Shown piece after piece: positions 1-64,000 of a stretch of DNA of 64,000 nucleotides. Position 1 is the first letter of the stretch. Every line of letters starts with the position of its first letter. Made by a program: the position numbers and the translations under genes. The notes beneath the pieces are model-generated. The model saw only the letters and a list, made by a program, of their open reading frames with translations. It had not been told where the DNA came from and did no database searches. This stretch comes from Sediminicoccus rosea (GTDB taxonomy: Bacteria; Pseudomonadota; Alphaproteobacteria; Acetobacterales; Acetobacteraceae): the NCBI RefSeq assembly GCF_033547095.1, contig NZ_CP137852.1, positions 3,217,501 through 3,281,500 on the forward strand. Direction: 5' to 3'.

Positions 1-1
1 C

Positions 2-109
2 GCGCTGCGCGATGCCAGGGTCCTGCATGCCCGTGTCTCGATCGAGAAGCCGGATGCCTTCGCCGATGCCGAGAGCGTGGGCGTGACAGTGGAGCGGGAG
101 CGGGTCTAA
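2..109 (+). CDS. folB: Dihydroneopterin aldolase-like protein FolB, C-terminal end only
   Basis: Only the last 35 codons are inside the window; the frame enters at base 2 and ends at TAA 107-109. The tail reads RVSIEKPDAFADAESVGVTV, followed by ERERV. It matches the usual end of the FolB/dihydroneopterin aldolase family, a strand containing a K-P pair followed by a G-V-x-V-E-R strand. FolB makes 6-hydroxymethyl-7,8-dihydropterin in folate synthesis. A folB gene just before uvrC is, to my knowledge, a common order in Acetobacteraceae, which supports the call. The catalytic residues lie upstream of the window, so the assignment rests on the C-terminal motif and context. Confidence 0.6.
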   Translation, partial: ALRDARVLHARVSIEKPDAFADAESVGVTVERERV

Positions 110-442
110 ATCGAAGTCAAGTCTTTACGGCTCTTCGGACGAAGAATCATCCACTGCCCGAGGGCTCAACTCCCGACCCACTGAATCTACAATACTTTCT
201 TCATCAAGTTAACACATTCCCGCCCCAGTTTCGCGTCTGAAATCAATAAATTCAATGAGTTGCTCCTTTGCCCATTCTCAAGGCAATGCGAGGTGAACCC
301 AGGCGTAAGGCCGGTCTCCCTGGCGTCGGGCCGGCATCACCCACAGAGTTATCCACAGGATCCGGGGATTGTTTCGTAGGGCCTTGGGCATCAGGCCCGG
401 CCCGGCTTGAGGGACCGGCTCCGCCCCGGTAAGCGCAGCACC
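110..442. other. AT-rich intergenic region upstream of uvrC
   Basis: This 333-base gap holds no convincing gene. Bases about 115-290 are strikingly AT-rich compared with everything around them, with runs such as AATCAATAAATTCAATGAG. A perfect DnaA box follows at 349-357, and the sequence then returns to high GC before uvrC. It probably contains the uvrC promoter, but I could not assign -35/-10 boxes with confidence. Short frames on the minus strand here look like chance. Confidence 0.6.
349..357 (+). promoter_or_regulatory. Perfect DnaA box (TTATCCACA)
   Basis: TTATCCACA at 349-357 matches the consensus TTATNCACA exactly and sits beside the AT-rich block at about 115-290. Only one perfect box is visible, so this is a DnaA-binding candidate and not evidence of a full replication origin. 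Confidence 0.5.
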
Positions 443-2365
443 ATGGAATCCGCCGATCCGCCCGAGGCAGTCCCGCTGAGCGGCCTCGCCGTGCTCGAGG
501 CGGCGCTGCCCAACCTGCCGCTCTCGCCCGGCGTCTATCGCATGCTCGATGCCAAGGGGGATGTCCTCTACGTCGGCAAGGCACGGGCCATCCGCAAGCG
601 CGTCACCAGCTACACCCAGGTCGCGCGCCTGCCCGAGCGGCTGCGACGGATGGTGCACGAGACACGCCGCGTCGAGGTCATCACCACCGCCTCCGAGGCG
701 GAGGCGCTGCTGCTGGAAGCGAACCTCATCAAGAAGCTGAGGCCGCGCTACAACATCGTCCTCCGCGACGACAAATCCTATCCCTGGCTCGTCGTCACGG
801 ATGACCACCCCTTCCCGCAGATCGCCAAGCATCGCGGCGAGCGGCGCAAGGGCGCGAGCTACTACGGCCCCTTCGCCAGCGTCTGGGCGGTGAACCAGAC
901 CATCACGGCGCTGCAGCGCGTCTTTCTGCTGCGCACCTGCCGCGACACGGTGTTCGATACGCGCGACCGCCCCTGCCTGCTGCACCAGATCAAGCGCTGC
1001 TCCGCCCCCTGCGTCGAGCGCATCAGCGCCCAGGACTACGGCGCGCTGGTGGCCGAGGCGAAGGAATTCCTGGCGGGCGAGGTGCCGAGCATCCAGAAGC
1101 GCCTCGCCGCCGAGATGGAGGAAGCGGCCGAGCGCCTGGAGTTCGAGCGCGCCGCCGCGTTGCGCGACCGCATCCGCGGGCTGACCCATGTGCAGGGCAC
1201 GAGCCGCATCAACCTCGACGGTGTCGGCGATGCCGATGTGGTGGCGCTGCACATGGCGGCCGGCCAGTCCTGCGTGCAGGTCTTCTTCTTCCGGGGCGGG
1301 CGCAACAACGGCAACCGCCCCTATTTCCTCACGCACTCCAAGAGCGACATCACGCCCGAGGAGGTGCTGGGCAGCTTCCTCGGCCAGCTCTACGACGACC
1401 TGCCACCGCCGCCCCTGGTCCTGCTCAGCCATGAGGTGCCCGACGCGGCGCTGATCGCCGAGGCGCTCTCCATCAAGGCGCAGGCCGCGCGCGGCGGCCG
1501 CAAGGTGGAACTGCACCGCCCGCAACGCGGCGAGAAGCGCGACATCGTGAACCACGCCGAGACCAATGCGCGCGAGGCGCTGGAGCGCCGCCTCGCCGAA
1601 TCGACGGCGCAGGGCCAGCTGCTGGAGGGCGTGCAGCGCCTCTTCGACCTGCCGGAGCGGCCCGAGCGCATCGAGGTCTATGACAACAGCCACATGATGG
1701 GCACCAACGCCTATGGCGCGATGATCGTGGGCGGCCCCTCGGGCTTCATGAAATCGGCCTATCGCAAGTTCTCCATCAAGGAGGCCAAGCCCGCAGATGG
1801 CTCCGCGCCCCGTGGGGGCGACGACTTCGCCATGATGCGCGAGGTGCTGGAACGCCGCTTCGGCCGCGCCCTGAAGGAGGACCCGGCCCGCACCGAGGAG
1901 GGCTGGCCCGACCTTGTCATCATCGATGGCGGCCAGGGCCAGCTTTCGGCGGCGAGTGCGGTGATGGCGGAACTCGGCCTGGAGGACATCCCCCTGGTCG
2001 CCATCGCCAAAGGCGTGGACCGCGACGCGGGCCGCGAATGGTTCCACATGGCCGGGCGCGAGGCGTTCCAGCTGCCGCCGCGCGACCCCGTCCTCTATTA
2101 TCTGCAGCGCCTGCGGGACGAGGCGCACCGCTTCGTCATCGGCACGCACCGCGCGGGCCGTGCCAAATCCCTGACCAGATCCGAACTGGACGACGTGCCC
2201 GGCGTCGGCCCCAAGGTGAAGCGGGAGCTGCTCAACCACTTCGGCTCGGCCCGCGGGGTGCGCCAGGCGAGCGAGGCGGACCTAGGCAATTGCCCTGGCG
2301 TCGGCCCGGCCCTGGCCCGGCGGATATATGAGCATTTCCACCTTGGCGCCGGCCAAGCTACATAG
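443..2365 (+). CDS. uvrC: UvrABC system protein C (excinuclease subunit)
   Basis: A 640-residue nucleotide-excision-repair nuclease that makes both incisions around lesions marked by UvrA/UvrB. The N-terminus has the GIY-YIG nuclease signature (GVY at 30-32, YVG at 43-45). A UVR motif ([20 protein letters not shown]) lies near residues 225-250, and the RNase H-like C-terminal nuclease begins at [16 protein letters not shown]. Two helix-hairpin-helix motifs (VPGVGPKVK and CPGVGPALA) close the protein. An in-frame TTG at 407 is possible, but ATG 443 ([10 protein letters not shown]) fits the family length better. pgsA starts 5 bases after the stop, the same uvrC-pgsA order as in enterobacteria. 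Confidence 0.96.
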
Positions 2366-2370
2366 ACGCC

Positions 2371-2988
2371 GTGCCGACCGACCTTCCCAACCTCCTCACC
2401 CTCTCGCGGATCCTGGCGATTCCGCTGCTGGTGGTGTTCGTCGCGATTCGCGCCCCCTGGGCCGACATGGCGGCCTGCGCGCTGTTCTCGGCCGCCGCCA
2501 TCACCGACTACTTCGACGGCAAGATCGCGCGCGACCGCAAGATCGTCTCCGATTTCGGCCGCATGCTGGACCCGATCGCGGACAAGCTGCTGGTCGGCGC
2601 GGCGCTGATGCTGCTGGCCGGCTTCGACCGCCTGCCCAATTGGGCGCTGCTGCCGGCCATCGTCATCATGCTGCGCGAGATCCTCGTCTCGGGCCTGCGC
2701 GAATACCTGGCCGGGATCAATTTCGGCCTGCCGGTCACGGCGCTCGCCAAGTGGAAGACGGGCTTCCAGATGGGCGCGCTCGGCACGCTGCTGGCGGGCG
2801 ACACCGGCGCCGCCGTGATCGGCCTCGGCTTCCTGCCCGTCTCGCTGATCGGCGAACTCATGCTCTGGACCGCGGCCGCGCTCACGCTGGTCACCGGCTG
2901 GGACTATCTCGCGGCCGGGCTGCGCCATGTGGCGCGCGAGGCGCCGCCTCACAATTCGTCACCCGTGAACCACATGGAGCGGCCTTGA
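2371..2988 (+). CDS. pgsA: CDP-diacylglycerol--glycerol-3-phosphate 3-phosphatidyltransferase
   Basis: A 205-residue inner-membrane enzyme that makes phosphatidylglycerol phosphate, the committed step to phosphatidylglycerol and cardiolipin. The CDP-alcohol phosphotransferase motif DG-x2-AR-x8-G-x3-D-x3-D is perfect at residues 49-71 (DGKIARDRKIVSDFGRMLD, then PIAD). Several hydrophobic segments surround it. The start is GTG 2371, five bases after the uvrC stop, which implies cotranscription. Length and motif both fit PgsA; among CDP-alcohol transferases the uvrC linkage favours PgsA over phosphatidylserine synthase. Confidence 0.93.
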   Translation: MPTDLPNLLTLSRILAIPLLVVFVAIRAPWADMAACALFSAAAITDYFDGKIARDRKIVSDFGRMLDPIADKLLVGAALMLLAGFDRLPNWALLPAIVIMLREILVSGLREYLAGINFGLPVTALAKWKTGFQMGALGTLLAGDTGAAVIGLGFLPVSLIGELMLWTAAALTLVTGWDYLAAGLRHVAREAPPHNSSPVNHMERP

Positions 2989-3007
2989 GATCGCGCCGCA
3001 CCCGACG

Positions 3008-3026
3008 CATCTTGCAGTGCAAGATG
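3008..3026 (+). other. Perfect hairpin between pgsA and the lipoprotein gene
   Basis: CATCTTGC-AGT-GCAAGATG forms an 8-bp perfect stem with a 3-base loop, 19 bases after the pgsA stop and 24 bases before the next start. No T-run follows, so it may be an mRNA-stability or attenuation structure instead of a classical terminator. Confidence 0.45.
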
Positions 3027-3049
3027 TCCTTCCGCTCCAGGAGTCACGA

Positions 3050-3676
3050 ATGCGCTTGAAGCTCTCGGCGTTCAGGGCGGCTGCCCTGCTGACCGCCACG
3101 GTTGCGCTGGCGGGCTGCAGCAATGTCGAGTCGGGCATCGCCGGCGTGCAGCGCAGCCTGTCGGGCACCTATGACCGCTTCGGGCCGAACTGGGGCGGCA
3201 TGCGCCCCGCCATGCCGACAGAGAGCCTGACCGTGCAGCGCATCCGCGGCGCCGCCGATCCGCTCGAGCCGCTGCGCCCCGAGCCCGGCGATGTCTGGCC
3301 GGTCGAGGAAGGCCCGCGCGCCACCCTCGCCAACCCGGAGGAGGCGCTGCGCGGCGTCCGCACGAGCGAAGCGCCCCCGCCCCGCACGCGCGGCAGCAGC
3401 AGCGCCTTCGAGAACGCGCCCGGCGCCGCGCCGCCCGTCATGTCGCCCATCTTCGAGGCGCCCACGCCCCCGCCGCGCGCCAACCGCACCGATGGCGCCA
3501 CCGCGCCGGGCCAGGTCTTCCAGACGCCGCAGGGCGGCGTCGTGGGCACCGGCGGCGCGGGCAATGTGCAGTCCACCGTCTCGCCCCGCGGCTCGGGCCT
3601 CGCCATTCGCGACGGCGCCACCACCACGCTGTTCGGCCCCGATGGCCGCGCGCAGCAGGTGCCGACGCCGCGCTGA
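3050..3676 (+). CDS. Putative lipoprotein of unknown function
   Basis: A 208-residue protein with an n-region (MRLKLSAFRAAALLTATVA) and the lipobox LAGC at about residue 20, so it is probably lipidated after signal peptidase II cleavage. The mature part is rich in Pro, Ala, Gly and Arg and looks largely disordered; it ends QQVPTPR. ATG 3050 follows an AGGAG box; an in-frame ATG at 3017 would destroy the signal peptide. I do not recognise a family. It stands between pgsA and moaD, only 3 bases before moaD, so it is probably part of the same transcript. Confidence 0.7.
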   Translation: MRLKLSAFRAAALLTATVALAGCSNVESGIAGVQRSLSGTYDRFGPNWGGMRPAMPTESLTVQRIRGAADPLEPLRPEPGDVWPVEEGPRATLANPEEALRGVRTSEAPPPRTRGSSSAFENAPGAAPPVMSPIFEAPTPPPRANRTDGATAPGQVFQTPQGGVVGTGGAGNVQSTVSPRGSGLAIRDGATTTLFGPDGRAQQVPTPR

Positions 3677-3679
3677 GCC

Positions 3680-3931
3680 ATGCAGATCCTGTATTTCGCC
3701 TGGGTGCGCGAGAAGATCGGCCGCGCCGGTGAGGAGCTGGCCCTGCCCGCCGGCATCGCCGATGTGGGCGGGCTGATGCGGCACCTCGCCACGCTCGGCC
3801 CGGGCCATGCGGCGGCCTTCGCCAACCCCACGGCCATCCGCGCCGCCGTGAACCAGGACTTCGCCGCCCTGACCGATCCGGTCACGGACCGCGACGAGGT
3901 TGCCTTCTTCCCGCCCGTGACCGGTGGCTGA
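3680..3931 (+). CDS. moaD: Molybdopterin synthase small subunit MoaD
   Basis: An 83-residue ubiquitin-fold sulfur carrier. It starts MQILYFAWVREKIG and ends with the essential Gly-Gly (PPVTGG), whose C-terminal glycine carries the thiocarboxylate. It donates sulfur to MoaE to turn precursor Z (cPMP) into molybdopterin. moaE begins 15 bases downstream, giving the usual functional pair. The length matches the family. Confidence 0.95.
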   Translation: MQILYFAWVREKIGRAGEELALPAGIADVGGLMRHLATLGPGHAAAFANPTAIRAAVNQDFAALTDPVTDRDEVAFFPPVTGG

Positions 3932-3946
3932 GGAGGGCGGCTGAAC

Positions 3947-4390
3947 ATGGCGCGCATCGCCGTCCAGGAAGCGCCCTTCGACATCGCCGCCGAGACGGCG
4001 CGCCTGACCGAGGGCCGCGCCGATATCGGCGCGGTGGCGAGCTTCACCGGGATCTGCCGCGCCGATGACGGCCTCGCCGCGATGGTGCTTGAGCATTATC
4101 CCGGCATGACCGAGCGCGCGCTCGCGAAGATCGCGGCCGAGGCCGAATCGCGCTGGCCGCTGACCGGCTGCACCGTGATCCATCGCGTGGGCCGCCTGGA
4201 GCCAGGCGCGCCCATCGTGCTGGTGCTGACGGCGAGCGGCCATCGCCAGGCGGCGCTGGAGGCCTGTGCCTTCCTGATGGACTGGCTGAAGACCAAGGCG
4301 CCCTTCTGGAAGCGCGAGGAATTCACGGAAGGCCACGCCCGCTGGGTCGAGGCGCGCAGCGAGGACGACGCCGCCGCCGGACGTTGGTAG
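3947..4390 (+). CDS. moaE: Molybdopterin synthase catalytic subunit MoaE
   Basis: A 147-residue subunit that, with MoaD, inserts two sulfurs into cPMP. The active-site segment KTKAPFWKRE carries the two conserved lysines (about K117 and K122, equivalent to E. coli K119 and K126). The upstream GxVxxFxGxxR pattern appears as GAVASFTGICR, and the HR(V/I)G element as HRVGRLEPG. It follows moaD by 15 bases. The molybdenum enzymes it serves are not in this window. Confidence 0.95.
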   Translation: MARIAVQEAPFDIAAETARLTEGRADIGAVASFTGICRADDGLAAMVLEHYPGMTERALAKIAAEAESRWPLTGCTVIHRVGRLEPGAPIVLVLTASGHRQAALEACAFLMDWLKTKAPFWKREEFTEGHARWVEARSEDDAAAGRW

Positions 4391-4403
4391 AGGGGCGGTG
4401 GTG

Positions 4404-5702
4404 ATGCACCTCGCCGCCATCCTGGCCGGCGGGCTGATCCTGCTCTGGCCGGCCTTCTTCAACGGCTATCCGCTGCTCTTCAGCGACAGCGGCGCCTTCC
4501 TGGCGCAGACCGTCGTGCCGCTGATGATCTGGGACAAGCCCTGGATCTACGGCCCCTTCGCCTGGATCTTCCACCAGCATGTCTCGCTCTGGGGGACCAT
4601 CCTCGCGCAGGGGGCGATCGTCTCGCACCTGCTCTGGCTGCTGGCGCGGGTGCTCGGGCGTGCGACGCCGCTGCGGCACCTCACGCTCTGCGCGGGGCTC
4701 GCGCTGCTGACCACCCTGCCCTGGTCGGCCGCGCTGGTGATGCCGGACATCCTCGCACCCGTCGCGGTGCTGGCGGCGGTGCTGCTCGGCTGGGCATGGG
4801 CGGCGCTGGGCCCGGGCGAGCGGCTCTGGCTCATCCTGCTCGGCAGCGTCGCGACGGCGGCGCATCTCTCGCACCTGCCGGTGATGCTGGCGCTGGTGGT
4901 CCTGGCCCTGCTGCCGCGCCTGCGCTGGTGGCGCGGCCTCGCCGTGGCGATGCCGCTGCTGGGCGCGATCCTGCTGCTGCTGGCCACCAACATCGCGGGG
5001 CATGGGCGCATCGCCCTCTCACCCTATGGCAGCAGCTTCCTGCTCGCGCGGCTGATCGCCGACGGGCCGGCCGCGCGGACCATCGCCGCGCGCTGCCCGG
5101 AGGCGGGCTGGTATCTCTGCGCCTTCACCGACCGCCTGCCGATGGATGCCGACACCTTCCTTTGGGCGCCCGACAGCCCGGTGAACCGGGCCCCCGAGGG
5201 CACACCCATCTTCCTGGGCGGCATGCTCCTGGCGCCCGAGGCCGGCGCCATCATCGCCGAGACCCTGTGGCGCGAACCCTGGGCCGTGCTGCAAGCGGGG
5301 CTGGGCAATGGGGGGCGGCAATTGGTCACGGCCGGCATCGGCGACATCCTGGACAACCGGCATCTCGGGCTGGCGGTGCGCCCACGCCTGGTCCAGGGCT
5401 TCCCGCCGAGCGAGGCGGCCGCCTTCGACGCCGCACGCCAGCAGGGGCCGGAGCTGGCCGAAGCCGGGCGCGCCATCGCCTGGCTGCACCCGCTGGTGCT
5501 GCTGCTCAGCCTGCCCCTGCTCGCCTGGGGCTGGCTGCGCGGGGATGCGCGGATGCGCGGCGTGCTGCTGGCGCTGGTGGTGGCGGTGCTGGCCAATGCC
5601 TGGGCGACGGGCGGGCTTTCGGGCGTGCATGCGCGCTACCAGGCGCGCATCGCCTGGCTGCTGCCGCTCGGCGCCTGGCTGGCCCTGCCCTGGCGGCGCT
5701 GA
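4404..5702 (+). CDS. Polytopic membrane protein of unknown function
   Basis: A 432-residue protein with about ten hydrophobic segments spread over its length, so an integral inner-membrane protein. The first loop reads FNGYPLLFSDSGAFL, recalling the acidic first periplasmic loop of GT-C type glycosyltransferases, but I cannot place it in a family. Start options are GTG 4398, GTG 4401 and ATG 4404; an AGGGG box at 4391-4395 favours ATG 4404. It follows moaE by 13 bases and is likely the last gene of the uvrC operon. The next gene is convergent. Confidence 0.7.
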   Translation: MHLAAILAGGLILLWPAFFNGYPLLFSDSGAFLAQTVVPLMIWDKPWIYGPFAWIFHQHVSLWGTILAQGAIVSHLLWLLARVLGRATPLRHLTLCAGLALLTTLPWSAALVMPDILAPVAVLAAVLLGWAWAALGPGERLWLILLGSVATAAHLSHLPVMLALVVLALLPRLRWWRGLAVAMPLLGAILLLLATNIAGHGRIALSPYGSSFLLARLIADGPAARTIAARCPEAGWYLCAFTDRLPMDADTFLWAPDSPVNRAPEGTPIFLGGMLLAPEAGAIIAETLWREPWAVLQAGLGNGGRQLVTAGIGDILDNRHLGLAVRPRLVQGFPPSEAAAFDAARQQGPELAEAGRAIAWLHPLVLLLSLPLLAWGWLRGDARMRGVLLALVVAVLANAWATGGLSGVHARYQARIAWLLPLGAWLALPWRR

Positions 5703-5715
5703 ATTCGCGCGCGGA

Positions 5716-7170
5716 TCAAAGCCGCGCGGCCACCCCGCTCACGCCCGTCGCGAATTCGAGCTGCGCCAGCGCCGTCAGATAGGCGGCGCGGGCATTGTTC
5801 GCACCGACGCGCGTGGCATTCAGCGTGCGCAGCGCGTCCAGCACGTCGAGCAGCGAGCGGCCGCCGGCGAGATAGGCCTGCTCGGCGCTGCGATAGGCCA
5901 GCTCGGCCCGGTTCAGCGCGCCGCCGGTGTAGAGGCGCAGCAGCGCGCGGGACTGCTCGTAGGCCGCCCAGGCGGTGGCGAAATCGGCCCGGCCCTGTAG
6001 CAACGCGGCGCGCGCCTGCGCCTCCAGCTGCGCCTGCTGTCCCGCCGCCGTGCCGACCTGCCCGGTCACGATCTGGTTGGTGAAGAGCGGCACGGAGAGG
6101 CTGAAGGTGAACTGGTTGGTGGCGTTCAGCGGCTGCGAGGCGCTGGGCAGGTCCTGCGAGAGGCGCGAGCGGCTCCAGCCACCGTTCAGGGTCACGTCGC
6201 GCCAGCGCTGCGCTTCCGCGAGGCTGGTATTCGCCGCGCCCGCGGTCGCGGCGCGCGCGGCGGCCACCACATCGGCGCGGTTCTGCACCGCCTCGGCCAG
6301 CTCCTCGCGCGTCGCACCCGGCGTCGGCATGGCGTCGAAGCGGCCGCGCACGTCGAGCGCCACGGGCGGCAGCGCTGCGGTGGTCGCGTTGCGCGTGGCG
6401 GGCGCGCTGAAGGCGGCGGCGTCCATCGCCAGAACGACAGCCACCTGCGCGACGGCGGCCGCGTAGTTCTGCGCCGCATTGGTGACGTCGGCCTCGAAGG
6501 GCAGCCGGCTCGCCTGGAAGCGCAGCAGGTCGCCCTCGGGCAGCGCGCCATCCTGCAATTGCCGGCGCAGCAGCGCCTCGGTGCGGTCCAGGCTGCCCCG
6601 ATTGGCGAGCGCCACCTCGAGATTGGCGCGTGCCGCCAGCGCCGCGATGAAGGCCTGGCGGAGCTGGAAGAACTGGCCGCGCAGCGCATCCAGCACCTGC
6701 GCCTCGGCCACCGCGATGTTCTGCTCGGCCAGGCGCGTGCGCAGCGTGCGCTTGCCGCCCGTCTCGATCAGCACGGTGAGGCCGAGGGCGATGTTGTTCG
6801 AGGGGCTGATGAAGCGCGCCCCCTCGATCCGGTTGTTGCTCTGCGTGCTGTTGAACTCGGCGAAGTTGTTGCCGACCGTGACCGAGGGCGGCGGCAGGGA
6901 GGAGGCGACGAGGCGCTGCGCGCGCACCGCATCCACCCCGCGCTGCGCCGCGATGACGTTGAGGTTGCGCTCCAGCAGCATCCGCTCCGCCTGGTCGAGC
7001 GAGATCACGCGCGTGCCGGCGGGCAGCGGCAGCGGCGCCATGCCGGGGCCGGCGGCGCGCGCCGGGCGGGCGGTGGGCGACGCGGCGGGCGCGGCCACGG
7101 TGGGCGGGGTCTGCGCCCATGCGGGCGCGGCCAGCAGCAGCAGCGCCAGCGAGGGGGTGAGGCGCATCAT
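5716..7170 (-). CDS. Outer-membrane efflux channel, TolC/CzcC family
   Basis: A 484-residue protein with a signal peptide (MMRLTPSLALLLLAAPAWAQ) and two long alpha-helical repeats of the outer membrane efflux family (PF02321), for example ISLDQAERMLLERNLNVIAA and RSAEQAYLAGGRSLLDVLDA. It would form the outer-membrane exit duct of the tripartite pump encoded just upstream. Its ATG at 7168-7170 overlaps the pump gene's TGA (ATGA), indicating translational coupling. Partner identity suggests metal or cationic substrates, but the channel itself does not reveal specificity. Confidence 0.9.
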   Translation of the reverse strand: MMRLTPSLALLLLAAPAWAQTPPTVAAPAASPTARPARAAGPGMAPLPLPAGTRVISLDQAERMLLERNLNVIAAQRGVDAVRAQRLVASSLPPPSVTVGNNFAEFNSTQSNNRIEGARFISPSNNIALGLTVLIETGGKRTLRTRLAEQNIAVAEAQVLDALRGQFFQLRQAFIAALAARANLEVALANRGSLDRTEALLRRQLQDGALPEGDLLRFQASRLPFEADVTNAAQNYAAAVAQVAVVLAMDAAAFSAPATRNATTAALPPVALDVRGRFDAMPTPGATREELAEAVQNRADVVAAARAATAGAANTSLAEAQRWRDVTLNGGWSRSRLSQDLPSASQPLNATNQFTFSLSVPLFTNQIVTGQVGTAAGQQAQLEAQARAALLQGRADFATAWAAYEQSRALLRLYTGGALNRAELAYRSAEQAYLAGGRSLLDVLDALRTLNATRVGANNARAAYLTALAQLEFATGVSGVAARL

Positions 7171-10100
7171 GCCGGCAGCCCCGCGCGCTCACGCCGCGCC
7201 GCCAGCGCCGCCTCCTGCCGCGCGAGGTCGGCCGGGCGGCCCAGCAGGTCGATCAGCGCCGGGAACACCACCAGGATGAAGACCGGCACGAGGCCGATGC
7301 CACCCACCACGACGATGGCGAGCGGCTTGGTGACGTCCGCGCCGATGCCGGTCGCCAGCGCCATGGGCAGCAGGCCGAAGAAGCTCGCGAAGCAGGTCAT
7401 GAAGACCGGGCGCAGCCGGTCCTGGCCGGATTGGTCGAGGGCGGCACGCCAGGGCATCCCCTCATGCCGCAGGTGGTTGAAGTGGGCGAGCAGGATGATC
7501 CCCTCCATCACGGTGATGCCGAAGAGCGCCAGGAAACCGATGGCGGCCGGCACCGAGAAGTTCAGACCCGCCGCCCCCAGCGCCAGGATGCCACCGACCA
7601 GCGACATCGGCACCATGGCCATGACCAGCAGCATCTCCCGGATGTTGCCGAACTGCACGTAGAGCAGGATCATGATGATGATCAGCGCGACGGGCACGAT
7701 CATCAGCAGGCGCTTCACCGCCTCCTGCAGGTTGCGGAACTCGCCCACCCAGTCGAGGCGATAGCCGGGCGGCAGCTGCACCTCGCGCTGCACCAGGGCC
7801 TGCGCCTCCAGCACGGCACTCGCCGGATCGCGGCCGCGGACCGAGAAGCGGATGGGCACGTAGCGGCTGCCATCCTCGCGATAGACATAGGCCGTGCCCG
7901 AGACGAGCTGGATGGACGCGACATCGGCCAGCACCGCGCCGCGCGGCCCGCCCACCGGGATGCGGCCGATGGCGTCGAGGCTGTTGCGATAGGGCTCGGC
8001 CAGGCGCACCACGATGGGGAAGTTGCGGTCACCCCCCGGCTCGTAGAGGCGCCCCGCCTCGCGCCCGCCGATCGCCGCCTGGATCACGTCGTTGATCTCC
8101 TCCACGCGCAGGCCGAAGCGGGCGGCGCGCGCGCGATCGATGGTGACCGAGACGGTGGGCTGGCCGAGCGTGGGAAAGACCGCGATGTCGGTCAGGCCCC
8201 GCACCTGCGTCAGCAGCCCGCGGATCTGTTCCGCGCGGGCCGTCAGCACGTCGAGCTCGGTGCCGAAGACCTTGATGGCATTCGCCCCCTTCACGCCCGA
8301 GGCCGCCTCCTGGACGTTGTCGCTGATCGCCTGGGCGAAGCTGAACTGCACGCCGAGGAACCGTTCGGAGAGGCGGGCGTTGATCGCCGCCACCAGGCCA
8401 TCGCGGTTGCGCGCGGTGGTCCAGCGCTCGGGCGGCAGGAGGGGCATGAAGAACTCGGCATTGAAGAAGCCGGCCGGGTCGGTGCCGTCATCCGGGCGGC
8501 CCTGCTGCGAGGTGACGGTGATGGCCTCGGGGAATTCCATCAGCGTGGCGCGGATGCCCTGCACCGTCGCGTGCCCCTCCTCCAGGGAGATGGTGCCCGG
8601 CATGGTGGCGCGGACCCAGAGGTTGCCCTCCTCCAGCGTCGGCAGGAATTCGGCGCCAAGCAGCGAGAGCACGAAGATCGAGACGGCGACCAGGATGGCG
8701 GCGACCGTCAGCGCGAAGGCGCGGGCCGCCATCGCCGCCTGGTAGAGCTTGGCATAGGACCAGCGCAGCGCGCGGACCAGCGGCGTGTCGCGCTCCTGGC
8801 TGTTCTCGCTCAGCAGCACGGCGGACAGCGCCGGGACGATGGTGAAGGCCGCGATCAGCGAGCCCGCGATGGCATAGGCGTAGGTCTTGGCCATCGGGCC
8901 GAAGATGCGCCCCTCGATGCCGCCCATCGTGAAGAGCGGGATGAAGGCGACGATGACGATGAGCAGCGCGAAGAGGATGGGCTTGCCCACCTCGCTGCCC
9001 GCGCGGAGGATGATGAGCGAGATGCCGGACAACCCGCCCGCCGCCTGCCCGCCCGCATAGAGATGCGGGTTGCGCCGCGCCATGGCGAGGTGGCGGTAGA
9101 TGTTCTCCACCATGATGATGGTCGCATCCACCAGCAGCCCGAAATCCAGCGCGCCGATGCTGAGCAGGTTGGCGCTCTCGCCGCGGGCCAGGATCACCAG
9201 CACGGCGAAGAAGAAGGCGAAGGGAATGGTGGCGGCGACGACGATGGCGCCCCTGAGATCACCCAGGAAGAGCCACTGGATGACGAGGATGAGCACCACG
9301 CCCACGATGATGTTGTGCACCACCATGTGCGTCGCGAGCTTCACCAGTTCCTCGCGGTCATAGATGGGCACGATGCGCACGCCCGGCGGCAGGATGCCGC
9401 CCGCATTGATGCGCGCGACCTCGGCCTGCACGCCATGGATGGTAGGCAGCGTCTGCTCGCCGCGCCGCATCAGCACGGTGGCCAGCACCACATCCTCATC
9501 CCTCTCATGTCCCGCGATGCCGAGGCGCGGCAGCGCGCCGATCTCGATGGTCGCGACATCGGAGAGCAGCACGGGCGTGCCATCGCTCGATGCGCTGAGG
9601 ACGATGTTGCGGATGTCGTCCAGGCTGCGGATCAGGCCGATGCCCTGCACCACCGCGGCCTGCGGGCCGATCTGGATGGTGCCCGCCCCCACCGTCGCGT
9701 TGCCGCTGCGCACCGCCTCGATCACCGCCGGCAATTGCAGGCCGAAGGCGTTGAGGCGCGGCAGGTCGATGGTGACGGAGTAGGATTTGCTGCGGCCGCC
9801 GAAGCTCGTCACATCCACCACGCCGGGCACGCGCTTGAAGCGCCGCTCCAGCACCCATTCCTGCAGCACCTTCAGGTCATCGGGCGAGAAGCCGGGCGGG
9901 CCCACGACGCGGTAGCGCATGATCTCCCCGATGGGCGAGAGCGGGCTGATGGTGGGGTTGGCGCCATCCGGCAGGTCGCGCAGGACGGCGAGGCGGTTCA
10001 GCACCTGCTGCAGCGCCTGCTCATAGGTGTAGGCGAAGGTGAACTGCACCCGCACGTCGGACAGGCCGAAGAGGCTGGTCGAGCGGATCGAGTTCAGGTT

Positions 10101-10328
10101 GGGCAGCCCCGCCATTGCGAGCTCCACCGGGATGGAGACGTAGCGCTCGATCTCCTCGGCCGATTGCCCGGGGTTCTGCGTGATGATGACGACCTGCGGC
10201 GGCACCGGGTCCGGATAGGCCTCGATGTTCAGCTTCAGGAAGCCATAGGCGCCCACCGCCACGAAGGCGATGAAGAGCAGGATGACCAGCGCCCGCTGCT
10301 GCAGCGAAATGGCGACGATTTGACGCAT
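7167..10328 (-). CDS. CzcA/CusA-type heavy-metal RND efflux pump
   Basis: A 1053-residue inner-membrane proton-driven transporter of the HME-RND class (AcrB/AcrD/AcrF family fold). It begins with a transmembrane helix and the typical LNIEAYPDPVPPQV segment. Transmembrane helix 4 carries DFGLLVDATIIMVEN, the HME-class signature around the proton-relay Asp. The usual two large periplasmic domains and twelve helices fit the length. It is flanked by an adaptor gene upstream and an outer-membrane channel downstream, in the order B-A-C along the transcript. The metal ion cannot be told from sequence by eye. Confidence 0.93.
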   Translation of the reverse strand: MRQIVAISLQQRALVILLFIAFVAVGAYGFLKLNIEAYPDPVPPQVVIITQNPGQSAEEIERYVSIPVELAMAGLPNLNSIRSTSLFGLSDVRVQFTFAYTYEQALQQVLNRLAVLRDLPDGANPTISPLSPIGEIMRYRVVGPPGFSPDDLKVLQEWVLERRFKRVPGVVDVTSFGGRSKSYSVTIDLPRLNAFGLQLPAVIEAVRSGNATVGAGTIQIGPQAAVVQGIGLIRSLDDIRNIVLSASSDGTPVLLSDVATIEIGALPRLGIAGHERDEDVVLATVLMRRGEQTLPTIHGVQAEVARINAGGILPPGVRIVPIYDREELVKLATHMVVHNIIVGVVLILVIQWLFLGDLRGAIVVAATIPFAFFFAVLVILARGESANLLSIGALDFGLLVDATIIMVENIYRHLAMARRNPHLYAGGQAAGGLSGISLIILRAGSEVGKPILFALLIVIVAFIPLFTMGGIEGRIFGPMAKTYAYAIAGSLIAAFTIVPALSAVLLSENSQERDTPLVRALRWSYAKLYQAAMAARAFALTVAAILVAVSIFVLSLLGAEFLPTLEEGNLWVRATMPGTISLEEGHATVQGIRATLMEFPEAITVTSQQGRPDDGTDPAGFFNAEFFMPLLPPERWTTARNRDGLVAAINARLSERFLGVQFSFAQAISDNVQEAASGVKGANAIKVFGTELDVLTARAEQIRGLLTQVRGLTDIAVFPTLGQPTVSVTIDRARAARFGLRVEEINDVIQAAIGGREAGRLYEPGGDRNFPIVVRLAEPYRNSLDAIGRIPVGGPRGAVLADVASIQLVSGTAYVYREDGSRYVPIRFSVRGRDPASAVLEAQALVQREVQLPPGYRLDWVGEFRNLQEAVKRLLMIVPVALIIIMILLYVQFGNIREMLLVMAMVPMSLVGGILALGAAGLNFSVPAAIGFLALFGITVMEGIILLAHFNHLRHEGMPWRAALDQSGQDRLRPVFMTCFASFFGLLPMALATGIGADVTKPLAIVVVGGIGLVPVFILVVFPALIDLLGRPADLARQEAALAARRERAGLPA

Positions 10329-10412
10329 TCAAGGTCCGATCAGATGGGTCGCGTGCCATGGCGGCGGGGCCCGGGTCCGTCACGGCGGCAAGGCGGCCCC
10401 GTGACCATGCGG

Positions 10413-11699
10413 TCAGTCGATCCGCGCCGCGCGGTCGATGAAGAGCGCGCCGCCGGTAACCAGCCGGTCCCCGCCCTGCACGCCGTCCTTCGCCTGGATC
10501 ATGTCACCCGCGCGGATGCCGGGCGTGATGCGGCGCATGGTGAAGCGGCCCTCCGGCAGGGCCACCCAGACGAAAGCCTCCGAGCCGCGGAAGATCACGG
10601 CGCTGGCCGGCACGGCGGGCGAGCGTTCGGCGTCGCCCACCGAGATGCGGAAATTGGCGAACATCTCGGGCCGCAGCACGCCGTCCGGGTCCTGCACCTC
10701 GGCCATCACCGTCAGGCGCCGCGTCGCGGGATCGAGGCCGGCCGAGGTGCGGACGATGCGGGCCGGGAATTCGCGCCCGGGCAGCGCGCCCACCGTGACC
10801 TCCACCGGCTGGCCCACGCGGATCATCGGCACGTCCAGCTCACGGACATGGGCGACCAGCCACATGGTCGAGAGATCGGCGATGGTGAAGACCGGCTCGC
10901 CCTGCCCCGCCTGGACCCATTGTCCGGGGCCCACGCGGCGCTGCGTGATGGTGCCGGCGAGCGGCGCGGTGACCGTGATCAGCGCGCTCACCTGGCGCGT
11001 GCGCTCGATCTCGGCGATCTGCTCGGGCGTGCGGCCCAGGACGCGCAGGCGGTCCCGATACGCCTCGGCCTGGGCGAGGGCGCTGCGCGCATCCGCCTCG
11101 GCCGCGCTGGTGGCGGCGCGCGCCTGCTCGACATCGCGCTGCGAGGCGGCGCGTGCGGAGAAGAGGGATTGCTGCCGCGCCTCCTCGCGCCGCGCCTGCT
11201 CCAGCGCCACGCGCGTCTTCTGCACATTGTCGAGTGCCGCGAGCCATTCATTGGCGGCGGCCGTGATCTCGGGCGTCTCCACCTCGTAGAGGGACTGGCC
11301 CACCTCCACCCGGTCGCCCACGCGGGCGAAGGCACGGATCACGCGGCCGGTGAAGGGCGAGAGCATGGGCGTCGAGCGGTCATCATTATAGGCGATGCGG
11401 CCTTCGGCCAGGCGCTCGGGGCGGAATTCGCGCATCGCCACCGGCTCGATCCGCAGGGCCCGCATTTCATTCTCGTTCAGGCGGAACTCGCCGGCCGGCA
11501 GGCGCTCGGGCGCGGGGGCCTGGGCGGGCGGGGGCTCGGCCTGGTTCATGATGAACCAGGCGCCCGCCGCGAGCAGCGCCGCGAGGCCGATCCAGCGCCA
11601 GGGCACGCCACCGGCCTTGGCCTCCACGGGCGCCTCGGCCTGGACCTTGGTCTCGGCCTGCGTCTCGGCCTTGGCCCGTTCCTGGTGGATCACATTCAT
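10413..11699 (-). CDS. RND efflux periplasmic adaptor, CzcB/HlyD family
   Basis: A 428-residue membrane-fusion protein linking the pump to the outer-membrane channel. One N-terminal transmembrane anchor (GLAALLAAGAWFIM) follows a charged cytoplasmic stretch. The biotinyl-lipoyl fold (SPFTGRVIRAFARVGDRVEV) leads into an alpha-helical hairpin rich in Ala, Arg and Glu, then a second lipoyl half (VTAPLAGTITQRRVGPGQWV) and a beta-barrel. ATG 11699 (MNVIHQERAK) was chosen over an in-frame ATG at 11738. It is the first gene of the three-gene efflux operon; 84 bases separate it from the pump gene. Confidence 0.9.
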   Translation of the reverse strand: MNVIHQERAKAETQAETKVQAEAPVEAKAGGVPWRWIGLAALLAAGAWFIMNQAEPPPAQAPAPERLPAGEFRLNENEMRALRIEPVAMREFRPERLAEGRIAYNDDRSTPMLSPFTGRVIRAFARVGDRVEVGQSLYEVETPEITAAANEWLAALDNVQKTRVALEQARREEARQQSLFSARAASQRDVEQARAATSAAEADARSALAQAEAYRDRLRVLGRTPEQIAEIERTRQVSALITVTAPLAGTITQRRVGPGQWVQAGQGEPVFTIADLSTMWLVAHVRELDVPMIRVGQPVEVTVGALPGREFPARIVRTSAGLDPATRRLTVMAEVQDPDGVLRPEMFANFRISVGDAERSPAVPASAVIFRGSEAFVWVALPEGRFTMRRITPGIRAGDMIQAKDGVQGGDRLVTGGALFIDRAARID

Positions 11700-11844
11700 G
11701 CGGGTTCTGGACTTTCCAACGCGAAGGCGAACGGACAACGCAACTCACGCGCTGCCGGAACCTCGCGATGGGCCAGAAGATAAACGGAAGCTGAACGAGC
11801 CGGTAGCGATTAGAGTTAAAATCTTCGTCACGCAGCCGATCAGG

Positions 11845-12630
11845 TCAGGCCGGCAACAGCGGCTGCGGATCCAGCCAGACGCGATACCAGCTCAGGCTGA
11901 AATGCAGATGCGGCCCCGTGACGCGGCCGGTGGCGCCCATGGCGCCGATCCGCTGGCCCTGGCGCACATCCTCGCCCTGCCGCACCTCGATCGCCGAAAG
12001 ATGCGCGTAGAGCGTGTTCACCCCATGCCCATGGTCCAGCACGATGAGCTGGCCGAAGAAATGGAAATCCGCCGCCAGCGTCACCTGGCCCGATTGCGCG
12101 GCAAGGATGGGCGTGCCGACCGGCCCCGCGACGTCGAGACCGTAGTGCGGCTGGCGCGGCTGGCCGTTCAGCACGCGCTGGCTGCCGAAGATGCCGCTGA
12201 TCCGCCCCCGCGCCGGCCAGGCCAGGCCGCGGACGAAATCGGTGCGCCCGGAATCCAGGCCGCGCACGGCGGCAAGGCGCTCGCGCTCCGTCCGGATGCG
12301 CTCCAGCGCGGCGGCATCGGGCGTCACCTGGGCGGGGGGCAGGCCGGTGATGTGCTGCACATCCCACTCCCGCCGCGCGACGGCGATAGGGCGCGCCACG
12401 CCATTGGCCGTGAGCGTGGCCGAGGGCCCATGGTCCCGTCCGAAGCCGAGCGCGAAGAATCCCTCGGGCGAGACACGGACCGCCTGCCCATCCAGCGCGA
12501 GGCGTTGCCCCGCCGCCCCCTGTCCGATCAGCAGCGCGCCCTGCTGGGGCGTGCCGCGCCACTCGACCGCCCGCGCCGGACCGGCCCCGAGCATCAGGGC
12601 CGGCAGGGCAAGGGCGGCGCGGCGCCTCAC
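11845..12630 (-). CDS. Secreted M23 family metallopeptidase
   Basis: A 261-residue protein with an export signal ([20 protein letters not shown]) and a C-terminal LytM/M23 zinc peptidase domain. Zinc-site motifs are visible: HYGLDVAGP (H-x3-D), YAHLS, and the H-x-H in GPHLHFSLSW. It probably cleaves peptidoglycan cross-bridges or acts on cell-wall remodelling; all zinc ligands seem present, so an active enzyme is likelier than an EnvC-type activator. Its ATG overlaps the xseA stop (ATGA at 12627-12630), so the two are coupled although functionally unrelated. Confidence 0.9.
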   Translation of the reverse strand: MRRRAALALPALMLGAGPARAVEWRGTPQQGALLIGQGAAGQRLALDGQAVRVSPEGFFALGFGRDHGPSATLTANGVARPIAVARREWDVQHITGLPPAQVTPDAAALERIRTERERLAAVRGLDSGRTDFVRGLAWPARGRISGIFGSQRVLNGQPRQPHYGLDVAGPVGTPILAAQSGQVTLAADFHFFGQLIVLDHGHGVNTLYAHLSAIEVRQGEDVRQGQRIGAMGATGRVTGPHLHFSLSWYRVWLDPQPLLPA

Positions 12631-14072
12631 AACAGGCTACCCTGCGTGGGCTTCGTGGTTCTCGGCTTGGCGCCCGCCGCGGTCGCCTTCACGGCGCCAT
12701 CCTGGAAGGTCAGCGTCAGCGCCGCGCCGGGTGCGACCTGCGCGGCCTGGGTCAGCGCCGCGCCATCGGCCCCCTGCACCAGGGCGAAGCCGCGGGCGAG
12801 GACGGCATTGTAGCTGACCGCCTCCAGCCGGGCGGCGAGGCCCTCGACGCGCGCCGCCTGCTCGCGGATCAGCGCCTGCACCGGCACGGGCGAGAGGCGC
12901 GTGAGCGCCGGGGCGGATTGCCGCCGTGCGGCACCGCGCGCCCAGGCGGCCTGCATCCGCTGGTCCAGCGCGGAGAGCGCATGGCGGCCGGCCGCGATGG
13001 ACTCGCGCGGGTGGCGCAGCCCTGCGCCAAGCCGCGCGACCGTCGCCCGCTTGCCGGCGACGAAGCCCGGCAGGGCCGCGCGCAGCCGCTCGCCACGGTC
13101 ATCCAGGCGCTGGCGGAGCTGGTTCACCATGGCGGGCAGGTCGGGCAGGCCCGCCTCGGCGCGGGTCACATGCAGCCGCGCCTCGCGCAGGCGGGCGGTG
13201 ATGCGGTTGTCCAGCCGCGCGCCGCGCTGGGCGAGATCGGCCGCCAGTTCCAGGCGCGCGGGCACCGCCATCTCGGCCGCGGCGGTGGGCGTCGGCGCGC
13301 GGCGGTCGCTCGCGAAATCGATCAGCGTCGTGTCGGTCTCGTGGCCGACGGCGGAGATGAGCGGGATGGTCGAGGCGGCGGCGGCACGGACCACCACCTC
13401 CTCGTTGAAGGCCATCAGATCCTCGAGCGAACCGCCGCCGCGCGCCACGATGATGACATCCGGGCGGGGGATCGGGCCATTCTCGGGCAGTTCGGAAAAG
13501 CCTCGGATGGCGGCGGCGATCTTTTCGGCCGCCCCCTCCCCCTGCACCGGCACGGGCCAGAGGATCACATGGCGCGGGAAGCGGCGGGCCAGCGTGGTGC
13601 GGATGTCCTGGATCACCGCGCCCTGCGGGCTGGTCACCACGCCGATGACGCGCGGGAGCAAGGGCAGCTTCCGCTTGCGCTCGGTCTCGAACAGCCCCTC
13701 CTTCAGGAGTGCGGCCTTCAGCGCCTCGATGCGGGCCAGCATGGCGCCGGCGCCGGCATATTCCAGCTTCTCGATGACGAGCTGGTACTTCGAGCGGTCG
13801 GCATAGGTGGAGAGGCGGCCGGTCGCCACCACCTCCATCCCGTTCTCCGGCCGCAGGCCGACGCGGGAGACGGCGCTCTTCCAGATCACCGCCTCGATCT
13901 TGGCGTTCTCTTCCTTGAGCGAGAGGTAGATGTGGCCGGAGGCATAGGGCTTGACCTCGGTCAGCTCGCCGCGGACCCGCACGCGGGCGAAGGCGCCCTC
14001 CAGGGTGCGCTTGATGGCCCCCGCCAACTCGCCCACACCATATTCGGGAACATTGGCGCCGATTCCATCCAT
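12627..14072 (-). CDS. xseA: Exodeoxyribonuclease VII large subunit
   Basis: A 481-residue nuclease subunit that, with XseB, degrades single-stranded DNA to oligonucleotides. The N-terminal OB-fold ([20 protein letters not shown]) is followed by the catalytic core with [20 protein letters not shown] and [20 protein letters not shown], both family hallmarks, then a coiled-coil region and the C-terminal segment [12 protein letters not shown] 14072 ([16 protein letters not shown]) is chosen because upstream in-frame codons do not resemble the family. It is divergent from purD with 47 bases between the starts. Confidence 0.95.
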
Positions 14073-14119
14073 ACCCGACTTATAGGGGCGGAATTGGGTT
14101 TTGCAGAGGCGGTGTTGCG

Positions 14120-15388
14120 ATGAAGGTTCTTGTTGTGGGCGGTGGCGGCCGTGAGCATGCCCTGTGCTGGGCCATCGCGGCCTCCCCCCTGCTGACGAAG
14201 CTGTGGTGCGCGCCGGGCAATCCGGGCATCGCGGAAGTGGCGGAATGCGTGGGAATCGGCGCGGAGGACATCCCCCGGATTGTCGTCTTCGCGCACGAAA
14301 ATGCCGTGGACCTGGTGGTGGCCGGCCCCGAGGCACCGCTGACGCTGGGCCTGGCCGATGCCTGCGCCAAGGCCGGCATCCCCTGCTTCGGCCCGCGCGC
14401 GGCGGCGGCGCGACTCGAAGGCAGCAAGAGCTTCTTCAAGGAGATCGCCAATGCGGCCGGCGCCCCCACCGCCGTCCATGGCCGCTTCACCGAGGCCGAA
14501 GCCGCCCGCGCCCATATCCGCGCACAGGGCGCGCCCATCGTGGTGAAGGCCGATGGGCTCGCCGCCGGCAAGGGCGTGGTGGTGGCGACCACCGTCGCCG
14601 AGGCCGAGGAGGCCGTGACCGAGATGATGGAGGGCGGCATCCATGGCGAGGCGGGCCGCGTCGTCGTCATCGAGGAATGCCTGATCGGCGAGGAGATCAG
14701 CTTCTTCGCCCTCTGCGACGGCACGCATGCCATCCCCCTCGGCGCGGCGCAGGACCACAAGCGCGTGGGCGATGGCGACACCGGCCCCAATACTGGCGGC
14801 ATGGGCGCCTATTCGCCGCCGCCCGCCTTCACCGAGGCACTGCAGGCCCAGGTCATGGCCACCTGCATCAACCCGGTCCTGGCCGAACTGGCGCGGCGCG
14901 GCACCCCCTTCCAGGGCGTGCTCTTCGCCGGGCTGATGCTGACGGCCGATGGCCCGAAGCTGCTGGAATTCAACGTCCGCTTCGGCGACCCGGAATGCCA
15001 GGCCCTGATGCTGCGCCTGCGCTCCGACCTGCTGCCCGCCCTGCTCGCCGCCACCCAGGGCGAGCTCAAGCATTTCGACCTGCGCTGGGAGAAGCTGGCG
15101 AGCCTGCTCGTGGTGATGGCGGCCGAGGGCTATCCCGGCACGCCGCGCAAGGGCACGGAGATCCGCGGCCTGGAGGAAGCGGCCCAGGTGCCCGGCGTGC
15201 AGATCTTCCATGCCGGCACGGCGCGGGACGAGGCCGGACGGCTGGTGGCCAATGGCGGACGCGTGCTGGGCATCGGCGCCACGGGCGCGACACTCGCCGA
15301 GGCCCGTGCCGCGGCCTATGCCGCGGTGGCCAAGGTGGATTGGCCCGAGGGCTTCTGCCGCAGCGACATCGGCTGGCGGGCCCTATAG
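14120..15388 (+). CDS. purD: Phosphoribosylamine--glycine ligase
   Basis: A 422-residue ATP-grasp enzyme of purine synthesis that joins glycine to 5-phosphoribosylamine. The N-terminus [19 protein letters not shown] is the family signature, and the ATP-grasp core contains [18 protein letters not shown] and the metal-binding [11 protein letters not shown]. Length is normal. It is transcribed divergently from xseA. Its TAG stop lies inside a perfect palindrome that also supplies the stop of the convergent methyltransferase gene. Confidence 0.97.
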
Positions 15389-16114
15389 GGCCGCTGCCGA
15401 GACCAGCAGGAAGAGCGGCCGCTCCCGCTCCTTCGCCCATTCAGGCCGGGACGCCACCTGCTCGGCACTCGGCCCGAATTCCTCGAGGCGCGCGAGCGCG
15501 AAGCCCGCGCCGACCAGACTGTTCAGCGTGGTGGCGAGGCTGCGGTGGTGCTTCACCACCCCGGGGACGAACCAATGCGTCTCGCGCGGGCCTTCCTCCA
15601 GATAGGCATCCACCGGCCAGGTGAGCCGCCCATCCGCCTCGCGCCGCCATCCCGGCGCGCGCGGCGCCATGAGCAGCGGATGCTCGATGGAAAAGACAAG
15701 CCGCCCGCCCGGCGCGAGCCCCTGCCGGATCGCTGCCAGCAGCCGCCCGAAATCCGCGACATAGTGGAAGGCGAGCGAGCTGAAGACGAGGTCGAACCGC
15801 GCCTCCGGCAGCGCCAGCGCCGCGAGATCGCCCTCCACATAGGTGATGCCCTCCCCCTCCGTGCGCGCCCGCGCCGCGTCCAGCATGCGGCGCGAGAGGT
15901 CGAGCCCCAGGACGCGGGCCGCGCCTGCCTGCCGCGCCCAGCGGCAGAACCAGCCATAGCCGCAGCCGAGATCGGCCACGCGCAGACCCTCGACCGGCGG
16001 CAGCATGGCCTGCAGGCGCGGCCATTCGGGCGCGCCGTCCAGTCCGAGGCGGGAGCGTTCGAGCCCCGCATAGCCGGCGAAGAAGGCCGGGTCGTCATAG
16101 ATGTTCCGCGCCAC
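15383..16114 (-). CDS. Class I SAM-dependent methyltransferase
   Basis: A 243-residue cytosolic methyltransferase. SAM-binding motif I is [15 protein letters not shown], followed by an acidic strand [10 protein letters not shown] and the motif [13 protein letters not shown] typical of UbiE/BioC-like small-molecule methyltransferases. The substrate is unknown. The start is uncertain: GTG 16114 or GTG 16123 leave room for the divergent metY, while ATG 16180 would overlap its start codon. The last six bases overlap convergent purD inside a palindromic CTATAG shared by both stop codons. Confidence 0.85.
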
Positions 16115-16178
16115 AAACCGCACCCTTCCACCTTCCCGCCAGGGATGGCACCCTCCCTCCAAAGCAAGGAGGCCAGCC

Positions 16179-17462
16179 ATGACCTACACCAATCCCGAGA
16201 CCATCGCGCTGCATGGCGGCAGCCATCGCGCGGACCCGAACACCGGCTCCGTCGCCGTGCCGATCCACCAGACCACCTCCTTCCAGTTCCAGGACACGGG
16301 CCACGCGGCGCGCCTCTTCGGCCTGGCCGAGCTCGGCAACATCTACACCCGCATCATGAACCCGACCTGCGATGCGCTGGAGACGCGCATCGCGCAGCTC
16401 GAGGGCGGTGCGGCGGCGCTGGCGGTCGGCTCGGGCCAGGCGGCGACCAGCTTCTGCGTGATGAACCTCTGCGAGGCGGGCGACAACATCGTCAGCAGCA
16501 CCGACCTCTATGGCGGCACCTACAACCTCTTCGCCAATACGCTGAAGCAGTTCGGCATCGAGGTGCGCTTCGTGGACCCGGCCGACCCCGAGGCCTTCGC
16601 GCGCGCGACCGATGCGCGCACCCGCTGCTACTACGCCGAGACGCTGCCGAACCCGAAGCTGCAGGTCTTCCCGATCGCGGAAGTGGCGGCCATCGGCCGG
16701 CGCCTGGGCGTGCCGCTGATCATGGACAACACGGCGGCCCCCATCATCTGCAAGCCCTTCCAGCATGGCGCGGCCATCGTCATGCACTCGACCACGAAGT
16801 GGATCGGCGGGCATGGCACCTCCATCGGCGGCATCGTGGTGGATGGCGGCAATTTCGACTGGGAGGCGGGCGGCGATCGCTTCCCCACGCTGAACAAGCC
16901 GGACCCCTCCTATCACGGCGCGGTCTGGTCGCAGGCGGCCAAGCCGCTCGGCCCCATCGCCTATATCCTCCGCATGCGCACCTGCCTGCTGCGCGACATC
17001 GGCGCGCCCATGGCGCCCTTCAACGCCTTCATGTTCCTGCAGGGCCTCGAGACGCTGCCGCTGCGGATGGAGCGGCATTGCAGCAACGCGATCCGCGTCG
17101 CGGCCTATCTCGCCGCGCATCCGAAGGTGAGCCGCGTGATCCACCCCTCGCTCGCCGAAGGCGAGGCGAAGCGCCGCGCCGAGGCCTATCTGAAGGGCGG
17201 CTATGGCAGCCTCATGGGATTCGAACTGAAGGGCGGCAAGGAAGCGGGCCAGGCCTTCATCGAGAAGCTCAAGATGTTCTACCATGTGGCGAATATCGGC
17301 GATGCGCGCAGCCTCGCCATCCATCCCGCCACCACCACCCACAGCCAGTTGAACGAGGCCGAGCAGGCGGCGAGCGGGGTCACGCCCGGCTATATCCGCC
17401 TCTCCATCGGCATCGAGCACATTGACGACATCCTGGCCGATCTCGAACAGGCGCTGGCGTGA
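16179..17462 (+). CDS. metY: O-acetylhomoserine aminocarboxypropyltransferase (sulfhydrylase)
   Basis: A 427-residue Cys/Met-metabolism PLP enzyme of fold type I. The PLP lysine is K207 in HSTTKWIGGHGTSIGG. The N-terminus ETIALHGGSHRADPNTGSVA and the length above 420 fit the MetY subgroup that makes homocysteine from O-acetylhomoserine and sulfide; MetB/MetZ/MetC members are nearer 390. ATG 16179 has a strong AAGGAGG box. Only about 64 bases separate it from the divergent methyltransferase and I see no SAM riboswitch there. Its TGA overlaps hemB (TGATG). Confidence 0.9.
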   Translation: MTYTNPETIALHGGSHRADPNTGSVAVPIHQTTSFQFQDTGHAARLFGLAELGNIYTRIMNPTCDALETRIAQLEGGAAALAVGSGQAATSFCVMNLCEAGDNIVSSTDLYGGTYNLFANTLKQFGIEVRFVDPADPEAFARATDARTRCYYAETLPNPKLQVFPIAEVAAIGRRLGVPLIMDNTAAPIICKPFQHGAAIVMHSTTKWIGGHGTSIGGIVVDGGNFDWEAGGDRFPTLNKPDPSYHGAVWSQAAKPLGPIAYILRMRTCLLRDIGAPMAPFNAFMFLQGLETLPLRMERHCSNAIRVAAYLAAHPKVSRVIHPSLAEGEAKRRAEAYLKGGYGSLMGFELKGGKEAGQAFIEKLKMFYHVANIGDARSLAIHPATTTHSQLNEAEQAASGVTPGYIRLSIGIEHIDDILADLEQALA

Positions 17463-18472
17463 TGCATTACGCAGGCTCCTTCCCGACCACCCGCATGCGG
17501 CGCAACCGCCAGGATGCCTGGACGCGCGCCCTGGTCGCCGAGAACGCGCTGCATGTGAGTGACCTCATCTGGCCGATCTTCCTGACCGAAGGCAAAGGGC
17601 AGCGGGTCGAGGTTCCCTCCATGCCCGGCGTCTTCCGGGTCAGCACGGACGTCGTCGCCGAACATGTCGCGGAGGCGGCATCGCTCGGCATTCCGGCCGT
17701 GGCGCTCTTCCCCTACACGCCGATGGAATCCCGCGACGAGGACGGCACCGAGGCGCTGGACCCCGACAACCTCACCTGCCGCGCCGCCCGCGCGCTCAAG
17801 GCGGCGCATCCCGGTGTGGGCATCATCGGTGACATCGCGCTCGACACCTATACGCTGCACGCCCATGACGGCGTGGTCCGCAACGGCGAGGTCCATAACG
17901 AGGAGACCGTCGAGGCGCTGGTGACCATGTCCCTCAACTACGCCAAGGCCGGCGTGGACGTGGTCGCCCCTTCCGACATGATGGATGGCCGCATCGGCAC
18001 CATCCGCCGCGCGCTCGACGCCGAGGGGCTGATCCACACGCGCATCATGTCCTACGCGGCGAAATACGCCTCGGGCTTCTACGCGCCCTTCCGCGACGCC
18101 ATCGGCTCCCTCACCGGGCCAGACCGCACGGGGCCGAAGGACAAGAAGACCTACCAGATGGATCCCGCCAACACCGACGAGGCGCTGCGCGAAGTCGCAC
18201 TCGACCTCGCCGAGGGCGCGGACATGGTGATGGTGAAGCCCGGCCTGCCCTATCTCGATGTGGTGCATCGCGTGCGCCGCGAATTCGGCGCGCCCACCTT
18301 CGTCTATCAGGTGAGCGGCGAGTACTCGATGCTCATGGCCGCCATCGAACGCGGCTGGCTCGATCATGACCGCGCGATGATGGAAAGCCTGATGTGCTTC
18401 AAGCGCGCCGGGGCCAATGGGATCCTCACCTATTTCGCGGTGAAGGCGGCGAAGATCATCAAGGCGGGATAG
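17462..18472 (+). CDS. hemB: Delta-aminolevulinic acid dehydratase (porphobilinogen synthase)
   Basis: A 336-residue enzyme condensing two 5-aminolevulinates to porphobilinogen in haem synthesis. Schiff-base lysines are K201 (SYAAKYASGFYAPF) and K259 (MVMVKPGLPYLDVV). The metal loop GDIALDTYTLHAHDGV has Asp (D124, D128, D136) where zinc-type enzymes have Cys, so this is the magnesium/potassium-type common in alphaproteobacteria. ATG 17462 overlaps the metY stop by one base; GTG 17459 is an alternative. The metY coupling has no obvious metabolic logic. Confidence 0.96.
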   Translation: MHYAGSFPTTRMRRNRQDAWTRALVAENALHVSDLIWPIFLTEGKGQRVEVPSMPGVFRVSTDVVAEHVAEAASLGIPAVALFPYTPMESRDEDGTEALDPDNLTCRAARALKAAHPGVGIIGDIALDTYTLHAHDGVVRNGEVHNEETVEALVTMSLNYAKAGVDVVAPSDMMDGRIGTIRRALDAEGLIHTRIMSYAAKYASGFYAPFRDAIGSLTGPDRTGPKDKKTYQMDPANTDEALREVALDLAEGADMVMVKPGLPYLDVVHRVRREFGAPTFVYQVSGEYSMLMAAIERGWLDHDRAMMESLMCFKRAGANGILTYFAVKAAKIIKAG

Positions 18473-18491
18473 CGAAACAGGCCTCCGGCGG

Positions 18492-18511
18492 CTGGGGCCG
18501 CAAGGCCCCAG
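18492..18511 (+). terminator. GC hairpin with GCAA tetraloop after hemB
   Basis: CTGGGGCC-GCAA-GGCCCCAG is a perfect 8-bp stem closed by a GNRA loop, 20 bases after the hemB stop, followed by GCCCCAAAAC with no T-run. It probably ends or protects the metY-hemB mRNA; it could also be a dispersed palindrome. Confidence 0.45.
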
Positions 18512-18581
18512 GCCCCAAAACATAGGCTTCCCCCAACCGAGGTGCCCTGCCATCCTGAGGGCACATAAACTGGGGGAAACC

Positions 18582-19547
18582 ATGCCGTCACGTCGCCAGC
18601 TCCTCGCCACGGGCCTCGCACTGCTGCCCGTACCCGCACTCGCCCAGGCCTGGCGCCCCACGCGGCCCATCCGCCTCATCGTGCCCTTCGCGCCCGGCGG
18701 CTCCAACGACATCGTGGGCCGCATCGTGGGCGAAGCGGCAGGCCAGATCCTGGGCCAGCCCGTTGTCATCGAGAACCGCGCCGGTGCCGGCAGCGTCATC
18801 GGCGCCGAAGCCGCGGCCCGCGCGGCCCCCGACGGCCAGACGCTGCTCATCAACTCCTCCCTGCCGACCGTGCCCGCCATCGTGGCCCGCGTGCCCTACA
18901 ACACGCTGGAGGACTTCACCGGCATCGCCGTCGCCGGCTTCTCGCCCTACGTCCTCGTCGTGAACCCGCAGGTGCCCGCCCGCACAGCGCAGGAGCTGGT
19001 GGCCCTGATGCGGGCCTCACCGCAGAACTACCACATCGCCGCGACCGGCAATGGCAGCGGCGTGCATGTGGCGGCCGAGCTGTTCCGCTCCATCGCGCGC
19101 GTGCAGTCGGACGTCGTGCATTACCGCGGCGGCGGCCCCTCCGTCGCCGCGCTCGTCTCGGGTGAGGTGAAGGTCGGCCTGCCCACCATGGCCTCCTCCA
19201 TCGGCCAGGTGCGCGGCGGCGCGCTGCGGGCGCTGGCCGTGCTGGCGGATGCGCGCACGCCCGTCCTGCCCGACGTTCCGACCACGGCTGAAGCCGGGCT
19301 CTCCGGCGTGGTGCTGGAGGAGTATTTCCCGATCGTCGCCCCGGCGCAGACGCCGGCCCCGGTCGTCGCCGCCCTGGGCGAGGCCTTTCGCACCGCCGTG
19401 CAGCAGACCGCCTCCCGCCTCGCGGAGCTTGCGGGCGTCACGCCGCGCGCGGGCTATGACACGCCGGCGCAGGTGATGGCGCTGGTCCGGGCGAGCATCA
19501 CGCAGCAGACGGCGATCCTGCGGGCGGCCGGCGTGCAGCCCGAATAG
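18582..19547 (+). CDS. Bug/TctC family tripartite tricarboxylate receptor
   Basis: A 321-residue periplasmic solute-binding protein. A twin-arginine-like signal (MPSRRQLLATGLALL, cleavage after ALAQA) precedes the family strand RPIRLIVPFAPGGSNDIVGR, and then VIENRAGAGSVIGAEAAARA, both diagnostic of PF03401. Bug proteins bind carboxylated or amide solutes for TctAB-type transporters, but no tctA/tctB gene is nearby. ATG 18582 follows a GGGGGAAACC box. It stands alone, downstream of the hemB hairpin and convergent to the TPR protein gene. Confidence 0.93.
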   Translation: MPSRRQLLATGLALLPVPALAQAWRPTRPIRLIVPFAPGGSNDIVGRIVGEAAGQILGQPVVIENRAGAGSVIGAEAAARAAPDGQTLLINSSLPTVPAIVARVPYNTLEDFTGIAVAGFSPYVLVVNPQVPARTAQELVALMRASPQNYHIAATGNGSGVHVAAELFRSIARVQSDVVHYRGGGPSVAALVSGEVKVGLPTMASSIGQVRGGALRALAVLADARTPVLPDVPTTAEAGLSGVVLEEYFPIVAPAQTPAPVVAALGEAFRTAVQQTASRLAELAGVTPRAGYDTPAQVMALVRASITQQTAILRAAGVQPE

Positions 19548-19549
19548 GC

Positions 19550-20827
19550 TCAGCCCGGATCGAGCCGCGCGAGGCGGGGCGCGAGGCGCGGCACCGCCGC
19601 GATCACCGGCCGCGCCTCGGCCAGGGCGGCGCGCGCCTCCTCGGCGCGGCCCAGCGCCCGCAGCGCCTCCACCCGGCCGAGCTGCGCCTCGCCCCAAAGC
19701 GGCGCCTGGGCGAGCGCTGCCTCATAGGCGGCCAGGGCGGCGGCGGGCTGCCCCCCGGCCAGCAGCACATCCCCCAGCAGGGTATGGGCCGAGGCGTTCT
19801 TCGCGTCCTCGGCCACCGCGCGCCGGGCCAGTGGCAGCGCCTCCCTGGCGCGGCCCAGCGCCAGCAGCGCCGCACCCAGCTCCACCTTGCCTTGCGCATC
19901 CACCTGGTTGTCACGCACCACTGCCTGCAGGAGGTCCGCCGCCGCCTGGTTCTCGCCGCGGTCCCGCAGCACCTGCGCGCGGCCGACGCGCGGAAAGGCC
20001 ACGCCCGGCATGGCGCGCTGCGCCGCATCGAAGGCGGCCATCGCCTCGTCCAGCCGGCCGAGTTCGCGCAGCGCCCGGCCGCGCGCATAGATCGCGGGCG
20101 GGTAGTTCGGAAATTCGCGCAGCTGCGCCTCGTTCACGGCGAGCGCCGCCTGCGCCTCGCCCGTCCGCGCATAGGAACGGCCCAGCAGGAGCTGCAGCGT
20201 GCGCATCAGCTCACGGTCCGAGCCCGCTTCCTGCATCATTTCCTCCAGCGTCTCGCGCACCTCCGCCTCGGTCGCCGCCTCGCTGGAGAGCCACCACGCG
20301 TAGAGCACGGGCTGCACCACGCGCCAGACCTGCGGCGCGCCGGCACGGATCAGCGCATCGGGGTTGGCGGCCGCCACATCGGCGATGACCCCCTGGCCGG
20401 ACAGGCGCAGCCTGAGGCGCAGCACCTCGCCATCCACGGTCACCTCGCCGGAGACGCGGCGCTCAGGGATGCCCAGCATGCCGCGCAGCGTGCTGGCGAC
20501 GGAGCGCAGCGAAAGCCCGGTCAGCGGCACGGTGAAATCCGGATGCGCGCCGCCCACATCGGCGCCGGTGCGGCGGCGTGGCTCGCCGCCCACGCTGTCC
20601 TGCAGCTTCGCCAGCGCATCGGTCAGCCGCAATGCCACCACATCGGGCGTGAGGCCGAGCTCGACGAGGCGCGGCGGCACGGCGATGGGCTGCACCTCCA
20701 CGCCATCGCGCTGCAATTCATCCACCAGGATGACGAGAAGGATGAGCACGCCCACCAGCGGCACCAGCCGCGGCAGCAGGCCCAGCAGGCCGCCCCAGAA
20801 GCCGGTCCGGGGCGGCGCGTCGCTCAT
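19550..20827 (-). CDS. Membrane-anchored TPR protein
   Basis: A 425-residue protein with one N-terminal transmembrane helix (LVPLVGVLILLVILV at about 21-35), an uncharacterised middle domain, and a C-terminal tetratricopeptide array covering about residues 210-420. The repeats show the A/G-x-F/Y pattern, for example YARGRALRELGRLDEAMAAF and LLGDVLLAGGQPAAALAAYE. Topology suggests that the TPR array is periplasmic or cytosolic next to the membrane. Function unknown; it may scaffold other proteins. Its ATG overlaps the hydrolase stop (ATGA). Confidence 0.75.
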   Translation of the reverse strand: MSDAPPRTGFWGGLLGLLPRLVPLVGVLILLVILVDELQRDGVEVQPIAVPPRLVELGLTPDVVALRLTDALAKLQDSVGGEPRRRTGADVGGAHPDFTVPLTGLSLRSVASTLRGMLGIPERRVSGEVTVDGEVLRLRLRLSGQGVIADVAAANPDALIRAGAPQVWRVVQPVLYAWWLSSEAATEAEVRETLEEMMQEAGSDRELMRTLQLLLGRSYARTGEAQAALAVNEAQLREFPNYPPAIYARGRALRELGRLDEAMAAFDAAQRAMPGVAFPRVGRAQVLRDRGENQAAADLLQAVVRDNQVDAQGKVELGAALLALGRAREALPLARRAVAEDAKNASAHTLLGDVLLAGGQPAAALAAYEAALAQAPLWGEAQLGRVEALRALGRAEEARAALAEARPVIAAVPRLAPRLARLDPG

Positions 20828-21678
20828 CCCGCCAGGAAATGCGCGACGAGCGCGACCTGCGCGGGCTCCATCAGGGCCGGCGCATGGCCGCAGCGCGGGA
20901 TGGTCGCGACCTGCACGCCCGGGCTCTCCCCCATGCGGAGCGCCGTCTCGCGCAGGAGCAGGTCGGACCGCTCGCCGCGCAGCACCAGCACGGGGCGGCT
21001 CGCCACAGCGGGCCAGAGCGGCCAGAGATCCACATCAGCCAATTCGCCCTGCATGGGCTCCATGATCGCGGGGTCGTAGTGCAGCGCCACCTGGCCATCG
21101 GGCCGCATCCGCGCGCTGTAATGCGCGAGATGCGCCCATTCCTCGTCCGCGAGCGGGCCGAAGGGTGCGTGCACCTGGCGCAGATAGGCCTCCAGCCCCG
21201 CGATGTCGGCGAAGATGCGCGGCTCGCTGAGGTAGGTGCGGATGCGCTCAAGGGCGGCCACCGGCACGAAGGGACCGATATCGTTGATCACGAAACGGCG
21301 CATCTTCAGGCCGGGCGTCGCGCAGACGCCCATGCCGATCAGGCCGCCCATCGAGGTGCCGACCCAGTCGAACTCGCCCAGGCTGGTCAGCAGCGGCATC
21401 ATGGCGGCGATATAGTGCGGCACCGCGTAGAAGCGCCCCTCCGGCAGCCAGCCCGAAAGGCCGCGGCCTGGCACGTCCACGCAGATCACCCGCCGCCCTT
21501 GCGCCGCCAGGTGCCGCGCCAGCGCATCGAAATCACGGGCATTGCGGGTGAGCCCATGGACGCAGACCACGGGCTTGCCCGAAGCGGGGCCCCATTCCAC
21601 CCAGCGCAGCGGCACGAGGCGGCTCTCCGCCGTTCCCTCGAAGGGGCCGCTGACGGCGCCGAAACGGGGCCGCTCCAT
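20824..21678 (-). CDS. Alpha/beta hydrolase
   Basis: A 284-residue cytosolic hydrolase. The oxyanion strand is VVCVHGLTRNARDFD and the nucleophile elbow is GTSMGG (G-x-S-x-G), with the acid in LRGERSDLLL and the histidine in IPRCGHAPAL, so the triad is complete. The substrate is unknown. It starts two bases after the CoA-transferase stop and overlaps the TPR gene, placing it in the middle of a three-gene operon. A thioesterase or ester-cleaving role beside a CoA-transferase is plausible but unproven. Confidence 0.85.
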   Translation of the reverse strand: MERPRFGAVSGPFEGTAESRLVPLRWVEWGPASGKPVVCVHGLTRNARDFDALARHLAAQGRRVICVDVPGRGLSGWLPEGRFYAVPHYIAAMMPLLTSLGEFDWVGTSMGGLIGMGVCATPGLKMRRFVINDIGPFVPVAALERIRTYLSEPRIFADIAGLEAYLRQVHAPFGPLADEEWAHLAHYSARMRPDGQVALHYDPAIMEPMQGELADVDLWPLWPAVASRPVLVLRGERSDLLLRETALRMGESPGVQVATIPRCGHAPALMEPAQVALVAHFLAG

Positions 21679-21680
21679 GG

Positions 21681-22886
21681 TCAGACGATCCCCTTCTCGC
21701 GCAGGGCCGCGATCTCGGCGGCACTCATGCCGAGCAGACCGCCCAGCACGCTCTCGCTGTGCTCGCCCAGCACGGGCGGGGCCGAGCGGTAGTCGGGCGG
21801 CGTGGCGGAGAGCTTCACGGGGTTGGCGATCACCTCGATCTCCTTGCCCGAGGCGTGCTGCATCTTCACCACCATGTCGCGCGCCTTCACATGCGGATCG
21901 GCAAACACGTCCTTCAGCGTGTTGATCGGCCCGCAGCCGATCTTCAGCGCCTCCAGCGCCTCCACCCACTCGCTGGTGGTCTTGGACTTCATCACCGGCG
22001 TCAGCGTCTGGGTCACGAGGTCCCGGTTGGCGACGCGCTTCGGGTTGGTCGCGAAGCGCTCATCCGCCAGCAGGTGCTCGCAGCCGAAATTCTTGCAGAA
22101 GCGCTCGAAGGTCGGGTCATTGCCGACGGCGAGGATGAGGTAGCCATCCTTGGTCGGGAATTCCTGGTAGGGGCTGATGTTCGGGTGCTGGTTGCCCAGG
22201 CGCGGCGGGTTCTCGCCGGTCGCAAGATAGTTCATGCCCTGGTTGGCGAGCCAGGCGACGTGGGTGTCGAGCATGCCGATATCGATGTGCTGGCCCTCGC
22301 CCGTGGCGTGGCGGTGGTTCACCGCGGCCAGGATGCCGATGCAGCCGTAGAGGCCGGCGAAGAGGTCCGCCACCGGCACGCCCGCCTTTTGCGGTGAACC
22401 GCCCGGCTCGCCCGTCAGCGACATGATGCCGCCCATCGCCTGGATCAGCGCGTCATAGCCGGGGCGGGGCGCATAGGGGCCGGTCTGGCCGAAGCCGGTG
22501 ATGGAGCAATAGATCAGCCGCGGGTACTTCGCCTTCAGCTGCTCATAGCCCAGGCCATACTTCGCCAGCGCGCCGACCTTGAAGTTCTCCGCCAGGATGT
22601 CGCAATGCTCGAGCAGCTTGTGGATCAGCGCCTGGCCCTCGGGCTTGGCGATGTCCACCGTAACCGACTGCTTGTTGCGGTTCACGCCGAGGAAATAGGC
22701 GCTCTCCTTCGTCTCCGGCCAGAAGGGCGGCGCGAAGCCGCGCGTGTCGTCGCCGCTGTCGGGCTTTTCGATCTTGATGATCTCCGCCCCCAGGTCGCCC
22801 AGCATCTGCGTGCAGGTCGGCCCGGCGAGGACGCGGGTGAGGTCGAGAACGCGAAGGCCCTTCAGGGGCCCGGAAGGCTGGGACAT
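21681..22886 (-). CDS. CaiB/BaiF family CoA-transferase
   Basis: A 401-residue class III CoA-transferase. It opens with LKGLRVLDLTRVLAGPTCTQ and carries GAEIIKIEKP, both family marks. The likely acyl-anhydride-forming aspartate is D174 in GVPVADLFAGLYG. The family moves CoA between carboxylic acids (carnitine, formate/oxalate, succinate/mesaconate and others); the substrate cannot be named here. It is the first gene of an operon with an alpha/beta hydrolase and a TPR protein. Confidence 0.92.
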   Translation of the reverse strand: MSQPSGPLKGLRVLDLTRVLAGPTCTQMLGDLGAEIIKIEKPDSGDDTRGFAPPFWPETKESAYFLGVNRNKQSVTVDIAKPEGQALIHKLLEHCDILAENFKVGALAKYGLGYEQLKAKYPRLIYCSITGFGQTGPYAPRPGYDALIQAMGGIMSLTGEPGGSPQKAGVPVADLFAGLYGCIGILAAVNHRHATGEGQHIDIGMLDTHVAWLANQGMNYLATGENPPRLGNQHPNISPYQEFPTKDGYLILAVGNDPTFERFCKNFGCEHLLADERFATNPKRVANRDLVTQTLTPVMKSKTTSEWVEALEALKIGCGPINTLKDVFADPHVKARDMVVKMQHASGKEIEVIANPVKLSATPPDYRSAPPVLGEHSESVLGGLLGMSAAEIAALREKGIV

Positions 22887-23011
22887 GTCTTGGCTCCGTG
22901 CTGCCGTCGTGATTATGCGCGACGGCCCGGCGCGGCAAGACGGGCCGGCTTGCCGCGCTGCCCGCCCGGGCTAGACTCGCGGCCGCCCCAACCCCATCGA
23001 TCGGCCGCACC

Positions 23012-23572
23012 ATGCTCGGATCAGTAATTCAACTCGATGGGGATTCATGCACCCCCGAGACGAGCATCGGCTATCCGCTCCGCCCACGGCTGGAGGCGCA
23101 TGCCAGCGCCTGGACGAGCCAGCTCGACCTGCTCCAGGCCGCCGGCGCGCAGGAGCTGGACCGCAACATCCGGCGGCGCGTCGCCCTGCTCGACCGGGCC
23201 ATCTCCGACGCGGAGGGGACGGTCGTCATCGCGCGATCCTCGGGCGCCAGGGTCGCGACGCTGCTGGCCACCCGCCGCCGGATGAGGGCCGTGATCTGCC
23301 TGGGCTATCCCTTCCAGCGGCCGCGGCAGCCGCCGGAGCCGGCACGCTACGAGCACCTGGAACATGTGCTGGCGCCGACGCTGATCCTGCAGGGCATCCA
23401 TGACAGCTATGGCGGCCGCGGCATCCTGGACAAATACGCTTTCTCGCCCGCCGTCACGGTCGAGTTCGTGGATGCCTGCCACAAGTTCCGCATCCCGCCG
23501 GCCCGCTGGGACGCCATCGCCGCGCGGATCCTGCGCTTCTGCGCGGAGCTGCCCGCCGCGCCGCCCGGCTGA
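23012..23572 (+). CDS. Alpha/beta hydrolase of the TEX30/KANL3-like family
   Basis: A 186-residue small hydrolase fold. The segment VIARSSGARVATLLA is the nucleophile elbow, with Ala replacing the first Gly of G-x-S-x-G. ICLGYPFQRPRQPPEP, and then TLILQGIHDSYGG, are typical of the TEX30/KANL3 (dienelactone-hydrolase-like) group. A late histidine (DACHKF) could complete a triad. The usual N-terminal strand and the oxyanion loop look shortened or absent, so activity is uncertain. No operon partner: the neighbours are transcribed on the other strand. Confidence 0.7.
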   Translation: MLGSVIQLDGDSCTPETSIGYPLRPRLEAHASAWTSQLDLLQAAGAQELDRNIRRRVALLDRAISDAEGTVVIARSSGARVATLLATRRRMRAVICLGYPFQRPRQPPEPARYEHLEHVLAPTLILQGIHDSYGGRGILDKYAFSPAVTVEFVDACHKFRIPPARWDAIAARILRFCAELPAAPPG

Positions 23573-23581
23573 CCGCCGCGC

Positions 23582-24088
23582 TCAACCCATGCCGAAGCGC
23601 ACCTTGGCATTCTCGCCGATCTCGGAAGGCGTCTTGGTGAGCAGGGCCTTCACATAGCCGATCGCATAGCGCGCGCTGGAACCCGCGCCGTCCCAGTATT
23701 GCGCCTCGCTCATCTCGACGGCGATGAGGGCGAGCTTCGGGCTGCCCGCGCCATCGGGGAACCAGAGCCGCGCGGCCTCGGTCCAGAGGGCCTTCTGGCG
23801 CTCGCGGTCCTGCGTCACCCGGGCGGTGCCCCGGACCGAGACGTATTCCTGCCCCGCCGGGTTGGCGGCGGCCAGCAACACCGCGTGGTCCTGGCCGATG
23901 GCCAGCGTCTTCGGGCTCTCCACATCGGTGAAGAACCAGACCGTGTCGCCCTCCACGGCCAGCACGGCCATGGGCCGGGCATCGAGCCCGCCCTCCGGGT
24001 CATGCGTCACCAGCATCACGGTGCGGATGTGTTCAAGCAGGTCCCGCACCTTGATGCGGGCCTCGTCGTCATTCTGGGCCTCGGTCAT
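23582..24088 (-). CDS. Pyridoxamine 5'-phosphate oxidase family (general stress protein 26-like)
   Basis: A 168-residue split-barrel flavin-binding protein. The pattern TVMLVTHDPEGGLDARPMAV resembles the general stress protein 26 type of the PPOX family, followed by VWFFTDVESPKTLAI and YVSVRGTARVTQD. Such proteins bind FMN, FAD or F420; the physiological substrate is unknown. ATG 24088 gives the normal length and has a GGAGGAAC box. It is divergent from the aldehyde dehydrogenase gene. Confidence 0.85.
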   Translation of the reverse strand: MTEAQNDDEARIKVRDLLEHIRTVMLVTHDPEGGLDARPMAVLAVEGDTVWFFTDVESPKTLAIGQDHAVLLAAANPAGQEYVSVRGTARVTQDRERQKALWTEAARLWFPDGAGSPKLALIAVEMSEAQYWDGAGSSARYAIGYVKALLTKTPSEIGENAKVRFGMG

Positions 24089-24218
24089 GTCCTGTTCCTC
24101 CGGCTGGATCAGGGCTGAACCGGCGAGGCGCGCGCGGGTTGCCTTTCGGGGGTGAGGCTTGCCCCCTCCCCCCCATCCGGCGCATGGTCCGCCGCGAGTT
24201 GCTGAGAGGAACGCACCG

Positions 24219-25730
24219 ATGCTCGACACGCCGCACCCGACCCCCGCCGCCCCCTGCCTCGACCAGCAGAAGCTGGCCACCGCCCTCTCCGGCCTGCACT
24301 TCATCGGCGGCCGCTATGTGCCGGCCGTCAGCGGCAAGAGCTTCCCGGTGGTGAACCCCGCCACCGGCATCCAGGTCGCGAGCGCGGCCGAGGGCGACGC
24401 GGCCGATGTGGACGCGGCCGTCCGTGACGCCGCCCGCGCGCAGAAGGAATGGGCCAAGGTCCCCGCCCGCAAGCGCGGCGCGCTGGTGCACCAGTGTGCG
24501 GCGCTCCTGAAGGAGCACCAGGAGGAGCTGGCCCGCCTGATCGCGCTCGAGACCGGCAAGGCGCTGCGCACCGAAAGCCGCGTCGAGGCCGGCGTGGTGG
24601 CCGATGTCTTCGAATTCTTCGGCGGCCTCGGCTCCGAGCTGAAGGGCGAGAGCGTGCCTTTCGCGCCGAACGTGCTCTCGGTCACCGTGCGTGAGCCGCT
24701 GGGCGTGGTGGGGGCCATCATCCCCTGGAACGTGCCGATGCTGCTGATGGCGCTGAAGGTGGCGCCGGCGCTGGTGGCGGGCAACACCGTCGTCGTGAAG
24801 TCGGCCGAGGAAGCGCCGCTCGCCGTGCTGCGCATCTGCGAGCTGATGAACCGCGTGCTGCCGCCGGGCTGCTTCAACATGGTGAGCGGCATGGGCCCCG
24901 AATGCGGCGCGCCGCTGGTCGAGCACCCGCTGGTCCGCAAGGTGACCTTCACCGGCTCGGTCGAGACCGGGAAGATCGTGGCCAAGGCCGCCTCGCAGAA
25001 GCTGGTGCCGGTGACGCTGGAGCTGGGCGGCAAGTCGCCCATGATCGTCTTCGCCGATTGCGACTTCGCCAAGACCGTCTCCGGCGCGCTGACCTCCATG
25101 CGCTTCACGCGCCAGGGCCAGTCCTGCACCGCCGCCTCGCGCATCTATGTCGAGCGCCCGATCTTCGACGCCTTCGTGGCCGAGATGAAGAAGGCGGTGG
25201 ACGGCATGGTGATGGGTGACCCGCTGGACGAGAAGACCGACATCGGCACCATCATCAGCCAGGGCCAGTTCGAGAAGGTCCAGGCCTACATCGCCGAGGG
25301 CAAGGCGACGGCCGGCGCCACCGCGCATGAGTGCAGCGCGATGCCGAGCGACCCTGCGCTGAAGAAGGGCCTCTTCCTGCGCCCGGTGATCTTCACCGGC
25401 CTCGATGGCAATTCCCGCCTGGTGAAGGAAGAGATCTTCGGCCCCGTCACCGTGATCCAGGCCTTCGACGACCCCGAGGCCGTGCTGGCCGAGGCGAATG
25501 ACAGCGACTACGGCCTGGCCGCCTCGCTCTGGACCAACAACCTGAAGGTGGGCCTCGACCTCGCGCACCGGCTGGAGGCGGGCCTGGTGCAGATCAACCA
25601 GAACCTGGTGGTGCAGGCCAACCTCAGCTACGGCGGCGTGAAGTCGAGCGGCCTCGGCAAGGAGGCTTCGCTGGAGGCCATGCTCGAGCACTTCACCCAC
25701 AAGAAGACCATCATGGTCAACATGGCATGA
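24219..25730 (+). CDS. Aldehyde dehydrogenase family protein
   Basis: A 503-residue NAD(P)-dependent enzyme. The cofactor/oxyanion asparagine is in IIPWNVP (N171), the general base is E268 in LELGGKSP, and the nucleophile is C303 in RQGQSCTAAS. The glycine motif FTGSVETGK is also present. It oxidises aldehydes to acids; the substrate is unknown. ATG 24219 follows a GAGAGGA box. Its TGA overlaps the next gene (ATGA), which in turn overlaps a glycosyltransferase, giving a three-gene coupled unit. Confidence 0.92.
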   Translation: MLDTPHPTPAAPCLDQQKLATALSGLHFIGGRYVPAVSGKSFPVVNPATGIQVASAAEGDAADVDAAVRDAARAQKEWAKVPARKRGALVHQCAALLKEHQEELARLIALETGKALRTESRVEAGVVADVFEFFGGLGSELKGESVPFAPNVLSVTVREPLGVVGAIIPWNVPMLLMALKVAPALVAGNTVVVKSAEEAPLAVLRICELMNRVLPPGCFNMVSGMGPECGAPLVEHPLVRKVTFTGSVETGKIVAKAASQKLVPVTLELGGKSPMIVFADCDFAKTVSGALTSMRFTRQGQSCTAASRIYVERPIFDAFVAEMKKAVDGMVMGDPLDEKTDIGTIISQGQFEKVQAYIAEGKATAGATAHECSAMPSDPALKKGLFLRPVIFTGLDGNSRLVKEEIFGPVTVIQAFDDPEAVLAEANDSDYGLAASLWTNNLKVGLDLAHRLEAGLVQINQNLVVQANLSYGGVKSSGLGKEASLEAMLEHFTHKKTIMVNMA

Positions 25731-26299
25731 GCCTCGACCTGACGGGCAAGACCGCGGCCGAGCTCAAGGCGATGGTGGCCAATGCCGAGGCCATCCTCGC
25801 CGGTGCGAACACCAAGCTGCACGTCAAGGCGCAGCAGTTCCGCGAAGCGGCGCAGGCCGCGCTGGCCGAGCGGCGCGTGGCGCCCCCGGGCCAGCGCGCC
25901 GAACCCAATCCGGAGCTGGATGCCGCCGTGGCCCGCATCAAGGCGGTGGCGGCCGAGGCGCTGGCGAAGTTCGACCTGACGCCCGAGACGGCCAAGGCGC
26001 GTGGCATCACCACGCCGCATGCGCTGCTGGCCGGAAGCGGCGCGCCCAAGACGGGCGGCGGCGTGCGGACCAAGAAGTTCAAGCGCTGCCCCTACATCTC
26101 CTACCGGGGGCCGGGCGGCATCGCGATCCTGCAATACGCCCTGCCCCCGGGCGAGGGTGCGACGGGCTTCTGGGCCGGCGGCCTTGTCGCCGTCGGCAGC
26201 GACGAGAGCAAGACCGGCTTCGATGCCGCGATGGAGCCCGAGGCCGCCATCGCCGCCTTCCTCAAGGCGTTGTCCGAACTGGCGCCCGCCCGTCCGTGA
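25727..26299 (+). CDS. Conserved-looking protein of unknown function
   Basis: A 190-residue protein without a signal or membrane segment. The N-terminal half is helical and Ala-rich (KTAAELKAMVANAEAILAGA), and the C-terminal half contains KKFKRCPYISYRGPGGIAIL and GFWAGGLVAVGSDESKTGFD. I do not recognise the family. The gene overlaps the aldehyde dehydrogenase stop by four bases (ATGA) and its own stop overlaps the glycosyltransferase start (GTGA), so its product may act with one of them. It could be an accessory to the dehydrogenase. Confidence 0.65.
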   Translation: MSLDLTGKTAAELKAMVANAEAILAGANTKLHVKAQQFREAAQAALAERRVAPPGQRAEPNPELDAAVARIKAVAAEALAKFDLTPETAKARGITTPHALLAGSGAPKTGGGVRTKKFKRCPYISYRGPGGIAILQYALPPGEGATGFWAGGLVAVGSDESKTGFDAAMEPEAAIAAFLKALSELAPARP

Positions 26300-27183
26300 C
26301 GGCGGCGGCGGCCTGTCCCCCGCCGGAGGCGGCGTGCAGCGTCGTCATCGTCGCCTACAACTCGGCGGCGCTGCTGCCGGATTGCCTCGCCGCCATTCCG
26401 GCGGACTGCCCGGTCATCGTGGTGGACAACGCCTCGCCCGATGACAGCGCGGCCGTGGCGGAAGCGGCCCGCCCCGCGGCGCGGGTGATCCGCGCGGGGA
26501 GGAATCTCGGCTTCGGCCCCGGCGCCAACCTGGGCTTCGCCGAGGTCACGACCGAGTTCGGCCTGCTGCTGAACGCCGACGCCACGCTCGAAGCCGACAC
26601 CATCGCAGGCCTCGTCGCCGCCGCGCGTCGCTACCCCGAGGCGGGGATGCTGGCGCCCGAGGTGATCGCCGAGGAAGGCCACATGCAGTTCGGCCATGAC
26701 CTGCCCTTCCGCCGCCTGCGCGGGCCGGTGGTGGAGCCCTCGGGCGATGCCTGCTGCTGGTATGTCGGCGGCTCGGCCATGTTCCTGCGCATGTCGGCGC
26801 TGCGCGGGATCGGCGGGTTCGATCCCGACATCTTCCTCTATTTCGAGGATGACGACCTCTGCCTGCGGATGCGGGCGGCCGGCCATGCACTCTTGCATGT
26901 GGCGGGGGTGCGGGTGCGGCACCTGGGCGGCGCCAGCTCCGCCCCCGCGCCCCGCCTCTCGCATTGGAAGGCCTTCCACCAGGGCTGGTCGCGGCTGCAT
27001 CTGGAAGCGAAGCATCGCGGGCGCGCCGCCGCCTGGCGGCTCGCGCTGGCCGAATGGCCCGGCCTCGCGCTCAAGGCGGCGTTGCGGCGCGGCGATGCGC
27101 GCCGCGAGAAATGGGCCGGGCGCGCGGCGGGAATCCTCGCCTGGATGCGGGGCCGGAAGGCGCAACAGATCCGCCTCGGCTGA
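26296..27183 (+). CDS. Family 2 glycosyltransferase
   Basis: A 295-residue GT-A fold transferase, rhamnosyltransferase-like. It has SVVIVAYNSAALLPDCLAAI, the nucleotide-sugar DN motif VIVVDNASPDDSA, RNLGFGPGANLGF, and the metal/donor motif LLLNADATLE. The acceptor-loop motif FLYFEDDDLCLRMRAAGH is characteristic of the WbbL/RfbN subgroup. It probably transfers a sugar to a surface polysaccharide or lipid precursor on the cytoplasmic face. The start is GTG 26296 overlapping the preceding stop. Pairing with an aldehyde dehydrogenase is unusual. Confidence 0.88.
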   Translation: MTAAAACPPPEAACSVVIVAYNSAALLPDCLAAIPADCPVIVVDNASPDDSAAVAEAARPAARVIRAGRNLGFGPGANLGFAEVTTEFGLLLNADATLEADTIAGLVAAARRYPEAGMLAPEVIAEEGHMQFGHDLPFRRLRGPVVEPSGDACCWYVGGSAMFLRMSALRGIGGFDPDIFLYFEDDDLCLRMRAAGHALLHVAGVRVRHLGGASSAPAPRLSHWKAFHQGWSRLHLEAKHRGRAAAWRLALAEWPGLALKAALRRGDARREKWAGRAAGILAWMRGRKAQQIRLG

Positions 27184-27215
27184 GAGGCGCGGGGACGCGC
27201 GCCCCGGCCCGCGCG

Positions 27216-27566
27216 TCAGGCGTCGACGATCACCTCGAACCCGCCGAAGATCATGCGAGTCCCGTCGAAGGGCATGTGCTGCATGCTGCCGGCCATGGCG
27301 GGGTCGGCGAAGACCTTCTGCATGCCCGCATCCCGCGTAGCCTTGTCGGGCCAGGTGATCCAGGAGAACACCACCGTCTCCTCCGGCTTGCGCAGCACGG
27401 CGGTGTGCATGGAGTTCACCTTCCCCTCGGGCACGTCGTCACCCCAGGCCTCCACGAGCGATAGCGCGCCATGCCTGCGGAACACCACCGCCGCCTCCTC
27501 CGCGTGGCGGCGGTAGGCTTCCTTGCCATCGGTCGGCACCGCCAGCACAAATCCGTCCACATACAT
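27216..27566 (-). CDS. DUF1428 (YbaA-like) protein
   Basis: A 116-residue protein starting MYVDGFVLAVPTDGKEAYRR, with VEAWGDDVPEGKVNSMHTAV, and FDGTRMIFGGFEVIVDA at its end, all hallmarks of DUF1428, a dimeric ferredoxin-like alpha/beta-barrel family of unknown function. It is the last gene of a minus-strand set with an SRPBCC protein and a VOC protein, all divergent from a MarR regulator. This three-family grouping recurs in proteobacteria, in my recollection, and suggests a shared stress or small-molecule role. Confidence 0.85.
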   Translation of the reverse strand: MYVDGFVLAVPTDGKEAYRRHAEEAAVVFRRHGALSLVEAWGDDVPEGKVNSMHTAVLRKPEETVVFSWITWPDKATRDAGMQKVFADPAMAGSMQHMPFDGTRMIFGGFEVIVDA

Positions 27567-27594
27567 CCCTCTTCTCCCGCCGATGCCGTGGCGT

Positions 27595-28020
27595 TCAGCG
27601 CGCGGCCTGTCTGCCGACATGGGCCGCGAAATTGTCGAGGATCGCCTGCCAGCCATCGCGCTGCATCGCGATGCTGTGCAGCGTCTCCGCGTCGAAGACG
27701 GTGGTGACCCGGGTGGCATCGCCGCTCGGCGCGAAGGTGGTGCGCGCCTTGCGCCCGTCGCCGAGCGTGAGGGTGAGGGCGCGGCCGGGCTCCACCTCTT
27801 CGTAGAGCCCCTCGAAATCGAAGCCAAAGCTGCCATCCTTCGCCTCCATCCGCGCCTTGTAGGTGCCGCCGACGCGCAGATCGACCTCCGCGGAGGGGCA
27901 GCACCAGTCATCGCTCGCGAAGTTCCACTGCGTGATGTCGGCGGGCGTGGTGAAGGCGGCCCATGCGCGCTCGATCGGCGCGGGGACCAGGGCTTCGACG
28001 GTGATCTGCTGTGCGGGCAT
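27595..28020 (-). CDS. SRPBCC (AHSA1-type) domain protein
   Basis: A 141-residue START-like/AHSA1 fold protein. It starts MPAQQITVEALVPAPIERAW, and has TTPADITQWNFASDDWCCPS, the standard W-containing pattern of activator of Hsp90 ATPase-like proteins, then KDGSFGFDFEGLYEEVEPGR. The family binds hydrophobic ligands in a deep cavity; the ligand is unknown. It lies between the VOC and DUF1428 genes on the same strand, with 28-32-base gaps, so the three are probably cotranscribed. Confidence 0.88.
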   Translation of the reverse strand: MPAQQITVEALVPAPIERAWAAFTTPADITQWNFASDDWCCPSAEVDLRVGGTYKARMEAKDGSFGFDFEGLYEEVEPGRALTLTLGDGRKARTTFAPSGDATRVTTVFDAETLHSIAMQRDGWQAILDNFAAHVGRQAAR

Positions 28021-28052
28021 GCCGCTTCCTCCGCTGTTGCTTCGCCAGGTTG

Positions 28053-28538
28053 TCAGCCGCGCCGGGCGGCCTCGATGGCCGCGACGTCGAGCTTGCGCAT
28101 CGTCATCATCGCCGCGAAGACGCGCCTCGCCGCATCGCCGCCCGCCGCGAGCGCCTCGGTCAGGACGCGCGGGGTGATCTGCCAGTTGATGCCCCAGCGA
28201 TCCTTGCACCAACCGCAGGCGCTCTCCTGCCCGCCATGGGCGAGGATGGCGTCCCAGTAGCGGTCGGTCTCCGCCTGGTCGTCGGTCGCGATCTGGAAGG
28301 AGAAGGCCTCGCTGTGCGGGAAGGCGGGGCCGCCATTGAGGCCGATGCAGGGAATGCCCGCCACGGTGAACTCCACCGTGAGCACATCGCCCGCCTTCCC
28401 CGAGGGATAGTCGGCCGGGGCGCGATGCACGGCGCGGACATGGCTGTCGGGGAAGGTCGCCGCATAGAATCGCGCGGCCGCCTCCGCTTCGCGGTCGAAC
28501 CACAGGCAGACCGTGTTCTTCGGGGTGGGGTCGCTCAT
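28053..28538 (-). CDS. VOC family protein (PhnB-like)
   Basis: A 161-residue glyoxalase-fold protein of the PhnB / 3-demethylubiquinone-methyltransferase-like group. It has TVCLWFDREAEAAARFYAAT, the GLNGGPAFPHSEAFSFQIAT core, and GWCKDRWGINWQITP near the C-terminus, the usual family ending. The enzymatic role is unknown. ATG 28538 is preceded by GGAGATTTCCC on the coding strand. It is the first gene of the set divergent from marR, with 99 bases between the two starts. Confidence 0.87.
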   Translation of the reverse strand: MSDPTPKNTVCLWFDREAEAAARFYAATFPDSHVRAVHRAPADYPSGKAGDVLTVEFTVAGIPCIGLNGGPAFPHSEAFSFQIATDDQAETDRYWDAILAHGGQESACGWCKDRWGINWQITPRVLTEALAAGGDAARRVFAAMMTMRKLDVAAIEAARRG

Positions 28539-28620
28539 GGGAAATCTCCGGGTTCGGTCATGGCGTCTCCCCAGGAAGCCTGCGGTTTGACCGGCTCTGC
28601 TCTGGCATTCGTCGCGAAAT

Positions 28621-28632
28621 TTTGATATCAAA
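28621..28632. promoter_or_regulatory. Palindromic operator candidate for the MarR regulator
   Basis: TTTGATATCAAA is a perfect 12-bp inverted repeat ending 5 bases before the marR ATG and about 80 bases from the divergent VOC start. It lies in a short AT-rich stretch (AAATTTTGATATCAAAGTAA). Position and symmetry fit a MarR-dimer site controlling its own gene and the divergent operon; this is inference. Confidence 0.5.
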
Positions 28633-28637
28633 GTAAA

Positions 28638-29114
28638 ATGACGTTGTCAAATGCGGAAACCCTCCCCGTCGCCACGGTGCACCACATCCGCGACACCTGC
28701 CTTTGCCTGGCGGCGCAGCGCGCGGCGCGCGCCTTGGCGCGGCGCTTCGACGTGGCACTCCGGCCTTTCGGCCTCACCAACGGCCAGTTCTCCTTGCTGG
28801 TTGCACTCAATCAGGCGCAGCCGCCGGCCATCGGGCGGCTGGCACCCTTCCTCGCCATGGAACCCTCGACGCTGACCGCCGCGGTCAAGCCGCTGGCGCG
28901 CCGCGGCCTGCTGCGCGTGATCCCCGATGCGAAGGACCGCCGCGCCCGCCGCGTCCAGATCACGCTGGAAGGCGTCGCCCTGCTGCGGGAGGCCGTCCCG
29001 GCCTGGCGTGCGGCGCATGCGGCGCTGGATGCGGAGCTTGGCGAGGGCACGGCGGCGGCCTTGCGGCGGGGATTGGCCGAAATCAGATCCCTCCCGGCCG
29101 ATGGTGCGGGTTGA
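28638..29114 (+). CDS. MarR family transcriptional regulator
   Basis: A 158-residue winged-helix repressor. The recognition region reads GRLAPFLAMEPSTLTAAVKP, followed by LARRGLLRVIPDAKDRRARR, the classic MarR wing with conserved D-x-R-(A/S)-R. The N-terminal helix HIRDTCLCLAAQRAARALAR would form the dimer interface; its two cysteines (CLC) might sense oxidants, as in OhrR, but this is speculation. It is divergent from the VOC-SRPBCC-DUF1428 genes, which it probably regulates through the 28621-28632 palindrome. Confidence 0.9.
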   Translation: MTLSNAETLPVATVHHIRDTCLCLAAQRAARALARRFDVALRPFGLTNGQFSLLVALNQAQPPAIGRLAPFLAMEPSTLTAAVKPLARRGLLRVIPDAKDRRARRVQITLEGVALLREAVPAWRAAHAALDAELGEGTAAALRRGLAEIRSLPADGAG

Positions 29115-29134
29115 GCCGGGCGGCTCCCCTCACC

Positions 29135-29485
29135 TCACCCCCGCGCCAGCACCCACCCGAGCGCGAAAGCCGCCAGCCCGAGGCCCAGGCTCGCCAGCAC
29201 ATAGGCCACGCCCTGCCAGGCCGCGCGCTCCCAGAGCAACGCCGCCTCCAGGCTGAAGGCCGAAAAGGTGGTGAAGCCGCCCAGCACGCCGGTGATCCAG
29301 AAGAGCCGCGCGCCTCCGCTGATCCCCTGCCCCGCCAGCACGCCGATCGCCCCGCTGCCCAGCACGTTCACCGCGAGCGTTCCCCACGGAAAGGCGGAGC
29401 CGAGCCAGGCCATCGCCATCAGCGAGACGCCGTAGCGCCCCATCGAGCCCAGCGCCCCGCCCAGCGCCACCAGGAGGAAGCTCAT
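29135..29485 (-). CDS. crcB: Fluoride channel CrcB/Fluc
   Basis: A 116-residue, four-helix dual-topology membrane protein exporting fluoride. Family motifs are GGALGSMGRY at the N-terminus, WGTLAVNVLGSGAIGVLAG with the pore Asn, and GGFTTFSAFSLEA with the phenylalanine box. ATG 29485 (MSFLLVALGG) overlaps the rarA TGA (ATGA), so it is translated after rarA. No fluoride riboswitch is possible directly ahead of it in this arrangement. Confidence 0.93.
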   Translation of the reverse strand: MSFLLVALGGALGSMGRYGVSLMAMAWLGSAFPWGTLAVNVLGSGAIGVLAGQGISGGARLFWITGVLGGFTTFSAFSLEAALLWERAAWQGVAYVLASLGLGLAAFALGWVLARG

Positions 29486-30831
29486 CGCCGCAGCTTCTCC
29501 CATTGGGCGAGGCGCTTGGCGATCTCCGCCTCCGCGCCACGCCCCACGGGTTCGTAGAAGCGCGGCCGCGCCATGCCCTCCGGGAAGTAGTTCTGGCCGG
29601 AGAAGCCCTCCTCCGTGTCATGGTCGTAGGCGTAGCCCGCGCCATAGCCCAGGTCGCGCATCATCTTCGTCGGCGCGTTCAGGATATGGGCGGGGGGTGC
29701 CAGGCTGCCGGTCTCGCGCGCCGCCGCCTGCGCCGCCTTCCAGCCCGCATAGACGGCGTTGGACTTGGGCGCGGTCGCGAGATGCACGACGAGTTGCGCC
29801 AGCGCGAGTTCTCCCTCGGGCGAACCCAGCCGCTCATAGCTTTCCCAGGCGGCGATGGCGGCGGGCAGCGCGGAGGGATCGGCCAGGCCCACATCCTCGG
29901 CGGCGAAACGCGCGAGGCGGCGGGCGATGTAGCGCGGATCCTCGCCGCCCAGGATCATGCGCGCGAACCAGTAGAGCCCCGCATCCGGATCGCTCCCGCG
30001 CAGCGACTTATGCAGCGCGGAGATGAGGTTGTAATGCTCCTCGCGGTCCTTGTCGTAGAGTGCCGCGCGCTTGGCCAGCAGTTGCGAAAGCCCGGCGGGG
30101 TCGAGCGGCGAAGGGTCCTCCAGCGCCAGCAATTGCTCGGCGAGGTTCAGCAGGTAGCGCCCATCCCCATCGGCCATGGCCAGCAGCACCTCGCGCGCTG
30201 CGGGATCGAGCGGGATGGCGCGGCCCGCCTCCGCCTCGGCGCGGGCCAGCAGCGCTTCCAGTCCGGCCGCATCCAGCCGCTTCAGCACCATCACCTGGCA
30301 GCGCGAGAGCAGCGCGCCGTTCAGCGCGAAGCTCGGGTTTTCCGTGGTGGCGCCGATCAGCACCACGGTGCCGTCCTCCACCACCGGAAGAAATCCATCC
30401 TGCTGCGCGCGGTTGAAGCGGTGGATCTCATCCACGAAGAGCAAGGTGCGCCGCCCCATGCGCCGCCGCTGCCGCGCCTCGTCAAAGGCGCGCTTGAGGT
30501 CCGCAACACCCGAGAACACCGCCGAGAGCGAGACGAAGCTCAACTCCGCCGCCTCGGCCAGCAGCCGTGCGATGGTGGTCTTGCCCACGCCGGGCGGGCC
30601 CCAGAGGATCATGGAGGCAAGGCTGCCCCGCCCCAGCATGCGGGTGATGCTGCCCTGGGCGCCCAGCAACTGATCCTGCCCCACCACCTCGCCGAGGCTG
30701 CGCGGCCTGAGCCGTTCGGCCAGCGGCGCCCCCTCGGCCAGGGGGCGGGATATGGCGCTGGAGGCGGCGCTGGGCGGCGGGGCCTCGGGCGGGCCGAAGA
30801 GGTCGTCGGAAGGGTCGCGGCGGGGTGCCAT
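29482..30831 (-). CDS. rarA: Replication-associated recombination protein A (MgsA/WRNIP1 family)
   Basis: A 449-residue AAA+ ATPase acting at stalled replication forks. Walker A is GPPGVGKTT at residues 78-86 and Walker B LLFVDEIHRFN; sensor 1 is GATTENPSF. The C-terminal half carries SALHKSLRGSDPDAGLYWFA, and YFPEGMARPRFYEP near its end, both family-specific. It is followed by overlapping crcB and preceded by a short yjbR-like gene on the same strand. Confidence 0.95.
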   Translation of the reverse strand: MAPRRDPSDDLFGPPEAPPPSAASSAISRPLAEGAPLAERLRPRSLGEVVGQDQLLGAQGSITRMLGRGSLASMILWGPPGVGKTTIARLLAEAAELSFVSLSAVFSGVADLKRAFDEARQRRRMGRRTLLFVDEIHRFNRAQQDGFLPVVEDGTVVLIGATTENPSFALNGALLSRCQVMVLKRLDAAGLEALLARAEAEAGRAIPLDPAAREVLLAMADGDGRYLLNLAEQLLALEDPSPLDPAGLSQLLAKRAALYDKDREEHYNLISALHKSLRGSDPDAGLYWFARMILGGEDPRYIARRLARFAAEDVGLADPSALPAAIAAWESYERLGSPEGELALAQLVVHLATAPKSNAVYAGWKAAQAAARETGSLAPPAHILNAPTKMMRDLGYGAGYAYDHDTEEGFSGQNYFPEGMARPRFYEPVGRGAEAEIAKRLAQWEKLRR

Positions 30832-30840
30832 GCGGCGAGC

Positions 30841-31194
30841 TTAGCCCGGTTCGGCGCTGCCGGCACGGGCGGCCAGCGCCCGCGGCGCCACCAGGCTCCA
30901 GCTTCGCCGCACCAGCGCCTCCACCTCCGCCCAGTCCGGCCGCCCGGTGAGGTTCACGCCGACCCAGCCCTTGTGGCCAAGATAGGGTGGCCGAAAGAAG
31001 CGCTCCGGTGCCGCCGCGATCAGCACTTCCTGGCTGCCACGCGGCGCCTTCACCCAGATGGCCAGCGGCTCCGTCAGCGCCATGCAGAAGATCTTGCCAC
31101 GCACGCGGAAGGTGGGCGTGTCCCAGGTCTCGCGCTCCTCCGCCTCGGGCAGGGCAAGGCAGATGCGCCGCAGCCGGGTCAGCGCGGCACTCAT
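30841..31194 (-). CDS. MmcQ/YjbR family protein
   Basis: A 117-residue protein with the CyaY-like YjbR fold. It has ICLALPEAEERETWDTPTFR, followed by VRGKIFCMAL, and FRPPYLGHKGWVGVNLTGRP, all typical of MmcQ/YjbR proteins. The family is often called DNA-binding but its function is not settled. ATG 31194 overlaps the mrp TGA by four bases, and rarA begins 9 bases after its stop. It lies within a much longer open frame whose upstream part is an artefact of high GC. Confidence 0.88.
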   Translation of the reverse strand: MSAALTRLRRICLALPEAEERETWDTPTFRVRGKIFCMALTEPLAIWVKAPRGSQEVLIAAAPERFFRPPYLGHKGWVGVNLTGRPDWAEVEALVRRSWSLVAPRALAARAGSAEPG

Positions 31195-32306
31195 TCCATC
31201 ACGATGCGCGGCCCGGTGGCGGCGGGCTGCTCCACCTTCTCCCAGATGCGGGCGGCGATGCGGCGATAGGTCGCGGCCTCGTGCGTGTCGGGGGCGGCGA
31301 GCACGATGGGCGTGCCGGCATCGGCCATCTGCCGGATGGCGAGCTTGAGGGGCAATTCGCCCAGGAACTCGGCGCCCAGCCGCTCCGCCTCCACGCGGGC
31401 ACCGCCATGGCCGAAGATCTCGGTCCGGTGGCCGCATTCGGGGCAGCAGAAATAGGACATGTTCTCGATCAGGCCGATCACGGGGACGTTCACCTTCTCG
31501 AACATCTTGATGCCGCGCCGTGCATCCAGCAGCGCCACATCCTGCGGCGTCGAGACGATGACCGCGCCCGCCAGCGGCACCCTCTGGGACATGGTGAGCT
31601 GCGCGTCGCCCGTGCCCGGCGGCATGTCCACCAGCATGACGTCGAGCTCGCCCCACTCGACCTGGCCCATCATCTGCTCGAGCGCACCCATCACCATCGG
31701 GCCGCGCCAGATCATCGCCGTCTCCTGCTCGACGAGGAAGCCGATGGACATGGCCTTCAGCCCCCAGCGCTGCAGGGGGATGATCCGCTGGCCCACGGCG
31801 CGCGGCTTCTCCTGCGTGCCCAGCATCTGCGGCAGCGAGGGGCCATAGATGTCGGCATCCAGCAGGCCGACGCGAAGGCCCTGCGCCGCCAGCGCCACGG
31901 CGAGGTTCACCGCGGTGGTGGACTTGCCCACGCCGCCCTTGCCCGAGGCCACGGCGATGATGCGCTTCACCTCGGGCAGCAGCATCTGCCCCTGGCCGGG
32001 CGGCGTCGGCCCCGGCGCGGGGCGGGCGGAGCGCGCCCCTGGCGCTTCGGGCGCCTCGCGATGGGCCGTCAGCACGACGGTGGCCGAGATCACGCCCGGC
32101 ACGCCGGCCGCCGCCTTCTCGCAGGCGGCGCGCACCGGCTCCATGCCGCGCGCCCGCTCGCGCGGGACGGAGAGGGTGAACTGCACCATGCCGTCGCGGG
32201 CGGAGATGCCCTCGATCATGCCGGAACTCATCACATCCACGCCCGTCGCGGGGTCCGTGACCCGGGAGAGAGCGGCCTTGATGGCCGCGATGAGCGTGTC
32301 CGACAT
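31191..32306 (-). CDS. mrp: Mrp/ApbC/NBP35 family iron-sulfur carrier ATPase
   Basis: A 371-residue P-loop ATPase that holds and transfers Fe-S clusters. An N-terminal MIP18-like domain (about 1-85, with RVTDPATGVDVMSSGMIEG) precedes the deviant Walker A SGKGGVGKST at 121-130. DMPPGTGDAQLTMSQ is the family switch motif, and the cluster-binding CCPEC (C-x-x-C) is in SYFCCPECGHRTEIF. It functions as a dimer in the cytosol. It is divergent from hflK and overlaps the yjbR-like gene. Confidence 0.95.
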   Translation of the reverse strand: MSDTLIAAIKAALSRVTDPATGVDVMSSGMIEGISARDGMVQFTLSVPRERARGMEPVRAACEKAAAGVPGVISATVVLTAHREAPEAPGARSARPAPGPTPPGQGQMLLPEVKRIIAVASGKGGVGKSTTAVNLAVALAAQGLRVGLLDADIYGPSLPQMLGTQEKPRAVGQRIIPLQRWGLKAMSIGFLVEQETAMIWRGPMVMGALEQMMGQVEWGELDVMLVDMPPGTGDAQLTMSQRVPLAGAVIVSTPQDVALLDARRGIKMFEKVNVPVIGLIENMSYFCCPECGHRTEIFGHGGARVEAERLGAEFLGELPLKLAIRQMADAGTPIVLAAPDTHEAATYRRIAARIWEKVEQPAATGPRIVME

Positions 32307-32344
32307 GTTTCTGAACCTTTCCTTGACCGGCGGGGCCGCACATA

Positions 32345-32368
32345 TGCACATGCGGAAGCGCATGCGCA
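32345..32368. promoter_or_regulatory. Imperfect palindrome between divergent mrp and hflK
   Basis: TGCACATGCG-GAAG-CGCATGCGCA is a 10-bp inverted repeat with one A/C mismatch, in the 160-base gap between the mrp and hflK starts. Two more short hairpins follow, CCCCT-CCCGA-AGGGG and CCGGGG-GCGT-CCCCGG, as does an isolated CTATATATGG that could be a -10 region. Operator or mRNA-leader functions are both possible. Confidence 0.35.
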
Positions 32369-32466
32369 CCCCTCCCGAAGGGGCGAGCGAGCCTATATAT
32401 GGAAGAGAATTCAGGAATGACCGCCCGGGGGCGTCCCCGGCGGCCAGAACGGAGTGTCCGGTAACG

Positions 32467-33687
32467 ATGTCTTGGAACAATGGTGGACCGAGCCCCTGGG
32501 GCAATCCGCGTCCTCCCGGTGGTGGGGGAAATGGCGGCGGACCCTGGGGCGGACCGCCTTCGGGCCCGCCCGGCGGCAATCGCGGCCAGGGGCCGGACAT
32601 CGAGGAGATGATCCGCAACGCCCAGAATACGGTGCGGCGCCTGCTGCCGCGCGGTGGCGCGGGCGGCGGCAAGGCCATCGGCCTCGCGGCTCTCGTCCTG
32701 GTCGGCGTCTGGGGCGCCTCGGGCTTCTACCGCGTCCAGCCGGACGAGCTTGGCGTCGTCATGCGCTTCGGTGCCTTCGACCGCACGGCCCCGCCCGGCC
32801 TGAACTACCGCATCCCCTGGCCGGTCGAGACGGTGACCACGCCGCGCGTGACGCGCATCAACCGCGTGGATATCGGCTTCCGCGGTGCGCCCGATGTCGC
32901 CCCCGGCGGGCGCGTGATCTCGGCGCGGGACGTGCTGGCCGAATCGCTGATGCTCACGGGCGATGAGAACATCATCGACATCGACTTCGCCGTCTTCTGG
33001 CGCATCCGCGACGCGGCCGACTTCCTGTTCAACACCCGCAACCCGGAGGAGACGGTGAAATCCGCCGCCGAATCCGTGATGCGCGAGGTGATCGGCAAGA
33101 CGCCCATCCAGCCGGCGCTGACCGAGGCGCGCGCCCAGATCGAGCAGGATGTCCGCCGCGGCACCCAGGCGATCATGGACCAGTACCGCGCGGGCATCGA
33201 GATCACGCAGGTGCAGATGCAGAAGTCCGACCCGCCGGCCGCGGTGGTCGAGAGCTTCCGCGATGTGCAGCGCGCGAATGCCGACCGCGAGCGCGTCCGC
33301 AATGAGGCGGAGAGCTTCCGCAACGACATCATCCCCCGCGCCCGCGGCGAGGCGGAGCGCATGGTGCAGGAGGCGCAGGGCTTCCGCGACAGCCAGATCG
33401 CCCGCGCCCGAGGCGAGGCCGGCCGCTTCAACGCCGTGCTCGGCGCCTACAACCAGGCGCAGGATGTCACGGTGCGCCGCATGTACCTGGAAACCATGGA
33501 AGAGATCTTCAAGCGCAACGGCATGATCCTGGTGGATGACCGGCTGCAGGGCCTCGTGCCCTTCCTGCCGCTCGACGGCCGCAGCAATGCGCCGACGGGC
33601 CAGTCGCAGCCGCGCCCGGCCGTGCCGCCGCCTGCGGTCGCGCCGATGATCCAGCAGCAGCAGCAACGCGGGGGGACGGGCCGATGA
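32467..33687 (+). CDS. hflK: FtsH protease modulator HflK
   Basis: A 406-residue SPFH/prohibitin-type protein. The Gly/Pro/Trp-rich N-terminus (MSWNNGGPSPWGNPRPPGGG) is typical of HflK, followed by one transmembrane helix (IGLAALVLVGVWGASGFYRV) and a periplasmic SPFH domain with long coiled-coil helices. With HflC it forms a cage around FtsH and restrains its proteolysis. ATG 32467 fits the family; the frame is open far upstream by chance. The stop overlaps hflC (ATGA). Confidence 0.95.
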   Translation: MSWNNGGPSPWGNPRPPGGGGNGGGPWGGPPSGPPGGNRGQGPDIEEMIRNAQNTVRRLLPRGGAGGGKAIGLAALVLVGVWGASGFYRVQPDELGVVMRFGAFDRTAPPGLNYRIPWPVETVTTPRVTRINRVDIGFRGAPDVAPGGRVISARDVLAESLMLTGDENIIDIDFAVFWRIRDAADFLFNTRNPEETVKSAAESVMREVIGKTPIQPALTEARAQIEQDVRRGTQAIMDQYRAGIEITQVQMQKSDPPAAVVESFRDVQRANADRERVRNEAESFRNDIIPRARGEAERMVQEAQGFRDSQIARARGEAGRFNAVLGAYNQAQDVTVRRMYLETMEEIFKRNGMILVDDRLQGLVPFLPLDGRSNAPTGQSQPRPAVPPPAVAPMIQQQQQRGGTGR

Positions 33688-34565
33688 ACAAGCTCGCCAT
33701 CGCGGCCGGCGTCGCCGTCGCCGCCCTCTTCGTCGCAGCCTCCAGCTTCTTCACCGTGCAGCAGACGCAGCAGGTGCTGATCACGCAGTTCGGCCAGCCG
33801 ATCCGCGTGATCCAGACGCCGGGCCTGAACGTGAAGCTGCCCTTCATCCAGACCGTGATCGTCTTCGACCGCCGCCTGCTCGACTTCGAGGCGCCGGGCG
33901 AGGAAGTCATCCTGGGCGACCAGCGCCGCCTGATCGTGGACAGCTTCACCCGCTACTCCATCACCGACCCGCTGCTCTTCTTCCAGACGGTGGGCGCGAC
34001 GGAGGCGGGCATCCGCGGCCGACTGAACTCCATCGTCACCTCCTCGCTGCGCCGCGTGCTGGCGGGCGAGACGTTGCTCGCCGTGCTGAGTGCCGATCGC
34101 GGCCGGATCATGGGTGAGATCCGCCGCCAGGTGAACGAGGAGGCGCGGCGCTTCGGCATCGACGTGACGGATGTCCGCATCCGTCGCGCCGACCTGCCGG
34201 ACGAGAACACGCAGGCCATCCTCTCGCGCATGCAGTCCGAGCGTGAGCGCGTGGCCCGCGAGGCCCGCGCCGAGGGTGCCGAGGTGGCAGCCCGCATCCG
34301 CGCCCAGGCCGAGCGCGACCGCACCGTGATCCTGGCCAGCGCCGAAGCCGATGCAGCGATCCTGCGCGGCACGGGTGAGCAGGAGGCGATCCGCATCTTC
34401 GCGGAGGCGTTCGAGCGTGACCCGGAATTCTTCCAGTTCTGGCGCACCATGCAGGCCTATCGGGATGTCTTCTCGACCGGCGAATCCCGCATGGTGCTGA
34501 CCCCGGAGAGCGACTTCTTCCGCTATTTCCGGGACATGCCGGCGCGCACCGGGGCGCCGCGCTGA
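33684..34565 (+). CDS. hflC: FtsH protease modulator HflC
   Basis: A 293-residue partner of HflK, with an N-terminal anchor (KLAIAAGVAVAALFVAASSF), the SPFH domain beginning VQQTQQVLITQFGQPIRVI, and the conserved VRIRRADLPDENTQAILSRM segment. The C-terminal part carries the coiled-coil and ends FRYFRDMPARTG. It overlaps hflK by four bases and is followed by degP, a very common alphaproteobacterial order linking membrane and periplasmic protein quality control. Confidence 0.95.
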   Translation: MNKLAIAAGVAVAALFVAASSFFTVQQTQQVLITQFGQPIRVIQTPGLNVKLPFIQTVIVFDRRLLDFEAPGEEVILGDQRRLIVDSFTRYSITDPLLFFQTVGATEAGIRGRLNSIVTSSLRRVLAGETLLAVLSADRGRIMGEIRRQVNEEARRFGIDVTDVRIRRADLPDENTQAILSRMQSERERVAREARAEGAEVAARIRAQAERDRTVILASAEADAAILRGTGEQEAIRIFAEAFERDPEFFQFWRTMQAYRDVFSTGESRMVLTPESDFFRYFRDMPARTGAPR

Positions 34566-34579
34566 TTCGCCTTGGGGCT

Positions 34580-34645
34580 GGCGCGCTGGACAGGCGCGCC
34601 TTAGCTTCCACATGACGGGCTGGGGTGGTCCGCGCCACCCTGGCC
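34580..34645 (+). other. Two hairpins between hflC and degP
   Basis: GGCGCGC-TGGACAG-GCGCGCC (34580-34600) is followed by TTAGCTT and could partly terminate hflC. GGCTGGGGTGG-TCCGCG-CCACCCTGGCC (34618-34645) is an 11-bp stem with two G-T pairs, 27 bases before the degP start, and may structure the degP leader. Confidence 0.4.
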
Positions 34646-34672
34646 CATTCTCTTTCCAGAGGTGCTTGCCCT

Positions 34673-36217
<1,545 letters not shown>

Positions 36218-36239
36218 GGCCCGGGACGACGGACACAAA

Positions 36240-36263
36240 AAAGGGGGGCCTCGGCCCCCCTTT
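36240..36263. terminator. Bidirectional rho-independent terminator after degP
   Basis: AAAGGGGGGCC-TC-GGCCCCCCTTT forms an 11-bp stem flanked by an A-run (AAAAAAGG) and a T-run, so it can work in both directions between the convergent degP and Bug receptor genes. Confidence 0.85.
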
Positions 36264-36282
36264 CCCGTTGCGGCGGGCCGCG

Positions 36283-37254
36283 TCAGCTTTCCAGGCGGAT
36301 GTTGTTGTCGCGGATCAGCGCGCCGATGCGCGCCCGCTGTTCGGTCAGGAAGGCCGCGAAATCGGCGGGGCCGAGCGCCTGGATGTCCATGCCGAGATTG
36401 GCATGGCGCTCCCGCACCACCGGGTCCGCCAGGCCCTGCTGCGCGGCCTCCGCATGGCGGGCGATGGCGGCGGCGGGCGTGCCGGCCGGCGCGAAGAGCG
36501 CGAGCCACTCGTTCAGCGAGAAGCCATCATAGCCCAGCTCCAGCATGGTGGGCGTATCGGGCAGCGTCGGGATGCGGCGCGGCGTGGCGACGGCGAGCGC
36601 CCGCAACCGGTTGTCGCGAATCAACGGCATCACCAGCGGCGTGGTGTTGAAGGTGAAGACCGTCTCGCCGGCGAGCAGGCCAGGGATGGATTGCTGGCTG
36701 GCGCGATAGGGCACATGCGTCACCTCCAGCCGCTCGCGCTGGGTGAACATCACCGCCGCGAGATGGGAGGCGAGGCCGATGCCGGTGCTCGCATAGGGCT
36801 GACCCGGATTGGCCCGCAGATAGGCGACGAGTTCGGGCACCGTCCGCACCGGCGTCTCGGCCCGCACGACCAGCACGTTGGGCAGCAGCGCGAAGAGGCA
36901 GACCGGCGCGAAGGCGGTCAGGTAGTCGAAGGCGAGGCCGCGCATCAGGAGAGGGTTGCTCACCTGGCCCGCCGCGTCGAAGAGCAGCGTGTGGCCATCT
37001 GCCGCCGCCTGCGCCACCACGCCCGCGCCGATGGAGCCCGAGGCGCCACCGCGATTCTCGATCACCACGCTCTGCCCGAGCACGGTCTGCATGTGCGGCG
37101 CCACCAGGCGCAGCGAAGCATCGGCGGAACCTCCGGCCGGCCAGCCTGCGACGATGCGCACGGGGCGCGTGGGGGCCCAGGCTTGGGCCCAGGCTTGCGC
37201 GGGGGCGATCGCCGGGGCGGCGAGAGGGAGGGCGAGAAGGGCGCGACGGTTCAT
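36283..37254 (-). CDS. Bug/TctC family tripartite tricarboxylate receptor
   Basis: A 323-residue periplasmic binding protein with signal MNRRALLALPLAAPAIAPAQ. It has RPVRIVAGWPAGGSADASLR, then VIENRGGASGSIGAGVVAQA, the two PF03401 marks, and ends near IGALIRDNNIRLES. It lies downstream of a second Bug gene in the same orientation and shares features such as GSADASLRLVAPHMQ with it, so the two may be an old duplication. No transporter membrane genes adjoin. Confidence 0.92.
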   Translation of the reverse strand: MNRRALLALPLAAPAIAPAQAWAQAWAPTRPVRIVAGWPAGGSADASLRLVAPHMQTVLGQSVVIENRGGASGSIGAGVVAQAAADGHTLLFDAAGQVSNPLLMRGLAFDYLTAFAPVCLFALLPNVLVVRAETPVRTVPELVAYLRANPGQPYASTGIGLASHLAAVMFTQRERLEVTHVPYRASQQSIPGLLAGETVFTFNTTPLVMPLIRDNRLRALAVATPRRIPTLPDTPTMLELGYDGFSLNEWLALFAPAGTPAAAIARHAEAAQQGLADPVVRERHANLGMDIQALGPADFAAFLTEQRARIGALIRDNNIRLES

Positions 37255-37278
37255 CCCCCCTAAATGCCGCGCGCCGCG

Positions 37279-38214
37279 CTATCCGTCGAGCCGAATCCCC
37301 TCGGCCGCGATCAGCGCGCCCATCGCCGCGCGCTCGGCAGCGAGGAACCGGGCCAGGGCCTCCGGCCCCTCGGCCGCCGGCTCGAGGCCGAGTTCCGCGA
37401 GGCGCGGGCGCAGGGCGGGCTGCATCACGGCCTCCCGCGCGGCGGCGGCGATGCGCTGGACGATGGCGGGCGGCGTGCCGGCGGGGGCCAGCAGCGCCAG
37501 CCAGTCGCCGATGGCGAAGCCCGGGAAGCCCTGCTCCGCGATGGCGGGCACGCGCCCGGGCAGCGAATAGCCGAGCGCGACCAGGCGCCCCTCCCGCAGC
37601 AGCGGTGCCGCCAGTGCCACCGAGGTGAAACCCATCGCCACATCGCCACGCAGCAGCCCCGCCATCTGGTCTGCGCCGCCGCGATAGGGGATGTGCTCGC
37701 CCGTGAGGCCGGCCCGGCGTAGCAGCGCCGCCATGGCGAGATGGGTGCGCGCGCCGATGCCGACACTGCCATAGGCCGCCGGCCGCCCCTCCGCCCGCAG
37801 CCGCGCCAGCAGCGCGGGCAGGTCCGTCACGCCGAGATCAGGCCGGACCACCAGCACCAGCGGCAGGGTCGCGAGCAGGGTGACGGGCGCGAAGGCGGTC
37901 GCGTAGTCGAAGCCGAGGCCGCGCATCAGATGCGGGTTCACCGCCTGCCCGCCGGAATCGAGCAGCAGGGTGGTGCCGTCCGGCGCGGCCTGCGCCACCA
38001 CCCCGGCACCCACCGCGCCCGAGGCGCCGCTGCGATTCTCGGGCGTCACGCCGGTGCCGAGCAATTCGCCCATCCGGGGTGCGACCAGCCGGCCCAGCAG
38101 GTCCGTGCTGCCGCCCGGCGGGAAGGCGATGACGAGGCGGATGGGCCGGTCCTGCGCACGGGCGGACGGGGCCAGCGGCAGCGTGAGCAGGGCACGGCGG
38201 GTGGGGCGCATCAT
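37279..38214 (-). CDS. Bug/TctC family tripartite tricarboxylate receptor
   Basis: A 311-residue receptor with a twin-arginine-like signal (MMRPTRRALLTLPLAPSARA), then RPIRLVIAFPPGGSTDLLGR, and ENRSGASGAVGAGVVAQAAP. It lies 24 bases upstream of the other Bug gene on the transcript, and 7 bases after a PfkB-family kinase stop. The close spacing suggests one transcript running from thyX through the HD protein and kinase into both receptors; whether they share a substrate such as a sugar acid is unknown. Confidence 0.92.
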   Translation of the reverse strand: MMRPTRRALLTLPLAPSARAQDRPIRLVIAFPPGGSTDLLGRLVAPRMGELLGTGVTPENRSGASGAVGAGVVAQAAPDGTTLLLDSGGQAVNPHLMRGLGFDYATAFAPVTLLATLPLVLVVRPDLGVTDLPALLARLRAEGRPAAYGSVGIGARTHLAMAALLRRAGLTGEHIPYRGGADQMAGLLRGDVAMGFTSVALAAPLLREGRLVALGYSLPGRVPAIAEQGFPGFAIGDWLALLAPAGTPPAIVQRIAAAAREAVMQPALRPRLAELGLEPAAEGPEALARFLAAERAAMGALIAAEGIRLDG

Positions 38215-38221
38215 CGCGCGC

Positions 38222-39106
38222 CTAGTCGAGCCCCATCAGCGCATCGATCGCCGCGCTGTCCGGCATCGCGGGCGCGGCGCCCGGCCGGGTGCAGGCCAAA
38301 GCACCCGCCGCATTGGCGCGGCGCACCGCGAGTTCCATGGGCATGCCGAGATGGAATGCAGCCGCCAGCACGCCGCACCAGGCATCGCCCGCGCCGGTGC
38401 TGTCCACCACCCCGACCGCGAAGGCCGGCACCTGGATCAGCCCCGCCCGCGTCGCGACCGAGGCACCCCGCGCACCCTCCGTCACCGCGACGCCGATGCC
38501 CAGGACCTCGTTCAGCGCCGCCGCATCTCCCGTGCGGCCGAGCTGCCGGCCGAGCCAGGCGGCCTCGCCCTCGTTCAGGATCAGCAGGTCCACGCCACCC
38601 AGCGCCGCGCGATCCATCGCGGCGGCGGGGGCGAGGTTGAGCAGCACGCGCGCGCCCGCCGCCCGCGCCCGGGCGATGGCGCGGGCATTTTCCTCCGGCG
38701 GCACCTCCATCTGCAGCAGCAGGATGGAGTCGTCGCGCAGCTCGGGCAGTTGCGCCGCCCGCGCCTGGAGGTTCGCACCGGGCGAGACAGCGATCTGGTT
38801 CTGCCCCTCCGCATCCACGCAGACGCAGGCCAGGCCGCTCGCCCGATCCACCCCGCGCAGGCCCGCCACGTTCACGCCCGCCGCGATCAGCGCCATCCGC
38901 AGCAGGTCACCATGCTCATCACGGCCGACGCAGCCGACGAAGCGCGCATCGGCGCCGTCCCGCGCCGCGGCGATGGCCTGGTTCAGCCCCTTGCCGCCGG
39001 CGAGCGGAGCGCCGGCCGCGCCCAGCAGCGTTTCGCCCGGGCCCGGAAGGCGTGGAAGCCGGAAGACGATGTCGGCAATGGCGGAGCCGAAGATGGTGAC
39101 CGTCAC
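38222..39106 (-). CDS. PfkB/ribokinase family carbohydrate kinase
   Basis: A 294-residue sugar or nucleoside kinase. The first signature is LAGGKGLNQAIAAARDGADA, with FVGCVGRDEHGD next to it, as in ribokinase. The second signature is VVDSTGAGDAWCGVLAAAFH, containing the catalytic Asp in GAGD. It best resembles ribokinase (ribose to ribose 5-phosphate), but adenosine- or other nucleoside-type activity is possible. Its ATG overlaps the HD-nucleotidase stop (ATGA), which suggests a nucleotide or pentose salvage link. Confidence 0.85.
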   Translation of the reverse strand: MTVTIFGSAIADIVFRLPRLPGPGETLLGAAGAPLAGGKGLNQAIAAARDGADARFVGCVGRDEHGDLLRMALIAAGVNVAGLRGVDRASGLACVCVDAEGQNQIAVSPGANLQARAAQLPELRDDSILLLQMEVPPEENARAIARARAAGARVLLNLAPAAAMDRAALGGVDLLILNEGEAAWLGRQLGRTGDAAALNEVLGIGVAVTEGARGASVATRAGLIQVPAFAVGVVDSTGAGDAWCGVLAAAFHLGMPMELAVRRANAAGALACTRPGAAPAMPDSAAIDALMGLD

Positions 39107-39684
39107 GGCAGCAGCAGCCCCTCCCGCATGGCGCGCTCGTACAGCGCCATGATCATGGGGGCGAAGGGCGGGCCCAGGTCAATCGCAGGCTGCATGCGCC
39201 TGAGACTGCGCGCGCGGGTTAGCCCCACCTCGGCCCAGGCGGGCGCGCCGCATTCGACCTGCTGGGCGAAGCCCTGCAGCCGGTCGCAGCCCATGGCGAA
39301 GCGCGCCTCGGGCGTCTCCTGCGCCTCGAATTCACGCCACAGCGCGTGCAGGCGCGTGGCGAGGTCGGGCGGCAGCATGCCGAAGATGCGCTCGGCGGCC
39401 GCCTGCTCGCGCGCCGCCTGTGTCAGCAGCCCCGCCTCGTCGAAGGCGAAGGTGTCGCCCGCCTCGATCTCGATCACGTCATGGATGGCGATCATCGAGA
39501 GCACGCGCGCCATGTCGGGCCGTGGCTCGACCTCATCGGCCAGCAGGACGGCGATGAGGGCCACATGCCAGGCGTGCTCGCCCGCGTTCTCGCGCCGCTC
39601 GCCGGTGCGGGAGGCGCGCAGCACATGCTTCAGCCGGTCGGCGAGGGTGATGAAGCCCAGCAGCGCGTCCTGCCGTCCGCTCAC
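39103..39684 (-). CDS. HD-domain 5'-deoxynucleotidase-like protein (HDDC2/YfbR type)
   Basis: A 193-residue metal-dependent phosphohydrolase. It has [20 protein letters not shown], then [20 protein letters not shown], with the H...HD...D ligands typical of the HD_3/HDDC2 group, which dephosphorylates deoxynucleoside 5'-monophosphates. The start is GTG 39684, overlapping the thyX stop (GTGA), and its own stop overlaps the kinase start (ATGA). Coupling to thymidylate synthase fits a role in dNMP balance; substrate assignment is by family only. Confidence 0.85.
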
Positions 39685-40619
39685 GCGGGGCGCCCCAGGA
39701 CCTCCATCAACTCGCGCCATTCGCGCTTGGAGAGGCCGCTCGTCACCTGCGTCACCTCTTCCCCGCCCAGCATGCGGCGGACGATCGCCAGCATCTGCGA
39801 GGACATCATGACCGCGCCCATGCGGTAATCGGCGAAGGCCTCGTAGCTCAGCGGCACCCAGGCCTTCACCGTCTCCAGCATCGCCTCGGCATAGACGCGG
39901 ATCTCGTATTGCGCGTGGGAATCGGCGCGCAGGCTGAGGAAGTGCAGCAGGTTGTGCAGGTCGGTCTTCCAGTACCACTGGGTGTACGTGTTGAGCGTGA
40001 GGTTCATCCGCGCCAATTCGCGTGCGAGGCCGGAGCGGCCCTCATCCACCACCTGGCCGGCGTCGTCCTCATTCAGCATCCAGGCGTAGTGATCGTAGTT
40101 GCGGCTCGCATCATCACGCAGCAGGCGCAGCACCTCGGCCGCTTCGTCGCCTTCCAGCACATCGCCGCGGCCCTGGCGGTTGCTGCTGGATTGCGCCGCG
40201 AGCTGCGCGGGCTCGGGGATGTAGAATTCGCGGTCCATCACGGAATAGCGCGCGGAGTACTCGTTCACATTGGCCGTGCGGTGCCGGATCCATTGCCGCG
40301 CCACGAAGATGGGCAGCTTCACATGGTACTTGATCTCGCACATCTCGAAGGGCGTGGAGTGGCGGTGCCGCATGAGGTAGCGGATCAGGCCGCGATCCTC
40401 GTTCGCGGCCTTGGTTCCGCGTCCGTAGGAGACGCGGGCAGACTGCACGACCGCGCCGTCATCGCCCATGTAGTCCACCACGCGGACGAAGCCGTGATCG
40501 AGCACGGGCATCACCTGGTAGAGCATCGCCTCCAGCGCCGGCACGGTGGCGCGCCGGGTTTCCGACCGCGCCGCGCGCGCCTGTTCCAGTTCTGCCCGCT
40601 GGGCGTCCGTCAATGCCAT
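39681..40619 (-). CDS. thyX: Flavin-dependent thymidylate synthase ThyX
   Basis: A 312-residue FAD enzyme making dTMP from dUMP with methylenetetrahydrofolate and NADPH. The ThyX signature R-H-R-x7-S is [11 protein letters not shown] at 112-122. Other marks are [19 protein letters not shown] and the C-terminal region with [20 protein letters not shown]. It is somewhat longer than bacterial ThyX of about 220-260 residues, as is usual in Rhodospirillales. It is transcribed away from the tmRNA gene and leads the HD-protein and kinase genes. Confidence 0.96.
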
Positions 40620-40726
40620 GTTCGTGATCCTCTGGTGGGCTGCATGTAGCGCAGGGCCACCGGGCGGGAAACGGGGCCGGCTTCCCCTGGCATTCGGCCA
40701 GGCGGCACCCTATGTTGGTCCTGTCA

Positions 40727-41019
40727 GAGGCGGCTTGCCGCCCCCGACTATGGCGATAAACGCAGCGTGGCATAAACGTTACGGACCCGGGGGCAGTGCC
40801 CGGCGTCTCCACCACTCCAACCTTCCTTGTCGGGAAGCGTGGCACGGGGACGAAACAGGCTCGACGTGCGTGGTAAAGACGCTGCTTTTGCCCGGCATGG
40901 TACCGGCGTTATCGGACCAAATCACAAGTGCCAACGACAATGTCCGCGAGGACATGGCGCTCGCTGCCTAGGAATAGGTAAGCGCGGTTCGGGGGGCACC
41001 GGGCAACAGAAGCCCCCCA
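40727..41019 (+). ncRNA. ssrA: Transfer-messenger RNA, circularly permuted two-piece form
   Basis: The acceptor piece comes first and ends GTCTCCACCA at 40814, with the alphaproteobacterial T-arm variant CCGGGGGCAGTGCCCGG. The coding piece starts GGGGACG at 40846, whose seven bases pair with CGTCTCC of the acceptor end (one G-U). A second inter-piece helix pairs GCAGCGT (40762-40768) with ACGCTGC (40879-40885). The tag frame at 40930-40971 reads ANDNVREDMALAA then TAG. Bases 40815-40845 would be removed during maturation. The GGGGGGC...GCCCCCC stem (40991-41017), followed by a TTTCTT tract at 41021-41026, could end the RNA. The exact 5' end is uncertain; a GGCGG-CTTG-CCGCC hairpin lies at 40729-40742. 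Confidence 0.93.
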
Positions 41020-41033
41020 CTTTCTTCATGCCC

Positions 41034-41473
41034 TCAGATGCCGGGCGCGGCCTCCGGCCGCTTGGCTTCGGAATGCTGAAGCATTCCGCCGGGCCTATTC
41101 GGCCCGGATCCTCCGAACTCCCAGCAGACTTGGATTGGCTTTTTCCGCCTTCAGATGCCGGGCGCGGCCTCCGGCCGCTTGGCTTCGGAATGCTGAAGCA
41201 TTCCGCCGGGCCTATTCGGCCCGGATCCTCCGAACTCCCAGCAGACTTGGATTGGCTTTTTCCGCCTTCAGATGCCGGGCGCGGCCTCCGGCCGCTTGGC
41301 TTCGGAATGCTGAAGCATTCCGCCGGGCCTATTCGGCCCGGATCCTCCGAACTCCCAGCAGACTTGGGTTGGTCTTCGCCGCCCTCAGACGCCAACAGCG
41401 GCCCCCGGCCGCTTGGCTTCGGAATGCTGGAGCATTCCGCCGGGCCTATTGGGCCCGGATTCTCGGGACGCGC
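41034..41473. repeat. 117-bp tandem repeat array, four units, each with three perfect hairpins
   Basis: Units start at 41034, 41151, 41268 and 41385, with an exact 117-base period. Units 1 and 2 look identical; unit 3 differs at its 3' end and unit 4 is diverged and cut short. Every unit has GCGGCC-TCC-GGCCGC, GGAATGC-TGAA-GCATTCC and CCGGGCC-TATTC-GGCCCGG within about 61 bases, then a 50-base unstructured linker ending TTTTTCCGCCT. In unit 4 the loops change (CCC, TGGA, TATTG) but all three stems stay intact. The array starts 14 bases after the tmRNA end and lies before a convergent dehydrogenase gene. No direct spacer structure like CRISPR is present. Confidence 0.95.
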
Positions 41474-41494
41474 GCCGGACCAATGATGGCGCGC

Positions 41495-42550
41495 TCACAC
41501 CAGCGCGGCGCGAATTTCGCGCTCCGCGATTCCCAGCCGCGTGGCGCAGGCCGAAAGGTCACCCCAGGTCACGTCATCCAACGGGATGCCCTGCGTCATC
41601 CGCTCCGCCTTGGCCCGCCGCTCCGGGTCGCCGGGAAGCAGGACGCGGCCTGGCGCGCTCGCCTGCACATGGTCGCAGATCGCCTGCACCTCCTGGCCGA
41701 AGCCCGGAGTCTCGGCGAGGCGCGCGGGGTCCAGCACGAAGCCCAGCATGCCGTTCACGATGCCGCGATTGTTCGGGTTCTTCGGCTCATTCGTGCCGCC
41801 ACCGGTCAGCGCGCCGGCCAGGATCTCGCACACCAGCGCCAACCCATAGCCCTTGTGCCCGCCGAAGGAGAGCAAGGCGCCGCGCGGCCCCTGGCCGTAC
41901 ATCACGGCCGCATCCGTGCTGGGCGCACCCTCATGCGTCACCAGCGCGCCCGCCGGCACCGGCTTGCCCGCGTTGAAGGCCACCTTCACCTTGCCGACGG
42001 CGATGGCACTCGTTGCGAAATCCAGGATGATAGGGGCCGGCGCCTTGGGGATGCCGATGCAGATCGGGTTCGTGCCCATCCGCCCATCCGTGCCGCCGAA
42101 GGGCGAGACCACCGGCGCCCCGCTCACCGCATTGACGAAGAAGAGGCCGATCATCCCCGCCTCCACCGCCATCTCCGCATAGGCGCCAATGCGGCCCAAG
42201 TGATGCGTGTTGCGCAGGCCGAAGCAGGCCAGCCCATGCTCCCGCGCCGCCGCGATCCCGGCCGCCGTCACCTGCCGGCCGGTCCATTGGCCATAGCCCA
42301 TATGCCCGTCCCAGACGGCGAGCGAGCCCGCGCCGCCCACCTGCTCGGCCATCGCATTGGGCGTGATCAGCCCCTTCTCGGTGTTCTCCACATAGCGGGG
42401 GACGAGCTGCATGCCGTGGCTGTCATGGCCCTGGAGGTTCGCCTCCACCAGATCCACCGCCACCTGGTGGGCCACCTCAGGCGCGGCGCCGACGCGCGTC
42501 AGCATCCCGGCAACCAGGTCGGTCAGCTTGTCATGGGCTAGGCGGGGCAT
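41495..42550 (-). CDS. LDH2/MDH2 family (malate/L-lactate/ureidoglycolate-type) dehydrogenase
   Basis: A 351-residue NAD(P)-dependent 2-hydroxyacid dehydrogenase of the type-2 fold, unrelated to classical Rossmann lactate dehydrogenases. Marks are NLQGHDSHGMQLVPRYVENT with the catalytic region, LRNTHHLGRIGAYAEMAVEA, and GGHKGYGLALVCEILAGALT. Substrates in the family include malate, lactate, ureidoglycolate, sulfolactate and imino acids. ATG 42550 (MPRLAHDKL) has a GGAGG box; ATG 42568 is in frame but lacks one. It is the last gene of the operon with the sulfatase and V4R-like genes. Confidence 0.9.
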   Translation of the reverse strand: MPRLAHDKLTDLVAGMLTRVGAAPEVAHQVAVDLVEANLQGHDSHGMQLVPRYVENTEKGLITPNAMAEQVGGAGSLAVWDGHMGYGQWTGRQVTAAGIAAAREHGLACFGLRNTHHLGRIGAYAEMAVEAGMIGLFFVNAVSGAPVVSPFGGTDGRMGTNPICIGIPKAPAPIILDFATSAIAVGKVKVAFNAGKPVPAGALVTHEGAPSTDAAVMYGQGPRGALLSFGGHKGYGLALVCEILAGALTGGGTNEPKNPNNRGIVNGMLGFVLDPARLAETPGFGQEVQAICDHVQASAPGRVLLPGDPERRAKAERMTQGIPLDDVTWGDLSACATRLGIAEREIRAALV

Positions 42551-42625
42551 GCGGCTCTGATCCTCCAATGGCGAGGCAGGATCGAAACACGCCCGGTGCG
42601 GATGGGCGAGGCCCCCCGCGCGAAT

Positions 42626-43150
42626 TCAGCCGCAGCGCACCTCGAAGCGGCACTCCGGCGCGCCCTCGGCGAAGCAGGCAATTTCCTGGCAGGCGGGCTC
42701 GCCCGGGCGGCCCTCCGCCTCCAGCACATAGGCCATGCCGCCCGCGAAGCTGCCCTCGAAGACGTAGCAGACGCGCCGGCCCGCGCCCGGCCCGTAGCCC
42801 AGCGCATAGGCCGAATTCCTCACGACGATCTCGGCCTGCCCAGCCGTCACGTCGAGGGCCGCGATCTCCACCTGCCCATGCCCGCGCTGCGACATGCGCC
42901 GGAGATAGTGCCGGAAGGTCTCCTCCGGCCCGAGGCCATGCGTCTTCGCCTCGGCCCGGCACCATTGCAGCGCCGAGAGATGGCAGGATTTGTAGAGAAT
43001 GGCGCGATAGGCCGCGACACCCATCGCCGCCTCGATGGTCTGCTGCATGTTCACCATGAAGTGGCGCGGCAGATACATCATGGGCAGGCCATTAGTGGTC
43101 CAGATCCCGGTCTGCGGGTCCACCTCGATCGGCACTTCGGGGGCGGCCAT
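42626..43150 (-). CDS. V4R-like (4-vinyl reductase) small-molecule-binding domain protein
   Basis: A 174-residue protein. The C-terminal pattern of a cysteine in RRVCYVFEGSFAGGMAYVLE, then CQEIACFAEGAPECRFEVRC, matches the V4R ending of G-x-C...C-x-F. The N-terminus has MMYLPRHFMVNMQQTIEAAM. V4R domains bind hydrophobic small molecules or cofactors. It lies 15 bases after the sulfatase stop and 75 bases before the dehydrogenase, on the same strand. Its six or seven cysteines might hold a metal. The family call is by motif only. Confidence 0.6.
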   Translation of the reverse strand: MAAPEVPIEVDPQTGIWTTNGLPMMYLPRHFMVNMQQTIEAAMGVAAYRAILYKSCHLSALQWCRAEAKTHGLGPEETFRHYLRRMSQRGHGQVEIAALDVTAGQAEIVVRNSAYALGYGPGAGRRVCYVFEGSFAGGMAYVLEAEGRPGEPACQEIACFAEGAPECRFEVRCG

Positions 43151-43165
43151 GCTTCGCTCTCCTGA

Positions 43166-45433
43166 CTACTGGCGCGCCATCAGCGCCTCGCCGACGCCAT
43201 CGCCGTCCAGTTCCTGGTCATCATCCATCGTGACCACGACCTTGGCGAGCTTGCCGGTGAAGAGGAAGGGCGGCTCGTAGTCCGAAACGGGCGAGCCGCG
43301 GTCGCAGCCCACATCCAGCCCGGCCCAGGAGACGAAGTTGAAGAAGCCGAGCCGCGTCTCGATGCGCCCGGCGGGCACGCCATCAATCAGCAGGGTGAAT
43401 TCGCTGATCCCCGGCCCCGTGGCGATGGTCGGCTTCTCCTCGCGCGTCAGGCGCCGCACACGCAGCCCCACGATGTGATCGCCCGCCGGCACCGGGCGGT
43501 CGGAGGTCACCACCACATGCTCACCGCCGATGTTCATGTCATGCACCAGGTGCCCGCCGCGCAGGTAGAGCGCATAGCCCGTCGTCGCATCGCCATGGGC
43601 GATCAGCACGCCCTCATCCCCGCCCGCGAAGCGCGCATGCGCGTCGATGCGATAGCTGCGGCTGCGGATGTCGGGCGCCACCTCGGTCGGCACATGGCCG
43701 ACGCCGGCATGGAAGACGTAGCGCTGGCGCGCGCCATGCACGCGGGCCGCATTCTCGGCGAAGCGCTGGCGGAAGCGGTCATCCAGTGGCAGCACTTGGT
43801 GCTTGCGCGCTTCCTCCCACCAGAGGTCCACCAACTCCTTCAGCTTCTCCGGGTGCTGGGCCGCGAGATCATGGCTTTCGGAGAAGTCGGTCTCGAGGTG
43901 GAAGAGCTCCCACCGATCCTCCTCGAAGGGCGTCTCCGGCGTGTGGTAGGCGACAGCCTTCCAGCCCTGATGCACCAGGCCGCGATGGCCGAACATCTCG
44001 AAATACTGTGGTACGGGCTTGGAGGGTGCGGCCGCGTCGAAGAGGCTCGGGCGGAAGCTCACCCCCTCCAGCGGCATCTGCGGCACGCCGTTCACCGTGG
44101 CGGGCGGCGTGACGCCCACGATCTCCAGCAGCGTCGGCGTGAGGTCGCAGGCATGGACGAACTGGTGGCGCAGCTCGCCCCGCGCCGGAATGCCGCGCGG
44201 CCAGGAGATCACCAGCGGATCGCGGATGCCGCCGCCATGGGTGTTCTGCTTGTAGCGGCGCAGCGGCGTGTTCGACGCCATGGCCCAGCCCAGCGGGTAG
44301 TTCGCATAGGTCCCCGGCGCGCCGATCTGGTCGAGCCGCGCCATCTTCTCGGCCATCGTCTCCTCGCGCAGGTTGCGCGGACCCAGCAGGTTCACGCCGC
44401 CGGTAGGGCCGCCCTCCTGGCTCGCGCCATTGTCGGAGAGCACCAGCACCAGCGTGTCCTCGCGCAGCCCCGCCGCATCGAGGAAAGCGAGCAGCCGGCC
44501 GATCTGCTGGTCGGCGTGGTCGAGCATGCCGGCGAAAGCCGATTGCAGTCGCGTGTAGAAGCGCCGCTGGTCATCATCGCAGTCCGCCCAGGGCCCGACA
44601 TCGGCGTTGCGCGGGGGAAGCCGCGTATCGGGCGGCACGATGCCCATGGCCTTCTGCCGCGCGAAGCGCGCCTCGCGCTCCGCGTCCCAGCCTGTCTCGA
44701 ACGTCGGGTCATAGCCGCGGATGAGATCGGCCGGCGCCTGGTGTGGCGCGTGCACCGCGCCCAGTGCCAGCCAGAGCAGCCAGGGCGTCTCCGGCTGCTC
44801 GGCCACGTGCCCCGCGAGGAAGCGGATGGACTGGTCCACCAGATCCTCGGTCAGGTGGTAGCCCTGCTCGGGCGTGCGTGGCGGCTCGATCGGTGAATTG
44901 TCGCGCACGAGTTCGGGCGTGTACTGGTCCGTCGCCGCGTCCATAAAGCCGTAGTAGCGGTCGAACCCGCGCGCGAGCGGCCAGCCGTCGAAGGGGCCGG
45001 TGCTGCCGCTTTCAGTCAACGGCGTCACATGCCACTTGCCCAGCATGTAGTTGCGGTAGCCATGCGGGCGCAGCATCTCCGCCAGCGTCCCGGCCTCCTT
45101 CGCGATCTTCCCGCGATAGCCCGGATAGCCGCTGTCGAAATTGGCGAGGCTGCCGACGCCGGCCGAATGGTGGTTGCGCCCGGTCAGCAACGCGGTGCGC
45201 GTCGTCGAGCACATGGCGGTCGTGTGGAAGCCCGTGTAGCGCAGCCCCTGTGCGGCCAGGCCATCAATGTTCGGCGTGCGGATGGGCGAGCCATAGCAGC
45301 CGAAATCCGAAAATCCCGCATCGTCGAACAGGATGAGCAGGATGTTGGGCGCCCCCTTGGGCGGGCGCGGCGGCGCGGGCCAGGCCGGCGTGGAATCCTT
45401 CACGCTCAGGCCGATCTTCGGCGTCACGGTCAT
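43166..45433 (-). CDS. Sulfatase-family protein (arylsulfatase-like), variant active-site motif
   Basis: A 755-residue alkaline-phosphatase-superfamily enzyme. Metal-site residues are in NILLILFDDAGFSDFGCYGS (D37, D38), and the expected formylglycine segment is FHTTAMCSTTRTALLTGRNH, with C75. The core is therefore C-S-T-T-R, whereas the standard sulfatase motif is C-x-P-x-R. GTLAEMLRPHGYRNYMLGKW and LVLVLSDNGASQEGGPTGG are other sulfatase marks. A C-terminal beta domain follows after about residue 560. No signal peptide is seen at MTVTPKIGLS. Divergent from a Bug receptor gene; leads an operon with V4R-like and dehydrogenase genes. Confidence 0.9.
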   Translation of the reverse strand: MTVTPKIGLSVKDSTPAWPAPPRPPKGAPNILLILFDDAGFSDFGCYGSPIRTPNIDGLAAQGLRYTGFHTTAMCSTTRTALLTGRNHHSAGVGSLANFDSGYPGYRGKIAKEAGTLAEMLRPHGYRNYMLGKWHVTPLTESGSTGPFDGWPLARGFDRYYGFMDAATDQYTPELVRDNSPIEPPRTPEQGYHLTEDLVDQSIRFLAGHVAEQPETPWLLWLALGAVHAPHQAPADLIRGYDPTFETGWDAEREARFARQKAMGIVPPDTRLPPRNADVGPWADCDDDQRRFYTRLQSAFAGMLDHADQQIGRLLAFLDAAGLREDTLVLVLSDNGASQEGGPTGGVNLLGPRNLREETMAEKMARLDQIGAPGTYANYPLGWAMASNTPLRRYKQNTHGGGIRDPLVISWPRGIPARGELRHQFVHACDLTPTLLEIVGVTPPATVNGVPQMPLEGVSFRPSLFDAAAPSKPVPQYFEMFGHRGLVHQGWKAVAYHTPETPFEEDRWELFHLETDFSESHDLAAQHPEKLKELVDLWWEEARKHQVLPLDDRFRQRFAENAARVHGARQRYVFHAGVGHVPTEVAPDIRSRSYRIDAHARFAGGDEGVLIAHGDATTGYALYLRGGHLVHDMNIGGEHVVVTSDRPVPAGDHIVGLRVRRLTREEKPTIATGPGISEFTLLIDGVPAGRIETRLGFFNFVSWAGLDVGCDRGSPVSDYEPPFLFTGKLAKVVVTMDDDQELDGDGVGEALMARQ

Positions 45434-45558
45434 GCGGCGTTGTCCTTCCCTTTGGCCGGGAGCTTGGCGGCGCCACGGGCTGCACGCAACGGCGTGCGGA
45501 AATGCTGGCTTTCGCCTGCGATCGCGCCACAATCGCGCACAAGACGCGGAGGAAACAC

Positions 45559-46524
45559 ATGACACGCGATGCCATCGCCCGGCGCACGCTGCTGGGCGGC
45601 CTGCTGGCGACACCCGCTCTCGCGCAATCCGGCTGGCCGGACCGGCCCGTGCGCATCGTCGTCCCCTTCGCCCAGGGCGGGCCGATGGACCTGATCGCGC
45701 GCCTCTCGGGCGAACATCTGCGCGGCGCCCTCGGCCAGCCCTTCGTGCCCGATTTCCGCACCGGCGCAGGCGGCAATCTCGGCGCCCAGGCCGTGGCGCA
45801 GGCCGCGCCGGATGGCTACACGCTGCTCGCCACCATCGACACGGTGATGACGGTGAACGCGGCGCTCTATCCCCGCGCCGGCTTCGATCCGGTGCGGGAT
45901 TTCACGCCCATCGGCCTGCTGGCCCGCATGGCGAGCGTGGTGACGGTGAATGCCGCCCTGCCGGTGACGGACCTCGCGGGGCTGGTCGCGCTGGGGCGGC
46001 AAAGGCCCCTCACCTACGGCTCGGCCGGCGTCGGCGTGCCTGCGCATCTCTATGGCGAATATCTGCGCCTCATCACCGGCGCGCAGATGGAGCATGTGCC
46101 ATTCCGGGGCCTCGGCCCCGCGGTGACGGAACTGGTCGCGGGCCGCATCGACATGGTCGTCGCCCTCATGCCGGGTGTCGCCGCGCATGTGGCGGAGGGC
46201 AGGCTGCGCGCGCTGGCCGTGACCGGCGGAAGGCGCTCGCCCTTCATGCCCGAGGTGCCGACCCTCGCGGAGACGATCGCGCCGGGCTTCGACACCGGCA
46301 CCTGGTTCGGCCTCTACGGCCCGCGCGGCCTGCCGCCCGAGATCACGGCGCGCCTCAACCAGGAACTCGCCCGCTTCGCCGAGAGCGCCCCCGTGCGGGA
46401 GCGCTTCACCCAGCTCACCTTCGAGCCGGCGACCGCCACGCCCACGGAACTGGCGCAGCTCCAGGCGCGCGATGCGGCCAGTTGGGCGCGCATCATCCGC
46501 GAGGCGGGCGTGCGGGTGGAGTGA
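45559..46524 (+). CDS. Bug/TctC family tripartite tricarboxylate receptor
   Basis: A 321-residue periplasmic receptor. The signal MTRDAIARRTLLGGLLATPA contains an R-R pair, and the mature protein starts near ALAQSGWPDRPVRIVVPFAQ. The family marks FRTGAGGNLGAQAVAQAAPD, and HVPFRGLGPAVTELVAGRID, are present. ATG 45559 follows a CGGAGGAAACAC box; an in-frame ATG at 45502 lacks one and lies in the divergent promoter region. The gene is divergent from the sulfatase operon with 125 bases between starts, suggesting a shared regulator and perhaps uptake of the sulfatase substrate or product. Confidence 0.93.
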   Translation: MTRDAIARRTLLGGLLATPALAQSGWPDRPVRIVVPFAQGGPMDLIARLSGEHLRGALGQPFVPDFRTGAGGNLGAQAVAQAAPDGYTLLATIDTVMTVNAALYPRAGFDPVRDFTPIGLLARMASVVTVNAALPVTDLAGLVALGRQRPLTYGSAGVGVPAHLYGEYLRLITGAQMEHVPFRGLGPAVTELVAGRIDMVVALMPGVAAHVAEGRLRALAVTGGRRSPFMPEVPTLAETIAPGFDTGTWFGLYGPRGLPPEITARLNQELARFAESAPVRERFTQLTFEPATATPTELAQLQARDAASWARIIREAGVRVE

Positions 46525-46530
46525 CCGCGC

Positions 46531-47345
46531 TCAGCCCTTGCTGAGCTGGTCGAAGGCCTTGAGGCGGGCGATGAGCGCCGGCATTTCGCGCAGCGGGATC
46601 ATGTTGGGCCCGTCGCTGGGCGCCGCATCCGGGTTCTCGTGGCACTCGATGAAGACGGCCGCGACGCCGACGGCGACCGCGGCGCGGGCCAGAACGGGCG
46701 CGAATTCGCGCTGCCCGCCGGAAGACCCCCCCTGCCCGCCCGGCTGCTGCACGCTGTGCGTCGCGTCATAGACCACGGGGTAGCCCGTCTCGGCCATGAT
46801 CGGCAGGGAGCGCATGTCGGAGACCAGCGTGTTGTAGCCGAAGCTGGCGCCCCGCTCGCAGAGCAGGATGCGCTGGTTCCCGGTGGACGCGATCTTGGCG
46901 GCCACGTTCTTCATGTCCCAGGGCGCCAGGAACTGGCCCTTCTTCACGTTGATCGCGGCGCCCGTCTCGCCGGCGGCGAGCAGCAGGTCGGTCTGGCGCG
47001 AGAGGAAGGCCGGAATCTGCAGCACATCCACCGCCGCCGCGGCCGGCGCGCATTGCTCGGCGGTGTGGACATCCGTCAGCACGGGCAGGCCCGTACGCTC
47101 GCGCACCTCGGCCAGGATGGCCAGGCCCTCGGCCATGCCAATGCCGCGCGCGGCGTTCACACTGGTGCGGTTCGCCTTGTCGAAAGAGGATTTGTAGATC
47201 ATCGGCACGCCGAGATCGCGCGCCATGGCGGCGATGGCATCCGCCGTCTCCAGCGCATGGGTGCGGCTCTCGATCTGGCAGGGCCCGCAGATGAAGGCGA
47301 GCGGGCGGCTCTGGCCGATCACCAGGTCACGGATCGTCACATCCA

Positions 47346-47346
<1 letters not shown>
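46531..47346 (-). CDS. kdsA: 2-dehydro-3-deoxyphosphooctonate aldolase (KDO-8-phosphate synthase)
   Basis: A 271-residue enzyme condensing phosphoenolpyruvate with arabinose 5-phosphate to make KDO-8-P for lipopolysaccharide. Marks are [41 protein letters not shown] and SDGPNM. The Cys in GPCQIES (C23) replaces the Asn of the E. coli type, so this is the metal-dependent class. Its ATG overlaps the pyrG stop by one base (TGATG), giving the secG-pyrG-kdsA order. Confidence 0.95.
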
Positions 47347-49350
<2,004 letters not shown>

Positions 49351-49443
49351 GATGGCGCTCCGCATAGCCCGCCCCGGGCCGGATGGCTAGCACGGATGCG
49401 CCGCGCCCTGGCCGGCCATGCGGATTCTTGATAGCTGTATGGC

Positions 49444-50433
49444 ATGCGCCGCCACCTCGACCGCCGCCTGAAGCTGCAATGGCTGCGCGTGATCGACGCC
49501 ATCGAGGCGCAGGGCAGCCTGCTGCGCGCCGCGACGCGCCTCGGCCTCGGCCAGCCCGCCCTCACCCGCAGCCTGCAGGAGGCGGAGCAAGTGATCGGCG
49601 CCCGCCTCTTCACCCGCCACGCCCGCGGCGTGAAGCCCACCGAGGCCGGCCTCGTCATCACCCGCCTGGCCCGCCGCGTCCTGGCCGAGCTGCACCGCGC
49701 GGAGGAGGCGCTGGACCACCTGGCCGGCGCCCAGCTCGCGGTGGGCGTGCTGCCCGTGGCGGCTGTCGGCGTGCTGCCGGGGGCGCTGATCCGGCTGAAA
49801 CAAGGCCGACCGGACATCCAGCTGCGCCTGCAGCAGGGCCGCATGGAGGAGCTGCTGCCCCTGCTGGCCGCCGGCGAGATCGACCTCATCCTCGGCCGCC
49901 TCTACCCGGCCCCCGCCCCGGATGGTTTCCTGCGCGAGGCGCTGTGGGAGGAGCCGATCTCCTTCCTGGCCCGCAGCGGCCACCCGCTCTTCGCAGGTCC
50001 GGTGACGCGAGCGGCGCTGGCGGGCTGCGAGCTGATCCTGCCCACGGTCAGCCAGCGCGTGGGCCAGGAGATCGACGAGCGGCTCGCGGCGCTGGGCCTC
50101 ACCACCGAGGCACCGCTGCGCTCCAGCAGCTACGGCTTCATCCGGGAAATGCTGCTCGCCAGCGACATGGTGGCCGTCATGCCCCGGCTGATGATGGTGG
50201 GGGACCTGCTGCGCGGCGCGCTCCGCGTCCTGCCGCTGGATGAGGACGCCCCACCCCGCCCCGCCGGCCTGATCCTGCCACCCGACCGCCCCCTGCCCGA
50301 GGCCGGGCAGGCCTTCGTCGCCGCCCTGCGCGGGCACCTGGGAGAGATCGCGGCACAGGGTCTCTCACCTATCCGTGAAGAGAATAGCTCGCGTCGCAAA
50401 ATCCATAAGACAGCCAAGCCCGCCCCCGGCTAG
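49444..50433 (+). CDS. LysR-type transcriptional regulator
   Basis: A 329-residue regulator. The N-terminal winged helix covers about residues 8-66, with IDAIEAQGSLLRAATRLGLG and QPALTRSLQEAEQVIGARLF. The C-terminal domain is a type 2 periplasmic-binding fold that would sense an inducer. It resembles the GbpR/PcaQ group that controls aromatic or sugar-acid catabolism. It lies 26 bases before a co-directional VOC-dioxygenase gene, so it is probably cotranscribed with, and a regulator of, the downstream catabolic genes. Confidence 0.9.
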   Translation: MRRHLDRRLKLQWLRVIDAIEAQGSLLRAATRLGLGQPALTRSLQEAEQVIGARLFTRHARGVKPTEAGLVITRLARRVLAELHRAEEALDHLAGAQLAVGVLPVAAVGVLPGALIRLKQGRPDIQLRLQQGRMEELLPLLAAGEIDLILGRLYPAPAPDGFLREALWEEPISFLARSGHPLFAGPVTRAALAGCELILPTVSQRVGQEIDERLAALGLTTEAPLRSSSYGFIREMLLASDMVAVMPRLMMVGDLLRGALRVLPLDEDAPPRPAGLILPPDRPLPEAGQAFVAALRGHLGEIAAQGLSPIREENSSRRKIHKTAKPAPG

Positions 50434-50459
50434 AAGCGAGGCGTCGAGGGAGAGAAGCA

Positions 50460-51431
50460 TTGGAAACGGCCGAACCCATCCTGGATGTGGCGCATCTCGG
50501 CCATGTCGAGCTGCTGACGCCAAAGCCTCAGGAGAGCCTCGGCTTTTTTCGCGACATCCTGGGCATGACCGTCAGTGGCACACAGGGCGACAGCGTCTTC
50601 CTGCGCGGCTGGGACGATTACGAGACCTTTTCCCTGCAACTCACCGCGGCCCGCACCTCCGGCCTTGGCCATGCCGCCTTCCGCACCCGCAGCCCGCAGG
50701 CGCTGGAGCGCCGCCTCGCCGCGCTGCGCGCCGATGGCGTGCCGGTCACCACCGTCGAGGGCCATTTCGGCCATGGCATGGCGCACCGCTTCCGCGACCC
50801 GGACGGGCACCTCGTCGAACTCTATTATGACACCCAATGGTATGAGGCGCCGCCCGAGCGCCGGCCCGCCCTGCGCAACCAGGCCGAACGCTACCCGGCG
50901 CGCGGCGTGAATGTCCGCCGTCTGGATCACTACAATTGCCTCGCCGTGGATGTCGCCGCCTGCCGCGAGTTCTTCCAGCGCAACCTGGGGCTGCGCTGCA
51001 CCGAGCGCATCGTCTTCGACAATGGCGTCGAGATGGGGATGTGGCTCACCGCCACCAACAAATCCTACGACGTCGCCTATGGGCGCGAGGCCAATGGCGT
51101 GCAGGGCCGCCTGCATCACATCACCTTCGCGCTCGACAGCCGCGAGGCCATCCTCCAGGCCGCCGACACCTTGCTGGATGCCGGAATCCCCATCGAGAAC
51201 GGTCCGCACAAACACGCCATCCAGCAGACCTTCTTCCTCTACGTGATCGAGCCAGGCGGCAATCGCGTGGAATTCGCCCATTCCGGCGCCCGGCTTGTGC
51301 TGGCCCCGGATTGGAAGACCATCACCTGGAGCCAGGCCGAGCGGAACAAGGGCCAGGCCTGGGGACTGCAACTCACGGACAGCTTCCGCACCTACGCCAC
51401 CCCTCCTTTGCCCGAGAAGAACAAGTCATGA
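50460..51431 (+). CDS. VOC family extradiol ring-cleavage dioxygenase (catechol 2,3-dioxygenase-like)
   Basis: A 323-residue type I extradiol dioxygenase with two glyoxalase-fold halves. Iron-ligand candidates in the C-terminal half are the His in RRLDHYNCLAVDV, the His pair in GRLHHITFALDS and the Glu in GGNRVEFAHSG; the conserved H(N)F/Y patterns fit. It would open a dihydroxylated aromatic ring. The start is TTG 50460 after a GGGAGAGAAG box, an uncommon start codon. Its TGA overlaps the galB-like ATG (ATGA). The substrate is unknown, perhaps a protocatechuate- or gallate-like acid. Confidence 0.85.
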   Translation: METAEPILDVAHLGHVELLTPKPQESLGFFRDILGMTVSGTQGDSVFLRGWDDYETFSLQLTAARTSGLGHAAFRTRSPQALERRLAALRADGVPVTTVEGHFGHGMAHRFRDPDGHLVELYYDTQWYEAPPERRPALRNQAERYPARGVNVRRLDHYNCLAVDVAACREFFQRNLGLRCTERIVFDNGVEMGMWLTATNKSYDVAYGREANGVQGRLHHITFALDSREAILQAADTLLDAGIPIENGPHKHAIQQTFFLYVIEPGGNRVEFAHSGARLVLAPDWKTITWSQAERNKGQAWGLQLTDSFRTYATPPLPEKNKS

Positions 51432-52147
51432 GCAAGCCCACTGCCCTCGTCATCTCCGCCCATTCGGCCGATTTCGTCTGGCGCGCCGGCGGCGCCATCG
51501 CACTGCACGCCGCCGCCGGCTTCGAGGTGACGGTGGTCTGCCTTTCCTATGGCGAGCGCGGCGAGAGTGCGAAGCTCTGGCGCCAGCCCGGCATGACGCT
51601 CGAGCGCGTGAAGACCGAGCGCCAGAAGGAGGCCGAGGCCGCGGCGAAGGTGCTCGGCGTGCATGACCTCCAGTTCTGGGACCTGGGCGACTACCCAATC
51701 ACGCTGAACCAGCAGAGCCTGTTCCGCATGGTGGATGTGATGCGGGCCATCCACCCGAAATTCATCCTCACCCACTCCAAGGAGGATCTCTACAACTGGG
51801 ACCACCCGGCGGTGACGGATTTCGCGCAGCATGCCCGCATCACAGCGCAGGCGCATGGCCACAATCCAGGCCAGAAAGTGTTGGGCGCGCCGCCCGTCTT
51901 CCTCTTCGAGCCGCACCAGCCCGAGCAATGCAACTGGAAGCCGGACGTGCTGCTGGATATCGGGCCCGTCTGGGCGCAGAAGCGCGCCGCCATCGAGTGC
52001 ATGGCTGGTCAGGAACACCTCTGGGAATACTACACCCGCGTGGCGCAGCAGCGCGGCGCCCAGGCTGCCCGCAACAGCGACAAGTCCATCACCTGGGGCG
52101 AGGGCTATGCCAGCGTCTTCCCGCACGTGGTGGAGCGGCTTGTCTGA
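51428..52147 (+). CDS. PIG-L/LmbE family protein, probable 4-oxalomesaconate hydratase (GalB-like)
   Basis: A 239-residue PIG-L fold protein. It starts SKPTALVISAHSADFVWRAG, with H12 and D15 as zinc ligands in AHSAD (AHPDD in deacetylases), then TVVCLSYGERGESAKLW and THSKEDLYNWDHPAVTD. This variant matches, from memory, GalB of Pseudomonas putida, the PIG-L-type hydratase of the gallate/protocatechuate 4,5-cleavage route. Context with an extradiol dioxygenase and a dihydroxyphthalate-decarboxylase-like gene supports it. The TGA overlaps the ATG of the 54-residue repeat frame. Confidence 0.8.
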   Translation: MSKPTALVISAHSADFVWRAGGAIALHAAAGFEVTVVCLSYGERGESAKLWRQPGMTLERVKTERQKEAEAAAKVLGVHDLQFWDLGDYPITLNQQSLFRMVDVMRAIHPKFILTHSKEDLYNWDHPAVTDFAQHARITAQAHGHNPGQKVLGAPPVFLFEPHQPEQCNWKPDVLLDIGPVWAQKRAAIECMAGQEHLWEYYTRVAQQRGAQAARNSDKSITWGEGYASVFPHVVERLV

Positions 52148-52303
52148 TGCCGGACCGATTCACGCCGCGGCAAAGCCGCCGCGACGATCGGGCCGGTTTG
52201 ATGCCGGACCGATTCACGCCGCGGCAAAGCCGCCGCGACGATCGGGCCGGTTTGATGCCGGACCGATTCACGCCGCGGCAAAGCCGCCGCGACGATCGGG
52301 CCG
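52147..52303. repeat. 54-bp palindromic tandem repeat, three units
   Basis: Units start at 52147, 52201 and 52255 with an exact 54-base period; they look identical except that the third ends GGGGCG in place of GGTTTG. Each unit is a long imperfect palindrome, CCGGACCGAT at one side and ATCGGGCCGG at the other, with an inner GCGGC-AAA-GCCGC hairpin. Across unit junctions ATCGGGCCGG-TTTGATG-CCGGACCGAT can also pair. The array fills the space between two co-directional genes exactly. Confidence 0.95.
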
Positions 52304-52311
52304 GGGCGTGA
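52147..52311 (+). CDS. Putative 54-residue repeat-encoded peptide bridging two genes
   Basis: The frame starts ATG 52147, sharing one base with the galB-like TGA (TGATG), and ends TGA 52309-52311, overlapping the GTG start of the decarboxylase-like gene (GTGA). The product would be three copies of MPDRFTPRQSRRDDRAGL, the last ending AGA. It is Arg/Asp-rich with no signal or membrane segment. There is no independent ribosome-binding site beyond the end of the galB-like gene. It may serve only to carry ribosomes across the repeat; whether a stable peptide forms is unknown. Confidence 0.4.
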   Translation: MPDRFTPRQSRRDDRAGLMPDRFTPRQSRRDDRAGLMPDRFTPRQSRRDDRAGA

Positions 52312-53144
52312 CCACCCTCTCGGCCGCGATCGGCCGCTACCCGCACACGGCCGCTCTGCTGGACGGCGAGGTGCATGACCCGGAGGTGGCGCTCGACTGC
52401 GCCGCCTTCCCCAACATCAGCCGCGCCTTCGCGCCCATGGTGCGGGAGGGGCGCTTCGAGGTGAGCGAGATGGCCATCGCCACCTGGCTGCAGGCCTGGG
52501 CGCATGGCAAGCCGCTCGTTCTGCTGCCACGCGTCCTGGCGGCGCGGCTGCAGGAGGGCTCGGTCTTCTGCCGCGCCGATTCGGCGATTCGTGGGCCGGA
52601 GAACCTCGCCGGCAAGCGTGTCGGCGTGCGCGCCTACAGCCAGACCACCGGCCTCTGGCTGCGCGGCATCCTGCAGGACGCCCATGGCGTGGCGCCGGAG
52701 CACGTGCACTGGGTCACCTTCGAGGACCCCCATGTCGCCGAATGCCAGGACCCGCCCTTCGCGACCCGCGCCCCTGCCGGCCACGATATGGTGAAGATGC
52801 TGGAGGCGGGCGAACTCGACGCCATCATCTCCGGCGCCGAACCACCCACGGCCGAATGGCTGCGTCCGGTCTTCCCCGATGCCGTGGCGGCGGGGGCGGC
52901 CTTCATCCGGCGGCACGGCTTCACGCCCATCAACCACCTGCTGGTCATCCGCGCCGACCGCGTCGCCCATGCCGCCGCCGTGCTGCGCCTGCTGGATGCG
53001 GCGGGCGAGGCACCGCAGCGCGGCCGTGTGGCGATGATGCCAGCCATCGCCTTCGCCGCGCATCACGCCGTGCGCCAGGGCCTTATTCCCCGCGCCCCCA
53101 CACCCCAAGAGATCTGGGCGGGCCTACCGCCGGATATCGCCTGA
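52308..53144 (+). CDS. 4,5-dihydroxyphthalate decarboxylase-like protein (periplasmic-binding fold)
   Basis: A 278-residue cytosolic protein; no signal peptide. It starts at GTG 52308 with VTTLSAAIGRYPHTAALLDG, and has LAGKRVGVRAYSQTTGLWLR, and HVHWVTFEDPHVAECQDPP, which resemble Pht5-type 4,5-dihydroxyphthalate decarboxylases, whose fold is that of substrate-binding proteins. It would release CO2 from an aromatic dicarboxylate, feeding protocatechuate-like rings. The reading frame is open through the upstream repeats, but only the part after 52308 is family-like. Next gene is a Bug receptor 12 bases on. Confidence 0.75.
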   Translation: MTTLSAAIGRYPHTAALLDGEVHDPEVALDCAAFPNISRAFAPMVREGRFEVSEMAIATWLQAWAHGKPLVLLPRVLAARLQEGSVFCRADSAIRGPENLAGKRVGVRAYSQTTGLWLRGILQDAHGVAPEHVHWVTFEDPHVAECQDPPFATRAPAGHDMVKMLEAGELDAIISGAEPPTAEWLRPVFPDAVAAGAAFIRRHGFTPINHLLVIRADRVAHAAAVLRLLDAAGEAPQRGRVAMMPAIAFAAHHAVRQGLIPRAPTPQEIWAGLPPDIA

Positions 53145-53156
53145 AGGAAACGCCAC

Positions 53157-54134
53157 ATGCCCATGCCTCGCCGCGGCCTGATCGCCGCCTCCCTCGGCCT
53201 CGCCGCCCCCGCCCTCTCCTCCGCCGGCGCGCAGGAGGCCTATCCGAGCCGTCCGGTCAGCGTCGTCGTTCCCTGGGGCCCCGGCGGGCCGACCGATGCC
53301 TTCGCCCGCGTGCTGAGCCAGCGCCTCTCGACCGATCTCGGCCAGCCCTTCCCGGTGGATAACCGCGTCGGCGCCAATGGCACCATCGGGATGGCCTTCG
53401 CCGCCCGCGCCCGGCCCGATGGCTATACCGTCGTCATCGCGCCCAACAGCACCTACGCCGTGGCGCCGCATCTCTACCAGCTGCCCTACAACAATGAGCG
53501 GGACTTCGTGGGCATTGGCCTGCTGGTCTCCATGCCGATCTTCATGCTGGTCCACCGCAATTCGCCGGCCACCACCGTCGCCGAATACGTCGCTCTGGCG
53601 CGGCGGCCGAACAGCCGGCTGACCTACGCCAATGCCAGCGTCGGCGCGACATCCCACCTGGCGAGCGAGATGCTGCTGCAATCGGCCGGCATCGAGGTGC
53701 TGGAGGTGAACTACCGGGGCGGCGGCCCGGCCGTGCAGGCGGTGGTGGCGGGCGAGGCCGGCATGGTCTTCATGCCGGCGGCTGCCGTGATGGGCTTCAT
53801 CCGCTCGGGCGAGTTGCGCGCGCTGGGCGTGGCCTCGGCCACCCGCAGCCCGCTGGCGCCCGAGGTGCCGACCTTCCGCGAGCAGGGCTTCCCGGATGTG
53901 GAGATCGTCGAGCATGTGGCCATGCTGGCGCCCGCCGGCACGCCCCAGCCCATCCTGGAGCGGCTGAACGCCGCTTGCCGCGCGGCCTTGCGCGCGCCGG
54001 ACATGCAGCCGCGGCTGGATGCCCTGGCGGTGACGGCCGAGACGCGGCCGCTCGGCGAATGGGCGGCCTATGCCGCGGCCGAGAGCGCCAAATGGGGCGC
54101 GGTGGTCCGCGCGCGCAACATCCGGGTTCAGTAG
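53157..54134 (+). CDS. Bug/TctC family tripartite tricarboxylate receptor
   Basis: A 325-residue periplasmic receptor with signal MPMPRRGLIAASLGLAAPAL, then PSRPVSVVVPWGPGGPTDAF, and VDNRVGANGTIGMAFAARAR, both PF03401 marks. ATG 53157 follows GAAGGAAACGCC; ATG 53163 is also possible. Position as the last gene of the LysR-dioxygenase-hydratase-decarboxylase group suggests that it binds the aromatic acid consumed by that pathway, possibly a phthalate- or gallate-like compound. No membrane partner genes are present. Confidence 0.93.
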   Translation: MPMPRRGLIAASLGLAAPALSSAGAQEAYPSRPVSVVVPWGPGGPTDAFARVLSQRLSTDLGQPFPVDNRVGANGTIGMAFAARARPDGYTVVIAPNSTYAVAPHLYQLPYNNERDFVGIGLLVSMPIFMLVHRNSPATTVAEYVALARRPNSRLTYANASVGATSHLASEMLLQSAGIEVLEVNYRGGGPAVQAVVAGEAGMVFMPAAAVMGFIRSGELRALGVASATRSPLAPEVPTFREQGFPDVEIVEHVAMLAPAGTPQPILERLNAACRAALRAPDMQPRLDALAVTAETRPLGEWAAYAAAESAKWGAVVRARNIRVQ

Positions 54135-54173
54135 CGCCGGCAGCATGGGCGCCGGCGGGCGGGAAGCGCGAGG

Positions 54174-54196
54174 GGCGATCGGTCGGGCCGATCGCC
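54174..54196. other. Perfect intergenic palindrome
   Basis: GGCGATCGG-TCGGG-CCGATCGCC is a 9-bp perfect stem, followed by GGCATGGG, in the gap between the Bug receptor and a secreted-protein gene. No T-run follows. It shares GATCGG...CCGATC and the flank CCGGCA with 62300-62316. Confidence 0.5.
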
Positions 54197-54266
54197 GGCA
54201 TGGGTGGGTCCACTTGGCGCGCGGCCAGCCGCGTTGCTATCTCCATGCCCGAGAAAGGATCCTGCC

Positions 54267-54692
54267 GTGACAAGAACTTCCATGATCGCCGCCTCCCTGG
54301 CGCTGTTGACAGCCCTGCCCGCCAGCGCCCAGCAGGTCACTGTTCACAACGGACCCTGCGCGCAGCACGGTTCCGACCAGGTCCGCTGCGCGCTTCGGGT
54401 CCCGATGGCCGGCCAGTACCGCCAGACGACGATGCTGATGACGCGGGGCAATGGCAACGTCACGGGCATCGCCCAAGCCTGGCTGAGCGAATGCGGCCTG
54501 CCCGGCCAGGCGGGGACCCGCACGCCCGTCACCAACGAGCGCAGCGCCCACACGGTCAGCTTCACCACGACGATCAGCGTCGCTCTCGTCTGCCCGGAAA
54601 TCTTCGTTTTCAACTGCCAGGAAAATGGCCAGCCGGTGCCCTGCTCGAAGGGCTTCGCCAATGCGACGATCCGGATGGAACTCCAGCAATAG
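54267..54692 (+). CDS. Secreted cysteine-rich protein of unknown function
   Basis: A 141-residue protein with a clear signal peptide (MIAASLALLTALPASAQ) and a small mature domain of about 118 residues. Six cysteines (in GPCAQ, VRCAL, SECGL, LVCPE, FNCQE and VPCSK) could form three disulfides in the periplasm. No family recognised. GTG 54267 follows an AAAGGA box; ATG 54282 would also leave a signal peptide. Monocistronic, convergent with hemF. Its base composition is slightly less GC-rich than the neighbours. Confidence 0.7.
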   Translation: MTRTSMIAASLALLTALPASAQQVTVHNGPCAQHGSDQVRCALRVPMAGQYRQTTMLMTRGNGNVTGIAQAWLSECGLPGQAGTRTPVTNERSAHTVSFTTTISVALVCPEIFVFNCQENGQPVPCSKGFANATIRMELQQ

Positions 54693-54762
54693 GCGCCCGC
54701 ATTCGGCCCGCGGTCGTGAGACCTGGCGGGTCGCCGCCCCAATGAGCGGCCGCTGAACCGGA

Positions 54763-54790
54763 CGGATGGCGCGCGCCGGCGTGCCATCCG
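54763..54790. terminator. Bidirectional hairpin between the secreted protein and hemF genes
   Basis: CGGATGGCGCGC-GCCG-GCGTGCCATCCG forms a 12-bp stem with one G-T pair, located between convergent genes. It has no long T-run but position and stability suggest a shared transcription end. Confidence 0.55.
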
Positions 54791-54803
54791 CACCCGGCCT
54801 TCC

Positions 54804-55718
54804 CTACCAGGCGGCCTCGGGCGGCAGGCTCATCAAAATGGCCTCGACATTGCCGCCCGTCTTGAGGCCGAAGATCGTGCCCCGGTCATGCAGGAGGTTG
54901 AACTCCACATAGCGGCCCCGGCGCAGCAGTTGGTGCTGGCGCTCCTCCGGCGTCCAGGCCTCGTGCATCCGGCGACGGACGATCTCGGGGTAGGATTCGA
55001 GGAAGGCGAGGCCGACATCCTGGGTGAAGGCGAAGTCCAGATCCGCCCCGCGGCCCGGCGTCCGGTCCCCCAGCCAGTCGTAGAAGATGCCGCCCAGGCC
55101 GCGCGTCTCGCCGCGGTGCGGCAGGTAGAAATACTCATCGCACCACTTCTTGAAGCGCGGATAGTAGCTGGGGTCGTGCTTGTCGCAGGCGCGCTGGTAG
55201 GCGGCGTGGAAGAAGGCCGCATCCTCCAGGCTTTCGGGCGAGGTCACGTTCATCGGCGTGATATCGCCGCCGCCGCCGAACCAGGCCTTCGTCGTCATGA
55301 TGAAGCGCGTGTTCATGTGCGCCGTTGCCGCGCGGGGCGAGCGGGGATGAGCAACGAGCGAGACGCCGGTGGCGAGGAATCGCGGGTCCTCCTCGGCGCC
55401 CGGGATCTGCTTGCGGAATTCCGGGCTGAACTCGCCATGGACGGTGGAGATGTTCACGCCCACCTTCTCGAAGACGCGGCCGCGCATGAGGCCCATCGTG
55501 CCCCCGCCGCCCTCTGGGCGCGTCCAGGGGGTGTAGGTGAAGCGCCCGGCCGGCAGGTCGGCATGGGGGCCGCTTTCCAGTGCATCCTCCAGCGATTCGA
55601 AGGCGGCGCAGATGCGGTCGCGCAACTGGGCGAACCAGGCCTCGGCGGACTTCGCCAGCGGGTGGGCCAAAGGGGTGGCCATGGAGGGAGGGTTCGGGGC
55701 GGTTTGGGCTTCGTTCAT
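54804..55718 (-). CDS. hemF: Oxygen-dependent coproporphyrinogen III oxidase
   Basis: A 304-residue enzyme turning coproporphyrinogen III to protoporphyrinogen IX with O2. Marks are [27 protein letters not shown]-type segment [21 protein letters not shown], and [20 protein letters not shown]. The C-terminal [20 protein letters not shown], followed by [13 protein letters not shown], is standard. It is divergent from the petABC operon; haem supply beside cytochrome genes is sensible, although shared regulation is only inferred. Confidence 0.97.
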
Positions 55719-55801
55719 AAGTGAAGCCTATCACCAAGTCCCACGGCGGCCAGCCGGGGGATTTTCCCGTGGCGATTGCACCTTCTTAAGCCTGGGCGTG
55801 G

Positions 55802-55830
55802 TTGCCAGTTTCCGGAAGCATCCCTAATAG
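55802..55830 (+). promoter_or_regulatory. Candidate promoter for petABC
   Basis: TTGCCA (55802-55807), a 17-base spacer and TAATAG (55825-55830) resemble a housekeeping sigma promoter (5 of 6 and 3 of 6 matches). It points to petA, leaving a leader of about 90 bases. Not proven. Confidence 0.35.
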
Positions 55831-55926
55831 GCAGCAAGCGTGAGGCGGGGCGCGGGCATAGGTTTGCGCGTCGCCTGTCATGGTGGGTTTCAGCCGGTTG
55901 ATCCGGCGGGGCAAAAGGTGGGCTGG

Positions 55927-56487
55927 ATGGCGGACTCGATGGCATCGCAGGCGACGACGGGGGGCACCGCCCCCGGTGTCACCAAGCGCGATTTTCTTTC
56001 CCTCACGACGGCGGCCTTCGCGGCCGTGGGCGTCGGCGCGATCGTCTGGCCCTTCATCGGCTCGCTCGCACCCTCGAAGGACGTGCTGGCGCTGGCCAGC
56101 ACCGAGGTGGATCTGAGCCCGATCGCGCTCGGCCAGAGCGTCACGGTGATGTGGCGGGGCAAGCCGATCTTCGTGCGCCACCGCACGGCGGAGGAGATCC
56201 AGGTGGCGCGCGCCACCCCGCTCAGCGAGCTGAAGGACCCCGCGACCGACCAGTCGCGCATCAAGCGTGACCCCTGGCTCGTCGTCGTCGGCGTCTGCAC
56301 CCATCTGGGTTGCGTGCCGCTCGGTCAGAAGTCGACCGATGCGAAGGGCGACTACAATGGCTGGTTCTGCCCCTGCCACGGGAGCCACTACGACACCTCG
56401 GCCCGCATCCGGAAGGGACCCGCGCCGACCAACCTCCTGGTCCCCGACTACACCTTCACCTCGGACCGCGCGATCCGCATCGGCTGA
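55927..56487 (+). CDS. petA: Ubiquinol-cytochrome c reductase Rieske iron-sulfur subunit
   Basis: A 186-residue membrane-anchored 2Fe-2S protein of complex III. The N-terminus has a twin-arginine-like [20 protein letters not shown] anchor. Cluster ligands are in CTHLGC and CPCHGS, separated as in bc1 Rieske proteins, with the disulfide-forming cysteines of each box. ATG 55927 ([13 protein letters not shown]) follows AAAAGGTGGG. It is the first gene of petABC; petB begins 76 bases later. Confidence 0.96.
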
Positions 56488-56563
56488 GGTTCACCGGGCG
56501 CGGGGTATGGTCCCACGCTGCCCAACCCCCATCCCGGGGCTTTCTATTTAGAGGACGAGCACC

Positions 56564-57850
56564 ATGGCCAGCGGCCTGCACGACTCTCAGGTTACCAACC
56601 CGGTCCTGCGCTGGATCGACCAGCGCCTTCCGGTCGTCACCATGATCCAGAAGGAGTACGGGGTGTTTCCGACGCCCCGGAACTTCAACTATTTCTGGAA
56701 CTTCGGCGCCCTCGCGATGATCAACCTGATGATCATGATCGCGACCGGCATCTTCCTCGCCATGAACTACACGCCGCACACCGCCTACGCTTTCGACAGC
56801 GTGGAGCGCATCATGCGTGACGTGAACTTCGGCTGGCTCATCCGCTACGTTCACATGAACGGCGCATCGATGTTCTTCATCGTGGTCTATATCCACATCT
56901 GGCGCGGCCTCTACTACGGTTCGTACAAGGCCCCGCGCGAGCTGCTCTGGATGCTCGGCGTCGTGATCTTCCTCCTGATGATGGCGACGGCCTTCATGGG
57001 CTACGTGCTGCCCTGGGGCCAGATGTCCTTCTGGGGCGCCACCGTCATCACCAACCTGTTCAGCGCCATCCCCGTCGTCGGTCCGACCATCGTGACCTAC
57101 CTCTGGGGCGGCTTCTCGGTGGACAACCCGACGCTGAACCGCTTCTTCTCGCTGCACTATCTCCTGCCCTTCGTCATCGTGGGCGTGGTCTTCCTGCACG
57201 TGGCGGCGCTGCACATCACGGGTTCCAACAACCCGCTCGGCATCGAGCCGAAGGGCCCGCAGGACACCCTGCCCTTCCACCCCTACTACACGATCAAGGA
57301 CAGCGTCGGCATTGTGGTCTACCTGGCCGTTTTCGCCGCCCTGGTCTTCTTCGCGCCCAACTACCTGGGCCACCCGGACAACTATATCCCGGCCAACCCG
57401 CTGGTGACGCCCGCGCACATCGTGCCTGAATGGTACTTCCTGCCGTTCTACGCGATCCTGCGCGCGGTGCCGGACAAGCTGGGCGGCGTGCTGCTGATGG
57501 GCGGCGCCATCGTGGTGCTGTTCTTCTTGCCCTGGCTCGACACGTCGAAGGTTCGCTCGCTGCGCTTCCGCCCGATCACGCGCATCATCTTCCTGCTCTG
57601 GACGGTCAACTTCTTCGTCCTGACCTGGGTGGGCGCGAAGCCGGCCGAGCAGCCCTACGTGCTGATCAGCCAGATCTGCACTATGTTCTACTTCGCCTAT
57701 TTCCTGGTGGTCCTCCCCGCGATGGGTCGCTTCGAGGTGGCGATGAAGCTTCCTGAGAGCATTTCCCGCGCCGTGCTCGGCGCCAAGGCTGGCCTTGGTG
57801 GCGGGCCGATCCCCGGCGCCGCCGCCGCCAAGCCGATGGAAAAGGCCTGA
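56564..57850 (+). CDS. petB: Cytochrome b of the bc1 complex
   Basis: A 428-residue eight-helix membrane protein that binds haems bL and bH and forms both quinone sites. Marks are the [20 protein letters not shown] helix, [20 protein letters not shown], the second histidine pair around FSLHYLLPF and [17 protein letters not shown], and the Qo-site PEWY in [20 protein letters not shown]. The C-terminal Gly/Ala-rich tail is an ordinary extension. cyt c1 follows after 3 bases. Confidence 0.97.
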
Positions 57851-57853
57851 CCC

Positions 57854-58615
57854 ATGCGTATCCTCAAGGCTTTCGCCCTCTCCGCCGCTCTTTTCGCGAG
57901 CGCTCCCGCGCTGGCGGCTGGCAGCGGTCCGCCCCCGCCGAACGCGAATTTTAGCTTCAACACCCTGTTCGGCACCTTCGACCGGGCGTCGGCGCAGCGC
58001 GGCTTCCAGGTCTACAAGGAAGTCTGCTCCGCCTGCCACGCGATGCGGCAACTCTCCTACCGCAACCTGCTGGACCTCGGCCTCTCCGAGCAGCAGGTGC
58101 GCGAGATCGCGGCCAGCTTCACCGTGACGGACGGCCCGAATGACGAGGGCCAGATGTTCGAGCGCCCGGGCCGTCTCTCGGACCGGTTCCGCCGGCCCTT
58201 CCCGAACGAGCAGGCTGCCCGCGCCGCCAATAACGGCGCCTATCCGCCGGATCTGTCGGTGATGGTGAAGGCCCGTCCGGACGGAGCCAACTACATCCAC
58301 GCGCTGCTGACCGGCTACACCGATCCGCCAGCCGGCGTGACGCTGATGGACGGCATGAACTATAATACGTGGTTCCCCGGCCATCAGATCGCGATGCCGA
58401 ACGTGCTGAACGACGATCAGCTCGAATACGCCGACGGCACCAAGGCCACGGTGGACCAGATGTCCCGCGACGTGACGACCTTCCTGGCCTGGGCCGCCGA
58501 GCCCGAGACGGAAGCCCGCCGCGCGATGGGCGTGAAGGTGCTGATCTTCCTGACCATCCTGGGCGGCCTCGTCTACGCCGTGAAGCGGAAGGTCTGGGCC
58601 GACGTGAAGCATTGA
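57854..58615 (+). CDS. petC: Cytochrome c1 of the bc1 complex
   Basis: A 253-residue haem protein on the periplasmic face, anchored by a C-terminal helix (VKVLIFLTILGGLVYAVKRK). The signal peptide is MRILKAFALSAALFASAPALA. Haem attachment is CSACH at 58-62. YIHALLTGYTDPPAGVTLMD, and MNYNTWFPGHQIAMP with the axial Met, are cyt c1 marks. It passes electrons from the Rieske centre to soluble or membrane cytochrome c. The operon ends at the strong terminator 23 bases downstream. Confidence 0.97.
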   Translation: MRILKAFALSAALFASAPALAAGSGPPPPNANFSFNTLFGTFDRASAQRGFQVYKEVCSACHAMRQLSYRNLLDLGLSEQQVREIAASFTVTDGPNDEGQMFERPGRLSDRFRRPFPNEQAARAANNGAYPPDLSVMVKARPDGANYIHALLTGYTDPPAGVTLMDGMNYNTWFPGHQIAMPNVLNDDQLEYADGTKATVDQMSRDVTTFLAWAAEPETEARRAMGVKVLIFLTILGGLVYAVKRKVWADVKH

Positions 58616-58637
58616 GCTTCACCTAGCCCCCCTCATG

Positions 58638-58666
58638 AAAGGCCGCTCTCCAGAGCGGCCTTTTTT
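58638..58666 (+). terminator. Rho-independent terminator of petABC
   Basis: AAAGGCCGCTCT-CC-AGAGCGGCCTTT is a 12-bp perfect inverted repeat followed by TTT at 58664-58666, then GTTG. It is the clearest intrinsic terminator in the window. Confidence 0.93.
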
Positions 58667-58708
58667 GTTGGGGCGCCCTGGGTTGAAACGCCCTCGTCAC
58701 GGGAATAG

Positions 58709-59941
<1,233 letters not shown>

Positions 59942-60025
59942 GGCGAAGTCTGCCCCCGCGGCCGGCGCTGGCCGGCCCGCGTCCGGCGCAAGCCGGCCAA
60001 CCGGGGTCGGCGCTTGCAAATTCCC

Positions 60026-60111
60026 GCGGGAGAGGGCATCTCCCGCTGCACTGATTTATCCTGATCGCAAGACCTGGGGGCAGGCGGCGCCAAATGGGCG
60101 CTGACCTGCCC
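60026..60111 (+). promoter_or_regulatory. Two stable hairpins in the aspC-type/fusA intergenic leader
   Basis: GCGGGAGA-GGGCA-TCTCCCGC (60026-60046) is a perfect 8-bp stem. GGGCAGG...CCTGCCC (60078-60111) closes over an inner GCGCC-AAATG-GGCGC stem and ends 19 bases before the fusA GTG. The first may end the aminotransferase transcript; the second looks like a structured fusA leader. Confidence 0.45.
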
Positions 60112-60130
60112 TGCTGCATGGAGGCCTGAC

Positions 60131-62212
<2,082 letters not shown>

Positions 62213-62229
62213 CCCTCCCCGCTTCGGTG

Positions 62230-62263
62230 AAAGGCCGGCCAGGGCAACCTGGCCGGCCTTTTT
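62230..62263 (+). terminator. Rho-independent terminator of fusA
   Basis: AAAGGCCGGCCAGG-GCAA-CCTGGCCGGCCTTT is a 14-bp stem closed by a GNRA-type loop and followed by TTC, 17 bases after the fusA stop. Confidence 0.92.
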
Positions 62264-62299
62264 CATATCCGGCCCTCCGATTTGGCTGCAAGCCCGCGC

Positions 62300-62316
62300 G
62301 ATCGGCGGAGCCGATC
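62300..62316. other. Intergenic palindrome related to 54174-54196
   Basis: GATCGGC-GGA-GCCGATC, followed by CCCGGCAATG, lies after the fusA terminator. The core and 3' flank resemble the palindrome near 54.2 kb, suggesting a dispersed element family. Confidence 0.4.
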
Positions 62317-62468
62317 CCCGGCAATGCTCAATCCGAATGGGGCCGCACTCCGCTCGTCCTTAGGTTCTTCCGCATGGCGGCGGCGTGTTTCCGCCACGTG
62401 CGCCCGAACGCGCCCCGCCCAAAAGGCCTGCCCCATCCCGGGGCGGGCGTGCGAAGGAGTTTCAGCCC

Positions 62469-62597
62469 ATGTCCAGCGAGACCCGCGACACCCGCGGAGC
62501 CGTGATTCTCACCATCCTGCGCCTCGGCGTCCTGGCCACCGCCAGCGCCATGGTCGGCGTTCTCGGCCATGTCGCCTGGAGGCTGGTCACGGCCTAG
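62469..62597 (+). CDS. 42-residue single-span membrane protein
   Basis: ATG 62469 starts MSSETRDTRGAVILTILRLG, and the rest (VLATASAMVGVLGHVAWRLV then TA) gives one hydrophobic helix of about 25 residues with a charged N-terminal head. A clear GAAGGAG box lies nine bases before the ATG, which is the best evidence that the gene is real. A longer in-frame start at 62385 gives an Arg/Pro-rich extension without sense. Function unknown; it stands alone between the fusA terminator and a convergent ABC-transporter gene. Confidence 0.6.
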   Translation: MSSETRDTRGAVILTILRLGVLATASAMVGVLGHVAWRLVTA

Positions 62598-62689
62598 AGC
62601 ATGCTTCCGGCCATGGCTCGATCGCGGTCCGGTGAGAGCGGATCGCGATTCTGGTCACGCCGGGAAAGGCGCGCGGCACGGTCGCCCCC

Positions 62690-64000
62690 CTAGTCGCTCC
62701 AGCGGGCCAGCCAGAAGCGCATCCGCCCATCCGCCGAGGCTGGCATGTCGAGCTGCCGCCGCATGGCGACCACCATGGGCTCCCGATAGAGCGGCACGGT
62801 CCAGAAGGCGCGCCGCTCCATGGTGAAGGCCTCGGTCATCAAGGCAGTGCGGCGCGCCGGGTCCATTTCCGTCGCCGTGCGTGCGATCAGTGCGTCGAAG
62901 GCGGGGTCGGAGACGCGGCCCGCATTCCAGCTCCCGCTGCGCTGGTTCTTGGTATGCAGCACGTTGTTGAGGATGGAGAAGCCATCGAGCTGCGGGGTAT
63001 TGGCCCAGCCCAGCAGGAAGATGTCGCTCTGGTGGTTCAGGAACCGCGCCATATAGGCCGGGTAGCGATAGACATTGAGGTTCGCCCGCACGCCGATCCG
63101 CGCCCACATGGAAGCGATGGCGCGGCAGACGCGCTCGCCATTCACGAAGCGGTCATTGGGGCATTCGAAGCCGATGCCGAAGCCGTCGGGGAAGCCGGCC
63201 TCTGCCAGCAGGCGGCGCGCGGCGGCGGGGTCATGCGCGACACGCGGCGTGGCGAGCGAGGCGTCATAGCCGCCGATCTCGGGCGCGATCAGCGTGTGGA
63301 TCGGCTGCGTCAGCCCGCGCATCACGCTGCCGGTGATGGCGGGCACGTCCACCGCCCGCGTCAGCGCCTCCCGCACGCGCACATCCGCCAGCGGGTTGCG
63401 CGGCTGGCCTTCCACCTGATGGTCGGGCGCCACGTTGAAGCCCAGGAACATCACGCGCAGATCCTGCGCCTCCACCACACGAATCGTGCCTGTGGCGCGG
63501 AAGCGGTCGAGGTCCTGCAGCGGCGTCGGCGTGATGACGTCGAGCTGTCCGCCCAGCAGCCCCGCCACCCGCGTCGCATCATTGGCAACGGGCGTGAAGA
63601 TCACGCGCTGGAGGTTGTGCGTGGGGCGGTCCCACCATTCGGGGAAACGCTCCAGCACCGTCTCGGCATCGGGCGTGCGGGAAACCAGGCGGAAGGGGCC
63701 GGTGCCGTTGGTGTTCTGGCTGGTATAGGCGACACGCCCGCGGGCGGGATCGGCCGGCAGCAGCGCGTCATGCCGAGTCATCCACGCCTCGGAGAGGATG
63801 GAGATGCCGGCGAGGTCGTTGATCAGCACGGGATAGGGTCCGCGCAGCAGCACATCCACCGTCCAGGGGCCGGATTGCGTGACCTCGCGGATCATGTGCG
63901 TGACCGAGGCATAGGGCGAATTGGGCACCGAGGCGCGCTTGAGCGAGGCCACCACATCGGCCGGCGTCATGGCACTGCCGTCGTGGAAGCGCACGCCCTG
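62690..64000 (-). CDS. ABC transporter substrate-binding protein, family 5 (Dpp/Opp/Nik type), N-terminus outside window
   Basis: The last 436 residues of a periplasmic binding protein are present; the frame runs off the right edge. VRFHDGSAMTPADVVASLKR is the SBP_bac_5 signature. Other typical parts are GTGPFRLVSRTPDAETVLER, VREALTRAVDVPAI, and FLLGWANTPQLDGFSILNN. The protein would deliver peptides, nickel or similar solutes to an ABC permease, whose genes must lie beyond the window if present. It ends TAG, WLARWSD. Confidence 0.93.
   Translation of the reverse strand, partial: QGVRFHDGSAMTPADVVASLKRASVPNSPYASVTHMIREVTQSGPWTVDVLLRGPYPVLINDLAGISILSEAWMTRHDALLPADPARGRVAYTSQNTNGTGPFRLVSRTPDAETVLERFPEWWDRPTHNLQRVIFTPVANDATRVAGLLGGQLDVITPTPLQDLDRFRATGTIRVVEAQDLRVMFLGFNVAPDHQVEGQPRNPLADVRVREALTRAVDVPAITGSVMRGLTQPIHTLIAPEIGGYDASLATPRVAHDPAAARRLLAEAGFPDGFGIGFECPNDRFVNGERVCRAIASMWARIGVRANLNVYRYPAYMARFLNHQSDIFLLGWANTPQLDGFSILNNVLHTKNQRSGSWNAGRVSDPAFDALIARTATEMDPARRTALMTEAFTMERRAFWTVPLYREPMVVAMRRQLDMPASADGRMRFWLARWSD

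Follow-up and report, generated by a model that had tools for sequence, protein, structure and literature searches.

A multi-hairpin repeat array next to the tmRNA gene of Sediminicoccus rosea and its dispersed relatives

The array downstream of the tmRNA gene

The window analysed here is a stretch of 64,000 nucleotides of the Sediminicoccus rosea genome (contig NZ_CP137852.1, positions 3,217,501 to 3,281,500), and coordinates below refer to it. On its forward strand, it carries a permuted alphaproteobacterial tmRNA gene at 40684..41021 (Rfam RF01849, alpha_tmRNA, 226.5 bits), which is the host site and lies outside the repeat element. A preliminary description of this region had placed a tandem 117-bp array about 15 bases after the tmRNA gene on the same strand. 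The array was readily recovered by TRF at 41030-41464, with a period of 117, 3.7 copies and 94% matches. Its strand is as described, and the gap, measured from the Rfam end of the tmRNA, is about 9 nt rather than 15. By ARAGORN, the tmRNA would extend to 41062, within unit 1, and not to 41021; this is probably an overshoot. At its 3' end, the array stops shortly before the stop codon (41495) of an opposite-strand gene, which we call dehydrogenase-like from reading its sequence.

All units and linkers of the array are on the forward strand. Unit 1 (41030..41110, delimited by TRF and BLAST) is a short element, referred to as type A, in which a head is followed by hairpin 1, TTGGCTTC, hairpin 2, and hairpin 3; it scores 104.9 bits with covariance model R1. 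RNA folding and pair counts locate its hairpin 1 at 41047..41061 (GCGGCC-TCC-GGCCGC), enclosed by an outer GCC/GGC helix with two G-T pairs, its hairpin 2 at 41070..41087 (GGAATGC-TGAA-GCATTCC), and its hairpin 3 at 41089..41107 (CCGGGCC-TATTC-GGCCCGG). The three hairpins per unit, as previously claimed, are visible both in the sequence and in the comparison of the units. Units 2 (41147..41227) and 3 (41264..41344), delimited by TRF, BLAST and the covariance model, are 98-99% identical to unit 1 in BLAST, and unit 4 (41381..41461; fold, BLAST and covariance model) is 89% identical to it over 84 nt. Units 1 and 2 are separated by a linker of 37 nt (41110..41146), identified from the linker survey and the T-rich flank profile, with a T-tract at 41140-41144 immediately 5' of the next head. 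The linkers of the array are 37 nt long and two of the three have such a T-tract, as if complete elements had been duplicated together with their leader. RNA folding gave a z-score of -2.19 for unit 1 and of -4.56 for a 117-nt stretch from unit 4.

In the diverged unit 4, the loops had been reported to change while every stem base remained. Alignment of the units confirmed these changes (TCC/CCC, TGAA/TGGA, and TATTC/TATTG) and the identity of the stem letters, and showed that the unpaired head is altered as well, from GCCGGGCG to GCCAACAG, which had been missed. However, loop-only change does not hold as a general pattern: outside the array, the loops are kept and the stems vary.

Anatomy of the element

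The units share the same order: a fixed 18-nt head, GCCCTCARRCGCCGGGCG; hairpin 1, within the outer GCC/GGC helix with its two G-T pairs; TTGGCTTCG; a second hairpin; and a last GC hairpin, usually followed by GGAT. The second hairpin is either short, with a TGAA-type loop, or long, with about 44 nt, and the two forms have the head, hairpin 1 and the last hairpin in common. Among the 79 copies read, a simple rule assigned 25 to the short form and 54, including a few degraded ones, to the long form. Internal linkers are exactly 13 nt in 19 of 33 cases (G000, the genome carrying the window, and G008; G001 to G020 designate the other genomes of the genus set). Clusters tend to have TCTCGGRGGG in the far flank, past their final unit. 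The GCCCTC of the head is matched by a GAGGG towards the far end in 8 of the 51 last units of G000 (1.5 in shuffles) and in 5 of 25 in G008, which is above shuffles but concerns a minority.

The head-first strand has the more stable fold in 63 of the 79 copies, and the two G-T pairs of the outer helix are invariant in 23 of 23 long-form copies. Single-sequence folds are less striking, with z-scores of -3.12, -0.88, -0.80, and -1.79 for four copies, and RNAalifold recovered part of the structure unaided. An upstream terminator hairpin was rejected as a constant part of the element: a stem of at least 8 within 55 nt upstream is present in only 3 of 57 clusters in G000, in 5 of 25 in G008, and in 56 of 124 in the set of named genomes, a number inflated by a single MAG whose copies have an additional flanking hairpin.

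A dispersed family

Searching the genome of the window with the array as a DNA query yielded 47 matches. Covariance models R1, built from the short form, and R2, built from the long form, gave at least 83 and at least 97 unit matches there, respectively (E 0.001), in overlapping lists; 150 first-look candidates were scored in each. The genome has 44 occurrences of an exact core pattern and none of the reversed control pattern, which rules out chance hairpins. The copies are found singly and in arrays, with multi-unit clusters representing 10 of 57 in G000.

The search for relatives with a covariance model, which had been proposed, was successful, and so was the search for single copies elsewhere in the genome. 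The element was seen in 19 of the 21 genomes of the genus; a query including the tmRNA end matched all 21, the match in G007 and G013 being the tmRNA piece only. Beyond the genus, R1 matched 7 of 58 genomes, which represent as many further genera of the family. The exact core pattern was present in 5 of 385 genomes of the class, G000 included (reversed pattern, 0). In a scan of named genomes, Roseomonas, Falsiroseomonas, Neoroseomonas, Rubritepida, Roseicella, Rhodovarius and others were among the matches listed, as were MAGs labelled Micavibrio, Sphingomonadaceae, and Kiloniellales. The loci read in other genera have the head, hairpin 1 and TTGGCTTCG conserved and differ in the later hairpins. 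The copies of an uncultured Rhodospirillales MAG, C5coas_bin-2163 (L148, L154, L158, L166, L181, and L205), have extra hairpins beside the core, and several of them are located at the ends of contigs, as if assembly had been interrupted by the repeat. A Sphingomonadaceae MAG (L190) has a relative of the element on the minus strand at position 1433, starting about 13 nt past a tRNA gene.

The suggestion of a palindromic element is borne out by a family of multi-hairpin palindromic repeats, and the statement that it belongs to no named family agrees with Rfam and with the literature searched. Up to E 1, the array region matched tmRNA models only in Rfam, and ten loci of relatives gave one tRNA and nothing else at the gathering score. 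No description of the repeat was found in the literature searched, which lacked most subscription journals, and a search for plasmid and phage homologues gave no match. The best explanation of the array is the tandem amplification of one member of this dispersed, non-coding family.

Another repeat was observed in the window at 52145-52304, where three identical hairpin units of 54 bp lie in a row, the first at the stop codon of a gene. With its flanks, this region has matches in 10 of the 13 genus genomes searched (best, G012, 87%), some of which perhaps reflect flanking coding DNA. It appears to be another hairpin array situated at the end of a gene.

Siting at gene boundaries

Genes were called with our own retrained codon-based finder, and the 57 clusters counted in G000 are those in the fetched loci, not every copy. 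In 30 of them, the distance from a preceding stop codon to the start of the cluster is at most 15 nt; another 13 lie as close to the start codon of a divergently oriented gene, 12 of these at 6-8 nt. On the far side, a stop codon lies within 15 nt in only 2 of the 57 clusters and a start codon in none, and a single cluster overlaps a predicted gene. Of the 24 G008 clusters with a neighbour on the head side, 11 have a stop codon and 3 a start codon within the same distance, whereas on the far side a stop codon is this close in 1 of 25 clusters and a start codon in 0. In the flank 5' of the head, positions -9 to -4 are rich in T, which accounts for 84% at -5 and -4. TTTT is found within 15 nt in 26 of 57 clusters, versus 1 of 57 further out, and the other 31 have none within 15 nt.

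The head, read as its reverse complement, ends in GAGGGC, and in 12 of the 13 G000 clusters on the start side the start codon lies 6-8 nt away from this motif. However, the start of accC comes directly after GAGGGC in G003, G006, G010, G019 and G020, so we do not claim that the element donates a ribosome site.

The spacer between accB and accC, genes named from reading the encoded sequences, could be compared in 19 genomes: the element is present in 12, with two copies in G001 and G008, missing in 5, reduced in 1, and cut by a contig end in 1. Its orientation is antisense to the operon. In G002 and G005, which have no element there, the stop and start codons overlap. The reduced element, in G016 (L325), is without hairpin 1 and the middle part, its last hairpin being fused to the head. 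The gene of L022 was also used as a query; it returned mainly paralogues and gave no usable site comparison.

The tmRNA site was surveyed in 14 of the 21 genomes of the genus set. Nine of them have the element (G000, G003, G004, G006, G008, G014, G017, G019, and G020) and five do not (G001, G009, G010, G012, and G013). A terminator-like hairpin followed by a T-tract lies between the tmRNA and the element in eight of the nine, G000 being the one without it. Four of the five sites devoid of the element have no terminator-like hairpin, and G010 has a long hairpin without a T-tract. In G003, G019 and G020, the arms of the terminator-like hairpin differ at 6-9 of 22 positions with pairing kept, including, by our own reading of the sequence, one G-T pair in G020. 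The tmRNA differs at 0-1 of 220 nt among the same genomes, but it is itself constrained, so this contrast exaggerates the speed of the arms. The long hairpins with divergent arms at the tmRNA site are found at loci L117/L118 (G003), L115/L116 (G019), and L120/L121 (G020).

It had been proposed that the array is transcribed as a trailer, a decoy or a separate small RNA of the tmRNA gene. These tmRNA-specific readings are unsupported, as copies follow protein genes and tmRNA alike, and are further weakened by the relatives that have the tmRNA without the element; the survey and the gene-context counts rule out a tmRNA-specific trailer as a general account. Any effect at the tmRNA, for example on its 3'-end structure, would be secondary. 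The element is present or absent at the same site among relatives, at both the tmRNA and accB-accC, as in mobile repeats.

Paired changes in the stems

Across the family, the loops and linkers are conserved and the stems are variable, which is the reverse of the picture given by unit 4. The expectation of structure-preserving change was nevertheless well founded, as stem pairs covary across dispersed copies. In the alignment of the short form (A3), 94.3% of the cells are paired versus 83.0% after shuffling, with 58 two-sided cells versus 19.2; in that of the long form (A2), 99.7% are paired versus 87.9%, with 52 two-sided cells versus 17.6; and among ten orthologous copies at accB-accC, 98.8% are paired versus 91.7%, with 14 two-sided cells versus 5.1, all with lenient shuffles and overstated significance since the alignments include related sequences. 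One-sided and unpaired cells do occur in A3 and A2 (5.7% unpaired in A3). At accB-accC, a change of the outer helix is common to G008, G015, and G014.

The comparison of G000 with G008 (88.9% identity over 39.7 kb) gives a closer view of these changes. For 16 of the 21 element pieces of G008, an element, degraded in one case (L041), is found at the matching place in G000; the remaining five have no counterpart among the G000 loci compared, which does not imply their absence from G000. The number of units differs at 7 of the 16 matched sites. The claim that the element has recently spread stands only in part: many positions are old, as these 16 sites and the 12 of 19 genomes with an element at accB-accC indicate.

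Hairpin 1 was compared at 14 site pairs, with one unit each, chosen among loci already fetched. Both sides are changed in 15 of 84 pairs and one side in none, and all 15 changes are G-C/C-G flips. Divergence at these site pairs is 17.9% in the stems, 4.1% in the head and linker, and 9.4% in the upstream flank. In the 12 site pairs with a clean full-length flank, flank divergence is 8.1% and 12 of 72 pairs are changed, two site pairs having been set aside, one with another unit in its flank and one with a flank of only 41 nt. Among the 7 site pairs in which the stem differs, 3 also differ in loop length, compared with 1 among the 7 in which the stem is identical, and stem patches are altered while the last hairpin is constant. 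On average, the best identity of a unit is 88.0% at the orthologous site and 89.3% at another site, with a mean of 82.4% at other sites. As orthologous units are more alike than this mean, turnover is incomplete.

Interpretation of the family

A single orientation relative to the T-rich tract, both senses of transcription, patchy presence and many copies point to a DNA element with a site preference. On the sequences compared, we give about an even chance to the family being a mobile-type palindromic repeat, REP/MITE-like and undescribed in the literature searched. It would be, or would have been, a non-autonomous mobile DNA that settles, always oriented the same way, at T-rich stretches; in a genome of 70% GC, these would lie mostly at stop codons, terminators and start regions. 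Two-arm changes without one-sided states suggest single events, either the exchange of patches or the copying of one arm by template switching. Patchwise exchange of hairpins between copies, by conversion or re-insertion, could produce such a matched change in one event; this step taken alone is a tentative proposal, about which we are more doubtful. A fuller version, which we consider unlikely when taken as a whole, is a RAYT-free modular family in which hairpins are exchangeable cassettes, both arms being replaced per event, so that stems outpace the flanking coding DNA yet stay paired, and in which a putative enzyme reads the head and loops on folded single strands at T-rich boundaries. Against the mobile reading, the positions are steadier (16 of 21) than expected of an active element, no transposase partner was found, and TTTT is missing from the nearest 15 nt in 31 of 57 clusters; the preference for boundaries and the conservation of the head are equally compatible with selection for a role as RNA.

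The latter possibility, a structured RNA that functions at the ends of transcripts and within operon spacers and is selected site by site for 3'-end protection, attenuation or the binding of a factor to the head and loops, seems somewhat unlikely from the sequences. The strand bias of the fold, the invariant G-T pairs, the 30 of 57 clusters beginning just past a stop codon, the old positions shared with G008 and at accB-accC, and the terminator-like hairpin with its T-tract before eight of nine copies at the tmRNA site are all consistent with it. Nevertheless, the transcribed strand is inconstant, with 13 of 57 clusters lying head-first against a divergent start and the accB-accC element lying antisense, and the element is missing at the same site in sister species. 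Moreover, selection on the RNA fold alone should be slower and leave one-sided states, and G-C/C-G flips devoid of such states are hard to reach stepwise.

The absence of one-sided changes between G000 and G008 could also be accounted for by template switching on quasi-palindromes, which copies single mutations to the other arm and requires neither exchange between copies, mobility nor selection. It fits the hairpins at the tmRNA site of G003, G019 and G020, whose arms differ and still pair. We find it improbable as an alternative, as loop length shifts with the stem in three of the seven changed site pairs, the stems of G000 are drawn from a small set, and dispersal and boundary siting are left unexplained. 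Movement of a REP family by a RAYT (Y1/HuH transposase), since lost or undetected, is equally improbable. Dispersed short palindromes at gene boundaries and in tandem clusters do resemble REP biology (PMC3733652). In contrast, the unit has no GTAG tag, and the check for a RAYT-type gene that had been proposed was negative: Y1_Tnp was found 0 times in G000 and in 1 of 21 genus genomes, in a search with positive controls in 5 of 14 cases, which leaves a RAYT-driven REP unsupported. A mobile-type repeat is thus the reading that we retain. The family offers a clean natural case, with fixed loops and stems altering in both arms, for separating selection on structure from palindrome exchange or self-templating, a point that matters wherever covariation is taken as proof of RNA function.

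Comparison with known systems

The repeat resembles intrinsic terminators by its GC hairpins at gene ends with a T-tract nearby, but its T-tract lies before the hairpins, and a scan for GC stems with a same-strand T run immediately after them gave 1 case versus 1.2 expected. It is closer to REP, BIME and REPIN sequences in being short, palindromic, extragenic, present in many copies, dispersed, and single or clustered. It differs from them by its three-hairpin unit, which measures about 81-105 nt, by the lack of a GTAG tag, and by the lack of a RAYT-type gene in its own genome. MITEs and the double-hairpin elements of fungal mitochondria are non-coding, structure-keeping and presumed mobile. 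Our repeat shares these features, the mobility being presumed here too. Terminal inverted repeats as clear as those of MITEs were not seen: the far end carries GAGGG in 8 of 51 last units, versus 1.5 in shuffles.

The CGTC-tagged REPs of Alphaproteobacteria are likewise hairpin repeats without a dedicated transposase and are reported missing in Acetobacteraceae (PMC3733652). Neither GTAG nor CGTC is present as a fixed end tag in the copies read; GACG, the complement of CGTC, is found only in some heads because two head letters vary. The present repeat would give Roseococcus and other Acetobacteraceae, for which an absence of CGTC repeats has been reported (PMC3733652), an undescribed repeat family.
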